A stretch of DNA of 64,000 bases from NCBI RefSeq assembly GCF_024218775.1, contig NZ_CP100404.1, forward strand, positions 3,224,001-3,288,000. The letters are read 5' to 3'. Positions 1 through 64,000 of the stretch are shown in pieces. Source of the stretch: Haloarcula marina (lineage in GTDB: Archaea; Halobacteriota; Halobacteria; Halobacteriales; Haloarculaceae). The notes beneath the pieces are model-generated. The model searched no databases, was not told where the DNA came from, and saw only the letters and a program-made list of their open reading frames with translations. Within the stretch, counting starts at the first letter, position 1. Each line of letters begins with the position of its first letter. The position numbers and the translations under genes were made by a program.

Positions 1-202
1 GGCCCGAGTATTCGTGCCCGATGACCGTCGGGAGGTCCATCCGTTCGAACGCCGATTCGAACTCGTAGATACCGGCGTCGCTCCCGCAGAGTCCCGCGTA
101 GTCCACCTCGACGAGCGCCTCGTCGGCGGCGGGCGACGGTCGGGAACGGTCGACGAACTCCATAGCGCCGTGACTACGGCGCACTTTCGCTAGTCCACGC
201 AT
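1..202 (-). CDS. Zinc-dependent medium-chain dehydrogenase (partial, N-terminus only)
   Basis: The gene reads leftward out of the window, so only the first 67 codons are visible. The GroES-like start of a medium-chain zinc alcohol/sorbitol/threonine dehydrogenase is recognisable. GLCGSD carries the catalytic-zinc Cys at residue 39, and GHEYSG lies near the window edge. The start at 202 is preferred over the internal ATG at 163 because the extra residues MRGLAK form the usual first beta strand of the family. Family members oxidise polyols, sugars or threonine with NAD(P). The substrate cannot be fixed from this fragment, although the neighbouring pentose cluster makes a sugar or polyol plausible. 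Confidence 0.8.
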   Translation of the reverse strand, partial: MRGLAKVRRSHGAMEFVDRSRPSPAADEALVEVDYAGLCGSDAGIYEFESAFERMDLPTVIGHEYSG

Positions 203-302
203 ACGTCTCAGCAGTCGTTCGAGGACAATAATTCTATGGTTGTCGTCACGGCGTTTCGCGGCCTCCGCAAGCGTCAAATAGACACGCCGAGACACGGCCA
301 GT

Positions 303-1076
303 ATGGTTTCCTACGAGCACACGCCAGTGACCGTTGCGGATAAACGCGCAGTGGTCGTCGGCGGCACGAGCGGTATCGGACAGGCAATCGCCCTCGGGTT
401 CGCGGCAGAGGGGGCCGACGTTATCGCCACCAGTCGCCGAGAGAGCGCCGTCGAGGAGACGGCGGCGGCTATCGAGGCACACGGCGCGGACACCGCCCGC
501 GTCACCTGCGACGTGACCGAGATGGACACGCTCGAACGCGTCCGCGAGACGGCCGTCGAGGAGTTGGGCGGTATCGACGTGGTCGTCGCCTCGCAGGGCG
601 CTATCTCGCGGGAGACGGTCCGCGACATCAGCGACGAGGACTGGGACTTCGTCACCGACGTGGCGCTGGACGGGGTCCGCCGGGTCACGCAGGCGATGGT
701 CCCGGCGATGGACGACGGCGGCGCTATCGTCAACATCTCCTCGCTCGCCGCCAGACTCGCCATGGCGGACCTGCCTGCCTACGCGGCGGCGAAAGGCGGC
801 GTCGAAGCCTTCACGCGCGCGTCGGCGAAGGAACTCGCACCAGACGTTCGAGCGAACGCTATCGCGCCCGGGTTCGTCATCACGCCCCAGAACGCCGAGA
901 CGTACGCCGAAGGGACCGAGAAGCGAGCGAAAATCGACGACCGAGCGCCGCTGGGACGAGTCGCCGAGCGAGAGGAGATAGTCGGCGCCGCCGTCTATCT
1001 GGCGAGCGACGCCGCCTCCTACGTCACGGGCGAGGTGCTGACCGTCGACGGCGGCTTCTCGGACAGCGCACTCTGA
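303..1076 (+). CDS. Short-chain dehydrogenase/reductase (SDR family)
   Basis: This is a 257-residue classical SDR, an NAD(P)-dependent oxidoreductase of the cytoplasm. The Rossmann glycine motif GGTSGIG is at residues 20-26. The catalytic Ser is at 146/147, and Tyr160 with Lys164 forms the YxxxK motif. The usual NNAG is replaced by ASQG near residue 98. The C-terminus has the typical YVTGEVLTVDGG ending. It is divergent from the partial zinc dehydrogenase and convergent with the pentose ABC importer operon. The location suggests a sugar or sugar-acid dehydrogenase, but the sequence does not identify a substrate. It is not the extended type of SDR. Confidence 0.85.
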   Translation: MVSYEHTPVTVADKRAVVVGGTSGIGQAIALGFAAEGADVIATSRRESAVEETAAAIEAHGADTARVTCDVTEMDTLERVRETAVEELGGIDVVVASQGAISRETVRDISDEDWDFVTDVALDGVRRVTQAMVPAMDDGGAIVNISSLAARLAMADLPAYAAAKGGVEAFTRASAKELAPDVRANAIAPGFVITPQNAETYAEGTEKRAKIDDRAPLGRVAEREEIVGAAVYLASDAASYVTGEVLTVDGGFSDSAL

Positions 1077-1095
1077 GCGGAAAACGTGGGCTTCG

Positions 1096-2250
1096 TTAGA
1101 TGCGAAGCGCCTGTGGGTCGATTTCCAGTTGCCGGGCGTGGAGCGCCTCGCCGCTGGCCGTATCGAAGACGTGAATCGCCTCCTCCGGGATACGGACTCT
1201 CACGGACTCGTTCTCTTCCACCCCGCGCCGTCCCTCGGTGATGGCGACGAGGTCCTCCGTCCCCGTCGTCTCGCCCGGGAACTCCAGGTGGACGACGTTC
1301 TCGTTACCCATCGGTTCGACGACGGTGGCGGTCATCTCGAACTCGTGTGCCGGGTCGCCCCCGCCGTTCGTCCCGTCGAGTATCGACACGTCTTCCGGAC
1401 GGACGCCGAGGATGATGTCGTCGGCGTCGCCGATGTCGTCGTTGACGGCCGCGGAGAACGGATACTCGATTCGGTCGCTGACGAACGACGCGCCCTCTCG
1501 TCGCCCCGGGAGGAAGTTCATCGCGGGTTCGCCGATGAACTCGGCCACGAAGAGGTTGTTGGGTTCGTGGTACAGTTCCAGCGGTCGGCCGACCTGTTGG
1601 AGTTCGCCGTCGTTCATCACGGCGATGCGGTCGGACATCGTCATCGCTTCCGTCTGGTCGTGCGTGACGTACACCGTCGTCACGTCGAGTTGTGACTGCA
1701 GTTGCTGGAGTTCGGTCCGCATCTCCGCCCGCAGTTTCGCGTCCAAGTTGCTGAGCGGTTCGTCCATCAGGAACACGTCCGGGTCGCGGACGATAGCACG
1801 TCCCAGCGCGACCCGTTGCTGTTGCCCGCCCGAGAGTTCGCCAGGCTTGCGGTCAAGCAAGTCCTCGATGCCCATCATCGTCGCCGCCTCGGTGATGCGC
1901 TCGTCGATGGCGGCGTCCGAGAGGTCGGTGGACTCCTCGAGTCCGAACGACATGTTGCCGCGGGCGGTCAGGTGGGGGTACAGCGCGTAGGACTGGAACA
2001 CCATCGCGATGTCCCGGTCCTGCGTGCGAACGTCGTTCAACACCGTCTCGCCGAGTCTGATTTCGCCCTCGGTGATGGTCTCCAGCCCCGCGATCATCCG
2101 GAGCGTCGTCGACTTCCCACATCCGGACGGACCGACCAGCACGAGGAACTCGCCGTCGCGGATGTCTATCGAGACGTCGTCGACGGCGACGATTTCGTCC
2201 TCGCCGTCCGCGAACACCTTCGTCACGCCGTCGAGTAGCAAGCGGGCCAT
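1096..2250 (-). CDS. xacK: Sugar ABC transporter ATP-binding protein, XacK-like
   Basis: This 384-residue ATPase belongs to the MalK/UgpC/MsmX group and powers the sugar importer encoded upstream. Walker A GPSGCGKST is at residues 40-48, the signature is LSGGQQQ, Walker B is FLMDEP and the H-loop is THDQTEAMTM. A C-terminal TOBE/OB regulatory domain has the typical DVHVFD-like ending (IHVFDTASGEAL). It is the last gene of the operon. Its ATG shares one base with the stop of the preceding ATPase gene (TAATG), so translational coupling is likely. The two ATPases probably form a heterodimer. The symbol rests on resemblance to the Haloferax xac operon layout. Confidence 0.88.
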   Translation of the reverse strand: MARLLLDGVTKVFADGEDEIVAVDDVSIDIRDGEFLVLVGPSGCGKSTTLRMIAGLETITEGEIRLGETVLNDVRTQDRDIAMVFQSYALYPHLTARGNMSFGLEESTDLSDAAIDERITEAATMMGIEDLLDRKPGELSGGQQQRVALGRAIVRDPDVFLMDEPLSNLDAKLRAEMRTELQQLQSQLDVTTVYVTHDQTEAMTMSDRIAVMNDGELQQVGRPLELYHEPNNLFVAEFIGEPAMNFLPGRREGASFVSDRIEYPFSAAVNDDIGDADDIILGVRPEDVSILDGTNGGGDPAHEFEMTATVVEPMGNENVVHLEFPGETTGTEDLVAITEGRRGVEENESVRVRIPEEAIHVFDTASGEALHARQLEIDPQALRI

Positions 2251-3404
2251 TAGACGTTAGTCACCTCCGCGTCCGTCGCGGTGCGTCTGTTGTGCAGTGC
2301 CTCGCCGCTCTCCGCGTCGAAGACGTGAACGTCGCGCGGGTCGACGGAGGCGACGACCGTAGACCCCTGCTCGAAGATATCGGTGCCTCCGGTGAGCGCT
2401 TGCAGGAGGTCTTCCTCCGCCGTGTCGTCCGGGAAGTTCAAGTGGACGACGTTCTGGTCGCCGTGTGGCTCGACGACCGAGACGTGCATGAGGAACTCGT
2501 GGTCGCCGAGCGAGGATTCGTCGGGGTTGGTCACCGCCTCGATGTCGATGTCTTCGGGTCGGACCCCGAGCGTGACCGCGGACGTACCGCTGACGTCCTC
2601 CCTGATGTCCCCGTCAAGCGGGTATTCGAGGTGCGTCCCGACGAACGTCCCGTTCTCGTTGCGCCCGGTCACGAAGTTCATCATCGGTTCGCCGATGAAC
2701 CCCGCGACGAAGCGGTTCTCGGGCGCGTGATACAGGTCCAGCGGTCGGCCGACCTGTTGGAGTTCGCCGTCGTTCATCACGGCGATGCGGTCGGACATCG
2801 TCATCGCCTCCGTCTGGTTGTGCGTGACGTACACCGTCGTCACGTCGAACCGGTGCTGGAGTTGCTGGAGTTCGGTCCGCATCTCCGCCCGCAGTTTCGC
2901 GTCCAAGTTGCTGAGCGGTTCGTCCATCAGGAACACTTCGGGGTCGCGGACGATAGCCCGCCCCAGCGCCACCCGTTGCTGTTGCCCGCCGGAGAGTTCG
3001 TCGGGCTTGCGGTCCAGGAGTTCGGTGATGCCGAGCGTCTCGGCTATCTCCTCGACGCGTTCCTCGCGGCCTTCCTTCGTATAGCCGTCTTCCTCTTCGA
3101 GGCCGAACTTGATGTTCCCGCGGACGGTCATGTGCGGGTACAGCGCGTAGTCCTGGAACACCATCGCGATGTCGCGGTTCTGGGGTACGCGGTAGTTCAT
3201 GTGGTCGCCAGCGATGTAGATGTCGCCCGAGGTGACCGTCTCCAACCCCGCGAGACAGCGAAGCGTCGTGGACTTTCCACACCCCGACGGACCGACCAGC
3301 ACGAGGAACTCGCTGTCGGCGATGTCGAGCGACAGATTGTCCACTGCCGTCGTGTCGCCGAACTTCTTGGTCAGGTTCTCGATGTTTATCTCACCCATCG
3401 TCAC
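2250..3404 (-). CDS. xacJ: Sugar ABC transporter ATP-binding protein, XacJ-like
   Basis: This is the second MalK-type ATPase of the operon, 384 residues. Walker A is at residues 38-46, with signature LSGGQQQ and Walker B FLMDEPLSNLD. The H-loop reads THNQTEAMTM, so Asn follows the His where most homologues have Asp. A C-terminal TOBE domain ends in DVHVFDAESGEALHN. The start overlaps the stop of the upstream permease gene by 4 bp (ATGA). An in-frame ATG two codons downstream is an alternative. Long stretches of DNA match the neighbouring ATPase gene almost exactly. The likely role is pentose uptake together with XacG, XacH, XacI and XacK. Confidence 0.88.
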   Translation of the reverse strand: MTMGEINIENLTKKFGDTTAVDNLSLDIADSEFLVLVGPSGCGKSTTLRCLAGLETVTSGDIYIAGDHMNYRVPQNRDIAMVFQDYALYPHMTVRGNIKFGLEEEDGYTKEGREERVEEIAETLGITELLDRKPDELSGGQQQRVALGRAIVRDPEVFLMDEPLSNLDAKLRAEMRTELQQLQHRFDVTTVYVTHNQTEAMTMSDRIAVMNDGELQQVGRPLDLYHAPENRFVAGFIGEPMMNFVTGRNENGTFVGTHLEYPLDGDIREDVSGTSAVTLGVRPEDIDIEAVTNPDESSLGDHEFLMHVSVVEPHGDQNVVHLNFPDDTAEEDLLQALTGGTDIFEQGSTVVASVDPRDVHVFDAESGEALHNRRTATDAEVTNV

Positions 3405-4333
3405 CCACCTCCCGTCCGCAGACCCTTCGCAAATTGTTCCGCGAAGGCGACGTAGATGATGAGCGTCGGAATCGCCGCGAGGAACGCGGCGGACATCCGA
3501 ACCCCGAAGTCGATGCCGGACGTCGACGCACCGACGGCCGGGAGGATGAGCGTCACCACGGCCTCGGGCGTGTCAGCGCCAGTAATCAGCGTGAACGCGA
3601 AGAGGAACTCGTTGTAAATCTGGGTGAACTGGTAGATGAACACGACGCCGAACATCGGCTTGGAGATGGGGAGGACGATTCGGCGGTAAATCTTCGAGAT
3701 GGACGCCCCGTCTATCTTCGCCGCCTCCACGAGCGAACTCGGGAGGCTCTGATAGTACGAGCGGAACAGAATCGTACAGATTGGAATCCCGTAGGCGATG
3801 TGCGTGATGAGCAGCGGAACGAGATTCGAGTGGAAGTCCTGGACGATGGGCAGCGCTTCGAACGTCGGTTCGAGCATCGTCGCGAGCGGGAAGATGTTGT
3901 TCCAGAACCGCGCCAGCGGCACCAGCACCGCCTGATACGGCAGGAAGATACCGATGAGGAACAGTACCAGGAACGCCATCTGACCGCGCCAGCGAACCAT
4001 CGTGAGACCGTAGGCGGCCATGCTACCGAACAGCACGCTGCCGATGGTCGCCGGAATCGCCATGAACAGCGAGTTGAAGAACGCGTCGGAGAGGCGGTCG
4101 AACGCGAACTGGAGGTTGTCCCACGTGAATCCCTCGCTGGTCGGCGGCGCCAGCGGAATCGTGCGGGCGACGGCCTCGTTGGTCTTCAGGGCCGTCATGA
4201 TGCCCGTTTCGAGGGGCGCGAGGAAGAACGCGATGAAGATGATGACCAGCACGTACTGGCCGATGCGGGCGAGATTGAACTCTTCGACGAGCGATGCGAC
4301 GTCATAGTTGGTATCGGGTGTTGACTGTGACAT
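3401..4333 (-). CDS. xacI: Sugar ABC transporter permease, MalG type, XacI-like
   Basis: This 310-residue inner permease of a carbohydrate importer (CUT1, BPD_transp_1 family) has about six transmembrane helices. The cytoplasmic EAA loop reads EAAKIDGASISKIYRRI and docks on the ATPase. An N-terminal acidic tail precedes the first helix (VLVIIFIAFFLAPL), and the protein ends at a short basic tail. It lies in a tight operon, one base after the XacH-like gene, and its stop overlaps the next ATPase start. It pairs with XacH to form the channel. Confidence 0.88.
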   Translation of the reverse strand: MSQSTPDTNYDVASLVEEFNLARIGQYVLVIIFIAFFLAPLETGIMTALKTNEAVARTIPLAPPTSEGFTWDNLQFAFDRLSDAFFNSLFMAIPATIGSVLFGSMAAYGLTMVRWRGQMAFLVLFLIGIFLPYQAVLVPLARFWNNIFPLATMLEPTFEALPIVQDFHSNLVPLLITHIAYGIPICTILFRSYYQSLPSSLVEAAKIDGASISKIYRRIVLPISKPMFGVVFIYQFTQIYNEFLFAFTLITGADTPEAVVTLILPAVGASTSGIDFGVRMSAAFLAAIPTLIIYVAFAEQFAKGLRTGGG

Positions 4334-4334
4334 G

Positions 4335-5285
4335 TTAGAGACTCCCCTGTCTGTACTGGTAGTAGAGGTACGGTGCGATGACGCCCAGCGCGAGAACCAT
4401 GAGGTACGTCGCGATGCTCGCCGCGTAGGCCCACTTGCCGAACTTGAACGCCTGCCGAACCATCAGCGTCGCCAAAATGTCCGTCCCGTTGGGTGGCCGA
4501 TATCGGCCGGTCAACGCGTACAGGAAGGTGAACGCTTTCAGCGCGAACACCATCAGGACGACGGCCGCACTGACCGAGGATTCCTTCAGTTGCGGGATGA
4601 TGATGCGGAGGTACGTCTTGACCGTGCTCGCACCGTCGACGCGCGCGGCCTCGAACTGGTCGTCGGGGAGCGACCGCAAACCGGCGAGGTAGACGACCAT
4701 GGTGTAGCCGCTGAACTGCCAGATGAGTGCGAAGATGATGGACCCCAGCGCTATCGAGGGGTCCCCTATCCAGTCGACGGGTTGGAACCCGAACGTCGTC
4801 ACGATGATGTTCAGCAACCCGTTGTTGTTGTTGAACATCCAGAGCCACATCTGGGCTGTGACGACGAACGAGAGGCTCATCGGCAAGAGGTAGATGGTCT
4901 GGACCTTGTCGTCGTACCGAATCCCCTGGTCGAGGAGTATCGCGAGGAACATCCCGAGCAAGAGACACACCGTCGTGAACGTGACGAGGAGAACGAGGTT
5001 GTTCTGCGTGGCCTGTAAGAACGCGTCGTTCCCGAGTACCTGCGTGTACATCTCCAGGTCGAGGTTGGAGTAATCCGGTGGCGTCAGGCCCCGGGCATCG
5101 GTCAGCGAGATGGCGATGTTGAACCCCATCCCCCCGTAGACAGCGATGCCCATGATGAGGAACGGAATCCCCCAGTACGGCGAGGAACGAACGAAGTCGC
5201 TGTTGAGGAAGTACCGTAGCTTCGTCTCCCATTCGACTTCTTCCCCCGACGTTTGTGTGGCCTCTGCTGTTTCGTGCGTATCCAT
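4335..5285 (-). CDS. xacH: Sugar ABC transporter permease, MalF type, XacH-like
   Basis: This 316-residue permease has about six membrane segments after a soluble N-terminal stretch of some 45 residues (THETAEATQTSGEE). The EAA loop reads EAARVDGASTVKTYLRIIIP. It belongs to the CUT1 sugar importer family and pairs with the MalG-type partner encoded one base downstream. The gene follows the binding-protein gene after a 51-bp gap that contains an AT-rich stretch. That gap fits processing or a weak internal promoter that would let the binding protein be made in excess. Confidence 0.88.
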   Translation of the reverse strand: MDTHETAEATQTSGEEVEWETKLRYFLNSDFVRSSPYWGIPFLIMGIAVYGGMGFNIAISLTDARGLTPPDYSNLDLEMYTQVLGNDAFLQATQNNLVLLVTFTTVCLLLGMFLAILLDQGIRYDDKVQTIYLLPMSLSFVVTAQMWLWMFNNNNGLLNIIVTTFGFQPVDWIGDPSIALGSIIFALIWQFSGYTMVVYLAGLRSLPDDQFEAARVDGASTVKTYLRIIIPQLKESSVSAAVVLMVFALKAFTFLYALTGRYRPPNGTDILATLMVRQAFKFGKWAYAASIATYLMVLALGVIAPYLYYQYRQGSL

Positions 5286-5336
5286 AACTAAACTGGTTTC
5301 GTTCCTTGGTAATAAATAGTGTTGGTGTCGGTCCCG

Positions 5337-6719
5337 TTACTGGGAGACGGCGTCGAGCAGTGCGTCGGCCGCGGCCCCGGTGTCGTAGGGCCCCATCATG
5401 TTCTCGCTCATCGCCGTCTTGCAGGCGCCCATCTGCTCCGGCGGCACCGCGAGACCGTGTGCGATGGTCGGCGGGTACCGCTCGGAACTCGTGAGGTCCT
5501 CGTAGGTCATGCCGATGAAGTCGCCCAGTTCGTTCGGGTCGATGTCCGTCCGGAGCGGCACGGACCCTTTCAGGTTGTTGAAGGCGATCTGAGCCTCCTT
5601 GGTCCCGACGAACTTCTGCCACGCGATGGTCTCTTCCTCGCTGGGATTGTTCGCGGGCGCCACGATGGCGTCGATGTGGTACCCGTAGACCCCCTCGGTA
5701 CCGGGGAACGGAATCCAGTCCCAGTGCTCCTTGTAGTTGAAGGAGTCGTCCACCCGGAACTGGCCCGCGAGCCAGTTCCCCTGGTGCATACAGGCGACTT
5801 CGCCGTTGATCATCTTGCCACCGACGTCCGTGAAGCTCACCGACGAGGCGTCGTTGGTGATGTAGTTCTGCTGAATCTCCTTGACGAGTTCGAGCGAGTC
5901 GACGATGGCCTGTCGGTCACCGTTACCCTCGATGAAGTCCATGTACGCGTCGACGCCAGCCTGACTCTGCAACACCTGCGCCCACAGTTGGAGGACGGTC
6001 CACGGGGCGACCATCGCCTGCCCCATCGGCGTGATGTCCGTCTCCGTGTCGATGGCGTCGAGCGCGTCCATCAGCGCGTCCATCCCGTCGAGGCTCTGGG
6101 GGTCCACCCCGGCCTCCTCGAAGGCCGAGATGTTGAAGAACAGGTTGTTCATCCGGTGAGAGCCGAGCGGGACCGAGGACATCTTGCCGTTGAACGTACA
6201 CAGTTCGACGGCGCGGTCCTGCATCACGTCTTTGTACCCCTCCGCGTCCCAGACGTCCGCTTCGAGGTCCATCAGGTTCCCCCGGTACCGTTCGAGGTTG
6301 TTCCCCGGCCAGTTGGCGAACGAACTCATCGGGTTGTTGTTCACCATCCGGCGGAGAATCGTCGCGTTGAGGTTGACGTTCGCGCTCGCCCCGACAGCCT
6401 GGAACTCCGTCTCCATATCCGGGTACGCGCTCTCGAACTCGTCGATGAGTGCGTTTATCGCCGCTTCCCCGTCACCCCCGGCCCAGCCGTGCAGTACTTC
6501 TAGCGTCTCGCTCCACTGGCTGCCACTGGACCCGTCACTGCTGCCGTCGCTGCTGCCGTCGCTGCTGCCGTCGCTCCCGGAACTACTACCGTCGCTCCCC
6601 CCGTCGCCGCTGCCGCCATCACCGGAACAGCCAGCGATGCCGAGCGCTGCGCCAGCGCCCAGCGCCGCGAGGTATCTACGCCTGTCGAGTGTCGAATCAG
6701 GTTTGTCACGTTCAACCAT
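5337..6719 (-). CDS. xacG: Sugar-binding lipoprotein of ABC importer, XacG-like
   Basis: This 460-residue extracellular solute-binding protein (SBP family 1) captures sugar for the XacHIJK-like transporter. The N-terminus has a twin-arginine motif (DRRRYLAALGAGAAL) running into a lipobox (GIAGC), so it is a Tat-exported, lipid-anchored protein. A flexible Gly/Ser/Asp linker built from repeated GSSD units covers about residues 33-65. The rest is the two-lobed binding fold (FNGKMSSVPLG, YHIDAIVAP). It is first in its operon and has a strong TATA box about 30 bp upstream of the ATG. Pentose specificity is inferred from the xacD/E/F neighbours. Confidence 0.88.
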   Translation of the reverse strand: MVERDKPDSTLDRRRYLAALGAGAALGIAGCSGDGGSGDGGSDGSSSGSDGSSDGSSDGSSDGSSGSQWSETLEVLHGWAGGDGEAAINALIDEFESAYPDMETEFQAVGASANVNLNATILRRMVNNNPMSSFANWPGNNLERYRGNLMDLEADVWDAEGYKDVMQDRAVELCTFNGKMSSVPLGSHRMNNLFFNISAFEEAGVDPQSLDGMDALMDALDAIDTETDITPMGQAMVAPWTVLQLWAQVLQSQAGVDAYMDFIEGNGDRQAIVDSLELVKEIQQNYITNDASSVSFTDVGGKMINGEVACMHQGNWLAGQFRVDDSFNYKEHWDWIPFPGTEGVYGYHIDAIVAPANNPSEEETIAWQKFVGTKEAQIAFNNLKGSVPLRTDIDPNELGDFIGMTYEDLTSSERYPPTIAHGLAVPPEQMGACKTAMSENMMGPYDTGAAADALLDAVSQ

Positions 6720-6744
6720 ACGATATAGAGCGATTATCTACGGG

Positions 6745-6754
6745 AATATAAAAC
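6745..6754 (-). promoter_or_regulatory. TATA box of the xacG operon
   Basis: On the minus strand the sequence reads GTTTTATATT, centred about 30 bp upstream of the xacG ATG at 6719. That spacing puts transcription initiation at or within a few bases of the start codon, so the importer mRNA is probably leaderless. Confidence 0.6.
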
Positions 6755-6873
6755 TATCGCATTTGTGAGTAGATACCGTCTCGCACGCCGGGGTCGCCGC
6801 TATCGCCGCTGTCGGTTCCGGCGGCGGCCTCCACGGTAACTCGTTCGACCCGTCGTCCTGCCTTCGTGCGCGC

Positions 6874-8109
6874 TCACGCCTCGTCGAACATCTCCTGTCC
6901 GTCGGCCAGGTGGGCCTCGACGGCGTCGAAGTCGAGCGTCAGTCCCAGTCCGGGTCGTTCGGGAATCGCCAGACGGCCGTCCTCGATGAGGCCGTCCTCC
7001 TCGACTAAGTCCTCCCACCAGCCGAGTTCGTAGGAGTGGTACTCCAGCGCGAGGGCGTTCGGAATCGCCGCCCCCACGTGGGCCGACCCCAGCGTCCCTA
7101 TCGGCGAGGAGACGTTGTGCATCGCCACCGGACGGTAGAACATATCCGCGAGGGTGGCTATCTTGGCCGTCTCGCGCATCCCGCCGACCTTCGGCACGTC
7201 GGGCGCGATGATGTCGACGCCCTCCTCGGTTATCAGGCGACGCTGGCCGTGCGTCCGATAGACGTTCTCCCCGGCGGCGATAGGGGTCACGGTGGATTCG
7301 GTCACCTCGCGCTGGACGTCGTGGTTCTCCGGCGGGACGGGGTCTTCCAGCCACCAGACGTCGTACGGTTCGAGGGCCCGTGCGAGTCGTTTCGCACTCC
7401 CGCTGGCGAACGCCCAGTGGCAGTCGAACGCGGCGTCGGCCCGGTCACCGACTCGCTCGGTGACCCGTTCGACGATTTCCGCTTTGTGGTCGATTTCGGG
7501 TTTTCTGAGGTGGCGGTTCGCCCGGTCTTTCTCGTGGCCCGAGGGCACGTCGAGGTCGAACTTCAGGGCGTCGTAGCCGAGTTCGTCGACGACTCGCTCC
7601 GCCTCGTCGGCGCACGCTTCCGGGTCGGCCTCGTCTTCGGTGTGACAGTCACAGTACACCCGCACCTCGTCGCGGTACTTCCCGCCCAGCAGTTGGTACG
7701 CGGGGACGTCGAGCACCTTCCCGGCGGCGTCGTGAAGCGCGAGTTCGATGCCGGAGATGGCGGCGATGTCCTTGCCCGCGACCGACCCCTCGCCGGACAT
7801 CTTCTGGACCATGTGTTCGTACAACCGGTCGATGTCCAGCGGGTTTTCGCCGACGATGAACGGTTTGAGGCGCTCGATTATCTCGGGGAGCGCACCGCCC
7901 CAGTAGGCCTCACCGTTGCCGACGACGCCCGCGTCGGTGTACACGCGGACCAGCGTCCACGGGTAGTTTCCGTCGACGATGACCGTCTGCACGTCCGTGA
8001 TCTCGACGTCGCGCCGCTCGCCGCGGGACTCGGTCAGTCCCATCGTCCCGGACGAGAGGTCGCGCATAGTGTACTCTGCGTTAGGGTCGCGCAAGTTTGC
8101 GTAGTTCAT
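6874..8109 (-). CDS. xacD: Pentonate dehydratase (enolase superfamily), XacD-like
   Basis: This 411-residue member of the mandelate racemase/muconate lactonizing group closely resembles haloarchaeal D-xylonate/L-arabinonate dehydratase. It would convert the pentonate to 2-keto-3-deoxypentonate. An N-terminal capping domain is followed by a TIM barrel. The metal ligands lie in FDCHW, WLEDPVPPE and AGENVYR, and the base/acid His is in MHNVSSPIG. The start at 8109 is chosen because upstream in-frame residues are not conserved-looking and a TATA box lies 25-33 bp upstream. The gene forms a functional set with the xacE-like and xacF-like genes. Confidence 0.85.
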   Translation of the reverse strand: MNYANLRDPNAEYTMRDLSSGTMGLTESRGERRDVEITDVQTVIVDGNYPWTLVRVYTDAGVVGNGEAYWGGALPEIIERLKPFIVGENPLDIDRLYEHMVQKMSGEGSVAGKDIAAISGIELALHDAAGKVLDVPAYQLLGGKYRDEVRVYCDCHTEDEADPEACADEAERVVDELGYDALKFDLDVPSGHEKDRANRHLRKPEIDHKAEIVERVTERVGDRADAAFDCHWAFASGSAKRLARALEPYDVWWLEDPVPPENHDVQREVTESTVTPIAAGENVYRTHGQRRLITEEGVDIIAPDVPKVGGMRETAKIATLADMFYRPVAMHNVSSPIGTLGSAHVGAAIPNALALEYHSYELGWWEDLVEEDGLIEDGRLAIPERPGLGLTLDFDAVEAHLADGQEMFDEA

Positions 8110-8133
8110 GCGACACCGACTGATGAATATCCA

Positions 8134-8142
8134 TGATAAAAA
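8134..8142 (-). promoter_or_regulatory. TATA box of xacD
   Basis: The minus strand reads TTTTTATCA at 25-33 bp upstream of the xacD start codon, so a leaderless transcript is expected. Immediately downstream, at 8123-8134, is the imperfect palindrome ATGAATATCCAT, a possible regulator site. Confidence 0.5.
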
Positions 8143-8235
8143 CACTTCCGGGACACCGCTAGACCCGGCCAGCAGTCGGGTCGACAGGCCGTACTCACGG
8201 GCGTCACGGACACCGCGCGTTCCGCCGTCACCGAC

Positions 8236-8340
8236 TCAATCCGCGCCGTGAGGCGGGACGTAGCCACACTCGCGACACGCCCAGCCATCCGCGCGTTGCG
8301 CCAGTACCATCGCTCGACACTGCGGACATTGCCGTTCCAT
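8236..8340 (-). CDS. 34-residue zinc-ribbon microprotein
   Basis: This very short gene encodes MERQCPQCRAMVLAQ and continues to a second knuckle CREC at residues 22-25, ending PPHGAD. Two CxxC pairs (5/8 and 22/25) separated by 13 residues form a minimal treble-clef or zinc-ribbon site. An ideal TATA element (ATTATTAATC on the minus strand) lies 21-30 bp upstream of the ATG, which supports an independent leaderless transcript. It sits between the xacE-like and xacD-like genes. Haloarchaea encode many such one-domain zinc proteins, some linked to metabolism or biofilm formation. The role here is unknown. Confidence 0.65.
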   Translation of the reverse strand: MERQCPQCRAMVLAQRADGWACRECGYVPPHGAD

Positions 8341-8360
8341 GCGCCACCGAACGGTTCGAC

Positions 8361-8370
8361 GATTAATAAT
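8361..8370 (-). promoter_or_regulatory. TATA box of the zinc-ribbon microprotein gene
   Basis: The minus strand reads ATTATTAATC, 21-30 bp upstream of the ATG at 8340. The flanking DNA is GC-rich, so this AT element stands out. It also lies downstream of the xacE-like stop and before xacD, which separates the three genes into at least two transcripts. Confidence 0.5.
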
Positions 8371-8463
8371 ACTTGTTCTAGTCAAACGTCGAAATCCGAC
8401 GGGAGCGCGGGCCGAGTTGCCAAACGAGGGAACCGGCGACCGGACGTATCGACACCGGACGGG

Positions 8464-9327
8464 TCAGACAGTCGTTACGGGGTTGCTCAGCGTCCCGATA
8501 CCCTCCACGTCGATGTCGACCCGGTCGTCCTCGCGGAGCGTGAACCCCTCCTCGGGCACCAACGACGTTCCGGTGAGCAACACGGCGAGTTCGGGGACGG
8601 CATTGTGCGCGGTGTAACACGAGACGAGTTCCTCACAGGTACGCACCATCTCGCTGGTGTTCGTCTCGCCGCTGTAGACGCACTCGCCGTCGCGGTGAAT
8701 CGACATCGAAAGCGTCAGCGAGTGCGGGTCGTCGATGTCCGTCACGACGCTCGGACCGATAGCGCAGCAACGGTCGTACACCTTCGCCTGTGGCAGGTAG
8801 AGCGGATTTCGTCCCTCGATAGAGCGACTGCTCATGTCGTTGCCGATGGTGTACCCCACCGTCTCGCCTTCGTAGAGGACGATACCGAGTTCCGGTTCGG
8901 GAACGTCCCACTCGGAGTCGCGTCTGATGCCGACTTTCTCTCCGGGCCCCACGGTTCGACTCGGCGTCGCTTTGAAGAAAATCTCCGGCCGGTCGGCGTC
9001 GTACACGTTCAGATACATCTCCGGCGTGTCGCTCTCCTCTCGGCGCGCTTCCTCGCTAATCTGGTAGGTGACGCCCGCCGCCCACACCTCGTCGGCGTGA
9101 ATCGGCACGGTTTGGTCGGTGTCGACGCGTTCCGGGGCGAGTTCGTTCCCCGATTCGACGTGTCGGGCGGCGATATCGTCCGGACTCACCTCGGCGACGC
9201 TGGCCGCCACGAGAAGGTCGCGAAACGACGCTAACTGTGGTTTCGCCGCGGTGAGGTCGTACGTACCCCGGTCCGTCGAAGCGACCAACCGATCGGTATC
9301 TCCGTCACTGAGCTGGTAGTACTGCAT
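8464..9327 (-). CDS. xacE: 2-keto-3-deoxypentonate dehydratase (FAH family), XacE-like
   Basis: This 287-residue protein has a C-terminal fumarylacetoacetate hydrolase domain. It closely resembles the haloarchaeal enzyme that dehydrates 2-keto-3-deoxy-xylonate/arabinonate to 2-oxoglutarate semialdehyde. The fold motifs are present: IFFKATPSRTVGPGE, the metal-binding EPELGIV, and GNDMSSRSIEGRNPLYLPQAK. The first hundred residues form the family's small N-terminal domain. It is divergent from the aldehyde dehydrogenase that uses its product, and the two share a 98-bp promoter region. The enzyme is cytoplasmic and Mg-dependent. Confidence 0.85.
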   Translation of the reverse strand: MQYYQLSDGDTDRLVASTDRGTYDLTAAKPQLASFRDLLVAASVAEVSPDDIAARHVESGNELAPERVDTDQTVPIHADEVWAAGVTYQISEEARREESDTPEMYLNVYDADRPEIFFKATPSRTVGPGEKVGIRRDSEWDVPEPELGIVLYEGETVGYTIGNDMSSRSIEGRNPLYLPQAKVYDRCCAIGPSVVTDIDDPHSLTLSMSIHRDGECVYSGETNTSEMVRTCEELVSCYTAHNAVPELAVLLTGTSLVPEEGFTLREDDRVDIDVEGIGTLSNPVTTV

Positions 9328-9338
9328 ACGGCCAGAGA

Positions 9339-9350
9339 ATCATTAATGAT
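9339..9350. promoter_or_regulatory. Perfect 12-bp palindrome in the xacE/xacF divergent promoter
   Basis: ATCATTAATGAT is a perfect inverted repeat lying between the xacE TATA box and its start codon, the classic position for a repressor that blocks initiation. It is a candidate operator for the pentose regulator, which is not encoded in this window. Confidence 0.45.
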
Positions 9351-9358
9351 TTAAAAAG
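9351..9358 (-). promoter_or_regulatory. TATA box of xacE
   Basis: The minus strand reads CTTTTTAA, 24-31 bp before the ATG at 9327, so a leaderless mRNA is likely. Confidence 0.5.
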
Positions 9359-9390
9359 ATTTTGCTAGCAGGCCGACACAACCGGAGTGC

Positions 9391-9400
9391 TTTTATATTT
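9391..9400 (+). promoter_or_regulatory. TATA box of xacF
   Basis: TTTTATATTT lies 26-35 bp upstream of the ATG at 9426. Its shape matches the xacG promoter. A leaderless transcript is likely. Confidence 0.55.
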
Positions 9401-9425
9401 GATTCGGAGATATGCGTGGTACGGA

Positions 9426-10865
9426 ATGGCGTGTCAGAACTATATCGGCGGCGAGTGGCGCGACTCGACGTCCGGTGAGACGATGCCGAGTCGAAACCCA
9501 GCGGTGCCGTCGGAAGTCGTCGGCGAAGTCCCCGTATCGACGGTAGACGACGCGACGGCGGCCGTCGACGCCGCGGCGGCCGCCCGGGAAGCGTGGGCCG
9601 AGACACCCGGCCCGGAACGCGGTGCGATTCTCCGCGAAACCGGGCGACTGCTCGCCGAGCGACGGGACGCAATCGCCGAGACGCTGGTGTTGGAGGAGGG
9701 GAAGACGTGGTCGGAGTCCACCGGGGAGGTCCAGCGAGCGATAGACATCTTCCACTACTACGCGGCGAAGGCCGCCGACATCGGTGGGACGGTCAAGTCC
9801 AGTAGTTCCCGAGCGACCACCCTCTCGGTGCGAACAGAACCGATCGGTATCGTCTCGGCTATCACGCCGTGGAACTACCCCCTCGGCATCCCGGCGTGGA
9901 AAGTCGCACCGGCGCTGGCGACCGGCAACGTCGTCACACTGAAACCCGCGGAGAACGCCGCGGTCACGGCCACTGCCCTGGTGGAATGCCTCGACGACGC
10001 GGGCCTCCCGGACGGCGTCCTCAACCTCGTGACCGGTCCCGGGGACACGGTCGGTGAGGCGCTCACGACCGACGACCGGGTGGACGCCGTCTCCTTCACC
10101 GGGAGCGAGTCGGTCGGCGACATCGTCTACCGGAACGCCGCGCCCGACCAGAAGCGCGTTCAGTTGGAGATGGGCGGGAAGAACCCCACCGTAGTCACGC
10201 CCGACGCCGACCTCGACGCGGCCGTCGACATCGTCGGGTCCGGCGCGTTCGGCGTCACCGGGCAGGCCTGTACCGCCTGCTCGCGGGCCGTCGTTCACGA
10301 GGCCGTCTACGACGAGTTCCTCGAACGCATCGTCGAGTACGCCGAGTCGCTCTCGCTCGGTCCGGGGATGGACGACCCGGACATGGGACCACAGAACAGC
10401 GACAGCGAACTATCGAGCACCCTCGAGTACATCGCCGTCGGGAGAGACGAAGGCGCGGTCCTCGAAACCGGTGGACGCCGCGCCGAAGACGCCGGTGACG
10501 GCTACTTCGTCGAACCGACCGTGTTCGCCGACGTCGACCCGGCCATGCGCATCGCCCAAGAGGAGATATTCGGACCGGTCCTGTCGGTCATCCCGGTCAG
10601 TAGCTACGAGGAGGCCGTCGCAGTCGCCAACGGCGTGGAGCAGGGACTCTCGGCCAGTATCGTGACACAGAATCTCCGAGAGGCGCACCGCTTCGTGGAC
10701 GACATCGACGCTGGTGTCGCGAAAGTCAACGAGAAGACGACGGGTCTGGAACTACACGTCCCGTTCGGCGGCATGAAAGCCTCCTCCAGCGAGACGTACC
10801 GCGAACAGGGCGACGCCGCCCTCGACTTCTACACCCTCAGCAAGACGGTCTATCTAAATTATTGA
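9426..10865 (+). CDS. xacF: 2-oxoglutarate semialdehyde dehydrogenase, XacF-like
   Basis: This 479-residue aldehyde dehydrogenase would catalyse the last step of oxidative pentose degradation, oxidising 2-oxoglutarate semialdehyde to 2-oxoglutarate with NAD(P). The oxyanion Asn is in TPWNYP (N150), the general base Glu248 is in ELEMGGK-like context (QLEMGGK), and the catalytic Cys282 is in GQACTACSR. The start MACQNYIGGEW is chosen over an upstream ATG because it begins the conserved family N-terminus and lies 26-35 bp after a TATA box. It is divergent from xacE. The assignment relies on family membership plus gene context. Confidence 0.85.
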   Translation: MACQNYIGGEWRDSTSGETMPSRNPAVPSEVVGEVPVSTVDDATAAVDAAAAAREAWAETPGPERGAILRETGRLLAERRDAIAETLVLEEGKTWSESTGEVQRAIDIFHYYAAKAADIGGTVKSSSSRATTLSVRTEPIGIVSAITPWNYPLGIPAWKVAPALATGNVVTLKPAENAAVTATALVECLDDAGLPDGVLNLVTGPGDTVGEALTTDDRVDAVSFTGSESVGDIVYRNAAPDQKRVQLEMGGKNPTVVTPDADLDAAVDIVGSGAFGVTGQACTACSRAVVHEAVYDEFLERIVEYAESLSLGPGMDDPDMGPQNSDSELSSTLEYIAVGRDEGAVLETGGRRAEDAGDGYFVEPTVFADVDPAMRIAQEEIFGPVLSVIPVSSYEEAVAVANGVEQGLSASIVTQNLREAHRFVDDIDAGVAKVNEKTTGLELHVPFGGMKASSSETYREQGDAALDFYTLSKTVYLNY

Positions 10866-11734
10866 CGGTCTCGATGCCACGGGGGGCTTTCCGAATCCGC
10901 CGCTCGGTCCGTACAGTCGTAGCTATCGGCCGCCGAGTCGAACTGGAACTACTGTTCAGCTACCACGGAGAGTCCGCCACAAATCTGAAGCGCTGTTCAT
11001 AATGGATGAACGTCCAAAATAACAAACGTACCCTCGTTACCTCAACCGTGTGTATTGTCGACACACCACGAGAACGCGGCTACTGCCGATATTCGGTACT
11101 TTCAGGAACGGCAACACAGGCGATGAGAACAGGTATTGCCGCGGTTACGACAGGCTCGTTCACCCATTCCGAACGACATTTCAGACATCAGGTATACTTC
11201 GTTTGCGCCGATGAACGACGGCCCGATATAGTCGCAAGCAGTCTCCCCGGCGCGAGTGTTGTCCTTGCACACGGTAGAACACATATCTGCGACTATATCC
11301 GTGTCGTAGAGGATAGTAGCCTCGAATTTGTGATTCCTTTAGCTTTTGGACCCATAAAACCACCTAACTAACCTATATGAATATATTTGCCCTAATTTCT
11401 CGCCATATTTTCCTCTTTTCTTTTCTACAAGTGGATTGCTAAGCATATACCGGTATTTCCTAAGTCTACGTAGGTTTTTGATTGTCTTCCGACGCTACCG
11501 ACAGCTACTGGCCGAACTAGAGACACATCCCGTCGGTAGTCGGCCCACGGTCACAGGGGCTGACCGTCTCCCGGAGGACTGTCTCGTTGCCGCCGACCCT
11601 CGCAGTCGTCTGGAAGGCGAGTGCGGCGTCGTCGCCACGTCGAACCGTTCCGCAACCCATCCCGGCCCGGTATCCTCTCGTTACGTCCCGAATTGCCGGG
11701 AATAACTACGGCACGTCCCGCGCGAGACGTGAAT
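10866..11734. other. Gene-poor, AT-richer interval of 870 bp
   Basis: Nothing in this stretch resembles a known protein or RNA. The central 11.0-11.5 kb part is much more AT-rich than its surroundings. An open frame of 121 codons (11006-11371, plus strand) lacks the acidic composition of haloarchaeal proteins and shows no recognisable motif, so it is not called. A 17-bp inverted repeat lies at 10995-11011. The interval separates the pentose cluster from housekeeping genes and may be a decayed insertion. Confidence 0.5.
10995..11011. repeat. Inverted repeat GTTCAT-N5-ATGAAC
   Basis: Perfect 6-bp arms flank a 5-bp spacer. The symmetry resembles a regulator half-site pair, but no gene follows with a convincing reading frame. 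Confidence 0.4.
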
Positions 11735-12499
11735 ATGGCCCCACGCGCATTCGAAATCGACACGCCGAGCGGCACGGGGACGGACAACACCCTCGTCCTC
11801 GGACAGGCCCACATCGGGATGGCCTCGGTGACAGCCGTCGACTACCTCGTCCGACACCTGCCGTCGACGCAAATCGGTCGCCTCTCCGCCACCGAACTGC
11901 CGGGTATCGCCCCGTTCGAGGAGGGGAAACCGCGACACCACAGCCGCTTTTACACGCTCGACGAGACGGAGTTGACCGTCCTCATCGAGGAACTGTTCAT
12001 CCCCGTCACGAGCGCACGCTCGTACACCGACGCGCTGCTCGATTGGGTCACCGACCAATCTATCGAGGAAATCGTCGTGCTGCACGGCGTCCCGTTCCCG
12101 CACGGCCCCGAGGAACACGAGGTGTTCCACGTCGCCACCGACGCGTACCGCGAACGGCGACTCGCCGACGGGTCGATTCCGGGGCTTCGAGGCGGCTTTC
12201 TGGACGGCGTCGTCGGCGAACTCATCACCCGAAGCCTCGAAAACGAAGGGGCGGGACCAGATATCGGCGTCTTCGTCACGCCCACCCACTCGCCCGGTCC
12301 GGACATCGACGCCGCGCTCCGACTGCTGGACGTGCTGACGGACGTGTACGGCTTCACCGTCGACGAGACGGAACTCCGTGAACTCGGCGAGCAGTTCAGC
12401 GAGTACTACGAGCAGTTGGCCGAGCGCATGGCCGCGATATCGGAGGGTGGCGAGACGCTGGGAAGCCACGACTACCCCGAAGACCGGATGTACATGTAG
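11735..12499 (+). CDS. PAC2-family protein (proteasome-assembly-chaperone-like)
   Basis: This 254-residue protein has the PAC2 fold (DUF75), found in archaeal relatives of eukaryotic proteasome assembly chaperone 2. Typical features are the opening LVLGQAHIGMASVTAVDYL, the loop TELPGIAPFEEGKPRHHSRFY, the core EEIVVLHGVPFPHGPEEH and a C-terminal helical segment (LREYGEQ-like, ELGEQFSEYYEQL). The start MAPRAFEID is preferred over a longer Arg-rich extension, which is low in acidic residues. It is monocistronic or co-transcribed with the transporter 54 bp downstream. The molecular role in haloarchaea is undefined. Confidence 0.8.
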   Translation: MAPRAFEIDTPSGTGTDNTLVLGQAHIGMASVTAVDYLVRHLPSTQIGRLSATELPGIAPFEEGKPRHHSRFYTLDETELTVLIEELFIPVTSARSYTDALLDWVTDQSIEEIVVLHGVPFPHGPEEHEVFHVATDAYRERRLADGSIPGLRGGFLDGVVGELITRSLENEGAGPDIGVFVTPTHSPGPDIDAALRLLDVLTDVYGFTVDETELRELGEQFSEYYEQLAERMAAISEGGETLGSHDYPEDRMYM

Positions 12500-12553
12500 T
12501 CCGAAAGCGGTTCGTGATGTGTTTTTAACACGTCGACGCGCGGAGAGCGAGGT

Positions 12554-13936
12554 ATGACAGCCGAGCGGTGGTCCTCGCGAATCGGATTCCTGCTGGCGAC
12601 GGTCGGTGCGGCGGTCGGTCTGGGGAATATCTGGCGGTTCTCTGCGGTCGTCGGACAGAACGGCGGCGGGGCCTACCTCGTTCCCTACCTCCTCGCGGCC
12701 CTCTGCTGTGCCGTGCCCTTGCTCGTCCTCGAACTGGCCGTCGGACGAACCCTCCGAACGGACGTGGTCTCGGCGTTTCGCGCCGGTGGTCCCCGCTATG
12801 CGGTCTTCGGATGGGTCGTCGTCCTCAGCGTGCTCCTCATCCTGAGCTACTACCTCGTGCTCACCGGGTGGGTGCTCGGCTTCCTCCTGTCGTACGCCGT
12901 CGACCGGCCGACGACGTTCGCCACCTTTACTGCCGGATGGGCACCCGTCGGCGCGTTTCTCGTCACCACGGCGCTGACCGGCGGCATCGTCTCGCTGGGC
13001 GTCCGCGACGGCATCGAACGAGCGGCGACGGTCCTGTTGCCGACGGTGTTCGTCGCCCTCGCCGGACTGGCGGCGTACGCGACGACGCTCGCCGGATGGG
13101 ACCGTGCCGTGGATTTCCTCTTTACACCGGAGTTCGCCGTGCTCGCGGACCCCGGACTGTGGAGCGCCGCCGTCGGGCAGGTGTTCTTCTCGCTGTCCGT
13201 CGGACAGGGCATCATGATTACCTACGGCGGATACGTCGACGACGACACCGACTTACGACGGTCGGCGGTGCTCGTTACGGTCGCCGACATCGGGGCGGCG
13301 CTCATCGCAGGACTGGTCATCTTCCCGGTGGTGTTCACTTTCGGCCTCGAACCCGCGCTGGGGACGGAGTTGGCGTTCCGGACGCTCCCGTCGGCCTTCG
13401 AGGCGATGCCGTTCGGTCGCTGGGTCGCCATCGCCTTCTTCGGTCTCCTGTTTTTCGCCGCGCTGAGTTCGGCCGTCGCCATGCTGGAGGTCGGTGTCAC
13501 CACCGTCGCGACGACCACGCGAGCGGACCGACCACGAGCGACGGTGGCACTCACCGCCGGGATGGCCGTGCTGGGCCTTCCCTCTGCACTCAGTTACAGC
13601 CCCGTCAGCCTCTCGCTGTGGGACGTGCCGGTCCTCGACCTCGTCGACGGGACGGTCGGCACCCTCGCGCTCCCGGTGTCGGCGCTGTTGCTCACTCTCA
13701 CGTTCGTCTACGGGGCGGACCTTGACCTGGTTCGACGGGAACTCGGGGGTCTGTACCCGGTCGTCAAGTACGTCGTCCCGGCTGTCCTCCTCGTCGTCAC
13801 CGCCGCGACGATACTGGGCGTGACCCGACCCGTGTGGCGACTCCTGACCGAGCGGACAGCCCGACCCGCACTCGCCCTCGGCGTGGTGCTGGTACTGTTG
13901 TGTCTCGGTGCGGTGATGCGCCGTCCAACTCGGTGA
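12554..13936 (+). CDS. Sodium-dependent transporter (NSS/SNF family)
   Basis: This 460-residue membrane protein belongs to the neurotransmitter:sodium symporter family. The first helix carries the family signature GLGNIWRF followed by NGGGAYLVPYL, which forms the Na+ and substrate site. About eleven to twelve hydrophobic segments follow, with GQGIMITYGGY in the sixth-helix region. Family members import amino acids or related small molecules with Na+ in the cytoplasmic membrane. The substrate is not predictable. It lies downstream of the PAC2 gene and convergent with a small zinc-ribbon gene. Confidence 0.85.
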   Translation: MTAERWSSRIGFLLATVGAAVGLGNIWRFSAVVGQNGGGAYLVPYLLAALCCAVPLLVLELAVGRTLRTDVVSAFRAGGPRYAVFGWVVVLSVLLILSYYLVLTGWVLGFLLSYAVDRPTTFATFTAGWAPVGAFLVTTALTGGIVSLGVRDGIERAATVLLPTVFVALAGLAAYATTLAGWDRAVDFLFTPEFAVLADPGLWSAAVGQVFFSLSVGQGIMITYGGYVDDDTDLRRSAVLVTVADIGAALIAGLVIFPVVFTFGLEPALGTELAFRTLPSAFEAMPFGRWVAIAFFGLLFFAALSSAVAMLEVGVTTVATTTRADRPRATVALTAGMAVLGLPSALSYSPVSLSLWDVPVLDLVDGTVGTLALPVSALLLTLTFVYGADLDLVRRELGGLYPVVKYVVPAVLLVVTAATILGVTRPVWRLLTERTARPALALGVVLVLLCLGAVMRRPTR

Positions 13937-13961
13937 CCGGTCCGACTCGACCGGAGCAGAC

Positions 13962-14108
13962 CTAGAGGTCGTACCGGGCGATTTCGGCCGACTCACAGGC
14001 AGGACAGTGCGCGTCGTCCGCGCCGACAGCGGTCCCGCAGTCCCGACATTCGCGGAGCACGCGGGCCGCCGTCTGCCCGGTGACCGCGCGCTTCAACTGC
14101 GCCAACAT
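13962..14108 (-). CDS. Small zinc-ribbon protein (48 residues)
   Basis: This short protein contains two CxxC knuckles: CRDCG and, sixteen residues later, CPACES. It opens MLAQLKRAVTGQTAARVL, so a short basic helix precedes a compact zinc ribbon. The start at 14108 is chosen because the upstream in-frame extension (to 14186) is non-acidic and hydrophobic in a way unlike a real N-terminus. It is convergent with the transporter gene 25 bp away. Such haloarchaeal mini-proteins often act as protein or nucleic-acid adaptors. The function here is unknown. Confidence 0.7.
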   Translation of the reverse strand: MLAQLKRAVTGQTAARVLRECRDCGTAVGADDAHCPACESAEIARYDL

Positions 14109-14259
14109 ACCCCACCAGAGAAGCGGTGACCGGATATACCTCGGCCAAGCGTATCGGAAGTGAAAACCGCCGGACAGCGGCGCCACATCTCGGTATCCGT
14201 CTGCCGCGTGTCAGACGCCGGTCGCGCGGAGTCGGTCACCGCCGACAGCCACGGGACGG

Positions 14260-16458
14260 TCACTCGAATCGCCTCCGGACCCGGACTGCGGTTCCCGCGA
14301 GGACCAGGGCGACGAACACCACCGCCACCAGTCCGAGGTCGAATCCCGGCCCCTCTCCCGTCGAGAATCCGGTTCCCGGGTCTTGGTCCCACTCCTCGCT
14401 GTCGCTGACGTTCATCCGCCCCGCGACGGTGTCGTTGACCGCGACGGTCCCCGGCGTCGCGGGGAACGAGAACTCGACGCTCCGCTCCTCGCCCGGTTGG
14501 AGTTCGACGTTCTTGGTCGCGATTGGCCGCCCGTCGACGGTCACGGTCAGTTGCCGCTCTGCGGGCCTGTCGCCGGGATTTCGCACCGTCGCGCTGACGG
14601 ACGTGTTGTACCCCGGACTCGCCCAGTCCGGCGGTTCGGTGGTATTGACCACCTCGATGCGACCGGGTGCCAGCGAGGCCACCGCGAGGTTGCCGAACCC
14701 GTTGGCGCTCGCTCGATAGCGCGCTTCGCTCACGTCGTAACTCGTCTCCAGCGGCTCCCAACTGCCGTTCGCGTAGCGGTAGACGACGATGGAGTCCCGA
14801 CCCCGGTCGCCGGGAATCGCGGCGGCGTCGACCGTCAACGCCACGTCGACGCGTTCGACATCGGAGTCGTTGACACTCGTCTCGACCGGGACGTACCCGA
14901 TGACGTCACCGCGGGGTAGCGGCGGCATGGACCCCGGGTTCGGCGTCGGTCGTCCGACCGTCGCCTCAGATATCCGTTGGTCACTCGCGAAGGTGACGCG
15001 CATGTCGGTCAAGGTCAGCGCCGGTGAGGACACGATTGGGCCGTCGACCGACACCGACGTGCTGACCGTCGACCCGGCCGACGCGTCGCGGACGAGGAAA
15101 CTGGTCCCCGCATCGCTCGACGACGAGGAGACGATTGGCTCCGGCGTGCCGACCTGCGGCGGGTCGGAACTGCTCGCGCTTCCGCCGTCGTCGTCATCGA
15201 CGTCGTTCCCGTTGACGACGACCGGTCCGCCACCGTCGCCGGAACTGCTCCCGCTCGACCCGCCATCCGACCCCGAATCCTCCGGCGTCTCGGTGTCGGT
15301 CGGGGCAGGCGTATCCGTCGGGGCAGGCGTGTCCGTCGCCGTCGGTGTATCCGTCGGTTCGGGAGTGGCTGTCGGCGTGTCCGTCGCCGTCGGTGTGTCC
15401 GTCGGTTCGGGAGTGGCTGTCGGCGTATCCGTCGGGGCAGGCGTGTCCGTCGCCGTCGGTGTGTCCGTCGGTTCTGGAGTGGCTGTCGGCGTGTCCGTCG
15501 GGGCAGGCGTATCCGTCGGTTCGGGGGTCGCGGTGGGGGTATCCGTGGGTGCAGGCGTGGTGGGGGTATCCGTGGGTGCGGGCGTCGCTGTCGCCGTCGG
15601 CGTCGGTTCCGGCGTCGGCGTTGGCGTCCCCGGTAACGAGGGGAAAAGCGGTGGGAACAGCGGCGTCGGCGTTTCAGTCGGCGTCGCCGTCGGCGTCGGT
15701 TCCGGTGTCGATGTGTCGGTTGGCGTCGGTTCCGGCGTCGACGTGTCGGTTGGCGTCGGTTCGGGTGTTGCCGTCGCCGTTGGCGTCGGTTCCGGCGTCG
15801 GCTCGGGTGTGGCTGTCGCCGTCGGTGTTGGTTCTGGTGTGGCTGTCGCCGTTGGCGTCGGTTCCGGCGTCGGCTCGGGTGTTGCCGTGGCCGTCGGCGT
15901 TGGTTCCGGCGTCGCAGTCGCCGTTGGCGTCGGTTCGGGTGTTGCCGTGGCCGTCGGCGTCGGTTCCGGGGTCGCAGTCGCCGTCGGTTCCGGCGTCGCA
16001 GTCGCCGTTGGCGTTGGTTCAGGTGTTGCCGTGGCCGTCGGCGTTGGTTCAGGTGTTGCCGTGGCCGTCGGCGTTGGTTCAGGTGTTGCCGTGGCCGTCG
16101 GCGTTGGTTCCGGCGTCGCAGTCGCCGTTGGCGTCGGTTCGGGTGTTGCCGTGGCCGTCGGCGTTGGTTCGGGTGTGGCTGTCGCCGTCGGCGTCGGTTC
16201 CGGCGTCGCTGTCGGTTCGAGTGTTGCAGTTGGCTCGGGCGTCGGTTCCGGCGTCGCAGTTGCCGTCGGCTCCGCCGTCGCAGTCGACGGAATCGACGGC
16301 GTCGACGTTTCGGTGTCGACCTGTTGGGCCTGCACCGCCCCGCTCGGAATCGTCTCGACAGACCCTGCGAGCGCCCCCGTTCCGACAGCGGCCACGGCAC
16401 AGAGCAGCAGTGACGCGAAAACGACGACAGCAAGACGAGCGAGCGTACTCCGACCCAT
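14260..16458 (-). CDS. Thr/Pro-repeat surface protein with PGF-CTERM-like anchor
   Basis: This is a 732-residue exported protein. A Sec signal peptide ([19 protein letters not shown]) precedes roughly 340 residues of low-complexity repeat. The first block is [10 protein letters not shown]-type, followed by a Pro/Phe hinge ([11 protein letters not shown] near residue 271) and then a TDTPAPT-type block. Beyond these lie a Gly/Ser/Asp linker, a beta-rich region resembling the PGF-pre-PGF domain ([18 protein letters not shown]) and a CARDB-like domain ([18 protein letters not shown]). The C-terminus has PGF, one hydrophobic helix and a basic tail (RVRRRFE), the arrangement of archaeosortase substrates. 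The Thr-rich stalk is probably O-glycosylated. The start at 16458 begins the signal peptide. Confidence 0.75.
15290..16260. repeat. Tandem degenerate 30-bp repeat encoding [10 protein letters not shown] and relatives
   Basis: The DNA repeat unit is about 30 bp with frequent synonymous variation and 12- to 18-bp insertions or deletions. It preserves the protein pattern on the minus strand. Two blocks are separated by a non-repeat spacer near 15630-15662. The periodicity keeps the other frames open too and so creates long false reading frames on both strands. Confidence 0.9.
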
Positions 16459-16524
16459 GGGAGGTGATGCGCTGGTCGCTGGATAGTTACCCACAAACAA
16501 GAGGTCGATAAGGTCGGCTTGTCG

Positions 16525-16540
16525 GCCCGCGAATGCGGGC
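16525..16540. repeat. GC hairpin between the surface-protein and halocyanin genes
   Basis: GCCCGC-GAAT-GCGGGC is a perfect 6-bp stem with a 4-base loop in the 269-bp intergenic region between two divergent genes. No T-tract follows, so a terminator role is not supported. Confidence 0.35.
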
Positions 16541-16727
16541 GTCTATCGAGCGAACGACCGCCGACCCCGACTAAGCCGGGCTTTCTGCCAGCGTATCCGA
16601 CGCGGTGAGCGTCCAGAGACGCCGCTCTGCCGTCGCCGGTCGCCAGCCACGCCGGACCGGAGTCACGAGTCAGCGGGAAAGTGATATGTAGGTGATAACG
16701 AAGGTATCGGCGAGCGTCCCGTTGCGT

Positions 16728-17255
16728 ATGCCACGAGACGCGACTTCTCGACGACGGTATCTCCGGACGGTCACCATCGCGGGCGTCCTCGGCCTCGCAG
16801 GGTGTGGAGGTGGTGATGGCGGGAGCGGAGACGGCGGTTCGGGCGTCACCGGCGACGACTACCCCACCATCGACCAGTGGCTGACCGAGACGGACGTAGG
16901 CGGTGCGGACGACACGTACGACGGGTCGTTCGCCGACGAGCGCGACCGGAACACCGTCACCGTCGACGTGGGCGCGGAGGGGAACGGTGGGGCCTTCGCG
17001 TACGCGCCGTCCGCGGTGGTCGTCTCGGTGGACACCGAGATTCGGTGGAACTGGACGGGCGGGGGCAACCCCCACAACGTCGAGGCGCTCCCCGAGGAAC
17101 AACTCGGCGAGTCCGACTACGAGTTCAGCTCCGGCGAACCAGAAGGCGGGTCCGGCGTGAAGTACACGCGCACACTGGACGAACCGGGGGTCGTTCTCTA
17201 CCACTGCGAACCGCACTTCTCGCTGGGGATGAAGGGCGGCATCGCCGTCGAGTGA
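16728..17255 (+). CDS. Halocyanin (blue-copper lipoprotein)
   Basis: This 175-residue membrane-anchored electron carrier has a twin-arginine signal (SRRRYLRTVTIAGVLGLAGC) that ends in a lipobox, then a Gly/Asp/Ser linker. The plastocyanin-like domain carries the type-1 copper ligands: His in NPHNVE, then Cys, His and Met in YHCEPHFSLGMKG. The start at 16728 places the Arg pair about 10 residues in, as expected. Halocyanins shuttle electrons on the outer face of the membrane to terminal oxidases. It is monocistronic, with the convergent AhpD-like gene 9 bp away. Confidence 0.9.
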   Translation: MPRDATSRRRYLRTVTIAGVLGLAGCGGGDGGSGDGGSGVTGDDYPTIDQWLTETDVGGADDTYDGSFADERDRNTVTVDVGAEGNGGAFAYAPSAVVVSVDTEIRWNWTGGGNPHNVEALPEEQLGESDYEFSSGEPEGGSGVKYTRTLDEPGVVLYHCEPHFSLGMKGGIAVE

Positions 17256-17264
17256 CCGCCGTCC

Positions 17265-17837
17265 TCACCGACCGAGTTCGTAGAACGCCTCGTTGGGCCG
17301 CATATCCGCCAGTTGCGCCAGCCGATTGGAGAGGTTGAAGAAGGCGACGACGCTCCCGATATCCCAGATAGCGCGACGGCTGAACCCGTGTTCTGCTAGC
17401 CGTTCGATGTCGGCGTCGTCGACTTCGGCGGGTCGCTCGGTCAGTTTCACCGCGAAGTCGAGCATCGCGCGATGCGTCTCGCCGATGTCCGCGGTGCGGT
17501 GGTTCGTCGCCACCTGTTCGGCCAGTCGGGGGTCGTCGGCGTAGATACGGAGCAGTGCGCCGTGGGCGACGACGCAGTACAGGCAGTCGTTGACGCCGCT
17601 GACCGCGACGACCAGTAGTTCGACTTCCTCACGCGCCAGTTCGGTGTCCTCGACGAGGGCGTCGTGGTACGCGAAGAACGCCCGGAAGTGCGAGGGACGG
17701 TACGCCATCGCCGAGAAGACGTTCGGGGTAAAGCCCGCGCGGTCGGTCTCCTCGTCGATTCGCTCGCGCAGGTCGGCGGGCAATTCGTCGTAGTCGGGAA
17801 CATCGAATCGCCGCATCGGGTCGTCTGTGTCACTCAT
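17265..17837 (-). CDS. AhpD-like peroxidase-related enzyme (CMD family)
   Basis: This 190-residue all-helical protein belongs to the carboxymuconolactone decarboxylase/AhpD superfamily. The redox motif CLYCVVAHGA matches the CxxCxxxH active site of the alkylhydroperoxidase group. The C-terminal part (IGSVVAFFNLSNRLAQLADMRPNEAFYELGR) matches the 'uncharacterized peroxidase-related enzyme' subfamily. The start at 17837 removes a short basic extension. It is cytoplasmic, and a role in peroxide defence or thiol redox chemistry is inferred from the motif only. Confidence 0.85.
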   Translation of the reverse strand: MSDTDDPMRRFDVPDYDELPADLRERIDEETDRAGFTPNVFSAMAYRPSHFRAFFAYHDALVEDTELAREEVELLVVAVSGVNDCLYCVVAHGALLRIYADDPRLAEQVATNHRTADIGETHRAMLDFAVKLTERPAEVDDADIERLAEHGFSRRAIWDIGSVVAFFNLSNRLAQLADMRPNEAFYELGR

Positions 17838-17921
17838 ACCCACAGTGGGGGCGGCGGCGCGCTTCAACTTTGGCCCGCGCGGGCCGAGAAGAGACGACGG
17901 GAGGACGAGCGAATCGGGACG

Positions 17922-18689
17922 CTATCGCCAACTGGTCCAGCCACCGTCGACGACCAGCGATTCGCCGGTCACGTAACTCGCCAAGTCGCTCGCGAGGAAG
18001 ACGGCGGCACCGCCGATCTCCTCGGGTTGGCCGTAGCGACCCAACGGGACCGCCTCCTCGAAGGCGGCGGTCTGTTCGGGGTCGGTCCCCGCGTCGCCGC
18101 CGATCATCGTCTCGATGCCGCCCGGGTGAATCGCGTTGACTCGAATGCCGTCGTCGGCGAGTTTGTGGGCGAGCGAGTACGTCAGCGTGGTCAGTCCGCC
18201 CTTCGAGGCGGCGTACGTCGGCCAGTTGCCGTTCCCGAACAGGCCAGCGATGCTCGAGATGTTGATGATGGTCCCGCCGCCGGTCGCCGCGAGGCGCTCG
18301 GCGGCGACCTGACACCCGAAGAACGCGCCGGTGAGGTTGATCTCCATCAACTGATTGTACTCCGTCAGGTCGACGTCCAAGAACTCCTCGGCCCGCCAGA
18401 TACCGGCGTTGTTGACCATCACGTCGAGGCCGCCGAGGTCGGCGGCGGCGTCGACTGCGGCCGCCACGTCATCACGGTCGGTAACGTCGCAGTCGACGAA
18501 CCGGGCGTGCGCGTCCGTCTCCGCTTCGACGAGTTCGTGCGTCGGGTCGCCGCCCTCTTTGGGGTCTTCTCGCACGTCGGCCACGACGACGCCGTCAGCG
18601 CCGTGTGCGGCGAATTCGCGAGCGATTGCGCGCCCGATTCCAGAGCTAGCGCCGGTGACGACTGCGGTCTGACCGTCGAGTAGTGTCAT
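17922..18689 (-). CDS. Short-chain dehydrogenase (SDR family)
   Basis: This 255-residue classical SDR has TGASSGIG at the nucleotide site, NNAGIW at the central strand and catalytic YAASKGG, ending YVTGESLVVDGGW. The start MTLLDGQTAVV is the usual SDR N-terminus, although the frame stays open much further upstream. It has its own promoter region, divergent from the NifU-domain gene. Homologues act on sugars, polyols or 3-oxoacyl compounds, and the substrate is not predictable. Confidence 0.85.
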   Translation of the reverse strand: MTLLDGQTAVVTGASSGIGRAIAREFAAHGADGVVVADVREDPKEGGDPTHELVEAETDAHARFVDCDVTDRDDVAAAVDAAADLGGLDVMVNNAGIWRAEEFLDVDLTEYNQLMEINLTGAFFGCQVAAERLAATGGGTIINISSIAGLFGNGNWPTYAASKGGLTTLTYSLAHKLADDGIRVNAIHPGGIETMIGGDAGTDPEQTAAFEEAVPLGRYGQPEEIGGAAVFLASDLASYVTGESLVVDGGWTSWR

Positions 18690-18834
18690 TTGTGAACACC
18701 GTTCGAACCGACGAGCGGACGTGTCAAATAACCATTCGCTCTCGCGCGCGCGTGCTACACATCGAACGCGACGCACCCGTCCGACCTTGTCAGTCCAAAG
18801 GTCTAAATCTCCCCGGCACGGACCTACAGTTACT

Positions 18835-19200
18835 ATGAGCACGGAGACAGACGACGGGGACGACCTGCGCGAGCGAATTACCAACTTCCTGCGCCGGAAC
18901 TTCCCGCAGATCCAGATGCACGGCGGCAGCGCGGCCATCGAGGAAATCGACCGCGAAGACGGGAGCGTCACCATCCGCCTCGGTGGCGCGTGCTCGGGGT
19001 GTGGCATCTCGCCGATGACCATCCAGGCCATCAAGACGCGCATGACCAAGGAGATTCCCGAAATCAACGAAGTCATCGCGCGAACCGGGATGGACCAGCA
19101 GGAAGGGATGTCCGGCGGCGCGGGCATGAGTCCCTCGTTCCCCGGCGAGTCCCGCGGCGGCGACATCAGCGACGACGAAGGCCCCGAAGCCCCGTTCTGA
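18835..19200 (+). CDS. NifU C-terminal-domain protein (Fe-S cluster scaffold)
   Basis: This 121-residue protein contains a single NifU-like domain. The CSGCGISPMT motif carries the two cysteines that bridge a transferable [4Fe-4S] cluster between subunits. The acidic N-terminus and the Gly/Ser-rich C-terminal tail (PSFPGESRGGD) are haloarchaeal additions. The start at 18835 follows a TATA-like CTAAATC element about 30 bp upstream. The role is assembly or delivery of iron-sulfur clusters in the cytoplasm. It is monocistronic, followed by a T-run. Confidence 0.88.
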   Translation: MSTETDDGDDLRERITNFLRRNFPQIQMHGGSAAIEEIDREDGSVTIRLGGACSGCGISPMTIQAIKTRMTKEIPEINEVIARTGMDQQEGMSGGAGMSPSFPGESRGGDISDDEGPEAPF

Positions 19201-19216
19201 AGCCAGATTTCTCCAG

Positions 19217-19221
19217 TTTTT
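19217..19221 (+). terminator. Oligo-T transcription stop after the NifU-domain gene
   Basis: A run of five T within CAGTTTTTCG lies 17 bp past the stop codon. Archaeal RNA polymerase terminates on coding-strand T-tracts without needing a hairpin. Confidence 0.35.
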
Positions 19222-19619
19222 CGCCCGCCGAGTAGGGCTAGCGTCGGACAGACCTTGTTCTACTAGTCGTTTCCCGACATATACACCTATTATGATACGT
19301 CTCGGAATCGGTCTTTTCGTTCTGTCATCCGGTATTCGAGGAAAATACGGTCTTAGAGGGTTTTCAGCTACCTTCTCTCGAATTTCTTACGAGGGCATTG
19401 ATTTCGGGAGACAGTGACTCGACTATCTCTTTGGTTCGCGTGAAATGGATTCTCTCGCGATAATTCAGCGATTTCACGGTTTGTCCAGCATCCGTCGGCA
19501 AGAATTGAACCTTACATACGAAAGTTGTCTCGTTCCAAGACCAGTCTGTTTTGATACACGTTTGTAGCACGGCTGTCGAGAAGCGAGCGGAGAGAACTGG
19601 GGTCCCGACCGATAGCCGG
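19222..19619. other. Gene-free, AT-richer interval
   Basis: This stretch of about 400 bp lies between the NifU-domain gene and the 3' end of a sugar-importer operon. It is richer in A/T than its neighbours. A 68-codon frame on the minus strand (19364-19570, MLQTCIKTDWSW...) is open. Its product would be basic/neutral and matches nothing I recognise, so it is left as a possible remnant rather than a gene. Confidence 0.45.
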
Positions 19620-20531
19620 TCAGGTCCCCTTCATGCCGCCGGTGGCGAGGCCCTCGACGACCCACCGCTGGAACACGGCGAACAGCACGACGACGGGAAT
19701 CATCGTGATGGTCGCGGCGGTGAGTAGTAGCTCCCACGCGACGGTGTTCTGCGACTGGAACAGTTGCAGACCGAAGGGGAGCGTTCGGGTCGCCGCCGTC
19801 TGTGAGAGGATGGAGACGAACAGGAAGTCGTTCCACGAGAGGATGAAGGTGTAGAACCCGGCGACGGTGATGCCCGGCAGCGACATCGGGATGATGATGC
19901 GCCAGAGGATGTCCAGATGCGAACACCCGTCCATCTTCGCCGCCTCGTCGAGCGACTTCGGAATGTCGTCGAAGTACCCCTTCAGCAGCCACGTGCCGAG
20001 CGGGATGCCCAGCACGGAGTGGGCGATGACGATGCCGAGCAGCGAGTCGATGAGGCTCAGCGAGAACATCACGAGGAAGAAGGGGATGAGGATGAGCACC
20101 CGCGGGAGCATCTGCGTCCCGAGGAACGAGAACAGCAGCGTGTTCCGTCCCGGGTACTCGAACCGCGACAACGAATAGGCCGCCAGCGTCCCGACGACCA
20201 GCGTCAGCAGCGTCGTCGACGTGGCGACGATGGTCGAGTTGATGAAGTACTGCTGGAACAGTCCCGTCGAGAGAATCGAGACGTAGTTCTGGAGCGTCAG
20301 GTCACCCAGCGCGGGCACGAGTCGCGGCGAGTAGAGGAAGTCCGCCGACGTGAACGTCGCCAGCACCATGTACGCGACCGGGAGCAACAGGAACGTCATG
20401 TAGACGCCGATGACGGCGTACACCGCCAGTGCGCGCTTCGGCGACATGTCTTCGGCGAGCCACGCGTCTATTCGGTCGGCGAACGAGCGGTCGGTCGATT
20501 GGGCCGTCTGTGATTGCGTTTCGGTAGCCAT
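19620..20531 (-). CDS. Carbohydrate ABC transporter permease, MalG type
   Basis: This 303-residue permease of a CUT1 sugar importer has about six membrane helices. The EAA loop reads DEAAKMDGCSHLDILWRIIIP. It is the last gene of a three-gene operon (binding protein, MalF-type, MalG-type), 2 bp after its partner. No ATPase is in the operon. The ATPase gene at 24387-25568 is the obvious partner. Neighbouring GH4, GH97 and GH42 genes suggest alpha- or beta-galactosides as substrates. Confidence 0.88.
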   Translation of the reverse strand: MATETQSQTAQSTDRSFADRIDAWLAEDMSPKRALAVYAVIGVYMTFLLLPVAYMVLATFTSADFLYSPRLVPALGDLTLQNYVSILSTGLFQQYFINSTIVATSTTLLTLVVGTLAAYSLSRFEYPGRNTLLFSFLGTQMLPRVLILIPFFLVMFSLSLIDSLLGIVIAHSVLGIPLGTWLLKGYFDDIPKSLDEAAKMDGCSHLDILWRIIIPMSLPGITVAGFYTFILSWNDFLFVSILSQTAATRTLPFGLQLFQSQNTVAWELLLTAATITMIPVVVLFAVFQRWVVEGLATGGMKGT

Positions 20532-20533
20532 CG

Positions 20534-21454
20534 TTACTCACGTGCCTCCAGACTGGCGTAGACGATAGTGAACACCATCATGATGATGAGCATCACGACA
20601 CCGATGCTCGCGGCGTACCCCATCGCGTACTGCTGGAACGCCTGCTTGTAGATGTACGTCGCGAGCACCTCCGTGTTGCCGAGCGGTCCGCCGCCCGTCG
20701 ACAGGAAGATGATGTCGAAGTTGTTGAACGTGAAGATGACGTGCAACACGATCATGATCATCGACACGTACGAAATCTGCGGCAGCGTGATGTAGCGGAA
20801 CCGCTGGAGCGGCCCCGCACCGTCGAGTCGCGCCGCTTCGTACTGCGTCTCGGGGATGGACTTCATCGCCGCCATCAGCGCGATGGCGTAGAAGGGGGTG
20901 TTCCGCCAGACGTGCATCAACACGATGAGCGGGAACGCCACGCCCGGACGGCCGAACCACGCGGCCGTCTGCATCCCGAGGCTGTCGAGGATGATGTTGA
21001 CCGGCCCGAACCCGGACTGGGTCAGGAACCGGAAGATGATGACCATCACGATGACGGGCAACACCCACGTCACCATCGAGAGGCTTCGGAACAGCCCCGC
21101 ACCGGGGACTTTCTCCTTCAGCGCCAGCGCGAGACCGAGGCCAAGCAGATACTGCAACGACACCGCCACCGAGGTGAGCAACACGGTGTGCCACAGCGCC
21201 TCGCGGAACGTCGCGTCGCCGAGCAACTCGGCGAAGTTCTGCAGGCCCACGAACGTTTGCTGTTCCGGGTTCAACAGCGACGCCTCGAAGAACGCCAGTT
21301 GGATACCCCGGAGCGTCGGGTAGATGATGATGACGCCCATCAGGATGAGCGCCGGGAGTATCAGCGCGTAGCCCAGCCACGTCTCCTCGAGGAACTCGCG
21401 GAACTCCGCGACGTAGCGGCCGCCGGTCGGTCCGGTGTCGGTGCTCGTTGCCAT
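20534..21454 (-). CDS. Carbohydrate ABC transporter permease, MalF type
   Basis: This 306-residue permease has about six membrane segments and an EAA loop EAARLDGAGPLQRFRYITLP. It pairs with the MalG-type protein encoded 2 bp downstream and follows the binding-protein gene by 7 bp. The tight spacing indicates one transcript. It would form half of the transmembrane channel for an oligosaccharide, inferred from context to be a galactoside. Confidence 0.88.
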   Translation of the reverse strand: MATSTDTGPTGGRYVAEFREFLEETWLGYALILPALILMGVIIIYPTLRGIQLAFFEASLLNPEQQTFVGLQNFAELLGDATFREALWHTVLLTSVAVSLQYLLGLGLALALKEKVPGAGLFRSLSMVTWVLPVIVMVIIFRFLTQSGFGPVNIILDSLGMQTAAWFGRPGVAFPLIVLMHVWRNTPFYAIALMAAMKSIPETQYEAARLDGAGPLQRFRYITLPQISYVSMIMIVLHVIFTFNNFDIIFLSTGGGPLGNTEVLATYIYKQAFQQYAMGYAASIGVVMLIIMMVFTIVYASLEARE

Positions 21455-21461
21455 GTCGTGT

Positions 21462-22862
21462 TCAGAGCTCGCTTTCGAGGTTCTTCAGTTCGTCGTGGAA
21501 CTGCTGACCGGCCTCGTAGGGGTCCGTCTCGCCGTAGGCGACTTCCTGCATGTAGCCGTAGAACGGTTCGCGGACCTGTCCCCAGCCGATTTTGGCGAGC
21601 GCGCGGCCCGTTTCGAACACGTCCGTGAACGGTTGCCAGTTCTCGTTGGTGATGGTCGATTCGACGTCCTCGTGGACCGGCGTCATGCCGTTCCCTTTGG
21701 CGTCCTCTCCCATCGCGCGCAGCGTGTCCGGTTCGGCGAACGCGGCGGCAATCTGCTTTGCGGCCTCCTTCTGGTCGGAGTGGCTGTTGACCATGACCGG
21801 CTTGACTTCGAGGAAGGTCCCCTGGGACCCGCCCTCGCCGTAGGGCAGGTGGGCGACGCTGGTGTTGTTCTCCAGCAGTTGGCTCGTCGCCTCGCTGTCG
21901 TTGATGTTGTCGCCGGTGGTCCACCCGCGGAGCCACGTCCCGCACTCGATGAAGGCGAACTCGCCGTTGAGGTAGCCGGGGTCGTTGACCTGCCACCCGG
22001 TCCCGAGTTGGTCGGGGTTACCGACCGGGTCGTCGGCGGCGTAGATTTGGTAGTACCAGTTGTCGAACACCTGTCCGAGCTGGTCGGCGTTGATGTTCAG
22101 CGACCACGACTCGCCGTCGGGGACGTACAGTTGGTCGGTGTGCTGGTAGACGTGGGACATCCACTCCTGGAACGCGCGGACGCTGCCGTCCTTGGTACAG
22201 TTGTGGTAGGCCCACAGGTCGTCGTACTCGCTGTTGATCATCCGACCGACTTCCTGGAACTCGGCGGCCGTCTCGGGCACGTCCTGACCGAGTTCTTCGA
22301 GGATGTCGAGGCGGTAGATGAGCGCGCGAGCGTTGCCGTTGTACGGCAGGCCGTAGAGGTTCCCGCGGTAGGTCACCGCGTCGAGAGCGCTCTGGACGAA
22401 ACCGTCGTAGAAGTCCAGGCCCTCGGCGAAGTCGTTGAGCGGTTCGAGGTGCCCGGCCTTCACGTACTCTGTGAGGTGGCTCAGGACCCCTTCGATAGCG
22501 TCTGGGTCACCGGTCCGAGCGCCGGTGAGGTACTTCTGTCGCAGGTCCTCGTAGGAGAACCGACCCATCCGCGGTTCCTGGCCGAGGCGCTCCGTGGCGT
22601 TCTCGATGAACGCCTCGCGCCAGACCGGCGGGGAGTCGTCGTTCGGGAACGCGTAGTTCCAGAACAGTGGGGGTGACCCGCTGCCGCCGTCGCTGCTGCC
22701 ACTGCTTCCGTCGCTTCCGGAACTACCGCCGTCGCCACCCATCTCGTCGGCCGCGCCGCCGTCGCCGCCGCCACAACCGGCGAGACCGGCGGTCGCACCG
22801 ACACCGAGAGCTTTCACGAGTGAGCGTCTGCTGAGTCCGGAAGTACTGCTGTTATCTGCCAT
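21462..22862 (-). CDS. Extracellular sugar-binding lipoprotein of ABC importer
   Basis: This 466-residue SBP family 1 protein has a Tat signal (SRRSLVKALGVGATAGLAGC) that passes directly into a lipobox at Cys, followed by a Gly/Asp/Ser-rich linker to about residue 55. The remainder is the sugar-binding fold (PYNGNARALIYRLDILEELG, AFIECGTWLRGW). The start MADNSST places the Arg pair near residue 13, and the longer frame upstream is rejected. It is first gene of the operon and divergent from the GH4 gene, with a TATA box (AATTATAAATATG, minus strand) 33-46 bp upstream. Confidence 0.88.
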   Translation of the reverse strand: MADNSSTSGLSRRSLVKALGVGATAGLAGCGGGDGGAADEMGGDGGSSGSDGSSGSSDGGSGSPPLFWNYAFPNDDSPPVWREAFIENATERLGQEPRMGRFSYEDLRQKYLTGARTGDPDAIEGVLSHLTEYVKAGHLEPLNDFAEGLDFYDGFVQSALDAVTYRGNLYGLPYNGNARALIYRLDILEELGQDVPETAAEFQEVGRMINSEYDDLWAYHNCTKDGSVRAFQEWMSHVYQHTDQLYVPDGESWSLNINADQLGQVFDNWYYQIYAADDPVGNPDQLGTGWQVNDPGYLNGEFAFIECGTWLRGWTTGDNINDSEATSQLLENNTSVAHLPYGEGGSQGTFLEVKPVMVNSHSDQKEAAKQIAAAFAEPDTLRAMGEDAKGNGMTPVHEDVESTITNENWQPFTDVFETGRALAKIGWGQVREPFYGYMQEVAYGETDPYEAGQQFHDELKNLESEL

Positions 22863-22894
22863 TGGGCAAACCCTAGAATCCACATTGGACCACC

Positions 22895-22908
22895 CATATT
22901 TATAATTT
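22895..22908 (-). promoter_or_regulatory. TATA box of the galactoside importer operon
   Basis: An A/T-only core (AAATTATAAATATG on the minus strand) sits 33-46 bp before the binding-protein ATG, so the leader is at most about 10-20 nt. Confidence 0.5.
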
Positions 22909-22958
22909 TCCCAAAAGACGGTGGACAACCCGTTTGCCGCCGAATCCATCTCACAGTA

Positions 22959-22968
22959 GATTTATAAC
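22959..22968 (+). promoter_or_regulatory. TATA box of the GH4 gene
   Basis: GATTTATAAC lies 25-34 bp upstream of the ATG at 22993, the spacing of a leaderless haloarchaeal promoter. It is back-to-back with the importer promoter within 130 bp. Confidence 0.5.
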
Positions 22969-22992
22969 TCGCTCTACGAGAAGATAGAACGC

Positions 22993-24300
22993 ATGCCGAA
23001 AATCGCCTTCATCGGAGCGGGTAGCATGGTGTTCGCTACCAAACTCGTCGGCGACATCCTCTCGTTCGACGAGTTAGAAGACAGCACCATCGCCCTGATG
23101 GACATCGACGAGCACCGACTGGACCAGACGACCAAAATCGCCGAGGCGATGGTCGAAAACGAGGACGTAGACGCGACAATCGAGTCCACGACCGACCGTC
23201 TCGACGCCCTCGACGACGCCGACTACGTCATGAACATGATCAACGTCGGCGGCACCGAACCGTTCGAGAACGAGATTCGCATCCCGGAGGAGTACGGCGT
23301 CGAGCAAGCCATCGGCGACACCATCGGGCCGGGCGGCATCTTCCGCGGCCTGCGAACCATCCCGACGATGCTCGACCTCGCGAGCGACATGGAGGAAGTC
23401 TGTCCCGACGCCCTCCTGTTGAACTACACGAACCCGATGTCCATCCTCTGCCAGACGATGTTCGACGCGACGGACATCGAGACGGTGGGGCTGTGTCACA
23501 GCGTTCCCCACACCGCCGAAGCCATCGAGGACTACGTCGGCGTCCCCGAGGGCGAACTGGAGTACTGGGTCGCGGGCGTCAACCACGTCGCGTGGTTCCT
23601 CGAAGCGAAGTACGACGGCGAGAGCGTCTATCCCGACCTGCGGGAGGCCTACGACGACCCCGAGACGTACGAGCGAGACACCGTTCGCTTCGAGATGATG
23701 CAACACTTCGGCTACTTCCCGACCGAATCCTCCCACCACATGTCCGAGTACGTCCCGTACTTCCGGACCGACGAGGACACCATCGAGGAGATGGCCGGGA
23801 CGGACTACGCCGAGCGGATGCCCACCGCGACGTACCTCGAAGGGTGGCAGGCCCGCTCGGAGGAACGGGACGACCCCGAACTCGGCGTCGACTTGGACGA
23901 GGTCGGTATCGAGCGTTCCGAGGAGTACGCCTCGCGCCTCATCCACTCCATCGAGACGGACACCACGCGGCGCTTCAACCTCAACGTCAGCAACGAGACG
24001 AACGCTATCGAATCCCTGCCGACCGACGCCTGCGTCGAGGTGCCCGTCCTCGTCGACGGCACGGGCCTGCATCCGTGTTCGGTCGGCGAACTCCCGAAGT
24101 CCATCCGCACTTTCCCCCAGCAACACGTCGCCGTCCAGCAACTCGCCGTCGCCGGTGCACTCGAAAACGACCGCGAGAAGATTCATCGCGCCGTCAAGCA
24201 GGACCCCCTCACCGCCGCGCAACTCACCCTGCCCGAGATTCACGAGATGACCGAGGAACTGCTCGACGCGAACGAGGCGTACCTGCCCGAACTGAACTGA
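22993..24300 (+). CDS. Glycoside hydrolase family 4 (alpha-galactosidase/alpha-glucosidase)
   Basis: This 435-residue NAD+- and Mn2+-dependent glycosidase is mechanistically distinct from classical hydrolases. GH4 enzymes oxidise C3 of the sugar, eliminate the aglycone and reduce again. The Rossmann motif GAGS is at residues 8-11, NYTNPM at 144-149, metal-ligand Cys168 in GLCHSV, and His198 in the VNH motif. The Cys-His-Ser version of the 168 motif is typical of alpha-galactosidase and alpha-glucosidase members that act on unphosphorylated sugars. It is cytoplasmic. It is divergent from the importer operon, so it would cleave the imported oligosaccharide. Confidence 0.88.
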   Translation: MPKIAFIGAGSMVFATKLVGDILSFDELEDSTIALMDIDEHRLDQTTKIAEAMVENEDVDATIESTTDRLDALDDADYVMNMINVGGTEPFENEIRIPEEYGVEQAIGDTIGPGGIFRGLRTIPTMLDLASDMEEVCPDALLLNYTNPMSILCQTMFDATDIETVGLCHSVPHTAEAIEDYVGVPEGELEYWVAGVNHVAWFLEAKYDGESVYPDLREAYDDPETYERDTVRFEMMQHFGYFPTESSHHMSEYVPYFRTDEDTIEEMAGTDYAERMPTATYLEGWQARSEERDDPELGVDLDEVGIERSEEYASRLIHSIETDTTRRFNLNVSNETNAIESLPTDACVEVPVLVDGTGLHPCSVGELPKSIRTFPQQHVAVQQLAVAGALENDREKIHRAVKQDPLTAAQLTLPEIHEMTEELLDANEAYLPELN

Positions 24301-24386
24301 CCCGGCCCGGCCCCAGCCATTTGCTCCGTTTTCCGACCCGCGAGCGCCGAGACTGTCCGTCGAGACGTGCCGAAAAGTGAATCCGC

Positions 24387-25568
24387 TTATTCGACGCCGA
24401 TTTCCACGCCGCTCACGTCGTCGAGTCCGGCCAGTGCCGCCACGTCGTCGGTCTCCGGTGGCGCGCGATTGCGCAACGCCTCGCCCGTCTCACCGTCGAA
24501 GACGTGGACCCGGTTCTGCGGGAACTGGACCGTCAGTTCGCGGCCCGATTCGATGACGATGTCCCCCTCGAGCGTCGCGGTGTACTGCTCGCCGCCGATG
24601 TCGAGGTAGACGTAGCTCACGTCCCCGAGCGGTTCGGTCACCTTCACTGTCGGCGAGATGGCGTTGTGGGTGTCCTTCGGGACGGCTTTGATGTCTTCGG
24701 GGCGGATACCCAGCGTGAACCGCGAGCCCTCGCCCTCGATGTCGGCGTACACGTCGTCGTCGAGTTCGTACGCGAACTCGTCGTGGACGAGCGTCGGCGT
24801 CTCGCCCGACGTGTCGAGTTCGACGTCGAAGAAGTTCATCGAGGGCGACCCGATGAACCCGGCGACGAACTGGTTGGCCGGTTCGTGATAGCACTCCAGC
24901 GGCGTCCCGAGTTGCTGGAGTTGCCCGTCGTTGAGGACGGCGATGCGGTCGGACATCGTCATCGCCTCAGTCTGGTCGTGGGTGACGTAGATAGTGGTGA
25001 CCCCGAAGTCGGACTGGAGTTCCTGCAGTTCGGTGCGCATCTGGGTGCGCAGTTTCGCGTCCAAGTTGCTGAGCGGTTCGTCCATCAGGAACACTTCCGG
25101 TTCGCGGACGATGGCCCGCCCCAGCGCGACGCGCTGTTGCTGGCCGCCGGATAGCTCGTCGGGTTTCTTGTCGATGAGGTCGCCGATACCCATCATGTCG
25201 GCGGCGTCTTGGACCCGCTCTGCGATTTCGCTCTTCGGAAGGTCCGTCGTCATCTTCAGCCCGAACGCCATGTTCTCACGGGCCGTCATGTGCGGGTACA
25301 GCGCGTAGCTCTGGAACACCATCGCCATGTTGCGCGACTTCGGTTTCTTCTCGGTCACGTCCTCGCCGTCGAGGACGATGCTCCCCTCGGTGGGGTTCTC
25401 CAGCCCCGCAATCATCCGCAGCGTCGTCGACTTCCCGCATCCCGACGGCCCGACGAGGACGATGAACTCGCCGTCCTCAATCTCTGCATCGAACGAATCC
25501 ACCGCGACGATGTCGCCGCCGTCGTCGTGGAATATCTTTGTGAGGTTCTGTATCTCTAGCTCGCCCAT
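24387..25568 (-). CDS. Sugar ABC transporter ATP-binding protein (MsmX/UgpC type)
   Basis: This 393-residue ATPase has Walker A GPSGCGKST, signature LSGGQQQ, FLMDEPLSNLD and H-loop THDQTEAMTM. A C-terminal TOBE domain reads FTLGIRPEDIKAV and ends with HVFDGETGEALRN. It is a monocistronic gene convergent with the GH4 gene. No permease is adjacent, but the only incomplete importer in the window (19620-22862) lacks an ATPase, so this is its probable motor. Short stretches of DNA are identical to the xac ATPase genes. Two related inverted motifs lie in its upstream region. Confidence 0.88.
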   Translation of the reverse strand: MGELEIQNLTKIFHDDGGDIVAVDSFDAEIEDGEFIVLVGPSGCGKSTTLRMIAGLENPTEGSIVLDGEDVTEKKPKSRNMAMVFQSYALYPHMTARENMAFGLKMTTDLPKSEIAERVQDAADMMGIGDLIDKKPDELSGGQQQRVALGRAIVREPEVFLMDEPLSNLDAKLRTQMRTELQELQSDFGVTTIYVTHDQTEAMTMSDRIAVLNDGQLQQLGTPLECYHEPANQFVAGFIGSPSMNFFDVELDTSGETPTLVHDEFAYELDDDVYADIEGEGSRFTLGIRPEDIKAVPKDTHNAISPTVKVTEPLGDVSYVYLDIGGEQYTATLEGDIVIESGRELTVQFPQNRVHVFDGETGEALRNRAPPETDDVAALAGLDDVSGVEIGVE

Positions 25569-25658
25569 ACCCCATTACATACTGTAGGTGGTGTTAAATC
25601 TTGCCACGCATCGGCGTTCGGTCCGTACGGCCCGCAAACCGCCCGGATTGTCGACGGC

Positions 25659-25676
25659 GTTTCTGATACGAGAACG
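25659..25676 (-). promoter_or_regulatory. Operator-like motif, copy 1 (upstream of ABC ATPase)
   Basis: Read on the minus strand, CGTTCTCGTATCAGAAAC. It matches the plus-strand copy at 25928-25945 at 17 of 18 positions and partly matches the IclR-associated motif found at 31155, 31965 and 32162 (shared core GTTCTCG-ATC). Confidence 0.4.
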
Positions 25677-25704
25677 ATTTCGCCGTGGCTCTCCGCCCCC
25701 GCTG

Positions 25705-25725
25705 AGCGAGGGGATGTTCCCCGCT
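25705..25725. repeat. Hairpin in ATPase/GH97 intergenic region
   Basis: The stem GGGGA/TCCCC with loop TGT is extended by AGC/GCT with a small bulge. It lies between the two operator-like motifs. No poly-T follows. Confidence 0.35.
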
Positions 25726-25927
25726 ACGCACGTGTGCGCGCGATGACGACACTATCGACCAGTCGCCCGGCAGACAGCACGGCCGAGCGACGACACATCC
25801 GTTTTCCGGAATTTTTAGCGATAACGGCTGTCGGAGTGCGGGGACTTCGACACGCCGCTGGCGGTGACAGGTCCCGCTATCCTCGCGACGGAGCCAGCGA
25901 GTCGGTATTGCCTCGCCGGGTCACTTC

Positions 25928-25945
25928 CGTTCTCGTATCGGAAAC
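25928..25945 (+). promoter_or_regulatory. Operator-like motif, copy 2 (upstream of GH97)
   Basis: CGTTCTCGTATCGGAAAC lies about 58-75 bp upstream of the GH97 start codon, inverted relative to copy 1. Confidence 0.4.
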
Positions 25946-26002
25946 ACCACTCGCGAGGCGGAGCGCGGGGCTTTTTGTTGTCGGTTCCCGTGGTGTGTTC
26001 AC

Positions 26003-27748
26003 ATGCCGACAGTAGAGAGTCCCGAAGGCACAGTCACCGCTACCGTCTCGCTCAGCGGCGCGGACCAGACCCTCGCCGTCGCACTCGCCGACCGGACCGT
26101 CGTCGAACCGTCCACGCTCGGCCTGACTGCGCCGTTCGACCCACCGACCGAAGACGTCGACCTGCCGACCGTCGAGGACTTCGAGCGCTCGGACCGTACC
26201 GTCTCGGAGACGTTCGCGACGACGTACGGGAAGCGCCGCGAACACAGCCACGAGGCGACCGAATCGGTGTTCGTCTGCGACTTTTCGAACGGCGAGACGG
26301 TCGAACTGACGGTGCGTGCGAGCGCCGAGGGCGTCGCCTACCGCTACCGCCTGCCCGAGACGGGGTCGGTGCTGTTGTTCGAGGACCAGACCGAATTTCG
26401 GTTCCCCGACCGGACGACGACGTGGCTCACGCCGTGGGCCGAGAACCACGAGGCCACCTCGCGGCGCGCGCCTCTCTTCACCGCAGAGGGCCGCTACTGC
26501 ACGCCCGGCCTGTTTCAGGTCGCCGACGACGCGTGGGCGCTGGTCACCGAAGCGGGCGTCGACGGGTCGTATCACGCCGCTAGCCTCCGCTCGCGCGACC
26601 AGACGGCCGCCGTCGAGTTCGAACACCCGTGGACGCCGGTGCGGGCGAAAGGCGCCTTCGAGACGCCGTGGCGCGTCGCCGTGGTCGGTGACCTCGCCAC
26701 CGTCGTCGAATCCGACCTCGTCCCGGCGCTGGTCGACGGGCCGCGCTTCGACCCCGAGTGGGTCGACCCGGGCCGGGTCGCGTGGTCGTGGTGGTCCGAG
26801 AGCGACAGTCCGTACGACCCCGACAGACAGCGTGACTACGTCGACTACGCCGCCGAACGCGGCTGGGAATACGTCCTCGTCGACGAGGGGTGGAGTCCCG
26901 ACTGGCTCCCGGAACTGGTCGAGTACGCCGCCGACCGCGGGGTCGAACTGTTCGTCTGGGCCCACTGGACGGACCTCCACGGGGCCGACGAGCGCCGCGA
27001 GAAACTGGCCCGCTGGGCAGAGTGGGGCGTCGCGGGCGTCAAAATAGACTTCATGGACTCGGACGAACAGGGCCGTCTCCAGTTCTACGACGAACTGCTG
27101 GCCGACGCCGCAGAGCGCGAACTGCTCGTGAACTTCCACGGGTCGGTCGTCCCGTCGGGACTCAAGCGGCGGTGGCCCCACGTCATGACCTACGAGGGGG
27201 TGATGGGGGCCGAACACCTCAAGTGGGCGACGCTGACGCCCGAACACAACGTCACGCTCCCCTTTACTCGCAACGCCGTCGGCGCGATGGACTACACGCC
27301 CGTGACGTTCTCGGCGGACTCGCGACACACCAGCGACGCCCACGAACTCGCGCTGTCGGTGGTGTACGAGTCCGGCCTCCAGCACTTCGCCGACAGCGTC
27401 GACGCCTACGCCACCCGTCCCGACGCCGAGTGGTTCCTCGAACGCGTCCCCGCCGCGTGGGACGAGACGGTGTTCCTCCGCGGCCATCCGGGTTCGGAAG
27501 CGACTATCGCCCGCGAACGCGACGGCGAGTGGTTCGTCGGGTGCATCACCGCCGGTGGGGCGCGCACCGTCGAGACGACGCTCTCAGTACTCGACGGCGA
27601 CCGGGAGGCGACGCTGATTCGTGACCCGAGCGGCGCAGACGAGGCTGACGACGACGGCCTCGTCCGCGAGACGGTGACCGTGGGGCCGGAGACGCCGCTG
27701 TCCGTCGACGTACCCGAAAACGGCGGTTTCGCGCTCTACTGTCCCTGA
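26003..27748 (+). CDS. Glycoside hydrolase family 97 (alpha-glucosidase/alpha-galactosidase)
   Basis: This 581-residue GH97 enzyme has an N-terminal beta-sandwich (residues 1-245, VEGVAYRYRLPE-type segments), a TIM barrel starting at RVAWSWWSE, and a C-terminal beta domain. Barrel motifs are YVLVDEGWSPDW, GVKIDFMDSDEQ and the catalytic-loop TYEGVMGAEH. GH97 members split alpha-galactosides or alpha-glucosides, and either inverting or retaining chemistry occurs. No signal peptide is present, so it acts in the cytoplasm on imported sugar. It is convergent with and overlaps (13 bp) the SDR gene at 27736, and it belongs functionally with GH4 and the importer. Confidence 0.85.
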   Translation: MPTVESPEGTVTATVSLSGADQTLAVALADRTVVEPSTLGLTAPFDPPTEDVDLPTVEDFERSDRTVSETFATTYGKRREHSHEATESVFVCDFSNGETVELTVRASAEGVAYRYRLPETGSVLLFEDQTEFRFPDRTTTWLTPWAENHEATSRRAPLFTAEGRYCTPGLFQVADDAWALVTEAGVDGSYHAASLRSRDQTAAVEFEHPWTPVRAKGAFETPWRVAVVGDLATVVESDLVPALVDGPRFDPEWVDPGRVAWSWWSESDSPYDPDRQRDYVDYAAERGWEYVLVDEGWSPDWLPELVEYAADRGVELFVWAHWTDLHGADERREKLARWAEWGVAGVKIDFMDSDEQGRLQFYDELLADAAERELLVNFHGSVVPSGLKRRWPHVMTYEGVMGAEHLKWATLTPEHNVTLPFTRNAVGAMDYTPVTFSADSRHTSDAHELALSVVYESGLQHFADSVDAYATRPDAEWFLERVPAAWDETVFLRGHPGSEATIARERDGEWFVGCITAGGARTVETTLSVLDGDREATLIRDPSGADEADDDGLVRETVTVGPETPLSVDVPENGGFALYCP

Positions 27749-28566
27749 CGAATCGACTCGGCGTACTCCCTGTACAGTTCGTCCTGCATCACCTGCGTCC
27801 GGCCGCCGTCGACGAGGATGCTCTCCCCAGTGACGAACGTCGCGTCGTCGCTGGCGAGGAAGGCGGCCATCCCCGCTACGTCCGCCGGAGTGCCGAGTCG
27901 GCCCGTCGGGTGAATCGCCTTCGTGTACTCGTACTCCTCGTCGCTGTCGAACTCCGCGCGGGTGCGTTCTATCTCGACCCACCCCGGATTGATGGTGTTG
28001 ACCGTGATGCCGTGGGGACCGAGTTCCAGCGCCATCGCCCGCGTCATCCCGTTGATACCCGCCTTTACGGCATTGTAGGGGTACAGCCCCGGCATCGTCA
28101 GGAACGCGTGGTTCGAGGACATGTTCAGGACGGTGCCGCCTTCGGGCATCGCCTCGACGGCGTGTTTGGCACACAGCCAGAACGACCGGAAGTCCGTCTC
28201 GACGACGAACTCCCAATCGGAGAGGGTGGCCTCGCTGGCCGTCGTCTCCGTCTGGACGCCCGCGTTGTTCACCAACACGTCGACGCGGCCGTACTCGTCG
28301 ACGGTGTGGTCGATGAGCGCCTCGATTTCGGCGGGGTCGCGCATGTCCGCCTGCACGAACGTCGCCTCGCCGCCCTCGTCGGTGATTGTGTCGACGACGG
28401 CCTCTCCGGGGTCGCGGGAGCGGCCGGTGACGACCACCGACGCCCCCTCCGCGGCGAACCGGCGAGCGACGCCCGCGCCGATGCCGCGCGTCGACCCGGT
28501 GACGACGACGACGCGCTGTTCGTGTCTGGTCGGGACGGCGTTCGCAGTCGGGTCTGTCGAACTCAT
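27736..28566 (-). CDS. Short-chain dehydrogenase, candidate sugar dehydrogenase
   Basis: This 276-residue classical SDR has TGSTRGIGAG at the nucleotide site, NNAGVQ, catalytic YNAVKAG and the ending FVTGESILVDGGR. An N-terminal extension of about 16 residues (SSTDPTANAVPTRHEQ) precedes the first strand. It sits between galactosidases and a galactonate-dehydratase-like enzyme, where oxidative galactose degradation (De Ley-Doudoroff route) needs a galactose dehydrogenase. That role is inferred from context and is not visible in the sequence. It is divergent from the M24-fold gene across 114 bp. Confidence 0.8.
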   Translation of the reverse strand: MSSTDPTANAVPTRHEQRVVVVTGSTRGIGAGVARRFAAEGASVVVTGRSRDPGEAVVDTITDEGGEATFVQADMRDPAEIEALIDHTVDEYGRVDVLVNNAGVQTETTASEATLSDWEFVVETDFRSFWLCAKHAVEAMPEGGTVLNMSSNHAFLTMPGLYPYNAVKAGINGMTRAMALELGPHGITVNTINPGWVEIERTRAEFDSDEEYEYTKAIHPTGRLGTPADVAGMAAFLASDDATFVTGESILVDGGRTQVMQDELYREYAESIRQGQ

Positions 28567-28680
28567 CTACCAGCACCTGTGGACTCCACCGAGAAATATG
28601 CAAGGGGTCGGCGGGGGAACGTTTAACCACCGCGGGGAAGAGTATAGGAGTAAGACGGGCACAGCGCCCGTGGACTGACG

Positions 28681-29775
28681 ATGCTCACGACGAGAAAGCG
28701 CACACAACTAGAGACGGTACTCGCAGAGTACGACGCCGACAGCGCGTGGTTCGCCACGCCGCCGGCGTTCGCGTGGCTGACCGGCGGCGGGAACAACGTC
28801 GTCTCGCTTGCGGACGATACCGGAGTTGCCGCGGTCGGCTACGACGGCGAGGACGTCGTCCTCGTCGCCGACCACATCGAGGCCGACCGACTCCGCGAGG
28901 AGGAACTGGCCGTGGACGCCACCGTCCGCGAGTTCGACTGGTACGACGAGACGCTGGAATCGGCCGTCGCGGAACTGGCGACCGGGGACGCCGTCGCGGA
29001 CTTCGACCTCCCCGGCGCGGAGACGGTCCGCGTGCCGACCCGGACGTTCCCGCTCACCGACTCCGAACGGGAACGGTACCGCGACCTCTCTCGAGAGACG
29101 ACGGAAGTGGTCGAGCGCGTCGCTCGCGACGTGACGCCGGTGATGACCGAGCGCGGGGCCGCCGCCGACCTCGCACACGGCCTGCGCCAGCGGAAGATAG
29201 ACCCGCTTGTGGTACTGGTCGGCGGGGCCGACCGGAGCCAGCGCTATCGGCACTTCACGCCCGGCGACGCGACGTTAGACGAGTACGCCACCCTCACCGT
29301 CGTCGGGCGGCGCGGCGGCTTGCACGCCTGCGTGACCCGGACGGTGGCCTTCGAGACGCCCGAGTGGCTTCCCGACCGCTTCGCGGCGACCCAGCGCGTC
29401 GCGGCGACGGCGCTCCGGGCGACCCAGCGTGTCGGCCGCGACGGTGGGACCGCGGGCGACGTGTTCGACGCGATTCGGGACGCCTACGCCGCCGTCGGCT
29501 ACCCAGAGGAGTGGCACGAACACCACCAGGGCGGGATGACGGGGTACGGCGGCCGCGAGTGGTTCGCCCGACCCGACGGCGAGGACGCCGTGACGCTCGG
29601 GTCGGCCTACGCGTGGAACCCCACGATTCAGGGGACGAAAGTCGAGGACACGGCGCTGGTCACCGAAGCGGACGTTGAGTTGCTGACGGTGACCGGCGAG
29701 TGGCCGACGACGAGCGTCGACCCGGTCGGCGACGGCGCGGCCCTCGAACTGCCTGCCGTGATGAGCCGAGACTAA
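28681..29775 (+). CDS. M24-fold (creatinase/aminopeptidase P-like) protein lacking most metal ligands
   Basis: This 364-residue protein has the two-domain architecture of aminopeptidase P/creatinase: an N-terminal creatinase-like domain (TTRKRTQLETVLAEYDAD, AWLTGGGNN) and a C-terminal pita-bread domain. The metal-binding positions are largely changed. The DxG...D region reads VGRRGGLHACVTRT with no Asp, and the TIEPG Glu is replaced in AWNPTIQG. The His (HHQGGMTGYG) and last Glu (KVEDTALV) remain. It is unlikely to be a dinuclear metallopeptidase. Its placement beside galactonate dehydratase suggests a sugar-related, possibly hydrolytic or lyase role. The function is unknown. Confidence 0.75.
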   Translation: MLTTRKRTQLETVLAEYDADSAWFATPPAFAWLTGGGNNVVSLADDTGVAAVGYDGEDVVLVADHIEADRLREEELAVDATVREFDWYDETLESAVAELATGDAVADFDLPGAETVRVPTRTFPLTDSERERYRDLSRETTEVVERVARDVTPVMTERGAAADLAHGLRQRKIDPLVVLVGGADRSQRYRHFTPGDATLDEYATLTVVGRRGGLHACVTRTVAFETPEWLPDRFAATQRVAATALRATQRVGRDGGTAGDVFDAIRDAYAAVGYPEEWHEHHQGGMTGYGGREWFARPDGEDAVTLGSAYAWNPTIQGTKVEDTALVTEADVELLTVTGEWPTTSVDPVGDGAALELPAVMSRD

Positions 29776-29791
29776 TCGAAAAACCGCTCGC

Positions 29792-30982
29792 TTACCACTC
29801 GGCGACGCTGCCGTCCTCGTGACGCCACACGGGGTTGTGCCAGTTGACCGTCTTCTCGGACTGTTCGCGGACGTACGCCTCGTTGATTTCGATGCCCAGT
29901 CCGGGGTCGTCCGGAATCTGGACGTAGCCGTCATCGTACTCGAACACCGACGGGTCCGCGAGGTAGTCGAGCACGTCCGTCGTCTCGTTGTAGTGGATGT
30001 TGAGGCTCTGCTCTTGAATCAGCGCGTTCGGCGAACAGGCGTCGACCTGCACGCAGGAGGCCAGCGCCACCGGGCCAAGCGGACAGTGTGGAGCGAGCGC
30101 CACGTCGTAGGCCTCGGCCATCGACGCGATTTTCTTGACCTCGGTGATGCCCCCGGCGTGTGAGAGGTCCGGTTGGATGACGTCGACGGCCCCGTCCGCG
30201 AAAATCTCCTTGTAGTCCCACCGCGAGAACATCCGTTCGCCCGTCGCGATGGGGATGGTGGTGTGGGCGGCGATGTCCGGCAGGGCCTCGTTGTGTTCGG
30301 GGAGGACCGGTTCCTCGATGAACATCGGTTCGTGCGGCTCCAAGGCCTTCGCCAGCCGTTTCGCCATCGGCTTCGTGACTCGGCCGTGGAAGTCGACGCC
30401 GATGTCGACTTCGTCGCCGACGGCCTCGCGCACCTCGCGCAGGCGGTTCGCGGCCGCCTCGACGGCCGCCGGGTTGTCCACCCGTTCGATTTCGGCGGTG
30501 GCGTTCATCTTCAGCGCCGAGAACCCGGCGTCGACCTTCTGTTCGGCTTGCTCGGCCACCTCGGAGGGGCGGTCGCCGCCGATCCACTGATACACGCGGA
30601 TGCGATTGCGGGCGGCCCCGCCGAGGAGTTGGTGGACCGGCGCGCCCAACTGCTTGCCCTTGATGTCCCAGAGCGCCTGGTCGATGCCCGCGATGGCGGA
30701 CATGAGCACCGGGCCGCCGCGGTAGAAGCCGCCGCGGTACATCGTCTGCCAGTGGTCCTCGATGTCCTCGGGGTTCTCGCCGAGGAGGTAGTTCTCCAGC
30801 AGTTCCTCAACGGCGGCCCGGACGGTGTGGGCGCGCCCCTCGACGACGGGTTCGCCCCACCCGACGGTGCCGTCGGCCGTCTCGACGCGGAGGAGGAGCC
30901 ATCTGGGCGGCACCTCGAACAGTTCGTAGTCGACGATTCGGTTCCTCGCGCTGCTGTCGGATTGGGATGTGTTCGAACTCAT
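29792..30982 (-). CDS. Galactonate dehydratase-like enzyme (enolase superfamily)
   Basis: This 396-residue mandelate racemase/muconate lactonizing family member is of the D-galactonate dehydratase type. The N-terminal cap domain is followed by a barrel with metal ligands in VDFHGR, MFIEEPV and IATGERM, and the catalytic His in LAPHCPLGP. The product would be 2-keto-3-deoxy-galactonate. An acidic Ser-rich N-terminal extension precedes RIVDYELFEV. It is divergent from the IclR regulator, and the shared 222-bp region carries a copy of the 19-bp operator motif. Other acid-sugar substrates are possible, but the galactosidase neighbours favour galactonate. Confidence 0.82.
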   Translation of the reverse strand: MSSNTSQSDSSARNRIVDYELFEVPPRWLLLRVETADGTVGWGEPVVEGRAHTVRAAVEELLENYLLGENPEDIEDHWQTMYRGGFYRGGPVLMSAIAGIDQALWDIKGKQLGAPVHQLLGGAARNRIRVYQWIGGDRPSEVAEQAEQKVDAGFSALKMNATAEIERVDNPAAVEAAANRLREVREAVGDEVDIGVDFHGRVTKPMAKRLAKALEPHEPMFIEEPVLPEHNEALPDIAAHTTIPIATGERMFSRWDYKEIFADGAVDVIQPDLSHAGGITEVKKIASMAEAYDVALAPHCPLGPVALASCVQVDACSPNALIQEQSLNIHYNETTDVLDYLADPSVFEYDDGYVQIPDDPGLGIEINEAYVREQSEKTVNWHNPVWRHEDGSVAEW

Positions 30983-31154
30983 TGTGGTCGGTCAGTGCGT
31001 GCGGGGGTCGCCCGCGTGACGCCACCGCCGTCGGCGGACCGACGCGTTCCGGACCCGCGGCGGGCCAGTGGCGTTGTCTGTCTCATCGTCCCACAGTTCG
31101 TTAACGCCCCATTTAACCGTTGTGTCAGCGTCGGTGGGCCGCGCCGACCACCAC

Positions 31155-31173
31155 CGTTCACGATGTGCGAACG
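31155..31173 (-). promoter_or_regulatory. IclR-type operator motif, copy a
   Basis: The plus strand reads CGTTCACGATGTGCGAACG, an inverted repeat with CGTTC/GAACG arms and a 9-bp centre. The reverse complement matches two copies behind the IclR gene. It lies between the divergent dehydratase and IclR genes, 32 bp before the IclR ATG, as expected for autoregulation. Confidence 0.6.
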
Positions 31174-31204
31174 ACTTTTGTGCCTCCGGCCGAAATCACG
31201 GTGC

Positions 31205-31963
31205 ATGAACGACGGCCCGCGGGTCAAGACGACCCAAACGAGCTTTCGCATCATCGAGGCGGTGCGGGACAACCGCGGCGCTGGCGTGAGCGAACTCGCC
31301 CGGACGGTCGACCTCTCGAAGTCCGCCGTCCACAAGCACGTCCAGACGCTGACCGAAATCGGCTACCTCGTCCGCGAGGACGACGCGTACTACCTGAGTA
31401 ACCGGTTTCTCAGCCTCGGCAACCGCGCCCGCGAACGACTCCCGCTGGGCCCGGCCAGCAACGTCGTCAACGACCTCGCCGAGACGACCGGCCACGTCAC
31501 GAACTTCATGGCTCACGAGAACGGCCGCGGCGTCTACGCGCTCCGCGTCGAACCCGAGGGCGTCGACCTCGGCGATATCGTCACCGAGGGGGACGTCGCA
31601 CCGCTGCACGCCACCGCCGGAGGGAAGGCGATTCTCGCCTTCTTCTCGAAGGAGAAACGGACCGCTATCCTCGACAGCGTCGGCCTCCCCGCGCACACGG
31701 AGAAGACCATCACCGACCGCCGGGAACTCGAACGGGAACTGCGCTCCATCCGCGACCAGCGCGTGGCCTTCGACCGCGAGGAGTTCATGACGGGCCACCA
31801 GTGTGTCGCCTCGCCCGTCGTCGACCGCAGCGGCGAACCAATCGCCGCCGTCAGCGTCACCGGCAACATCCAGCACATGTCCGGCAAGCGCCTCGAAGAG
31901 GACGTGACCGGCCTCGTCACCAGCGCCGCAAAATCCATCGAGAACGAACTCCTCTCACAGTAG
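31205..31963 (+). CDS. IclR-family transcriptional regulator
   Basis: This 252-residue regulator has an N-terminal winged helix-turn-helix (VSELARTVDLSKSAVHKHVQTL, then the wing YLVREDDAYYL) and a C-terminal IclR effector-binding domain (TTGHVTNFMAHENG, HATAGGKAILAFFSKE, ASPVVDRSGEPIAAVSVTG). The start at 31205 is preferred. An in-frame ATG at 31163 lies inside the operator motif and would add a Cys/Arg-rich extension. It is divergent from the galactonate-dehydratase-like gene. Its probable targets are itself, the dehydratase and other galactoside genes, responding to a pathway sugar acid. Confidence 0.88.
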   Translation: MNDGPRVKTTQTSFRIIEAVRDNRGAGVSELARTVDLSKSAVHKHVQTLTEIGYLVREDDAYYLSNRFLSLGNRARERLPLGPASNVVNDLAETTGHVTNFMAHENGRGVYALRVEPEGVDLGDIVTEGDVAPLHATAGGKAILAFFSKEKRTAILDSVGLPAHTEKTITDRRELERELRSIRDQRVAFDREEFMTGHQCVASPVVDRSGEPIAAVSVTGNIQHMSGKRLEEDVTGLVTSAAKSIENELLSQ

Positions 31964-31964
31964 C

Positions 31965-31983
31965 TGTTCTCGCATCGTGAACG
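31965..31983 (+). promoter_or_regulatory. IclR-type operator motif, copy b
   Basis: TGTTCTCGCATCGTGAACG begins one base after the IclR stop codon. It matches copy c at 17 of 19 positions. Confidence 0.55.
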
Positions 31984-32161
31984 CTCCGCGTGCGAACCGT
32001 TTTCACGTCGCCGTTCCCGCCGCCCGCCTCCCGCAGTCTAGAACGTGAACGTGGCCCGTTCGACGCCACAGCGGCCGGGAACGGCCTCGACGTGCCGATA
32101 ACGACTGGTTCTAACAACGATACGTGTGTTATCTTAGGTCGACTAGCAGTGAGAGCGGTAT

Positions 32162-32180
32162 CGTTCTCACATCGTGAACG
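32162..32180 (+). promoter_or_regulatory. IclR-type operator motif, copy c
   Basis: CGTTCTCACATCGTGAACG differs from the reverse complement of copy a at only one position (T for G at position 6). It lies about 90 bp left of an AT-rich TATA-like element. Confidence 0.6.
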
Positions 32181-32512
32181 GAGCTTGGAGCGGTACGGCG
32201 CGACGACGAGCGTCCTCGGTTCGCCGCCCATGGTCGAGACCAGTAATATCAGAGATGTGTGATAGTCGTATATAATATATTAGTGTACGTAGATAAGCTA
32301 GCAGATATGCACTCATATCATATCTTCACCAGTATCGGGCGGTTAGATGTGAGTTTGGAGAAGAGTATCGTCAGCTATGGCTTGTAGGGTTTTTCTCACG
32401 TGAGTCTACCGAACACGGCTGTTTCGGAAGCTTAATCCTCTCTTCGGAGAATCTTGACCGGAATAGGCCAACACAACTGTTTCTCAATACATTTCGAATA
32501 TAGTTTGGATTC

Positions 32513-34501
32513 TTATATAGCTTCGCGCACGTCTTCGACCGCGGCTTCCACGACAGCCACGTCGAACGCGTCGACGGTGTCGCCGCCGACGAGGAACGAC
32601 GCGTCCCCGGGCACGTCGAGCGACACCGGTTCGCTCGTGAAGTTCGTGACCCACGTGTAGCCGTCTCGATGTGCCAGGCGCACGCCGTCGGGAAGCGGGT
32701 CGGCGTGGTCGACGCCCGCCGCGCCGAGCAGGTCCGCGACGAGTGCGTCCGCGAGGCCCTCGCCGGGCCAACAGCCGACGGTGGTGACGCTCCCCTCGCC
32801 GACGCGGTTGTGCGCGACGGCGGGTTCCTCGGCGGCCTCGCCGGAGCGGTAGCGCCCGCGCGTCTCGGCCGCGTCCGGGTCGAGCCATCCGGCCCACGTC
32901 TGGTAATCGTACGTCTCGCCGTCGTAGCCGACGCGGGTGTCGAACTGCGCGGGAAGGCTCTCGTGGCGACTCACGCGGACCCCCGCGAGGTCGGCGAGGG
33001 GGCCGGGCGCGAGCGTCTCGTGCAGTTGGTTATACGGGTCCTTCTCGCCGGTGCGCGCGCCCAGCAGGAGGTGCCCGCCCGACTCGACGTAGTCGGTGAG
33101 ACGGCCCGCGAGGGCCTCGCCCGCGAGATACAGCGTCGGCGCGACGACGGCGGCGTAGCCGTCGAGGTCGGCAGACGGCGGGACCACGTCGACCTGCACG
33201 CCCCGTTCGCGGAGCGCGTCGTAGTAGGCCCGCAGGTGCGACCAGTAGTGCCAGTCCGGAGAGTGAGGCTGAATATCCGTCGCCCACAGGCTCTCGTAGT
33301 CGTGGAGGAGGGCGACGGGCGCGTCCACCGGGTCGAGGTCGAACAGTTCCGGGGCGGTGGCGGCGGCGTCGCGGTACCCCTTGTCGGGACTGCCGTCCTG
33401 CTTGCGGAGGCCCGCGTGGTACTGCTCTTGCCCTTGGCGACAGCGCCGCCAGCGGAAGTAGAGGACGGCGTCCGCGCCGTGAGCGACGGCGTGGTGCGCC
33501 CACAACCGCATCGCCCCGTCGCCGGGTTGGGGCGCGTGGGGCGGCCAGTTCACGTCGCCGGGTTGCTGTTCGAGCACCCAGAACGGCGTCTCCGGCCCGC
33601 GGTAGATGTCGTGGTTCAGGCCGATTTCGTCCGGGTCGCCCGCCCGCAGTTCGTCCGTCGTCGGGTCGCCGGGTTGCCGGTCTTGGACGAATCCCGTGGG
33701 GTAGGAGTCCCATCCGAGAAAGTCGAGGTCGTCGGCCAGCGAGTAGGCGTCCAGCGTCGGGAAATCGCCCATGAAGTTGTGGGTGACGAACCACTCGTCG
33801 TTGGCCGCCCGAATCAGGTCGGCGTGCAGGCGGTTGTACTCGACGACGCTGTCGTTCGCGAAGCGGTAGTAGTCCAGCAGGCGCGAGGGGTGATGTTCGG
33901 CTGGCGTCGGTCCAGGCAGGTCGACTGCCTCGAAGTCTGGGTACTGCTGGCTCCAGAAGGTGTTGCCCCACGCCTCGTTCAGCGCGTCCACGTCGCCGTA
34001 CTTGGCTTCCAACCACTCGCGGAACGCCGCCGCGCAGTCGTCACAGTAACACCGCACCGTGCGGTGACAGCCGTACTCGTTGTCGGCCTGCCACCCGGCG
34101 ACGTGCGGATTGTCGGCGTAGCGCTCCGTGACCGTGCGGACGATGCGTTTGGTCTCCTCCCGGTACGTCGGCGAGTTGAAACACGTGAACCGGCGGCTCC
34201 CCCATTCGCGGGGCGTGCCGTCGGCGTCGGCCTGCCGCACGTTGGGGTGCTCGTCGACCAGCCACTTCGGCGGCGTCGCCGTCGGCGTACACAACACCGC
34301 CTGCATGCCGTGGTCGCCGACGAGTTCGATGGCCTCGTCGAGCCAGTCGAAGTCGAATTCGCCGCGTTCGGGTTCGATGCGCGCCCACGAGAACTCCGCC
34401 ATGCGGACGTACTCCAGTCCCGCGTCGGCCATCTGGGCCACGTCCGTCTCCCAGCGCTCGCTGGGCCAGTGCTCGGGGAAGTAGCAGACTCCGAGTGTCA
34501 T
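32513..34501 (-). CDS. bgaH: Beta-galactosidase, glycoside hydrolase family 42
   Basis: This 662-residue GH42 enzyme hydrolyses terminal beta-galactosides. The catalytic barrel starts MTLGVCYFPEHW. The acid/base is Glu142 in ADNEYG, and the nucleophile region is FWVLEQQPGDVNW. The structural zinc site is complete (Cys107, Cys151, Cys153, Cys156). A trimerisation domain (GYAAVVAPTLYLAG) and a small C-terminal beta domain follow. No signal peptide is present, so it is cytoplasmic and salt-adapted. The size and family match the known haloarchaeal bgaH enzymes. A TATA-like CGTATATCG lies 22-30 bp upstream of the ATG. Confidence 0.9.
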   Translation of the reverse strand: MTLGVCYFPEHWPSERWETDVAQMADAGLEYVRMAEFSWARIEPERGEFDFDWLDEAIELVGDHGMQAVLCTPTATPPKWLVDEHPNVRQADADGTPREWGSRRFTCFNSPTYREETKRIVRTVTERYADNPHVAGWQADNEYGCHRTVRCYCDDCAAAFREWLEAKYGDVDALNEAWGNTFWSQQYPDFEAVDLPGPTPAEHHPSRLLDYYRFANDSVVEYNRLHADLIRAANDEWFVTHNFMGDFPTLDAYSLADDLDFLGWDSYPTGFVQDRQPGDPTTDELRAGDPDEIGLNHDIYRGPETPFWVLEQQPGDVNWPPHAPQPGDGAMRLWAHHAVAHGADAVLYFRWRRCRQGQEQYHAGLRKQDGSPDKGYRDAAATAPELFDLDPVDAPVALLHDYESLWATDIQPHSPDWHYWSHLRAYYDALRERGVQVDVVPPSADLDGYAAVVAPTLYLAGEALAGRLTDYVESGGHLLLGARTGEKDPYNQLHETLAPGPLADLAGVRVSRHESLPAQFDTRVGYDGETYDYQTWAGWLDPDAAETRGRYRSGEAAEEPAVAHNRVGEGSVTTVGCWPGEGLADALVADLLGAAGVDHADPLPDGVRLAHRDGYTWVTNFTSEPVSLDVPGDASFLVGGDTVDAFDVAVVEAAVEDVREAI

Positions 34502-34559
34502 ACTCGCTCGGGCGGCGGCCCGCGATATACGTCTTGCCCCAGCGAGTCGCGCCCCGCGG

Positions 34560-34661
34560 AGCCTCTACGAGAAGCAGGGATTCCGCGAAATCGAGCGGGC
34601 GGACGTGACGTTCGACGGGGAGGCGTTCACCATGCTGTTGTACCGGAAGTCCCTGCGGTAA
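34560..34661 (+). pseudogene. C-terminal remnant of a GNAT acetyltransferase
   Basis: The intergenic DNA encodes SLYEKQGFREIERADVT and continues to MLLYRKSLR followed by a stop codon. This is the last strand-helix-strand of a GNAT N-acetyltransferase, including the LYEKxGF acetyl-CoA-fold motif. No start codon or N-terminal domain exists in frame upstream, where the GH42 promoter begins. The rest of the gene was probably removed when the galactosidase region was inserted or rearranged. Confidence 0.65.
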
Positions 34662-34738
34662 CGTGGACGGCATCCGGGCGACCCCGAACGACCGTCGGCG
34701 CTGGATACCCCAGCCACCCCACCGGGAGAAATCACACC

Positions 34739-34746
34739 GTTTTAAC
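34739..34746 (+). promoter_or_regulatory. TATA box of the sulfatase-flippase operon
   Basis: GTTTTAAC lies 24-31 bp upstream of the ATG at 34770, the usual position for a leaderless mRNA. Confidence 0.5.
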
Positions 34747-34769
34747 CCCACGCAGACGTTCGACCGGGT

Positions 34770-36272
34770 ATGACCGACACGGACGGGTCGAACGTCCTCT
34801 TCGTCGTACTGGACACGGTCCGGAAGGACCGACTGTCCGTCTACGACCCCGACCGCGAGACGACGCCGCATCTCGCCGAGTTCGCCGAGGAGGCCGCCGT
34901 CTTCGAACAGGCCGTCGCACCGGCGCCGTGGACGCTCCCCGTCCACGCCTCGATGTTCACCGGACTGTACCCCAGCGAACACGGGGCCACGCAAGAGGAC
35001 CCCTATCTGGAGGGGGCGACGACCCTCGCCGAGTCGCTGTCGGCGGCGGGCTACGACACCGCCTGTTACTCCTCGAACGCGTGGATCACGAGTTACACGA
35101 ACCTCACCGCCGGGTTCGACGACCACGACAACTTCTTCCAGATAATGCCCAGCGAACTCCTCTCGGGGCCACTGGCGACCCTCTGGAAGACGATGAACGA
35201 CAACGACACCCTCCGAGGGGTCGCGGACCGACTCGTCCAGGCGGGCAACAAGATTCACGAACACCTCGCCGAGGGTGGCGGCGGCGACACGAAGACGCCA
35301 CAGGTCGTCGACAAGACCATCGACTTCGTCGACGAGAGCGACGACTTCTTCGCGTTCATCAACCTGATGGACGCCCACCTGCCGTACCACCCGCCCGAGG
35401 AGTACGCCGAACGGTTCGCGCCCGGCGTCGACTCCACCGAGGTGTGCCAGAACTCGAAGGAGTTCAACTGCGGCGCGCGCGACATCGACGACGAGGAGTG
35501 GGACGACATCACGGGGCTGTACGACGCGGAACTGGCCCACATCGACGACCAGTTGGACCGCCTGTTCTCGCACCTCAAGGAGACCGGCCAGTGGGACGAT
35601 ACCACCGTCGTCGTCTGTGCCGACCACGGCGAACTGTTCGGCGAACACGGCCTGTACGGCCACGAGTTCGGCATCTACGACCCGCTGGTGAACGTCCCGC
35701 TGATGGTGAAACACCCCGACGTGGAACCGACGCGCGACGAGGAGACGGTGGTCGAACTGGTCGACCTCTACCACACCGTGCTCGACGCCGCCGGGGCCGA
35801 CGGCCGCGGGAAGTCCCTCGAGTCGGCCCGCTCGCTCCTGTCGACGGACTACCGGGAGTTCGCGGGCGAGGTGGGTGGCGTCCCGCGCGGCGACGTCGGC
35901 TTCGTCGAGTACCATCAGCCAGTCGTCGAGTTGCGCCAGCTAGAGGGGAAAGCGAAGGCCGCGGGCATCGAACTGGACGAGCAGTCGCGGTTCTACTCGC
36001 GGATGGGCGCGGCCCGCACCGCCGAGGAGAAGTACATCCACTGCACCCGCATCCCGGACGAGGCCTACGACGTGGCCGCCGACCCCGGCGAGACGCAGAA
36101 TCTGGTCGGGACGGACGACGAACCGGCCGAACTGGAGGAGGCGCTGTGGGACTTCGTCGACGCCGTGGACGCCGACTGGCCGGACGAGGCCGACGGCGCG
36201 GACGGCGACGTGCTGGAGGAGATGGACGACGACACCAAAGACCGCCTGCAGGACCTCGGCTACATCGACTGA
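34770..36272 (+). CDS. Sulfatase-family hydrolase (alkaline phosphatase superfamily)
   Basis: This 500-residue protein has metal-binding motifs FVVLDTVRKDRLS (Asp15) and VVVCADHGELFGEHG. In true sulfatases the nucleophile lies in CxPxR or SxPxR and becomes formylglycine. Here the equivalent segment is WTLPVHASMFTG with Thr55, so formylglycine cannot form. That fits a phospho- or phosphonate-ester hydrolase or transferase, or a lineage-specific variant. No signal peptide is seen. It overlaps in function with the membrane protein encoded one base downstream. A role in modification of cell-surface glycans or lipids is inferred. Confidence 0.8.
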   Translation: MTDTDGSNVLFVVLDTVRKDRLSVYDPDRETTPHLAEFAEEAAVFEQAVAPAPWTLPVHASMFTGLYPSEHGATQEDPYLEGATTLAESLSAAGYDTACYSSNAWITSYTNLTAGFDDHDNFFQIMPSELLSGPLATLWKTMNDNDTLRGVADRLVQAGNKIHEHLAEGGGGDTKTPQVVDKTIDFVDESDDFFAFINLMDAHLPYHPPEEYAERFAPGVDSTEVCQNSKEFNCGARDIDDEEWDDITGLYDAELAHIDDQLDRLFSHLKETGQWDDTTVVVCADHGELFGEHGLYGHEFGIYDPLVNVPLMVKHPDVEPTRDEETVVELVDLYHTVLDAAGADGRGKSLESARSLLSTDYREFAGEVGGVPRGDVGFVEYHQPVVELRQLEGKAKAAGIELDEQSRFYSRMGAARTAEEKYIHCTRIPDEAYDVAADPGETQNLVGTDDEPAELEEALWDFVDAVDADWPDEADGADGDVLEEMDDDTKDRLQDLGYID

Positions 36273-36273
36273 C

Positions 36274-37299
36274 GTGAGTTCGGACAGCCCCGCGTTCGAC
36301 TTCGCCGACCGACGGACGCTCGTCCAGATACTGCTGGGCTTTGCCGTCGCGGGGGTCGTCCTCTACCTGCTCGTGGACTTCGTCGGCACCGCGGGCGTCG
36401 TCAGCGGTCTCCTCCGGGCCGACCCGGGGTGGCTGGCGCTGGCCTGTCTCTCGACGCTCCTCTGCCTCACCGCGTGGGGGAAGGCCTGGCAAATCGTGCT
36501 GGGCGTCGCGGGCATCGACGAGTCCCTCTCGCGACTGGTCGTCACCTACTACGCCGCGACGTTCGCCAACTACGTCACGCCGCTGGGACAGGCGGGGGGC
36601 GAACCCTTTATCGCCTACGTCCTCTCGCGGGACACGGAGGCGAGCTATCAGGACAGCCTCGCGAGCGTCGTCACCGCGGACCTGCTGAACCTCTTTCCGT
36701 TCGTCACCTTCGCCGGGGTGGGCTTTGCGGCCCTGCTGTACGAGAGTTCGCTCCCCGAGGCCATCGAACCCCTCGCCGGAGGCTTAGTGGTCCTCTCGGT
36801 GGGCGTCCCCGTCGTCGCCGCTGTCGGGTGGCGCTACCGGAAGCGACTCGGGCGCACGCTCGTCCGCGCCGCCGAACCGGTGACCCGGCGGACGCCGCGG
36901 CTAACCGTCGCGGGCCTGCGCGAGCGACTACGCGAGACCGAGCAGGCCTTCCAGCGCATCGCCCGTGACCGACGTGCGCTGGTGCAGGCGCTCTTTTTCT
37001 CGTACGTCGGGTGGGTCTTCTTCGCCCTGCCCCTGTATCTGGTCGCCCAAGCCATCGGGACGGAGCTATCGCTTCTGCTCGTCTTCTTCATCGTCCCCGC
37101 GTCGACGCTCGCGGGGTTGGTCCCCTCGCCCGGCGGGTCCGGGGCCGTCGAGACGGCCTTGGTGGTGCTGGTGGTCGCGCTGACGAGCGTCGGCCAGACG
37201 GACGCGACGGTCATCGCCATCCTCTACCGGGTCGCCAGTTACGTCTTCGCGCTGTTGCTTGGGGGCGGCGCGGCGCTGTACGTGTTGCGGCGAAACTGA
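36274..37299 (+). CDS. Lysylphosphatidylglycerol synthase TM-region/flippase-like membrane protein
   Basis: This 341-residue integral membrane protein has about eight helices and belongs to the UPF0104/LPG synthase transmembrane family. Family features include ANYVTPLGQAGGEPFIAYVLSR and the C-terminal VPSPGGSGAVETALV. It starts at a GTG one base after the stop of the sulfatase-family gene (TGA-C-GTG), so translation is probably coupled. The soluble synthase domain of MprF is absent, leaving the flippase-like part. In archaea such proteins often sit in cell-surface glycan loci, where they may move lipid-linked intermediates. Confidence 0.82.
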   Translation: MSSDSPAFDFADRRTLVQILLGFAVAGVVLYLLVDFVGTAGVVSGLLRADPGWLALACLSTLLCLTAWGKAWQIVLGVAGIDESLSRLVVTYYAATFANYVTPLGQAGGEPFIAYVLSRDTEASYQDSLASVVTADLLNLFPFVTFAGVGFAALLYESSLPEAIEPLAGGLVVLSVGVPVVAAVGWRYRKRLGRTLVRAAEPVTRRTPRLTVAGLRERLRETEQAFQRIARDRRALVQALFFSYVGWVFFALPLYLVAQAIGTELSLLLVFFIVPASTLAGLVPSPGGSGAVETALVVLVVALTSVGQTDATVIAILYRVASYVFALLLGGGAALYVLRRN

Positions 37300-37318
37300 G
37301 AAAACGCGGTCGGCAGCG

Positions 37319-38449
37319 TCAGGTCGTGTTGTGCTCGACGAACGTCGGCCGCCAGTTCGAGAGGTCGCGGATGTCGCGACCGGCGACGCGCCAGTCGTCG
37401 TCGAGTGGAATCGGCGAGACGACCATCCGCGTGGGGGTCGCGAGCGGTCTGAGCGGGAGGCGTTGGTCGCTGTGGAAGCCGAACTTCGCGAGAGTCGACT
37501 GCGGAATCGACTCGCCGCGGACCGAGACCACCGCCGAATCGGCGTTGTCGGCGAGCACCCGTTCCAGCAGGGCCGGGAGCGCCCGGTCGCGTTCGTCGTC
37601 GCCGACCAGCGGCACCACGTCGGCGACTTTCGTGACGGTGTAGGAGTACGCGCTGTCCCACGAGTTCGTCTCTTGGGTCGCGGTGACGACCCCGGCGACG
37701 GGACGACCGCCCAGTCGAGCGGTGTAGGCCGTGTACTCCCAGCGCGGGTTGCTGAAGCGGTACTCGAAGAACTGCTCGTCTCGGAAGGCGTGTATCTCGT
37801 TTGGGGGACGGCGACGGTAGAGGTCGGCGAGGCGGCGCGAGGGAATATCGGCGTGACGGGTGACCGTCACCTCCGAGGGCACGTCGAGGCCGCGACGGCG
37901 AGTGCCGAGGTACCCCGTCGCCGCCGCTTTCCCGAGCGTGCGGGCGAGTCGGTTGTCGCGACCGGCGTAGGTCGCGGGGTCCTGAACCCGGTGGTAGGTG
38001 GTGTGTTCGCCCGCGATTTCGAAGCCCTGTTTCACCATCCCCCCGGTGGTCTTCATGTTCGGGACGTTGAACGTGAATTTGGGCGGGCCGTCGGCGTATC
38101 CCTCGAAGAGATGCTGGCTCATTCGGCTGAACAGCCCCTTCCGCCGGTGGTCGGCGTCGACCATGGTATCGCCCGACTGGAGGGCGACGTGATGGGTGTC
38201 ACCGGCGCGCATCTGGAAGGCGAGGTTCGGGCGCGCGCCGACGATTTCGCCGTCGTACTCGGCGACGACGACGGGCGCTTCGTCGAGGTACGGATTGTCC
38301 GCGAACTTCCAGTCGAACCAGTCGTCGGGGAACCCGGGCCAGATGCGGTCGTGGAGCGCCATGAACCCCTCGCGGTCGCCCGGTTCGTACCACCGAATCG
38401 TGTAGCCGTCGGCGGCGGCCCGTGCGGTGGTCAGTGCTTTAGTCGTCAT
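37319..38449 (-). CDS. GNAT-family N-acetyltransferase
   Basis: This 376-residue protein has an N-terminal GNAT fold (YTIRWYEPGDREGFMALHDRIWPG) with the acetyl-CoA loop region VDADHRRKGLFSRM, followed by a second acyltransferase-like half. Similar haloarchaeal proteins occur beside sulfatase and flippase genes. The substrate may be a surface sugar or a peptide amine. Its ATG overlaps the stop of the small Cys-rich gene upstream by 11 bp, so the two are probably co-transcribed. It converges with the flippase-like gene 19 bp away. Confidence 0.82.
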   Translation of the reverse strand: MTTKALTTARAAADGYTIRWYEPGDREGFMALHDRIWPGFPDDWFDWKFADNPYLDEAPVVVAEYDGEIVGARPNLAFQMRAGDTHHVALQSGDTMVDADHRRKGLFSRMSQHLFEGYADGPPKFTFNVPNMKTTGGMVKQGFEIAGEHTTYHRVQDPATYAGRDNRLARTLGKAAATGYLGTRRRGLDVPSEVTVTRHADIPSRRLADLYRRRPPNEIHAFRDEQFFEYRFSNPRWEYTAYTARLGGRPVAGVVTATQETNSWDSAYSYTVTKVADVVPLVGDDERDRALPALLERVLADNADSAVVSVRGESIPQSTLAKFGFHSDQRLPLRPLATPTRMVVSPIPLDDDWRVAGRDIRDLSNWRPTFVEHNTT

Positions 38450-38663
38450 CGTCGAGGCTCAACCCCGGCACCAGTTTGTCGTCGTTCTGGTGGTAGCGTT
38501 GGTACACCTCACAGTGGGTCTCGTGGTCGAACTGGTCCCGGTCGTTGCAGAGGTCGGCCGTCATCGGCGAGACGAACGCCTGCTGTATCAGGCAATACGG
38601 CCGTTCGTGGTCGAACGAGTGGTCCTCGTTTTCGTCGCGATATTCGAGGTGTGGACAGACCAT
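38439..38663 (-). CDS. Small Cys/His-rich protein (74 residues)
   Basis: The protein begins MVCPHLEYRDEN and has four cysteines at residues 3, 24, 39 and 51, with a His next to or near several of them (CPH, DHERPYC, HETHC). It ends in an Asp run. The spacing suggests a structural zinc or other metal site, but no named family is certain. I recognise this as a type recurring in haloarchaea. The start MVCPH is chosen because the upstream extension is not acidic. It is cotranscribed with the GNAT gene (11-bp overlap) and divergent from the BKACE gene. Confidence 0.65.
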   Translation of the reverse strand: MVCPHLEYRDENEDHSFDHERPYCLIQQAFVSPMTADLCNDRDQFDHETHCEVYQRYHQNDDKLVPGLSLDDDD

Positions 38664-38774
38664 CGACGCAGATAGTTCTAGTCGATGGCTATCGTTATAC
38701 TCCGTATTCTCCGGGTAGCCAGTTTCTAACGTCCCTAACTGGCTGATAGCCGTGTTGTAACGAAGTAGCAATCG

Positions 38775-39656
38775 GTGCGAGTGAAACCAGTGACATACGA
38801 CGACTACCACCAACAAAAGAAGGTAATCCTCACGGTCGCGACGACCGGCGCAATCCACGGGAAAGACGCCAATCCGAACCTCCCGGAGCAACCCGAGGAA
38901 ATCGCGCGGCAGGTGGCCGCGTGTGAGGAACTGGGAGCCTCCATCGCCCACGTCCACGGCCGAAACGAACACGGCGAAAACGACGCGGCGAAGCTACAGG
39001 AAGTCAACGACGCCATCAGAGCGCACTGCGACGACATCATCATCCAGAACACGACCGGCGGGCAAGCCCCCTACGAGAACCGCGTCGCCGGTATCCGGAC
39101 CGACCCGCACCCGGAGATGGCGTCGCTCGACATGGGACCGTTCAAGCGGGACAAACACATCATCACGAACCACACTCGCAACAACATCGAACGGTTGGCC
39201 GTCGAGATGCAAGCGAAAGGCATCAAACCCGAGATGGAAGTGTTCAACTCCGGCCAACTCGCCGAAGTCCAACGGCTCATCGACGAGGGAATGATCGAGG
39301 AACCGCCCTACATCAACCTCATCTTCGGCGGGTCCTTTACCCCCGCTCGGCCCCGCAACCTCCTGAATATGGTCGACAACCTCCCCGACGGCGCGGAGTT
39401 CAACGTCCTCGCCGTCGGCCCGCACCAACTGCCGCTGACGACGATGGCGGTGTTCCTCGGCGGGCACATCCGCGTCGGCATGGAGGACAACCTCTACTAC
39501 CGCCGCGGCGAGAAAGCACAGAGTAACCAGCAACTCGTGGCGCGTACCGTGGAGATACTCGACCGACTCGACCGCGAACTCGCCACCCCCGACGAAGCAC
39601 GGGAGATGCTCGGCATGCCAAAGAAACGGGTCGAACAACCGGCCGACGGCGACTGA
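38775..39656 (+). CDS. BKACE-family enzyme (3-keto-5-aminohexanoate cleavage protein family, DUF849)
   Basis: This 293-residue TIM-barrel protein belongs to the beta-keto acid cleavage family, which condenses a beta-keto acid with acetyl-CoA. Zinc ligands are His59 and His61 in AHVHGR, with further motifs QNTTGG, SLDMG, EVFNSGQ and GGHIRVGMEDNLYY. It starts with GTG at 38775. A second GTG five codons downstream (before TYDDYHQ) is an alternative. Known members act on lysine-fermentation or carnitine-like beta-keto acids. The substrate is not predictable from the sequence. It is divergent from the small Cys-rich gene. Confidence 0.83.
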   Translation: MRVKPVTYDDYHQQKKVILTVATTGAIHGKDANPNLPEQPEEIARQVAACEELGASIAHVHGRNEHGENDAAKLQEVNDAIRAHCDDIIIQNTTGGQAPYENRVAGIRTDPHPEMASLDMGPFKRDKHIITNHTRNNIERLAVEMQAKGIKPEMEVFNSGQLAEVQRLIDEGMIEEPPYINLIFGGSFTPARPRNLLNMVDNLPDGAEFNVLAVGPHQLPLTTMAVFLGGHIRVGMEDNLYYRRGEKAQSNQQLVARTVEILDRLDRELATPDEAREMLGMPKKRVEQPADGD

Positions 39657-39659
39657 CCC

Positions 39660-41132
39660 TTACTCGCCCCTCGCGAGGAACCGCCGGACGAGGAGCCAAC
39701 AGACCGCGCACTGGTACGCCGCCCCGACCGCCAGTAGCGCCCAGACACCGCCGCTCCCGTCGACCCCCCGAACCAGCGCCGCGAGCGGCCAGTACGCCGG
39801 AAGGACGCCCGCGAGGTACTGTGCCGGGAGCGGTGCAACGGCGACGACGGCGACCGGCGCAATCACGGAGAGGCCGAAGAACTTGCTCACGGCGATGCCT
39901 TCCACCGTGTTGGCCGCGAGACTCGCGAGGACGAGTGCGGTAATCGCGCCGTACAGCGACGCGACGGCGGCGACGGCGACGAGGGTCGCCAGCGGGAGCG
40001 CGACCAGTCCCGACAGGGGGACCATCACGAGCGCCGCGAGGAAGCCCGCACCGAGCGTGACGACGCCCCGATAGACGAGATAACCGCGGGCGGTCAGCGG
40101 CGTGAGACGGAGCGCGGTAAGCGTCCCCTGTTCGCGGTCTTCGAGCGCGAAGAAACCGACGGCGAACCCGATGATGGTGGGACCGAACAGGACGAACAGC
40201 CCGGTTATCTCGGGGTAGTACGCGGCGAGGGCGACCCAGTCCGAGAGGGCGCTCGCGGCGTACGGCACGCCGAACCGACCGACGAGTCCCAACAGGACGG
40301 GCGCGAGGCCGATGTACACCAACAGGGGGTCGCGCAACCAGTTCTTCAGGTCCGCCAGCGCCAGCGACGCGACGGGGCCGTACTCCCCACCGACCGACGC
40401 CCCTATCGGCGTCCCCGCCGCCTTGTGGTCGGTGACGCCAGCGACGATGTGCCGGTCGACGGCCCGCCCTGCCGCCGCGAACGCGACGACGTTGCCGAGG
40501 AGGAGGTAGCCGACGGCGTAGACCAGTTCCCACGTCGGGACAGTCTCGACGGCCGCCCGGAGCAAGACGAGCGACGCTTTGGCGGGCAGGAGGTAGTACA
40601 GCGGCGTCTCGAAGAGACCGAGGACCCCGAAGACAGGGAGGCCGAGGACGGTCATGTACGCCAGCGCGGTCATGAAGTAGGCGTTGATGGAGTCGAAGCG
40701 GGCGACGGCGACGAACCCGACGAAGACGAACAGCGTCGACGTGAGCGCGACGCCGCCGAGCAAGGCGGGCCACCCGACGCCCGGCCCGTAGCCCAGCACC
40801 GCGATGACCGCCGTCGCCAGCAGCGCCAGCAGCGTCAGCGAGAGCGCCTTCGAGCAGACGTACGCCGCCGTCGACAGCGGCGAGGTCACGATGGCGTCGA
40901 GGACGCCTTCGCGCTTCTCGAAGAGGACCAGCGCGGCGACGAAGTAAAAGCCCAGAAAACTCGGGTCCGAGAACACGACGAGGACGAACGCCAGCGGTCG
41001 GGCGTCGACCGGAACGGCCCGGACTCCAAGCGCGAACGCGAGCGTCAGGACGGCGTACACCGTATAAAAGCCGTATCGCGCTTGCAGTCGCACGTCCCAC
41101 GGGAGCATCGCCTGGAGTCGGCCAACACTCAC
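39660..41132 (-). CDS. ABC-2 type transporter permease
   Basis: This membrane protein of about 490 residues has some twelve hydrophobic segments in two halves. It is the export permease paired with the ATPase encoded immediately upstream. The GTG start at 41132 overlaps the ATPase stop (GTGA). The next ATG lies eight codons in (LQAMLPWDVRL). Duplicated motifs FFALEDREQGTLTALRLTP and LVLFEKREGVLDAIVTSPLS show that both halves carry the conserved ABC-2 loop. The closest families are the haloarchaeal drug or 'fluoroquinolone' exporters. A divergent TetR regulator supports an efflux role. Confidence 0.82.
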   Translation of the reverse strand: MSVGRLQAMLPWDVRLQARYGFYTVYAVLTLAFALGVRAVPVDARPLAFVLVVFSDPSFLGFYFVAALVLFEKREGVLDAIVTSPLSTAAYVCSKALSLTLLALLATAVIAVLGYGPGVGWPALLGGVALTSTLFVFVGFVAVARFDSINAYFMTALAYMTVLGLPVFGVLGLFETPLYYLLPAKASLVLLRAAVETVPTWELVYAVGYLLLGNVVAFAAAGRAVDRHIVAGVTDHKAAGTPIGASVGGEYGPVASLALADLKNWLRDPLLVYIGLAPVLLGLVGRFGVPYAASALSDWVALAAYYPEITGLFVLFGPTIIGFAVGFFALEDREQGTLTALRLTPLTARGYLVYRGVVTLGAGFLAALVMVPLSGLVALPLATLVAVAAVASLYGAITALVLASLAANTVEGIAVSKFFGLSVIAPVAVVAVAPLPAQYLAGVLPAYWPLAALVRGVDGSGGVWALLAVGAAYQCAVCWLLVRRFLARGE

Positions 41133-42037
41133 CGCAGTTCCCTCCCGGTGACGGCGATGAACACGTCTTCGAGGGTGGCCTCCGCCGAGTGGATGCGCTC
41201 GACGCCGCCCGCCCGTAAACGCGCGTGGAAGGCCTCGTCGTCGGCCAGCGTCACCAGGTCGAACTCCGCCGTCTCGACGCCGCCGTTCTCGCGGTAGTCG
41301 ACCCGGACGGAAGGGGTACCGTGGGCCTGTTTCAGGTCGGCGGGCGCGTCGACCACCGGGAGTTCGCCGTCGACGACGAACGCGACTCGGTCGCACAGGT
41401 CGTCGGCGACGGTCATGTCGTGGGTCGTGAGGAAGACGGTGGTTCCGGCGCGCTGTCGCTCGCGGACGATTTCCTTCACGCGGCGGGCGTTCCCGGGGTC
41501 CAGCCCCGTCGTCGGTTCGTCCAGCACCAACAGCGGCGGGTCGTGAAGCAGGGCGCGGGCGAGGTTCAGGCGCATCCGCATCCCCTTCGAGTACTCGCCG
41601 ACTCGCTGGTCGGCGGCGTCGTCCAGCCCCACGCGTTCGAGGAGCGCCATCGGGTCGCGCGTCTCGGCCTCGTACAGCGACCCGAACAGCGAGAGGTTCT
41701 CGCGGCCGGTCAGTTTCAGGTAGTGGTTCGGCGACTCCGCCGACACCCCGAGTCGTTCGTAGTACGCGCCGCCCCAGTCGGCCACCTCGCGGCCGAACAC
41801 CGAGACGCTGCCGTCGTAGTCGTCGCGCAGGCCGGTCAGCACCTTCTGCGTCGTGCTCTTGCCCGCGCCGCTCGGTCCGAGAAAGCCGAACACCTCGCCG
41901 CGTTCGATGTCGAACGTGAGTCCGTGTAGCGCCGGGGCGTCCGCGCCCGGGTACGTGTATTCTAGGTCCGCGACGGCGACGACGGGGTCGCTCGTCGGCG
42001 TCTCGTCGGCCGTCTCGGCGTGGTCGGCGGTAGCCAT
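41129..42037 (-). CDS. ABC transporter ATP-binding protein (exporter)
   Basis: This 302-residue ATPase has Walker A GPSGAGKSTT, a signature that reads YSKGMRMRL instead of LSGGQ, Walker B LLVLDEPTTGLDP and H-loop TTHDMTV. The YSKGM variant is common in ABC-2 exporters. A C-terminal extension of about 70 residues (VRVDYRENGGVETAEFDL) is typical of these ATPases. It forms an operon with the permease through a 4-bp overlap. It is divergent from the TetR-type gene, so it is likely repressed by it. Confidence 0.86.
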   Translation of the reverse strand: MATADHAETADETPTSDPVVAVADLEYTYPGADAPALHGLTFDIERGEVFGFLGPSGAGKSTTQKVLTGLRDDYDGSVSVFGREVADWGGAYYERLGVSAESPNHYLKLTGRENLSLFGSLYEAETRDPMALLERVGLDDAADQRVGEYSKGMRMRLNLARALLHDPPLLVLDEPTTGLDPGNARRVKEIVRERQRAGTTVFLTTHDMTVADDLCDRVAFVVDGELPVVDAPADLKQAHGTPSVRVDYRENGGVETAEFDLVTLADDEAFHARLRAGGVERIHSAEATLEDVFIAVTGRELR

Positions 42038-42099
42038 CTCGACTCACTATCGAGTTTGAGAACTCATGAATATATCGTTTTTATATTTTTGAGTGGGCG

Positions 42100-42145
42100 G
42101 CGAATCAGAAATAGACGATTCAAGTATTCGCGGTTCCTGATTCGC
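42100..42145. promoter_or_regulatory. Long-spaced inverted repeat before the TetR gene
   Basis: Perfect 9-bp arms GCGAATCAG (42100-42108) and CTGATTCGC (42137-42145) flank 28 bp. The right arm ends two bases before the TetR ATG. The position suggests an operator pair for autorepression, and it also lies upstream of the divergent exporter operon. Confidence 0.5.
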
Positions 42146-42147
42146 GT

Positions 42148-42744
42148 ATGAAGGGATTCAGCGACGAGGAGCGCGACCGCATCCGGGCCGCGCTGATGGA
42201 CGCCGGACGGGACCTGTTCGCCCGCTACGGCCTCCGGAAGACGACCATCGCCGACCTCACCGACCCCGTCGGCATCGGGACGAGCACGTTCTACCAGTTC
42301 TTCGACTCGAAAGAGGCCCTGTACGCCGAGATTCTGGAAGCCGAGGAAGAAGCCATCGCCGAGCGCATCATGGCCGCCTCCTTCGAGTCGGAAGACGACC
42401 CGCGGGCGGCCATCGAGGCGTTTCTCCACGCTATCTTCGAGGAGATAGAGACGAACCCGCTCATCCGCACGCTCATGGTCGAGGACGAACTCGACCGCCT
42501 CGAAGCGCAGTATTCCGCGGAGGAACAGGCCCAGAGCCGCCGGGAGGAACTGGCCTTCATCGTCCCCCACGTCGAGCGCTGGCAGGCCGAGGGCCGACTG
42601 CGCGAGGCCGAGGCCGAGACCATCGCTGGCGCGATTCGCGCGATGCCCTTGCTGACGCTCCATCAGGACGACATCGGCGAGAACTACGCGGCGGTGCGCG
42701 ACCTCCTCATCGAGTCGGTGGCAGCGGGCTTGGTCGCAGAGTAG
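42148..42744 (+). CDS. TetR/AcrR-family transcriptional regulator
   Basis: This 198-residue protein has an N-terminal TetR helix-turn-helix (ARYGLRKTTIADLTDPVGIGTSTFYQFFDSKEALYAEI) and an all-helical ligand-binding domain. It is divergent from an ABC exporter, the classic arrangement of drug-efflux control, and an inverted repeat lies directly in front of its start codon. The ligand is unknown. Confidence 0.88.
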   Translation: MKGFSDEERDRIRAALMDAGRDLFARYGLRKTTIADLTDPVGIGTSTFYQFFDSKEALYAEILEAEEEAIAERIMAASFESEDDPRAAIEAFLHAIFEEIETNPLIRTLMVEDELDRLEAQYSAEEQAQSRREELAFIVPHVERWQAEGRLREAEAETIAGAIRAMPLLTLHQDDIGENYAAVRDLLIESVAAGLVAE

Positions 42745-42762
42745 CGAGCGAGAGCGCGTCGC

Positions 42763-43641
42763 TCAGTCCCTCGCTTCCCACAACCGAATCAGTCGCGTCA
42801 GTGTCTCGTTGACCGGCGCGCGCCCGGCCGCTCGGTCCGCGACGTAGCCGTTGATGGCGTCGATTTCCGTTCGCCGTCCGGCCGCCACGTCCTGCAACAT
42901 CGACGAGCGGTTCGCCGCGGTGTCCCGAACCACCCGTTCGGTCAGCGAAACGGCCCGGTCGTCCGAGAGGTCGATACCCGCTTTGCGGGCGACGCGGGCC
43001 GTCTCGCGGGCGGCGTCGGCGGCGAGTTCGCGGCCCGGGCCGTCGGCGAGCGCGCCGTTCTCGACGCGGGCCAGCGCCGTCGTCGCGTTGACGGCCGCGT
43101 TGACCGCCAGTTTCTCCCAGAGACGAGTCGGCATGTCGGCGGCGACGGTGGTCTCGACACCGGCGGCGCGGAACGCCGCCCCCACCTCGTCGGCGATGGC
43201 CGACTCGCCCCCCGCACGCGGCCCGAGGACCACCTCACCGCGGCCGGTAAAGTCGACCCGACCCGGTCCGTCGAGGCGCGCGCCGTAGGTGCAGGTCCCG
43301 GCCAGTACCGGACACGACAGCGAGGCCGCGAGCGTCTCCTCGTTACCAATCCCGTTCTGGACCGAGAGGCACGCGTCGAGCGCGCAGTCGGCGAGCGCGT
43401 CGGCCGCCGCCGCCGTGTCGCCGCTCTTGACCGCCACGATTGCGAGGTCCGCGCTGTCGGGCACATCGGTCCGGGCCGCCGGGTCGACGCGGAAGGATTC
43501 GACGCCGACCACGTCCAGTCCCTCGCGCTGGACGGTCCCGACGTGTGGCTCCCGGCCCACGAGCGTCACGTCGTGTTCGCGGGCGAGCATCCCGCCGAGG
43601 AGACTGCCGAGACTGCCCGCGCCGACGACAGCGATGTCCAT
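42763..43641 (-). CDS. Ketopantoate reductase (2-dehydropantoate 2-reductase) family protein
   Basis: This 292-residue NADPH-dependent reductase has the Rossmann motif VVGAGSLGSLLGG at residues 5-17, then VKSGDTAAAADAL and the ketopantoate-reductase core LWEKLAVNAAVNATTALARVENG with the catalytic Lys. The C-terminal helical domain (NRSSMLQDVAAGRRTEIDAINGYV) carries the family SSMxxDxxxGRxTE pattern. It would make pantoate for coenzyme A biosynthesis. It is monocistronic and convergent with the TetR gene 18 bp away. Confidence 0.87.
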   Translation of the reverse strand: MDIAVVGAGSLGSLLGGMLAREHDVTLVGREPHVGTVQREGLDVVGVESFRVDPAARTDVPDSADLAIVAVKSGDTAAAADALADCALDACLSVQNGIGNEETLAASLSCPVLAGTCTYGARLDGPGRVDFTGRGEVVLGPRAGGESAIADEVGAAFRAAGVETTVAADMPTRLWEKLAVNAAVNATTALARVENGALADGPGRELAADAARETARVARKAGIDLSDDRAVSLTERVVRDTAANRSSMLQDVAAGRRTEIDAINGYVADRAAGRAPVNETLTRLIRLWEARD

Positions 43642-43723
43642 ACCCGGTCGGAAGGCGGGGCGCTACAAAAGCGTTCCAGCGACGGACCGCCAGCCACAAC
43701 CCCACGCGGTCCGAATCGCCGGT

Positions 43724-44290
43724 ATGGACGAGGACGACGCGCGGGCGGACACCGAGCGAGTGAGCGAGGCCATCGAGACGGTGGGCGTCGACCGCCTCCC
43801 CGACGCCGTCGTCGACGCGTGGGCGCGGGCCGGACTCGACACCGGCGCGCCGACGTGGCCCGACGAGGAGTCGCGGTTTCGGGTGCGCCCGCGCGCCGAG
43901 GACGCGGACGCGCGAGCGGACGCGTTGGCGGCGGTGCTGGACGCCTCGCCGCGCCGCCCCGACTCGCTGTTCGTGTCGCTGGAGGTGGGTCGACGTACCG
44001 ACCTCACCGGCCGTCCCCGGTTCGAACTGGAGACGCTCTCGGGCCACCCCGAGGTGACCGTCGCGGACGACCACACCGCCGGGACGGTGCCCCTCACGGG
44101 CGAGGCGTTCGACGCCGTCGCGACGCTCGCCGAGGACGTGGCCTACCTCGTCGTCAGAGACGCCGACGGCCTCGCGCTGGCGGAGTGGCGCGGCGAGACG
44201 GTTCGGTTCGCCGTCCCCGAGACGCGGCTATCGAGCGTGACGGAATCGCTCGACGCGGCGACGGCCGACCGGGTCGAACGCCTCGACTAG
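43724..44290 (+). CDS. Conserved haloarchaeal hypothetical protein
   Basis: This 188-residue acidic protein has no recognisable domain, signal peptide or membrane segment. The first half is helical (DTERVSEAIETVGVDRLPDAVVDAWARAG), and the second half is probably beta-rich (RPRFELETLSGHPEVTVADD, VAYLVVRDADGLALAEWRGETVRFAVP). The start MDEDDARAD is preferred because the upstream frame is shared with the ketopantoate gene's antisense. It overlaps the convergent rubredoxin-like gene by 4 bp. No function can be assigned. Confidence 0.6.
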   Translation: MDEDDARADTERVSEAIETVGVDRLPDAVVDAWARAGLDTGAPTWPDEESRFRVRPRAEDADARADALAAVLDASPRRPDSLFVSLEVGRRTDLTGRPRFELETLSGHPEVTVADDHTAGTVPLTGEAFDAVATLAEDVAYLVVRDADGLALAEWRGETVRFAVPETRLSSVTESLDAATADRVERLD

Positions 44291-44589
44291 TCCTCCTGCC
44301 AGTAGTATATCTCCTCTTTCGGCGCGCCGCAGGCCGGACACTCCTCCGGGAGTTGGTCTATCTTCCCCATCTCGCCACACTCCCAGCAGCGCCACATCAG
44401 TTCGGCTTCGCCGGCCTTGCCGGTCGAGACGTGTTCGCTCGACAGCGCCTCTATGCCGTCCTCGATGGTCACGTAGAAGCCGTGCTCGTCGAATCCGCGG
44501 ATGGTCCCGATTTCGTTGCCCTCGTCGTCGTACACTACCTGTCCGAACGCCACGCGGGTCGTCTCGGACTCGGCTGACGTATCACTCAT
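44287..44589 (-). CDS. PRC-barrel/rubredoxin-like zinc-ribbon protein (DUF7130 type)
   Basis: This 100-residue protein has an N-terminal small beta-barrel (FGQVVYDDEGNEIGTIRGFDEHGFYVTI) joined to a C-terminal rubredoxin-like zinc ribbon with WRCWECGEMG and CPACGAP, two CxxC knuckles. The architecture recurs in haloarchaea as rubrerythrin-like proteins of unknown function. The ribbon may bind iron or zinc and take part in electron transfer or regulation. It lies between the hypothetical protein and metX, transcribed in the same direction as metX but 34 bp downstream of it. Confidence 0.72.
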   Translation of the reverse strand: MSDTSAESETTRVAFGQVVYDDEGNEIGTIRGFDEHGFYVTIEDGIEALSSEHVSTGKAGEAELMWRCWECGEMGKIDQLPEECPACGAPKEEIYYWQED

Positions 44590-44623
44590 ACGTACTGACA
44601 GACTCGCCGAAATGTGATAAAGA

Positions 44624-45826
44624 CTAGCGCGAGAAGAGGCTGTTGTGGACGGGTGCGAAGTCGCTGGATTCGTCCGTCTTCTCCCGCGTATCGGAGATGG
44701 CGCTTCCGGAGAGGCCGACGTCGAGGAAGTCCGACAGCGGTGGGCCGACGCTGTCGGGTTCGACGAGGAACGCGTCGTGGCCGTAGTCCGAGTCGACGAC
44801 GTGGTGAGCGACGCCGGTGTCCGTCTCCCGCAGGGCCTCTGCGAGCGACTCGGACTGCTGGGTCGTGAAGTGCCAGTCGCCGGTGAACGACATCACCAGT
44901 GCCTCGCCGTCGAAGGCTCCCAGCGCGTCGGCGTCCGATTCGAACCCCGAGGACAGGTCGTAGTTGTCCATCGCCCGCGTCAGGTAGAGGTAGCTGTTGG
45001 CGTCGAACCGCTCGACGAACTTCGAGGCGTTGTAATCGAGGTACGACTCCACGTCCCGATAGGGGAAGAAGCGCCCGGCGGGGTCGGTGGGGAACGCGCG
45101 TTCGGCCTCCCGCGTCGCCGCGCGGCGACCGAAGCGGCGTTCCATGCTCGACTTCGAGAAGTACATCACGTGGCCGATTTCGCGGGCCAGCGCCAATCCC
45201 TCGTCGGGGTGGTCGCCGTCGTAGTAGTGGCCGCCGTTCCAGTGCTGGTCGGTCGTGATGGCGCGGCGGGCGATACCGTCGAGCGCGAGACACTGCGGGT
45301 CGAGTCTGGCGGCGGCGGCGATGGGGACGATTTTCTCGACGTGGTCCGGGTGGCGCTTCGCCCACTCCAAGACGTTCATCCCGCCGACGCTGCCGCCGAC
45401 GACGGCGTACAGCGCGGGGATGCCGAGTTCGTCCAAGAGCGCTCGCTGGGCGTCGGTCCAGTCGGCGACGGTGACCGGCGGGAACTCCGGTCCCCAGGGT
45501 TCGCCGGTCTCGGGGTTCTCACTCGACGGCCCGGAGGACCCGTAGCAGGACCCGGGGACGTTCGCGCAGACGACGAAGTACTCTTTCGTGTCGATTGCCT
45601 TCCCCGGCCCGACGATGTCGTCCCACCACGCGTAGGCCTGGTCACCCTCTTCGAAGCGGCCGCGCGAGGCGACGTGAGCGCTCCCGGTCAGGGCGTGACA
45701 GACGAGGACGGCGTTGTCCCCCTCGAACTCGCCGTAGGTCTCGTAGGCGATTTCCAGTTCCGAGACGGTCTCCCCGCACTGGAACTCGAACTCGCCGACC
45801 GAGACGGTCTCCGATTCGACGTTCAT
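44624..45826 (-). CDS. metX: Homoserine O-acetyltransferase
   Basis: This 400-residue alpha/beta-hydrolase-fold enzyme activates homoserine with acetyl-CoA in methionine synthesis. The nucleophile Ser146 is in [11 protein letters not shown], the oxyanion region is [12 protein letters not shown], and the C-terminal catalytic Asp/His region includes [14 protein letters not shown] and [10 protein letters not shown]. The start at 45826 overlaps the stop of the upstream sulfhydrylase gene by 4 bp. The two enzymes run consecutively, O-acetylhomoserine being the shared intermediate. Confidence 0.9.
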
Positions 45827-47109
45827 GTTGCTGTCTCGATTGCCGCGTTGATATCTTCGAGGATGTCCGCGGGGTCCTCGATGCCGACGCTCATCCGAAC
45901 GAGGTCCGGGCTGACGCCGCTCGCGCGCTGTTCGTCCTCGGAGAGTTGGGCGTGGGTGGTCGAGGCCGGATGGATGACCAGCGTCTTCGCGTCGCCGATG
46001 TTCGCGAGGAACTGCGCCAACTCCGTCTCTTCGCAGAACTGTCGGCTGGCGTCGTAGCCGCCTTCGAGACCGAAGGTGACGACGCCGCCGAACCCGCCCT
46101 CCAAGTACGTCTCCGCGAGGTCGTGGGTCTCGTGCGAGTCGAGGCCGGGGTAGGTGACCCACGCCACCTCGGGGTGGGATTCGAGGTGTTCGGCCACGGT
46201 GAGCGCGTTCGAGCAGTGCCGCTCCATCCGCAGGGAGAGCGTCTCACAGCCTTGCATGGTGGCCCACGCGTCGAACGGTTTCTGGCCGTCACCGAGCGAC
46301 CGGAGTCCGCGCTGTCGGACTGCGACACTGAACGCCCGGTCGCCGAATCGCTCCGCGAAGTTCGCGCCGAACGCGGGGTTCTCCGCCCCTATCTCGGGGT
46401 ACTTCTCGGGGTACTCGCCCCAGGGGAACGACCCGCCGTCGGCGACGACGCCGCCGACGGTCGTCCCGGACCCGTGAATCCACTTCGTCGTCGACTCCCA
46501 GACGAGGTCCGCGCCGTGGTCCAGCGGTCGGCAGAGCGCGGGCGTCCCGAACGTGTTGTCGACGAATAGAGGGACGCCGCGGTCGTTGGCCACCTCGGCG
46601 ATTTCCTCCAGCGGCGGGACCACGAGCGAGGGGTTGCCGATGGTCTCACAGTGGACGTAGGCCGTGTTCTCGTCGATGGCTTCGGCGTAGGCGTCGGGGT
46701 CCAGGGTGTCGACGAAGCGCGACTCGATGCCCCGACGGCTGGCGGTGTTGGCGAGGTAGGAGTGGGTGCCGCCGTAGATAGAAGACGCGGAGACCACGTT
46801 GTCACCCGCCGACGCGAGCACCGTCGTCGCGGCGTCTAACGCCGCCATCCCGGACCCGGTGGCGACGGCGTCGACGGCGTTCTCCAGGGAGGCGAGACGG
46901 TGTTCCAGCATCCGCACCGTCGGGTTGTCGAACCGCGAGTAGACGTTGCCGTCGTCTTCGAGGGCGTAGCGGTCGGCGGCCGTCTCCGCGTCTTCGAAGA
47001 CGTACGACGACGTCTGATAGATCGGTGGGGCGCGTGCGCCCGTCGCCGGGTCCGGTTCCTCCTGTCCGGCGTGGACGCATCTCGTCCCGAATCCGTAGCG
47101 CTCGGTCAT
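45823..47109 (-). CDS. metY: O-acetylhomoserine sulfhydrylase (PLP, Cys/Met metabolism family)
   Basis: This 428-residue PLP enzyme would convert O-acetylhomoserine and sulfide to homocysteine. The cofactor Lys209 lies in [15 protein letters not shown]. Other family motifs are [27 protein letters not shown] and [20 protein letters not shown]. The start at 47109 is chosen because the longer frame adds a short Cys-containing extension. A TATA-like GGTTATAGATG lies about 28-38 bp upstream on the minus strand. The downstream metX gene overlaps by 4 bp. Confidence 0.9.
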
Positions 47110-47194
47110 GTGCAGTATGCATATATCTCTACGCATCTATAACCAAGAGTTACGGCAAAACTCTCCCCGAGCGGTTCGGTACCGACCCGCGCGG

Positions 47195-47827
47195 TTACGC
47201 CGTCGTCTGTGTCGTCAGCGTCGTCTCCTGCCCCGTCGTCTCGTCGACGACGGTCACCTCCTGTGCCCGCAACGAGACGGTTTCGAGCGTCTCCGGGAGA
47301 CCGGACCGTGCCAGCGTCGTCTGGAAGATACCGGTCACCACGGCGTTTCTGAGACGCAGGCGGCGGACCGGTTGTAGACTCCCACTGTCAGTCGGGCCGA
47401 AGAACACCACCTCAGGGTTCCCTATCGGAGCGCGGTTCTGGAATCGCTGGTACAGCGGGACCGAGGCGGTGTCGGCCGCCTTGACCACGACCACCTCGCC
47501 GATGGCGACCTGACTCTGCCGCACGTCGTCGCCCGGGACGTCGACCTGCCACTCGACGGCCAGCAACGTCGACGCGTCTTCGAGGTCGGGCCGCGGCGTC
47601 GAAAACGGCTCCCCGACGATGTCGCGGGCGTTGTAGAGAAGGTATGCGTTTGCCGCCTCGTCGACGGCGGGCGCGTCGGGCGACACCTGCGGGTGGACGC
47701 CCGCCATCGGCGTCCCACCCGCGATGCCCGTCCCCAGTAACCCACCGGCCGCGAGGCCGCCAAACTTCATGAAGTCGCGTCGGTTCGCGGCGAACTCCTC
47801 GCCGTCCTCCTGTTCGTCCCCGGTCAT
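47195..47827 (-). CDS. Tat-exported Hcp-like (T6SS tube-fold) domain protein
   Basis: This 210-residue protein has a twin-arginine signal (NRRDFMKFGGLAAGGLLGTG) at residues 15-34. The mature part resembles the Hcp/DUF796 beta-barrel: a strand with VGEVVVVKAADTASVPLYQRFQN, a turn with NPEVVFFGP, and RRLRLRNAVVTGIFQTT followed by LETVSLRAQEVTVVDE. This order matches the core of bacterial Hcp, which forms type VI secretion tubes, although identity looks low. No contractile-system gene is nearby. An unrelated immunoglobulin-like or jelly-roll protein is the alternative. It is monocistronic. Confidence 0.55.
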   Translation of the reverse strand: MTGDEQEDGEEFAANRRDFMKFGGLAAGGLLGTGIAGGTPMAGVHPQVSPDAPAVDEAANAYLLYNARDIVGEPFSTPRPDLEDASTLLAVEWQVDVPGDDVRQSQVAIGEVVVVKAADTASVPLYQRFQNRAPIGNPEVVFFGPTDSGSLQPVRRLRLRNAVVTGIFQTTLARSGLPETLETVSLRAQEVTVVDETTGQETTLTTQTTA

Positions 47828-48010
47828 GTGACTACTCCAGTTACTCCAGTGCGTGTCGTCGGCATCGTTTCCTCCGACCACCACCACGATTGTTGACAAT
47901 TTAGTAATGATTCGATGGCCGCAGCTAAGAGTGTCCTTCCGGTGTGCAACTGGCACCGAACCGGCCGGACCCCGGAGGATACAAACCCCCGGCGGCGCAA
48001 CCACGAGACC

Positions 48011-48286
48011 ATGACAGACGCCGACGAGACGGTCCGGTGCTGGCTGGTCGAACGGTCCAGTTACGGCGACGAGCGGATGGTGACGCTCGTCTACGCGACG
48101 CCCGACGGGGACCGTCACCTGACCAAGCAGTTCTCGACGAACCTCCTGCTGCGAAAGACAGTGACCGCCGCCCTCGACGTGGAACCCGACCGCCTCGAAC
48201 CGGTCGCCGACGCGGACACCCGCGAGCAGTACGCCGCCGAAGCCCGGCGGATGGCCGAGACGCACGACCCCGACGAGGAGGTCTGA
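48011..48286 (+). CDS. Small conserved haloarchaeal protein (91 residues)
   Basis: This acidic 91-residue protein begins MTDADETVRCWLVERS. Its N-terminal half predicts as a beta-sheet (WLVERSSYGDERMVTLVYATPDGDRHLTKQF) followed by two helices (LLLRKTVTAALDV, REQYAAEARRMAE). It has no motif I recognise. The gene lies 62 bp upstream of an ABC exporter operon in the same direction and may be transcribed with it. Function unknown. Confidence 0.62.
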   Translation: MTDADETVRCWLVERSSYGDERMVTLVYATPDGDRHLTKQFSTNLLLRKTVTAALDVEPDRLEPVADADTREQYAAEARRMAETHDPDEEV

Positions 48287-48348
48287 CCCCCCGACCTGTC
48301 GGCAGAAAAGACGAAAGACTATACCCGAGGCCAGCACAACCGGCCCGT

Positions 48349-49278
48349 ATGACCGCCATCGAACTGGACGGCCTCCGAAAGGAGTTCGGGGACGTCCTCG
48401 CCCTGAACGGAGTGGACCTCACCGTCGAGGAGGGGGAGGTTTTCGGCTTCCTCGGTCCCAACGGGGCCGGGAAGTCGACGACCATCAACATCCTCCTCGA
48501 CTTCGTCCGCCCGACGGCGGGGTCCGCGACGGTCCTCGGCCGCGACGTCCACGAGGAGTCGAAAGCCATCCGCCAACGCATCGGCGTCCTCCCGGAAGGC
48601 TACGACGTGTACGAGCGCCTGACCGGCCGCGAACACGTCGAGTTCGCCATCGAGTCGAAAGACGCCGACGACGACCCGATGGAACTGCTCGAACGGGTCG
48701 GCGTCGCCGACGCCGCCGACCGCCGAGCGGGCGGGTACTCCAAAGGGATGAAACAGCGCCTCGTGCTGGCGATGGCGCTGGTCGGCCAACCGGACCTCCT
48801 GATTCTGGACGAACCCACCACGGGGTTGGACCCCAACGGCGCGCGGAAGATGCGCGAACTCGTCATCGAGGAGAGCGAACGCGGCGCGACGGTGTTCTTC
48901 TCCTCGCACATCCTCGGCCAAGTCGAGGCCGTCTGTGACACCGTCGGCATCCTCCAAGACGGCGAACTCATCGCGAAAGACAGCGTCGAAGGCCTCCGTT
49001 CTGCCGCACAAGGCGACATGCGCCTGACCGTCACCGTCGACGACACCGACGGCCTCGACGCGGCGGCCGACTCGGTCCGAAGCCTCCCCGAAGTGTCGAA
49101 CGTCAGCGTCACCAACGACCGCGTCACCGTCAACTGTGACGGCGGCGCGAAGATGACCGTCCTCAACACCTTCGAGGACGCGGGCCTCACCGTCGCCGAC
49201 TTCGAGACCGAGGAGGCGTCGCTGGAGGACCTCTTTAGCGCCTACACCGAGCGGCAGGAACGGGAGGTGGAGGCGTGA
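48349..49278 (+). CDS. ABC transporter ATP-binding protein (exporter)
   Basis: This 309-residue ATPase has Walker A GPNGAGKSTT, the variant signature YSKGMKQRL, Walker B LLILDEPTTGLDP and H-loop SSHILGQVEA. The C-terminal extension (LRLTVTVDDTDGLDAAADSVRS) is typical of ABC-2 exporters related to NosF or drug pumps. It overlaps the permease gene by 4 bp (GTGA). The cargo is unknown. Confidence 0.85.
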   Translation: MTAIELDGLRKEFGDVLALNGVDLTVEEGEVFGFLGPNGAGKSTTINILLDFVRPTAGSATVLGRDVHEESKAIRQRIGVLPEGYDVYERLTGREHVEFAIESKDADDDPMELLERVGVADAADRRAGGYSKGMKQRLVLAMALVGQPDLLILDEPTTGLDPNGARKMRELVIEESERGATVFFSSHILGQVEAVCDTVGILQDGELIAKDSVEGLRSAAQGDMRLTVTVDDTDGLDAAADSVRSLPEVSNVSVTNDRVTVNCDGGAKMTVLNTFEDAGLTVADFETEEASLEDLFSAYTERQEREVEA

Positions 49279-50300
49279 GCACCACCAGCGAGGGCGGCCT
49301 CGCGGGCCTCGACAGTCTGCTCCGGAACACCTTCGAGTGGTACACCGTCGCGAAGAAGGAGTTCAAAGACGCCATCCGCTCGAAGGGGCTCTGGCTGCTG
49401 GGCCTCATCTTCACAACCGCCTTCATCGCGCCCGTCGCGCTGGCGCTGTACTTCGACATCGGCGTGAGCCAGCAGGGACAGGGCCTCGGGATGCAACTGC
49501 TCCTGTCGAGCGTCTACCTCAACATGGTGACGTTCCTGTTGCCCATCGTCGCCATCTTCGTCGGCTTTGCCGCCATCTCGAAAGAGCGCACGTCGGGGTC
49601 GCTGAAGATACTGCTCTCGCTCCCGCATTCGCGCCGGGACGTGATTATCGGCAAAGTGCTCGGCCGCTGTGCCGTCTTGGGCGTGCCGCTGGCCGCCTCA
49701 CTGGCCATCACCGCCGTCTTCCTGACGGCCTCGCGACTGACCTTCAAGCCGGAACTGTTCGGCCTGTTCTCGCTCTTTACCGTGGTGTTCGCCGTCGTCT
49801 TCGTCGCCATCGTCGTCTCCATCTCCGGGGCGTTCGCCAAGAGCCTCTGGTCCGGCGCGGCGAACTTCCTCGTGTACTTCTACTTCACCTTCCTCTGGAA
49901 CTCCGGCGCGAACGGCGTCGGCAACATCCTCAGCAACGAACTCGGCGTCACCGGCGCGATTCGCTGGCACGTCGTCCTCCTGTTGAAACTCGTCAACCCC
50001 AATCAGGCGTACAAGACCCTCGTCCGGTCGATGCTCAACTCCGGCGAGGCCCCCGCGCTCAGCGCGCGCTACGCGATGTTCAGTCAGGGCGAGGCGGCCA
50101 GTCGGACCATCTGCGGGCAGGTCCTCAACGGGTCGCCGCAGGCCCAAGACGGACTGTTCGGCACCATCATCAACTGCGCGCCCGGGTCCGGGTCCCTGCC
50201 GATATTCTACTCGGACGCCGCCGTCCTCCTGTTCATGCTCGTGTGGGTCGGCATCGCCGCCACCGTCAGCTACTACACGTTCAACCTCGCGGACCTGTAG
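49275..50300 (+). CDS. ABC-2 type transporter permease
   Basis: This 341-residue membrane protein has about six helices (WLLGLIFTTAFIAPVALAL, MVTFLLPIVAIFVGFAAI, LFGLFSLFTVVFAVVFVAIVVSI and others). The conserved ABC-2 loop reads ISKERTSGSLKILLSLPHSRRDVIIGK. A large external loop lies between the last helices (YKTLVRSML... CAPGSGSLP) and contains two cysteines. It begins with GTG inside the ATPase stop. This is the membrane partner of the preceding ATPase. Confidence 0.84.
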   Translation: MSTTSEGGLAGLDSLLRNTFEWYTVAKKEFKDAIRSKGLWLLGLIFTTAFIAPVALALYFDIGVSQQGQGLGMQLLLSSVYLNMVTFLLPIVAIFVGFAAISKERTSGSLKILLSLPHSRRDVIIGKVLGRCAVLGVPLAASLAITAVFLTASRLTFKPELFGLFSLFTVVFAVVFVAIVVSISGAFAKSLWSGAANFLVYFYFTFLWNSGANGVGNILSNELGVTGAIRWHVVLLLKLVNPNQAYKTLVRSMLNSGEAPALSARYAMFSQGEAASRTICGQVLNGSPQAQDGLFGTIINCAPGSGSLPIFYSDAAVLLFMLVWVGIAATVSYYTFNLADL

Positions 50301-50411
50301 AACGGAACGACGGCTCGTCCGCCGTTCGCGTTTCTCGGACCTCGAACGACAGTCAAAAAGTCCCGCCCCGCAGCTGTATCAGCGACCGAATCGACTTTCA
50401 GAGCCGGTCCA

Positions 50412-52541
<2,130 letters not shown>

Positions 52542-52582
52542 CTAAGCCGCTACGTCACGTTGTCGAAAAGCGACAGTCGCGG

Positions 52583-53737
52583 TTACAGGTCCGCTACGTC
52601 TTCGATGGCGTCGGTGAGTTCCTTGATGCTCTCGACGGTGTGTTCGCCCATGTGACCGATGCGGAACGTCTTCTCGCCGAGCGCCGACCCGTAGCCGTTC
52701 GAGAACACCATGTCGTACTCCTCGCTCACGGCGTCGATGGTCTCTGCGACGTCGATGCCCCGCGTGTTCTCGATGCAAGAGACCGTCTGGGAGCGATACC
52801 CCTCTTCGGCGAAGAGGTCGAAGTGTTCGCGGGCCCAGTCGTGGACGTACTCGGTCATCTCCGCGTGGCGCTGGTCACGACCCTCGTGGGTCTCTTCGAG
52901 CATGTACTTCATCTGCTTGCGGTAGGCCAGCATGACGGGAATCGCGGGCGTGGAGTGGGTCTGCCCCTTCCGGTCGTAGTAGTCCAGACAGCGCTGGAAG
53001 CCGCCGTACCACGACGCCGACTCCTTGTCCACTTCGCGGTCGTAGGCGTCGTCGCTGACGACACAGACCGCGAGGCCGGGCGGCATGGCGAAGGCCTTCT
53101 GGGTCGAGGCGAAGATGACGTCGATGTCGTGCTCGTCGATATCGACGTAGTCGCCGCCGAGCGCGGAGACGGCGTCGACCACGAAGTAGGTGTCCGGGTA
53201 CTCCGCGACGACGTCGCCGATTTCCTCGATGGGGTTTCGGACGCCCGTCGAGGACTCGTTCATGACGGTCGCCACGACGTCGTAGTGCTTGTCGCTCTGC
53301 TCCAGCGTCTCGCGAATGTCCTCGGGTTTGATGGCCTGTCCCCACTCGTACTCGAGGCGGTCGACGTCCTTCCCGAGCCGTTCGGCGACGTTCGCGTGGC
53401 GCTCGCTGAAGCTCCCGCAAGTCGGCACGAGGATGTTCTCGTCGACGAGGTTGAGCGTCGACGCCTCCCAGAACTCCGTCCCGGAAGCCGTGAGGATGAC
53501 GACCTCGTTGTCGGTGCCGAGGAACTCCTTGGTGTCTTCGACGATGGTCGTGTAGAGGTCCGTCATCCGGTCCATCCGGTGGCCGAACATCGGTTGGGCC
53601 ATCTCCTGGATGACGTCCTCGCGGACCTCTGTCGGGCCGGGGATGTACAGCGTCTTCTCGGGGTAATCGCCTGTGTATTCGCTTTTCTTGGTCACGGGAG
53701 CCACCTTGGTAGGTGGAGACTGCACCCCGGAGGGCAT
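52583..53737 (-). CDS. Class V aminotransferase (alanine-glyoxylate/serine-pyruvate type)
   Basis: This 384-residue PLP enzyme of fold type I, class V, opens with the substrate-binding YIPGPTEVRE segment. PLP binding uses SGTEFWEASTLNL, DAVSALGGDY and the Schiff-base Lys214 in ASTQKAFAMPPG. The C-terminal Arg is in KTFRIGHMGEHTV. Family members transaminate serine or alanine to glyoxylate or hydroxypyruvate. The start at 53737 is used. A GTG at 53695 would give MTKKSEYTGDYPEKT, which better matches typical N-termini. It is monocistronic, between ligA and a lipoprotein gene. Confidence 0.85.
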   Translation of the reverse strand: MPSGVQSPPTKVAPVTKKSEYTGDYPEKTLYIPGPTEVREDVIQEMAQPMFGHRMDRMTDLYTTIVEDTKEFLGTDNEVVILTASGTEFWEASTLNLVDENILVPTCGSFSERHANVAERLGKDVDRLEYEWGQAIKPEDIRETLEQSDKHYDVVATVMNESSTGVRNPIEEIGDVVAEYPDTYFVVDAVSALGGDYVDIDEHDIDVIFASTQKAFAMPPGLAVCVVSDDAYDREVDKESASWYGGFQRCLDYYDRKGQTHSTPAIPVMLAYRKQMKYMLEETHEGRDQRHAEMTEYVHDWAREHFDLFAEEGYRSQTVSCIENTRGIDVAETIDAVSEEYDMVFSNGYGSALGEKTFRIGHMGEHTVESIKELTDAIEDVADL

Positions 53738-53774
53738 GGTAGTTTTGATACCGGCGCGAGAGCATGCCGCCCGA

Positions 53775-54689
53775 CTACGGCGTCGAAAGCGTCGGTTCGA
53801 ACACCGCGTCGTAACCGAGCAGTCGGTCCGTCTCGCGGGCGAACGCGGCGACCGGTCCCTCGGTAGTGACCGTGGCCGACCGCCCGTCGGTCGAGCGCTG
53901 GTTCGCCAACAGCGAGTCGACGACCGAGCGAACCCGACTGTCGATGTCGGGCAGGCGGAGCGTCGCTTCGGGGTCGCCCTCGGCCGGGTCCAGTTCGAGC
54001 ACCCAGTACACTTTCGTCTCGAAGAAGCCGTTATCAGTGCCGGTGTGTCGGACCGCGCGATAGGTCGCGTTCTCGTAGCGGACGGCGTTGCCGAGCAACT
54101 CGTCCAGTATCCACTGCGCGGTGGGTCGCTGAATCGGGACCTCGGCGCGGCCGTCGCCGACGGCTTCGGCGACCGCATCCCGCCGGGCCTTCGGGAGGTC
54201 GGCCGCGTCGTACACCGTCGCGGTCGGCGACGGGTCGTTCACTTCCGTCAGGTCGAGTTTGACCGTGACGTGCGCGCCCGAGTCGAGAGCGAGGGCGTAC
54301 GTGCCGCCCGCGTCGCCGACGGGGTCCTCGACCGCGACTCGGTCGACGCCGCCGAGCGGGATTTCGGGGGCCTGTACCGGCGTCTCGACGACGCCCCGTG
54401 CGGGTGCGTCACCGGCCGCGGCGTGTCGAATGGCGTCGGCGAACGGTCGCCGATAGACTGTCACCGGTCCCGACGCGAACGGGTCGCCCCGGACCGGACC
54501 GAGCGTGAGCGTCCGTTCACTCGGCGTCGGGGAGGCGGTCCGCCGGTCGGGCGCCGACGAGTCGGTTGGCTGGTCGGAGGGCGCCGTCCCGGACGTGTCC
54601 GGCCGCGAGGAACAGCCAGCGAGGAGGGCACTCACCGCCCCGAGGACGGCGCGGCGGGTCGGCGTGTTCGGAGGGGAGAGGGAGGGCAT
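53775..54689 (-). CDS. Tat lipoprotein of unknown function
   Basis: This 304-residue exported protein begins MPSLSPPNTPTRRAVLGAVSALLAGC, so Arg pair, hydrophobic stretch and lipobox are all present. A Ser/Thr/Pro/Asp-rich linker covers residues 27-60. The remainder alternates beta strands (TYALALDSGAHVTVKLDL, KVYWVLELDP) with a helical segment (KARRDAVAEAVGDGRAEVPIQRPTAQWILDELLG). I do not recognise the family. It is a surface protein anchored on the outer membrane face. It runs in the same direction as the zinc-ribbon membrane protein gene encoded upstream. Confidence 0.6.
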   Translation of the reverse strand: MPSLSPPNTPTRRAVLGAVSALLAGCSSRPDTSGTAPSDQPTDSSAPDRRTASPTPSERTLTLGPVRGDPFASGPVTVYRRPFADAIRHAAAGDAPARGVVETPVQAPEIPLGGVDRVAVEDPVGDAGGTYALALDSGAHVTVKLDLTEVNDPSPTATVYDAADLPKARRDAVAEAVGDGRAEVPIQRPTAQWILDELLGNAVRYENATYRAVRHTGTDNGFFETKVYWVLELDPAEGDPEATLRLPDIDSRVRSVVDSLLANQRSTDGRSATVTTEGPVAAFARETDRLLGYDAVFEPTLSTP

Positions 54690-54730
54690 CGCCGGAATCC
54701 ACCGCCGCCCGAGGTAAGTGCCTTGTGCGC

Positions 54731-55240
54731 CTACTCGGCCGCCACCTTGCGGGTCACGAACAGCACCACCCCGGCGTAGACGATGGGACCTGCGAGGTTC
54801 CAGACGCTCGCTGGGCGTCCGAAGAGGAGTGCGGCGAGGAGCCACAGGACGAACGGGACGACGGCGAGGGCCGTCCCGCCGTCGCGTATCGCCTCTCGGA
54901 CGGTGGGCTGGTTGGCGGCGAAAACGCCGATTCCGACGCAAGCCGCGAGATACAGCAGCGTCACGCCCGGCGGGGAGACGATGGGGAGCGTCACCAGCGC
55001 GGCGAAACCGAGAACCACGCCGACGGCCGTCGTCCCCCCGTCGAACCTGTCGGTGGCGACGAGAACGCCGTCGAAATCGCCCGATTCGAGCGCCGACTGG
55101 AGTCGTGCGCCCTCACCGCTCGCGAGATAGCCGCCGTCCGCGTCGACGGGGGCCTCGAAGTCGGCCCCGCAGTGCATGCACCACGTCGCCGTCGCACTGA
55201 CCTTCTCCGAGCAGTGCGGACAGCGGGGGTCGCTGACCAT
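54731..55240 (-). CDS. Zinc-ribbon membrane protein
   Basis: This 169-residue protein has an N-terminal zinc ribbon with CPHCSEKV and CMHCGADF, two CxxC knuckles, then a linker to about residue 70. Three to four hydrophobic helices follow (TTAVGVVLGFAALVTLPIV, VTLLYLAACVGIGVFAA, ALAVVPFVLWLLAALLF, AGPIVYAGVVLFVTRKV). The ribbon would face the cytoplasm. Such proteins are common in haloarchaea, with unknown roles. It is divergent from the gene at 55316 across 75 bp. Confidence 0.68.
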   Translation of the reverse strand: MVSDPRCPHCSEKVSATATWCMHCGADFEAPVDADGGYLASGEGARLQSALESGDFDGVLVATDRFDGGTTAVGVVLGFAALVTLPIVSPPGVTLLYLAACVGIGVFAANQPTVREAIRDGGTALAVVPFVLWLLAALLFGRPASVWNLAGPIVYAGVVLFVTRKVAAE

Positions 55241-55315
55241 GTCTCCTCTCGAACGGGTGACGAGTTAGCCGTTTGGGACGGGAGATTGAAATCGGATGGT
55301 GCACATACGGAGCGT

Positions 55316-55933
55316 ATGGACTGGGTGGCGCGGGCCGGTGACCTGCTGTACGACGGCGAGTCGATACAGGAGCACGTCCGCGTCGACGAGGCGGGCGTCG
55401 TGGTGACGACCCACCGCGTCCTCGCGTTCACCCCGAACCGCGAGGGGGCGAACTTCCAGCAGGTCGACCGACCCAACGTCGACGGCGTGGAACTCGCGAG
55501 CGGCGGCGAGACGGCGTTTCTCGAACAGGGCGCGAAGGCGGGCGTCGCCGGGGTGGCCCTCCTCGGCGCGAGCCAGTTCGTCAATCTCGACGGCCTCGCG
55601 GCGGGCGTTTCGATGGGGGGCGGGGCGACGGGTGCGGCCGGTCTCGGGCAGATGATGGGTCTGCTCCAGACGATGCTGGGACTGATGGCCCGACTGGACG
55701 ACATCATGCTCCTCTTTGGCGGCCTCGCACTCGCGTTCGCCGTCGTGCCGCTCGGCGTCTACCTCTGGAGTCGCGAACGACTGCTCGTCGTCTCGGTGGC
55801 TGGCGGGGAGGACATCGAACTCCCCGCCCCCGGGGACGACGCCGTCGTCGACGACCTGCGGGCGGCGCTGTGGTCTGAGGGTCCCGGGAACGGCGGCCAC
55901 GCCTCGTCCGTCCCCGACGACCCGCTGGCGTGA
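55316..55933 (+). CDS. Hypothetical membrane protein with PH-like start
   Basis: This 205-residue protein has a beta-rich N-terminal domain (LLYDGESIQEHVRVDEAGVVVTTHRVLAFTPNREGANFQQVDRPNV), resembling the bacterial PH-domain 'bPH' family. It is followed by a Gly-rich hydrophobic segment (AGVAGVALLGASQFVNLDGLAAG), two further hydrophobic stretches (MMGLLQTMLGLMARL, IMLLFGGLALAFAVVPLGVYLW) and a soluble C-terminal strand region (VVSVAGGEDIEL). The start at 55316 is an ATG with no good upstream alternative. Same-strand uvrC begins 33 bp downstream. The function is unknown. Confidence 0.62.
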   Translation: MDWVARAGDLLYDGESIQEHVRVDEAGVVVTTHRVLAFTPNREGANFQQVDRPNVDGVELASGGETAFLEQGAKAGVAGVALLGASQFVNLDGLAAGVSMGGGATGAAGLGQMMGLLQTMLGLMARLDDIMLLFGGLALAFAVVPLGVYLWSRERLLVVSVAGGEDIELPAPGDDAVVDDLRAALWSEGPGNGGHASSVPDDPLA

Positions 55934-55966
55934 CGTTCAACTCCGCCGAGCGCCAACTGGTGAGCG

Positions 55967-57703
55967 ATGGATTCAGACGGCGTTCGCGAGCGGGCCAGCG
56001 AGTTCCCCCGAGAGCCGGGCGTCTATCAGTTCGAGGACGACGAGGGGCGCGTGCTGTACGTCGGGAAGGCCGTCGACCTGCGGAGTCGCGTGCGGTCTTA
56101 CGCCGACCCGCGCAGTAATCGCATCGCGAAGATGGTCGAGCGCGCCACCGTCCTCGACTTCGCGGTGACCGACACGGAGACGCAGGCCCTCCTCCTCGAA
56201 GCGAACCTCATCAAGCGCCACCGCCCGCCGTACAACGTCCGCCTGAAAGACGACAAGTCCTACCCGCTAGTCCAACTCACCGACCACGCCGTCCCCCGCA
56301 TCGAAGTCACTCGCGACCCGGACGACGGCGCGACGGTGTACGGCCCCTTCACCGACAAGGGCCGCGTCGAGACGGTGCTGAAGGCCCTCCGGGAGACGTA
56401 CGGCCTGCGCGGGTGTTCGGACCACAAGTACCGGAACCGCGAGCGGCCCTGTCTGGACTACGAGATGGGCATCTGTACCGCCCCCTGCACGGGCGAGATT
56501 AGCGAGGCCGACTACGCCGCCGACGTGGAGAGCGTTCACCGCTTCTTCGAGGGCGAAGTCGGCGTCCTCGCAGACCCGCTGCGTCGAGAGATGGAAGCCG
56601 CCGCCGCCGAGCAGGCCTTCGAGCGCGCGGCCAACCTCCGAGACAAACTCGACGCCGTCGAAGCCCTCCACGGCCAGGGCGACGCCGCGGTCAGCGACAC
56701 GCACGCGACGGCCGCGACGGACGTACTCGGGGCCGCCGTCGAAGGGGAACGAGCCGTCGTCGCCCGACTCCACGCCGAGGGCGGGAAACTCGTCGAACGC
56801 GAGCGCCACACGCTCGACGCCCCGGACGGCGAGGGTCCCGCCGGGGTGTACCGGGCGTTCATCACGCAGTACTACGCCGAGCGAGAGCTTCCGGGCGCGA
56901 TTCTGTGCGCCGAAGACCCCGCCGACGCCGAGATAGCGAGATGGCTCGAAACCGAGGGCGTCGACCTGCGCGTGCCCGGGGCCGGGCGCGAGGCGACGCT
57001 CGTCGACCTCGCGCTGAAGAACGCCCGCCAACGCGGCGGGGCCGACGACGGCGTCGGGGCGCTGGCCGACGCGCTAGGTATCGACCGCCCGCGGCGAATC
57101 GAGGGGTTCGACGTGAGCCACGCGCAGGGCCGGAGCGTCGTCGGGTCGAACGTCACCGCCGTCGACGGCAATCCCGAGAAGTCGGACTATCGGCGGAAGA
57201 AACTCACCGAGCGCAACGACGACTACGCGAACATGCGCGAACTGGTCCGCTGGCGGGCCGAACGCGCCGTCTCCGGCCGGGACGACCGGCCCGACCCGGA
57301 CCTCCTCCTCATCGACGGCGGCGACGGGCAGTTGGGCGCGGCGGGAGACGCACTGGCCGAGACGGGGTGGGACGTGCCCGCCATCGCGCTCGCGAAAGAC
57401 GAGGAACTCGTGATTACCCCCGACGGCGTGTACGACTGGCCTGACGACGCCCCCCATCTGCACCTCCTCCAGCGAGTCCGCGACGAAGCCCACCGCTTCG
57501 CGGTGCAGTACCACCAGACGCTCCGGGACGAGGTGTCGACGGCGCTGGACGACGTTCCCGGCGTGGGTCCGGAGACGCGAAAACGACTGCTCCGGCGCTT
57601 CGGGAGCGTCGAGAACGTCCGCGCGGCGTCGGCGGAGGAACTGACCACCGTCGACGGCGTCGGCGACGCGACGGCCGAGACGATTCGGACCCGTCTCGGC
57701 TAA
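55967..57703 (+). CDS. uvrC: Excinuclease ABC subunit C
   Basis: This 578-residue nuclease subunit of the UvrABC nucleotide-excision repair complex makes incisions on both sides of a lesion. The N-terminal GIY-YIG domain reads [26 protein letters not shown] motif ([22 protein letters not shown]) binds UvrB. The C-terminal RNase H-like domain contains [15 protein letters not shown] and [10 protein letters not shown], and two helix-hairpin-helix motifs close the protein ([23 protein letters not shown]). UvrABC genes are a bacterial acquisition shared by haloarchaea. It is transcribed away from ligA. Confidence 0.93.
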
Positions 57704-57866
57704 TTCTGTATCGCAGATGGCGATTTATCACCCGACTACGCGTGGCCTGCGTACACAGCGTCGAAAACGCCCCGATAGTCCGTACTGCGGCGGTTCGGCG
57801 GTGCTTCGACGCAAGTTTCGACTACTCGGTCGTCCGGCGCTGGGGGCCGCTACGCGACATCGTCGT

Positions 57867-58760
57867 TCACTCGCGGTGGACCAGAAACACGCCTGCGGTC
57901 AACAGCGCGCCTCCACCGACGAGTCCGAACCCGACCCGTTCGTCGAGGAAGAGGGCCCCCAGCAGGATGCCGACGACCGGTTGGGCGAAGAAGAACACCG
58001 CCACCGCGCTCGCGTCCGCGTACTCTAACCCCTTGTACCAGCAGAACCACGCGACGGCGGTGCTCAGGACAGCGAGGTAGAGGACGGCACCGACGATGGG
58101 AAGGGTGACCGGGACCGAATCGAACGCGTCCGGGCGCATCCACAGTTCGAGGGGAACCAGCGCGCCGAACAAGGGGACCGACAGGACCGTCGCGTACGTC
58201 GCCGTCTCGAGTGCGGAGTATCGCCGGACGAGTGGTTTGGCGAACACGGAGAACGCGGCGAAACAGAACGCCGAGACCAGCAGCAGTCCGACACCGGAGA
58301 GACCACCGCCAGCGAGCGCCTGCAGGTCGTACTGGCCGGCGATGACCACGACCGTCCCCAGCGAAGCGAGCGCGACTCCTGCCGTTCGACGGCGCGTGAG
58401 GCGCTCGCCGAGCACGGCCACACCCAAGGCAATCATGAAAATCGGCGTCAGGACGGTCAGAAGCGACCCCTGACTCGCGTTCGTCAACTCCGTCCCCACG
58501 AACTGCGTCGTGAGCGCGGCCGTGAGCCAGACGGCGAGCGCACCGAATCGACCCCACTCCCGGTTGGAGAACGACCGCGTCGGCGTCGTCGCGCGCACCG
58601 CCAGATACAGCACGCCACCCCCGAGCGCGACTCGCAGGAACGCCAGCGTGAGCGGTGGAATCGCTCGAAACCCCCACTTGCTGACGACGTACATCCCGCC
58701 CCAGAGCGTCGCGGCGAGGAGCGGCGCGGCCGCGAAGAGTCGGTCGCGATTCACTGTCAC
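57867..58760 (-). CDS. DMT-superfamily (EamA) transporter
   Basis: This 297-residue membrane protein has two EamA repeats, about ten hydrophobic helices in total. The family signature begins ATLWGGMYVVSKWGFRAIPPLTLAFLRVALGG. The second repeat includes VLYLAVLSTAVAWFCWYKGLEYADASAVAVFFFAQPVVGILLGALFLDE. Such proteins export or import metabolites such as amino acids, nucleosides or drugs. The substrate is not predictable. It is divergent from the M48 protease gene across 265 bp. Confidence 0.85.
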   Translation of the reverse strand: MTVNRDRLFAAAPLLAATLWGGMYVVSKWGFRAIPPLTLAFLRVALGGGVLYLAVRATTPTRSFSNREWGRFGALAVWLTAALTTQFVGTELTNASQGSLLTVLTPIFMIALGVAVLGERLTRRRTAGVALASLGTVVVIAGQYDLQALAGGGLSGVGLLLVSAFCFAAFSVFAKPLVRRYSALETATYATVLSVPLFGALVPLELWMRPDAFDSVPVTLPIVGAVLYLAVLSTAVAWFCWYKGLEYADASAVAVFFFAQPVVGILLGALFLDERVGFGLVGGGALLTAGVFLVHRE

Positions 58761-59025
58761 GGCTTTCTCCCCGGACGCGAAGAGTACCGCGATTCGGGCC
58801 GGTACAGCGAGACACGTTCCCTCGACTTCGACCCAGTATTCGATAGAACGGACTTTCTGGTGGCGGTTACGTCAAAATCCGGCTGTTTTGGACAGCAACC
58901 GCGGTACGTGCCAGTGTACATCATAAATCCCTATACGCGATATAGAACTGGTCGTTCGGCGGAAGTCTACGCCACAGATATCCGCCGCCCGAAGGCGTTT
59001 CCCCGTCGCTCGCCTACGCGAAGCC

Positions 59026-59967
59026 ATGACTATCGGCCGACGAGTGGTCCTGGCGACGTTGGGTGTCGCGTCGCTCGTCGTCTACCTCGCGGTGGCCGTG
59101 CTGGGCTATCGACTTCTCGTCTCGCTGTGGGCCGCCCGGCCGTCGCCGGGACTCGTGTTCGCCGCCGTCGTCGGGACGGCGCTGGTGTTGGGGGCACTGA
59201 GCTACTGGTCCGGGACGACGCAGTTGAAGCGGTCCCTCGATGCGGTGGTGCTCCCGCGCTCGCGTGCGCCCGAGACGTACCGGCGGTTCGAAGCGCTGGT
59301 CGACCGGATGGACGTGCGCCGCCCGGCGCTACTGGTCGCGCGGTTACCGGTCCCGAACGCCTTCGCCGTCGGCGGGACGGGGGCGGCCGTCGTCGTCGAC
59401 CGACGACTGTTCGGCTACCTTTCGGCCGACGAGATGGAGACGCTGTTGGCCCACGAACTCGCTCATCTGGAGCGCCGAGACGCCCTCGTTCAGACGCTCG
59501 CCTACAGCGTCACCCAGAGCCTCGTCGGGATGGTCGCCGTCGTGTTGTTTCCGGTAGTCGTGCTGACTGGCGGTATCGCCCGGGCGCTGGCGCTCGTCCG
59601 CGGCAATCCGTCGTCGTGGTCCCGGTCGTGGTTCGCCCGAACCCAGCGGACGGCGTTGCAGGTGGTCGCGCTGTTGGGGCTGGCGGTGACGCTGTTGGTG
59701 CTGGCGTACTCCCGGCGACGGGAGTGGGCGGCCGACGACCGGGCCGTCGACGTGACGGGTGATCCGCTGGCGCTCGCGCGGGCGCTCCGGAAGATAGAGC
59801 GGGCCTCGACCCCGAATATCGGGCCGCTGACACCGCTGTACGTCCACGGCGACGACGACGGTCCGTTGGCTCGCCTGCTGTCGACGCACCCGCCGATGGA
59901 CGAGCGAATCGGCAGACTGCTCGACCGTGCGCGGCGACAATCGCCGCTCCGTCCGCGTCGGCCCTAG
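59026..59967 (+). CDS. M48-family membrane zinc metalloprotease (HtpX-like)
   Basis: This 313-residue protein has two N-terminal helices (VVLATLGVASLVVYLAVAVLG, GLVFAAVVGTALVLGALSYW), then the zinc site HELAH at residues 143-147. The third ligand is in RRREWAADDRAVD. Two further helices lie between these motifs (QSLVGMVAVVLFPVVVLTGG, ALQVVALLGLAVTLLVLAY). HtpX relatives degrade damaged membrane proteins and act in envelope stress. It is convergent with and overlaps the next gene by 4 bp. Confidence 0.86.
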   Translation: MTIGRRVVLATLGVASLVVYLAVAVLGYRLLVSLWAARPSPGLVFAAVVGTALVLGALSYWSGTTQLKRSLDAVVLPRSRAPETYRRFEALVDRMDVRRPALLVARLPVPNAFAVGGTGAAVVVDRRLFGYLSADEMETLLAHELAHLERRDALVQTLAYSVTQSLVGMVAVVLFPVVVLTGGIARALALVRGNPSSWSRSWFARTQRTALQVVALLGLAVTLLVLAYSRRREWAADDRAVDVTGDPLALARALRKIERASTPNIGPLTPLYVHGDDDGPLARLLSTHPPMDERIGRLLDRARRQSPLRPRRP

Positions 59968-60896
59968 TCCGCGAGCAGGTCCGCCAGCGTCCGGCGAAGG
60001 TCGCCGCTCCCGGGACTCTGGGGAACCTGTGCGAGGATGTCCCGGTGAAGGGCGTCGAGCGCGTCGCTCGGCCCCACTCGGTCGAGTCGGTGGCCGTGTT
60101 TCAGCGCCACGCGCGGCGACACGTCAAACAACAGGTCCTGCCGGCCGATGGTCGAGTGGGTGATGACCAGCGCCTCGACGGCCCGTTCGACGTATCGTTC
60201 GCGGTCTTCCGAGTCGCCAACGCCAGCGAGCGCACCCGCGAGCAGCGCTTCGAGACGGTCGGTCCGCTCGTTCGGCCCCGGCGGCGCGTCGAGGACTGTC
60301 GTGCCGTCGGGCTGTTCGGGGAGCATGCTCTCCCGGGGCGCGTACGAGAGGACGGCACCCGTCGTCGGGTCGGTGGCGCTCGGGAGCGGCGACGTCAGCC
60401 GTTTCGAGGGGGCGGTATCGGTGAAGACGACGACGAGGTCGGCGGGATTGCCCGAGACGGGGGCCGCGTCGCCGGCCGCCTGCGGTGGCTGGTCGTACCC
60501 CCGACGGAGCGCCTCTCGGAAAGTGCCCGGAACCGGCCCCGTGTCGGTCCGGAGTTCGACGTGGACGACGACCGGGCCGGCGGCGCTCTCCTCCACGAGC
60601 GACCACAGCGTAGAGACGGCGTCGCGGGCGAGCGGGGACAGCCGGGTACACGGGCAGTCCAACTCCGCCGCGAGCAGTCGCGCCAGTGTGAACCCCCGCC
60701 ACCCGGTCAAGTCGGCGACGTAGAACCACGGCACGGCGTGAATGGGGCCGACGCTGGCGTCGGCACTCTCGGGAGTGAGCGCCGCGGGGACCCCGTCGAG
60801 ATAGTCGGCGAACACCTCCATCTCGGGGGTGAAGTACTCCCGGACAGCGGCCGGAAGCGACGTAGCGACGCGACAGTGCGACGGGACCGAGGACAT
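59964..60896 (-). CDS. Conserved haloarchaeal hypothetical protein (DUF7504-like)
   Basis: This 310-residue soluble protein probably has an alpha/beta fold: WFYVADLTGWRGFTLARLLAAELDCPCTRL, then GPVVVHVELRTDTGPVPGTFREAL and ADLVVVFTD. It has no complete Walker A or other catalytic motif. It resembles families of haloarchaeal RecA-fold-like regulators without ATPase residues, a resemblance I hold with low certainty. The start at 60896 is the first ATG after the basic upstream stretch. It overlaps the M48 gene by 4 bp and is divergent from the beta-propeller lipoprotein gene. Confidence 0.55.
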   Translation of the reverse strand: MSSVPSHCRVATSLPAAVREYFTPEMEVFADYLDGVPAALTPESADASVGPIHAVPWFYVADLTGWRGFTLARLLAAELDCPCTRLSPLARDAVSTLWSLVEESAAGPVVVHVELRTDTGPVPGTFREALRRGYDQPPQAAGDAAPVSGNPADLVVVFTDTAPSKRLTSPLPSATDPTTGAVLSYAPRESMLPEQPDGTTVLDAPPGPNERTDRLEALLAGALAGVGDSEDRERYVERAVEALVITHSTIGRQDLLFDVSPRVALKHGHRLDRVGPSDALDALHRDILAQVPQSPGSGDLRRTLADLLAD

Positions 60897-61188
60897 ACCA
60901 TGGGTTCGGTCGACGCCGCTAAAACCCTGCCGAGAACGCACGTATTGGGCCGCCGACTCGGTACCGGCCGAGACACGTCCACAGCAATCCGGGACGGCGA
61001 GAGCAACACCAACTGGGGATACGCGTCGAGTTCGCTCCCCGAAAGCCGCCTCCAGACGCTCCGTCGGCATAACGGGGGTTCGGACGCGTCTCGTCCTTCG
61101 CGACCACCGTTCGCGGAGTGTCGCCTCGAACCGCCTCGTGTATCCAGAATATCAAAATAGTATTGTCGGTCCCCACGTGGGAACTGGT

Positions 61189-62553
61189 ATGGACCGGCGA
61201 GCGTTTTTGACGGCGACGGGGTTGGCTGTCAGCACAGGAGGCTGTCTTCGGTTGGCCGAGCCAGATTCGGGGAACGAATCGTCGGCGGCAAGCGAGACAG
61301 CGACCGACGGAGTAACCACATCGCAGACAGCGACGGCGAGCGACACGAGCGGACAGACGGAGACGGAAACCGAGGCGGAGCGGGCGACGCTGGCGGAACT
61401 GGCGTGTTCCACCGACGCGACGCTACCGGTGACCGCCACTGACGCGTGGGGACAACCACAGAGCGACGCTGCCGCAACCGGTTACGTCCCCGCGGAATCC
61501 GTCGGCACCGACGGTGCGTGTATCGCGTGGCGAGCGGAGGACTTGGGGACTGTCTCCTCCAGTATCGTCCTCTCGGACGAGTTCGTCTTCACGGGCGGCG
61601 CGAACGGGGAGGGACTACGCGCCTCGGACCGGGCGACGGGTGAGCTAGGGTGGACGACCCGAGACACGCTTCCGGCGGACGAACTCATCAACGTTCGCAA
61701 CCCCCTCGTGGTCGACGGCACCGTGTACGTCAACGCGGAGAGTATACGCACCGGCGCGCAGGTCTTCGCCCTCGACGCTGGGACCGGCGAGGAGCAGTGG
61801 CGCACGAAGCCCGCGGCCGACGCCGACCTCCTGGGCGCACTTCGGTATCGGGACGGGACCCTCTACGGGAGCGGATGGGTCGGCGAAGACGCGGTCGCGT
61901 GGGCGGTGGACGCCGCCGATGGGTCGCAACGGTGGCAAACGACGCTGAGTGGGGGCGGCAGTACCTCGCTGTCGGTCGGTTCCGAACGGGTGTACGTCGC
62001 GGGTGACCGGCAGGGCGACGCCGGGGTTCGCGCGCTCGACCCCGAAACGGGTGAACTCCTGTGGCGTGCGGTCGACCAGGAGGTTCGCGGTGCCCCGACC
62101 GTCGGCGACGGAACTGTGTACGCCACGACGCCGAACGACGTGGGGCCGAAGACGCTGTTCGCGCTCGACCCCGCCAGCGGTGAGACGAAGTGGTCGTTCG
62201 AGACGCTGAACGGGACGAACGGGTCGGCCGTCGTCGCCGACGGGACGGTGACGTTCGGGACGTCCGACGGCGAGATATACTGTCTCGACGCCGAGGGAGC
62301 GCCGCTGTGGCGATATCGCGGAGAGGACGTTCGCTTCTCGCAAGCAGGCCCCATCCGCGTCGGTGACACCCTCATCGCGGGGGCCACACAGGAACAGAGC
62401 GGTCTGTACGCCATCGACGCGGCGACCGGCGACACGCTGTGGTCGGTACCGACCCCCGACGTAGCGATGACGCCAGCGGTCGTCGACGGTGTGGTGTACG
62501 CGATGTACCGGACCGAAGACTACAGCCACCATCTGATGGCGTTACGAGCGTGA
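61189..62553 (+). CDS. Beta-propeller (PQQ-like repeat) Tat lipoprotein
   Basis: This 454-residue exported lipoprotein has a signal MDRRAFLTATGLAVSTGGC that contains the Tat pair and lipobox, then a Ser/Thr/Glu-rich linker up to about residue 60. Repeats of the PQQ/pyrrolo-quinoline quinone type follow. Each contains a LDxxTGxxxW motif (LDAGTGEEQW, VDAADGSQRW, LDPETGELLW, LDPASGETKW, IDAATGDTLW), making a seven- or eight-bladed propeller. The metal- or quinone-binding residues of true dehydrogenases are not evident. It may be a scaffold or BamB-like protein on the cell surface. It is monocistronic. Confidence 0.82.
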   Translation: MDRRAFLTATGLAVSTGGCLRLAEPDSGNESSAASETATDGVTTSQTATASDTSGQTETETEAERATLAELACSTDATLPVTATDAWGQPQSDAAATGYVPAESVGTDGACIAWRAEDLGTVSSSIVLSDEFVFTGGANGEGLRASDRATGELGWTTRDTLPADELINVRNPLVVDGTVYVNAESIRTGAQVFALDAGTGEEQWRTKPAADADLLGALRYRDGTLYGSGWVGEDAVAWAVDAADGSQRWQTTLSGGGSTSLSVGSERVYVAGDRQGDAGVRALDPETGELLWRAVDQEVRGAPTVGDGTVYATTPNDVGPKTLFALDPASGETKWSFETLNGTNGSAVVADGTVTFGTSDGEIYCLDAEGAPLWRYRGEDVRFSQAGPIRVGDTLIAGATQEQSGLYAIDAATGDTLWSVPTPDVAMTPAVVDGVVYAMYRTEDYSHHLMALRA

Positions 62554-62811
62554 CACGGTATCGAACGCGGATTCGTGCCACGATAGACAGCGATACGAAG
62601 CGTTCTGACCGGCATTCGTAGCGGTGTTACCAGTTACGCGCGAGCGGAAATCCCGACGCTGCGCGACAGTGTGCCAGGAATCGACCGGTTTTGGCCCAGC
62701 CGCTGCGACGGTGAGCGCCTGCACGCGACCCGATTTTGTATATCTATATTTGGTTTACAACCGACTGTCGGTCGTAGCGTCCCAGTTCGCCGGGTAGCCA
62801 CGGAGAAGGCC

Positions 62812-63654
62812 TCACTCGTCGGAAGCCACGCGCTCGACGTGTGCGGCCACTGTCTCTGGATTCTCGCGAGGCGCCCAGTGGGCGCAGTCGTCGAGAACGT
62901 GGAGTTCGGCGTCGGGAATCCGGTCGGCGGCCCGTTCGGCCCACTCGACGGGGAACAACTCGTCGTGTGCGCCGTGGAGCAGCGTCGTCGGCGCGGCGAG
63001 GTCCCCGAATCGGTCGAGAAACGTCGTCCGATAGCCGCGTCGGGTGACCTCGGCCTTCCGAAATCGCCGAAACGCCGCGCCCGCCGTGGGACGCTGGACC
63101 TCACGGTAGACGGCGTCGACGGCCTCGGCGGGGAGCGCATCGAGGTCGTGGACGATGCCGCCCAGACTCGCGCGTGTGAGGCCCCGACTCCGCCGAAAGG
63201 CCGCGATAGCCACTCGATTGAACACCTGCACGCGCGCGAGGACGTACGAGAGAAAGCCGTTCGGCAGGTCGCGACCGAGGCCGAACGGGTCGATTGGGAC
63301 CAGCGCCTCGACGAGGTCCGGGCGGTCAAGCGCCAGTTGGATGGCGACGCCGCCGCCCAGCGAGAGACCGACGAGCGTGACCGGCCCTAACTCCAGTGCG
63401 TCCAGAACGCCCGCGATTACCTCGGCGTGTCGGGGAATCGAGTACGGACCGTCGGCGAGTTCACTCTCACCGTACCCGAGGAGGTCCGGAGCGACGACGC
63501 GGTAGTCCTCGGCGAGGCGGTCCCGCACCGGCGGCCACGAGACGTGTGCCGCGTCGACGATGCCCCCGTGCAGGAGGACCACCGGCGGCCCCTCGCCCGC
63601 CGTCTGGTAGTGAATCCGTGTCCCCGCGACCGTGACGCTCGCGTCGGTGACCAT
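62812..63654 (-). CDS. Alpha/beta-fold hydrolase
   Basis: This 280-residue hydrolase has a nucleophile elbow GLSLGG with Ser98, an oxyanion-hole region LLHGGIVDAAH, a PIDPFGL segment, a lid-like helical insert (residues 135-210) and a C-terminal His in DDCAHWAPRENPETVAAH. The acid is likely in LLHGAHDELFP. The start at 63654 follows the typical pattern, MVTDASVTVAGTRIHYQ. The substrate is unpredictable among ester, epoxide or peroxide chemistries. It is monocistronic, with no partner gene in the window. Confidence 0.85.
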   Translation of the reverse strand: MVTDASVTVAGTRIHYQTAGEGPPVVLLHGGIVDAAHVSWPPVRDRLAEDYRVVAPDLLGYGESELADGPYSIPRHAEVIAGVLDALELGPVTLVGLSLGGGVAIQLALDRPDLVEALVPIDPFGLGRDLPNGFLSYVLARVQVFNRVAIAAFRRSRGLTRASLGGIVHDLDALPAEAVDAVYREVQRPTAGAAFRRFRKAEVTRRGYRTTFLDRFGDLAAPTTLLHGAHDELFPVEWAERAADRIPDAELHVLDDCAHWAPRENPETVAAHVERVASDE

Positions 63655-64000
63655 AGCGACCGGTCGACGGCCATCCACTGAAGCGTTTCGTCGGTCTGCC
63701 CGCGAGAGAAGCCAATTCGCTGTTTCGTGAGTGAATCCGTGTGACCGCCTTCGCCGCCAATAAATCACATATTGCGATATAGAATTCCGGATGCTGGTCT
63801 TCGGTGGCCGAGAGTGACGGCGCGCACTACGCGTTTTGTGTTCCCTAAGATATGGGACGGCTGTCATCCGTCGTCGCGGGACGACGGACCCGGGCCACGT
63901 CGAACGGCCAGTCACACGCATATCCGAAAACGACCACCCGCCAGCAGTGAGAGCGAGCGAAACAGGGGTGTGCCCGTCGAACTCGGCGAGCAACTCCGGG
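63655..64000. other. Right-end interval without a supported gene
   Basis: I see no complete gene here. A minus-strand frame runs open from the window edge, but its sequence lacks any motif and merges into the hydrolase upstream region, so it is not called. An AT-rich patch lies at about 63761-63785 (upstream of the hydrolase). Confidence 0.5.

Follow-up and report, generated by a model that had tools for sequence, protein, structure and literature searches.

A metal-less M24-fold protein of haloarchaeal and bacterial sugar operons and its possible role as an aldose 1-epimerase

The question raised by this locus is what a protein with the fold of a metallopeptidase does among genes for sugar breakdown when its metal center is missing. 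The protein is encoded at 28681-29775 (+) in the window, by which we mean the whole stretch of 64,000 nucleotides that was analyzed, from a host genome judged by its relatives to be haloarchaeal. A preliminary description had assigned it to the M24 fold and suggested a galactonolactonase or sugar-acid activity belonging to this locus. We compared the locus, the pocket of the protein and the settings of its relatives, and weighed the activities that could account for all of them.

The galactoside locus

The open reading frame at 28681-29775 was confirmed and encodes a protein of 364 amino acids. The two neighbors named in the preliminary description, a dehydrogenase and a galactonate dehydratase, were both recovered with profile scores above cut-off. 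An SDR dehydrogenase of the glucose 1-dehydrogenase subfamily (27736-28566, -; NF005559, 238 bits, cut-off 215) is divergent from the M24-like gene, with the two starts 114 bp apart. The gene for D-galactonate dehydratase, DgoD (29792-30982, -; NF010624, 678 bits, cut-off 311), is convergent with it and lies 16 bp past its stop codon. Further out on that side are an IclR-family regulator (31196-31963, +, start approximate; IclR_C, E = 1.3e-32) and a GH42 beta-galactosidase (32513-34501, -; PF02449, E = 1.5e-148).

On the other side of the M24-like gene there are a GH97 alpha-galactosidase-like enzyme (26003-27748, +; NF053844, 256 bits, under the cut-off of that model) and a GH4 alpha-galactosidase (22993-24300, +; NF011657, 540.7 bits). 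A sugar ABC transporter substrate-binding protein (21462-22949, -; PF13416, E = 1.5e-21) has a presumed partner in an ABC transporter ATPase (24387-25568, -), which was recognized by reading its translation. Taken together, the locus reads as one for galactoside use via the De Ley-Doudoroff route. Scans for promoters and terminators found nothing, as expected for an archaeon. Elsewhere in the window, the second half of the open reading frame at 17922-19166 (-) contains an SDR domain, and the approximately 165 residues ahead of it have no Pfam match; the true start of this frame is probably internal.

Fold, metal ligands and pocket

Assignment to the M24 fold stood up in both sequence and structure comparisons. 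The product has a weak match to Peptidase_M24 (Pfam PF00557, E = 3.7e-8), and its AlphaFold2 model (mean pLDDT 84) matches prolidases, aminopeptidase P, creatinase and ectoine hydrolase (VIA Z 22-26), indicating a pita-bread fold; Spt16 is also among the fold matches. The catalytic domain (approximately residues 120-364) superposes at 2.0-2.6 Å in most comparisons, and the N-terminal domain is placed with little certainty. The best matches in sequence and structure are prolidase and aminopeptidase P (MEROPS M24B, PF00557; 1pv9), which have the pita-bread fold and the N-terminal creatinase-type domain in common with the M24-like protein. It differs from them in having lost four of the five metal ligands, in its other conserved pocket and in its association with sugar operons. 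Creatinase (1chm) and the ectoine hydrolase EutD/DoeA (6yo9, 6twk) use the M24 fold for chemistry other than peptide cleavage and match the model at Z 22-23. The fold of the M24-like protein and its missing ligands would be compatible with an enzyme of this type, but the M24-like locus has no nitrogen compound pathway nearby, and no creatinase or EutD entries were among the sequence matches of the protein.

We mapped the ligand positions by profile alignment to the prolidase of Pyrococcus furiosus (1pv9), whose metal ligands we take to be D209, D220, H284, E313 and E327; the numbering of D209, D220 and H284 was checked. The preliminary description had both Asp ligands absent and one Glu replaced, and the alignment agrees: D209 corresponds to T206 (codon at 29296-29298, +), D220 to C217 (29329-29331, +; profile and family alignment) and E313 to N313 (29617-29619, +). 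T206 was assigned from its distance to the D220 position, which is fixed at 11 residues; in the profile itself, D209 falls within a 1- to 2-residue insertion. The description had also counted a His and the last Glu as retained. The Glu is indeed present, with E327 corresponding to E322 (29644-29646, +), the sole ligand kept, but the ligand His is lost. H284 corresponds to G285, the last residue of the motif H281-H282-Q283-G284-G285 (29521-29535, +), and the first His of this motif, H281, aligns with H280 of the P. furiosus enzyme, which is not a ligand.

These losses are family-wide. Among 87 aligned members, none of which keeps the D-D-H-E-E set, position 285 is Gly in all 87, position 217 is never Asp and position 313 is Asn in 83. 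The view that the protein is not a metallopeptidase was supported by these losses, and the metal-less pocket is conserved throughout the family. E322 and G284 are present in 87/87 members, Q283 in 84, H282 in 83 and H191 (29251-29253, +; equivalent to prolidase H192 in the profile alignment) in 85. In an alignment of 46 sequences, W32, R70, W87, E157, R185, H191, G213, R220, G284, G285 and E322 are invariant, and R190, H282, Q283, R292, N313, K320 and T324 nearly so. Judged from these alignments, the metal site is replaced by a different conserved pocket rather than decayed. Decay or a pseudogene origin was ruled out on the ground that the pocket persists at about 30% identity and across domains. 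Members from galactose, xylose, galacturonate, sulfoquinovose-like and archaeal loci have identical pocket residues, which argues that the chemistry is independent of which sugar is used.

A few individual copies depart from the usual gene structure or pocket. Two copies of the M24-like gene, one from Haladaptatus salinisoli and one from a Lachnospiraceae genome (L083, approximately 10001-11079; L010, approximately 1241-2313), are each divided between two frames and are either pseudogenes or sequencing errors. At another locus (L122, 8906-10930), the M24-like domain shares its reading frame with a prephenate dehydratase-like sequence, giving 675 amino acids, apparently by fusion or as a sequencing effect. 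One locus (L154, 9152-10276 and 14153-14596) has a gene of the RbsD mutarotase family (PF05025), and the M24-like protein there is without the pocket motifs, with HFVGG for HHQGG and HLAT for WNPT. This pairing of RbsD with pocket loss is suggestive, but as a single case it proves nothing.

Operon settings and distribution of the family

Orthologues with 50% identity to the M24-like protein exist, and the family was found in 38 of 53 sampled haloarchaeal genomes and in 53 of 398 Bacillota-type genomes. Members also occur on plasmids of Thermus, Deinococcus, Pantoea and cyanobacteria. The family had no match in phages, and a phage origin was set aside for that reason. The tree places the window copy together with two plasmid copies that come from arabinofuranosidase loci (99/92), and the next join adds three more copies (96/94); all of these have carbohydrate genes nearby. 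The family is represented twice in the host genome; the other copy, at C1:1981354-1982415 (-) (L055, 9349-10416), is in another sugar locus, downstream of TIM-barrel isomerase-like and Gfo/Idh genes and upstream of four GH13 alpha-glucosidase genes.

Approximately 38 of 45 bacterial loci contain sugar genes, by our own count, which was made for the M24-like gene alone. The proposed link to sugar catabolism was borne out in xylose, galactose, galacturonate, sulfoquinovose-like, arabinoside and galactoside operons. In Thermus the order is xylF-permease-ATPase-ROK-xylA-xylB-M24-Gfo/Idh-SDR, and in Pantoea it is MFS-GMC-M24-SDR. In five Bacillota genomes the M24-like gene is less than 6 kb from a galactokinase gene, in orders that include galK-galE-galT-M24, galT-galK-galE-M24-ROK and galT-galK-galE-M24; three galactose operons end in the M24-like gene (L125, L141, L146) and two are close variants (L139, L144). 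In classical gal operons, the slot taken here by the M24-like gene is occupied by galM. Loci with TRAP transporters and galacturonate genes combine the M24-like gene with tagaturonate reductase, altronate/galactarate dehydratase and an IolB/KduI protein. The Lachnospiraceae loci have zinc dehydrogenases, SDR, a ribose-type ABC transporter and ROK, and haloarchaeal loci have arabinofuranosidase, a sugar ABC transporter or Gfo6 xylose dehydrogenase. In loci with ABC transporters, the M24-like gene adjoins one whose product resembles sulfoquinovose isomerase (327 bits, below the cut-off of 700). These settings support a family tied to sugar catabolism with a range far wider than one locus.

Two arrangements bring in other genes. 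In one ABC locus of Bacillota (L131, L133, L151, L155, L157), the sulfoquinovose-isomerase-like protein and the M24-like protein are accompanied by glycerol kinase and GlpABC, and this looks like an uncharacterized sugar route. Many haloarchaeal chromosomal copies are outside sugar loci (L062, L063, L073, L074), and are flanked in a conserved order by a heme A synthase-like gene (COX15/CtaA) and by one for malic enzyme with a fused phosphotransacetylase-like domain. This setting has no obvious sugar link and is not informative.

The distribution of GalM (PF01263) is complementary to that of the family. No GalM was detected in any of 54 archaeal genomes tested (53 haloarchaeal, host genome included). 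Among Bacillota with galactokinase, GalM is present in 7 of 20 genomes that have the family compared to 74 of 98 without it (Fisher one-sided p = 0.0007, with kinship ignored); over all 398 genomes, with no galactokinase condition, the anticorrelation is weak (p = 0.055). GalM is less than 6 kb from galK in five genomes, and these are distinct from the five with the family gene there. It was never found within 10 kb of a family gene, including the five galK-linked loci, where the M24-like gene is in the GalM slot. Two observations weigh against a mutarotase role: RbsD/FucU (PF05025), another mutarotase family, is encoded elsewhere in four of the five gal-linked genomes, and a distant homologue of GalM lies about 100 kb from the locus in one.

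A possible mutarotase and the alternatives to it

The oxidative, isomerase and Leloir routes share only the step at the free aldose, that is, at the anomeric carbon, and a mutarotase therefore fits them best. That the M24-like protein acts on sugars without a metal, and is not a peptidase, appears probable to us. More tentatively, we infer that it may well be a metal-independent aldose 1-epimerase (mutarotase) acting on free monosaccharides. With slightly more reserve, this large family as a whole could be a class of metal-free, peptidase-fold aldose 1-epimerases that replaces GalM in haloarchaea, Thermus, part of the Bacillota and many sugar operons. GalM-type aldose 1-epimerase would have the same role, occupies the same operon slot after galT-galK-galE and has a complementary distribution, but its fold and sequence are unrelated, and the M24-like protein had no PF01263 match in a Pfam scan.

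In the window, each galactosidase (GH4, GH97, GH42) would set free galactose with a given anomeric configuration. By opening the hemiacetal ring and closing it again, the M24-like protein would produce the anomer oxidized by the SDR dehydrogenase, and galactonate dehydratase would act next, in the De Ley-Doudoroff manner. The conservation and fold positions of the pocket residues suggest possible roles in this reaction: E322 as general base, H191 and/or H282 as acid, acting on the ring oxygen and the anomeric hydroxyl, R185, R220, R292, N313 and K320 in binding hydroxyls, and Trp residues in stacking on the sugar ring. With several invariant Arg and Lys residues, a carboxylate ligand could equally be bound. 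At the temperature of Thermus habitats spontaneous mutarotation is fast, and the need for a mutarotase would be weaker there. The many haloarchaeal copies outside sugar loci also count against this reading.

Mutarotases are a recognized need in sulfoquinovose pathways, and non-orthologous mutarotases replace one another in operons, an example being sulfoquinovose use, with YihR and the putative SqvB (PMC9594981). RbsD/FucU (PF05025), RhaM and the putative SqvB (PMC9594981) are precedents for unrelated families in the mutarotase slot; they differ from the M24-like protein in having other folds and smaller proteins. A literature search found no mutarotase or sugar role for any M24 family and no published function for this one. 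The M24-like gene is not mentioned in the available part of a survey of haloarchaeal catabolism.

The alternative closest to the preliminary description is a metal-free lactonase that hydrolyzes the aldono-lactone made by the neighboring dehydrogenase, a counterpart in function of SMP-30/gluconolactonase (PF08450). A sugar dehydrogenase often adjoins the M24-like gene (SDR, Gfo/Idh, GMC or Zn-dependent), hydrolysis of rings and amides is known for the fold (creatinase, ectoine hydrolase), and no SMP-30 lactonase gene, or other lactonase gene, was found in the window. However, separate SMP-30/gluconolactonase genes are present near some haloarchaeal copies, and the host genome has one elsewhere. 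SMP-30 itself is a metal-dependent beta-propeller, and the M24-like protein had no PF08450 match in the Pfam scan. Members of the family with the same pocket are encoded in galT-galK-galE and xylA-xylB operons, in which no lactone is formed, and this argues against a lactonase. We dropped lactone hydrolysis as the shared function of the family on these grounds, the locus-specific role first suggested was not supported, and we consider a lactonase unlikely. Somewhat easier to accommodate, but still rather unlikely, is a different reaction on a free sugar or sugar acid, such as C2 or C3 epimerization or isomerization, the conversion of a keto-sugar or a repair step on a sugar by-product. Its appeal lies in the frequent Gfo/Idh, SDR and TIM-barrel isomerase neighbors and in the several Arg and Lys residues of the pocket. 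The xylose isomerase, Leloir and galacturonate routes, however, have no known missing step of that kind, and a single invariant pocket for many sugars favors the anomeric carbon that they share.

The protein might instead be a non-catalytic sugar-binding pseudoenzyme, perhaps modulating the adjacent ROK, IclR or LacI regulators; ROK regulators are frequent neighbors (22 of 48 loci in cluster 1), and the fold is known to include pseudoenzymes such as Spt16. We regard this as quite doubtful, given that some copies have no adjacent regulator and that His, Glu and Arg are conserved in the old active-site pocket, which suggests catalysis. An ordinary M24 peptidase (prolidase or aminopeptidase P) with an unusual metal site would explain the fold and the weak Pfam match, but it is highly improbable in a mostly sugar-catabolic context, and it was rejected because four of the five ligands are absent throughout the family.

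If the aldose 1-epimerase reading is correct, the annotation of these proteins as M24 metallopeptidases would be corrected; hundreds of genomes probably carry the gene under that name. It would also fill a missing anomer-conversion step in the sugar catabolism of haloarchaea and Thermus, and it would bring a further fold into the small group of unrelated mutarotases. Should the reaction prove to be a different one, the family still has a defined pocket (E322, H191, H282, R185, R220, N313 and K320) and a defined set of operons.

Follow-up and report, generated by a model that had tools for sequence, protein, structure and literature searches.

A probable dgoD-linked operator array in Haloarcula that may have been kept while its IclR-type regulator was exchanged

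To our knowledge, few archaeal operator sequences are known. One regulator that invites comparison with the locus described here is GacR, which reportedly belongs to Haloferax volcanii. GacR, a regulator of the IclR type, activates haloarchaeal galactose catabolism (Tastensen et al. 2020, as cited in PMC11519228) and, as summarized in that citing paper, resembles the regulator considered here in being an IclR protein linked to galactose catabolism. XacR of Haloferax volcanii is an IclR-type sugar activator of pentose catabolism (Johnsen et al. 2015, as presented in passages of PMC6085418, PMC10448506 and PMC6737238), and the promoter of xacR holds a negative semi-palindromic element that, in the passages of PMC6085418 on this gene, is said to cover the WW motif. 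MscR of Haloarcula hispanica is described as the IclR-type activator of a mannitol/sorbitol cluster in passages of PMC11519228, where XacR, GacR, RhcR and MscR are all presented as activators; the words 'palindrom' and 'promoter' are absent from the main text of that paper. The XacR passages of PMC6085418, PMC10448506 and PMC6737238 make no mention of sites behind a stop codon or of regulator exchange. In our literature search we recognised no report of the consensus, of the second palindrome (pal2) or of the post-stop operators presented below, with earlier publication being possible, for example in the original XacR and GacR papers.

The locus lies in a 64-kb stretch of Haloarcula marina NZ_CP100404.1, the whole of which was analysed and is called the window; the genome to which it belongs (G000) has 3.74 Mb. 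An IclR-family regulator of 252 aa is encoded on the plus strand at 31205..31963, with a stop codon that ends at 31963 and the recognition helix SKSAVHKHVQTL. Its product carries both domains by which the family is recognised, an N-terminal HTH_IclR (PF09339, 42.5 bits, cut-off 22) and a C-terminal IclR_C (PF01614, 116 bits, cut-off 24). Divergent from iclR is the galactonate dehydratase gene dgoD (29792..30982, minus strand; NF010624, 678 bits, cut-off 311), before which the array stands, while a GH42 beta-galactosidase gene (32513..34501, minus strand) converges with iclR and leaves a gap of 549 bp between the two gene ends. An SDR dehydrogenase gene at 27736..28566 on the minus strand likely encodes a galactose dehydrogenase; an SDR gene also adjoins dgoD at loci L071, L072, L073, L080, L081 and L125, and no SDR match stands beside dgoD at L074-L077 or L083. 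The window cluster further includes a GH97 gene and an M24-peptidase-like gene (26003-27748 and 28681-29775), neither of which has a match in the corresponding stretches of the iclR-less loci L080, L081 and L125.

Like a GacR-type protein, the window IclR is encoded in a galactose/galactonate cluster beside dgoD. The galactose/galactonate regulator that a sequence-only reading of this DNA had proposed agrees with the neighbours dgoD, SDR, GH42, GH4 and GH97, and is less easily reconciled with four sister species that keep the sites without iclR. As far as the cited passages describe XacR, it serves pentose catabolism, whereas the window array stands beside galactose/galactonate genes; MscR shares with the window IclR both its type and the genus Haloarcula, and the cluster attributed to it in those passages is that for mannitol/sorbitol.

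Three copies of a 19-bp palindrome surround iclR, each a putative operator. Site 1 (CGTTCGCACATCGTGAACG, 31155..31173, minus strand) lies in the gap between the divergent dgoD and iclR genes. Site 2 (TGTTCTCGCATCGTGAACG, 31965..31983, plus strand) begins at the second base past the iclR stop codon, and site 3 (CGTTCTCACATCGTGAACG, 32162..32180, plus strand) starts 197 bp beyond it, both within the convergent gap. The sequence-only reading had located all three copies and their strands, which we confirm. They are near-identical, as it held, with pairwise differences of 1, 2 and 3 rather than of one or two, and the promoter context holds for copy 1, in the divergent gap, and not for copies 2 and 3, which stand in the convergent gap and in no iclR promoter. 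No other copy was found in the window at up to 3 mismatches, where chance would give a mean of 0.31 and three were reached in 1 of 100 dinucleotide shuffles.

The exact 19-mer does not define a regulon. In a scan of the 3.74-Mb genome at up to 2 mismatches the three copies are the sole matches, and we rejected the genome-wide regulon of this sequence. Eight more places match with exactly 3 mismatches (reversed-pattern control, none), five of which lie inside at least one GC3-rich ORF. At up to 3 mismatches the 19-mer precedes none of the window's GH42, GH4, GH97 or ABC genes, which makes for a small predicted regulon. A role of sites 2 and 3 as a GH42 promoter was also rejected, since both are positioned at the 3' end of that gene. 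Across 146 genomes of the family, matches at up to 2 mismatches number 86 against about 53 in the control, a hand count and only a moderate excess; 61 of the 146 genomes have such a match, as controls do too, and many of these matches consist of CGCTCGCGCATCGTCAACG, a sequence that recurs, or its near copy. The relaxed palindrome GTTCRC-N5-GYGAAC occurs at 5 places in the own genome, including site 1, with 0 in the control. In the window alone GTTC-N9-GAAC is not in excess (10 places vs 9 each for spacers 5 and 6), and a single repeated sequence accounts for three of the 10, including one within an ABC ATPase gene.

It is at iclR genes that the palindrome stands out. We fetched 120 iclR loci, 109 of them distinct and usable, in a sampling led by similarity to the window protein. 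GTTC-N9-GAAC occurs upstream at 69 sites in 51 of these 109 loci and downstream at 33 sites in 23, compared with 0-5 upstream and 0-4 downstream for the other spacers from 3 to 16; many of the loci are orthologues of each other, so that these counts are not independent. Enlarging the set to 124 loci gave 80 upstream sites, of which 55 have their end 30-70 bp short of the start codon as estimated from alignments, and site 1 of the window belongs to the same class, being a YGTTC-N9-GAACR site 30-70 bp before the iclR start. Downstream sites are densest at the stop codon, with 13 within -20 to +30 and 6, 5, 5, 5 and 3 in the next 50-bp bins. Exact post-stop sites are found in 13 of the 124 loci from several genera, including Saliphagus, Halegenticoccus (two species), Natrinema and Natronolimnohabitans. 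The GTTC-N9-GAAC palindrome marks haloarchaeal iclR genes, and its fixed spacer upstream of so many of them means that the operator reading is well supported.

Upstream sites are unevenly distributed over recognition-helix classes, being present in 16 of 23 HKH, 20 of 39 HN, 5 of 10 YKH and 10 of 17 other loci, and in 0 of 20 HDH loci. For dgoD-linked orthologues, with half-sites chosen by hand, the third base after GTTC is G in 12, A in 9 and C in 3 of 24 half-sites next to HKH proteins; next to YKH proteins it is T in 16, C in 3 and G in 3 of 22, all three G coming from one genome (G088). Species without iclR have 12 G and 12 A among 24, which is the HKH kind. Within the orthologous group, the inner bases vary, as far as these half-sites indicate, with the recognition helix of the adjacent IclR. 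Together with the fixed 9-bp spacer class, this agrees with the operator for a dimeric IclR protein that the sequence-only reading had predicted. A simple helix-to-base code across all IclR subfamilies was rejected; the relation is valid only inside the orthologous group, G088 excepted.

Between sites 2 and 3 lies a second palindrome, pal2 (CTAACAACGATACGTGTGTTATC, 32111..32133), which follows the pattern TAAC-N4-GTAC-N4-GTTA with one mismatch here. Allowing up to one mismatch, the own genome holds this pattern at 24 distinct places, and the control gives 1. Near the 109 iclR loci, TAAC-N12-GTTA is found 23 times downstream and once upstream, other spacers from 6 to 18 giving 0-2. The two palindromes keep company, in that 21 of 56 distinct pal2 sites in the fetched loci have a GTTC-N9-GAAC-like site (up to one mismatch) 45-70 bp away, 8 being flanked on both sides, and exact N9 sites within 200 bp of pal2 number 26, compared with 3 for six other spacers together.

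Conservation was followed in seven species, namely the window species, its nearest relatives with an orthologous iclR (G011 and G023, 82% identity) and four species without iclR (G024, G021, G016 and G008). In none of the seven does site 1 have more than one arm change; in G011 and G023 its outer arms are kept (one arm change in G023) and its inner bases changed. The likely TATA/BRE region of iclR (ACTTTTGTG, 31174..31182, plus strand) touches site 1, and a TTTT-rich box directly follows site 1 in the three species with iclR. Sequence and conservation point to a dgoD TATA-like box at 31111..31116 on the minus strand, separated from site 1 by 38 bp in the window, by 28 bp in G023 and by 35-37 bp in the four species without iclR; in G011 the box was not scored by the pattern, and that species has no spacing figure. 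Site 1 thus stands upstream of the TATA-like boxes, unlike the XacR element, which covers the WW motif according to the passages available on it. Site 2 has the same position in G011 and G023 with two changes in one arm, and the spacing from site 2 to site 3 is 196-198 bp in these two relatives. Site 3 is recognisable in all seven species with 0-2 arm changes. Some retained sites are degenerate, site 2 of G016 being the worst with three arm changes.

In the seven-species alignment, site 2, pal2 and site 3 form the conserved islands of the region from site 2 to site 3, and no further conserved ORF or RNA-like block was seen between the sites. Compared across clades, with the four iclR-less species on one side, the operators score identities of 0.82, 0.71 and 0.68 and pal2 scores 0.75, against a mean of 0.36 for other 19-column windows (n=203); the highest of these reaches 0.74, matching sites 2 and 3 and pal2, so that the question is not settled by identity and the palindromic pattern has to be considered too. 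The sites are kept across species while their flanks diverge, as the unrelated flanks of the three copies had already suggested. GH42, which the window has in intact form and which also occurs in the four species without iclR, is reduced to remnants 3' of iclR at L071/L072; in the alignment by eye only remnants are seen in G011 and G023, with a 44-aa blastp match in the G023 locus L262.

In the four iclR-less species no iclR lies between dgoD and GH42, yet all three sites and pal2 are present, and a search for iclR remnants between sites 1 and 2 gave none that convince (best E 0.046 for blastn and 0.59 for tblastn). Since these four sister species keep the sites without iclR, the window array appears not to be tied to the adjacent IclR alone. 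A dgoD search gave matches in 65 of 146 genomes; among the best 30 loci, 29 of them distinct (G039 and G040 having the same sequence), 12 carry palindromes in the dgoD/iclR region and 17 do not, two of the latter (L108 and L113) having one stray match elsewhere. The dgoD tree has 28 rows and contains a clade (support 93/97) without the iclR ortholog, in which the array is present in four early-branching members and absent in 14. The window species, G011, G023 and the outgroup rows G062, G063, G064 and G088 carry both iclR and array, while outgroup rows G058, G059 and G061 are without the array. The midpoint root is weakly supported, and loss of iclR in this clade is therefore only the likelier direction, compared with gain, and no proof.

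The iclR-less species that keep the array have another candidate regulator. Across the 32 genomes of the genus, Haloarcula taken broadly, relatives of the HKH-helix paralogue of G024 (C5:66624) at 59% identity or more are found only in G024, G021 (two), G016 and G008, the next best genome reaching 45% and none occurring in G000, G011 or G023. This paralogue is present in all 4 iclR-less species with the array and in 0 of the 14 array-less ones, the lineages being too few for a p-value; in the 14 sister species with neither regulator the array is absent. The genes of the G024 and G021 paralogues are themselves preceded, at 81 bp, by a site of this kind, and an exact site is found at the own gene of neither the G008 nor the G016 paralogue (two of the four).

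From these comparisons, we consider it probable that the three palindromes and pal2 form a conserved operator array of the dgoD/galactose operon serving a GacR-like IclR regulator, and that the regulator was exchanged while the operators stayed. A dimeric IclR-type regulator would bind the YGTTC-N9-GAACR sites. From site 1, which precedes the TATA-like box of dgoD by 38 bp, it would activate dgoD, and through the same site iclR may regulate itself, probably by repression, since site 1 abuts the iclR core promoter; the spacing and the contact with the iclR box fit an IclR activator of dgoD that controls its own gene. Sites 2 and 3, with no promoter of their own in view within the window, most likely cooperate with site 1, for example through a tetramer bridging two sites. 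In the window lineage, as in several outgroups, iclR is enclosed by the array, with site 1 on one side and site 2 on the other; where one Haloarcula clade is missing it and four members keep the array, another HKH-helix IclR probably took over. The fullest version of this proposal seems to us about evenly balanced between true and false: that the array outlived its regulator, iclR being lost inside it in one Haloarcula clade, a non-orthologous IclR paralogue with a matching helix taking over the three operators and the array vanishing where neither regulator remained, and that the operators often found both before and behind iclR genes, the downstream one no more than about 30 bp from the stop codon, reflect control across the gene by looping.

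Sites 2 and 3 admit other readings. Both lie in a convergent gap and face the start codon of no evident gene, as would suit relics of an older promoter, for instance of a gene once downstream of iclR, with site 1 as the sole working operator, and elsewhere a pal2 flanked by two operator-like sites directly precedes the likely target gene at iclR loci (e.g., L128/L188). We regard this as unlikely, in view of sites that are recognisable at similar places in seven species despite diverged surroundings, that persist in G011 and G023, where only GH42 remnants are left, as well as in the four iclR-less species, and that recur behind the stop codon in 13 of 124 iclR loci from several genera. Slightly less credit is due to the idea that an unannotated transcript, for instance a small RNA from the gap or an RNA antisense to iclR, is under the control of site 2, pal2 and site 3. 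An AT-rich, TATA-like patch does follow site 3 (about 32269-32282), and several relatives have AT-rich stretches there, but neither its position nor its sequence is conserved across the seven species, whose alignment shows no further conserved block.

If some non-IclR factor bound the palindromes and iclR were a mere neighbour, this would account for the four species that keep the sites without an adjacent iclR. Against this stand the recurrence of palindrome and spacer 30-70 bp ahead of iclR genes, in many cases and across many genomes, the lack of an upstream palindrome at all 20 HDH-helix loci and the inner bases that differ with the helix inside the orthologous group, and we find such a factor highly improbable. 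An IclR-bound array accordingly remains our preferred reading, and the sequence-only reading was largely right about the operator, its claims as a whole being partly supported.

A nearer view of GacR comes from a Haloferax lucentense plasmid (L371), where an IclR gene directly follows dgoD in a galactose cluster; its neighbours make its product the likely counterpart of Haloferax GacR. It is 42.9% identical to the window IclR, a value similar to that of other IclR paralogues. This iclR has a palindrome-like site in front and another at about 130 bp to its rear, both carrying a single arm mismatch; with 9 such weak sites in the 18.7 kb scanned the flanking pair alone proves little. The Haloferax locus differs from the window in having no site in the dgoD promoter and another gene order.

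Taken further, the consensus would be testable for a large class of haloarchaeal IclR regulators, could assist the sequence-based prediction of haloarchaeal sugar regulons and might supply compact operators for archaeal genetics. The Haloarcula clade would serve as a natural experiment in which regulators are exchanged and the operators conserved. The second widespread palindrome, pal2, makes its binding protein a candidate for discovery; by eye, several of its genome copies lie near IclR-, TrmB- or ABC-like genes (L157-L171). A pal2-like site at G000:C1 917756-917778 stands about 130 bp from a 3-mismatch copy of the 19-mer (917906-917924) at an ORF start. Behind iclR genes of the AKST[VI]HNHL class, at L128/L188, L187, L205 and L211, pal2 is flanked on each side, at about 58 bp, by an operator-like site, and at L128 this composite stands, by eye, directly before an aldolase-like gene. 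The window itself holds a second set of operator-like site, pal2 and operator-like site (10994-11012, 11020-11039 and 11157-11175), which lies behind an aldehyde dehydrogenase gene (9387-10865).
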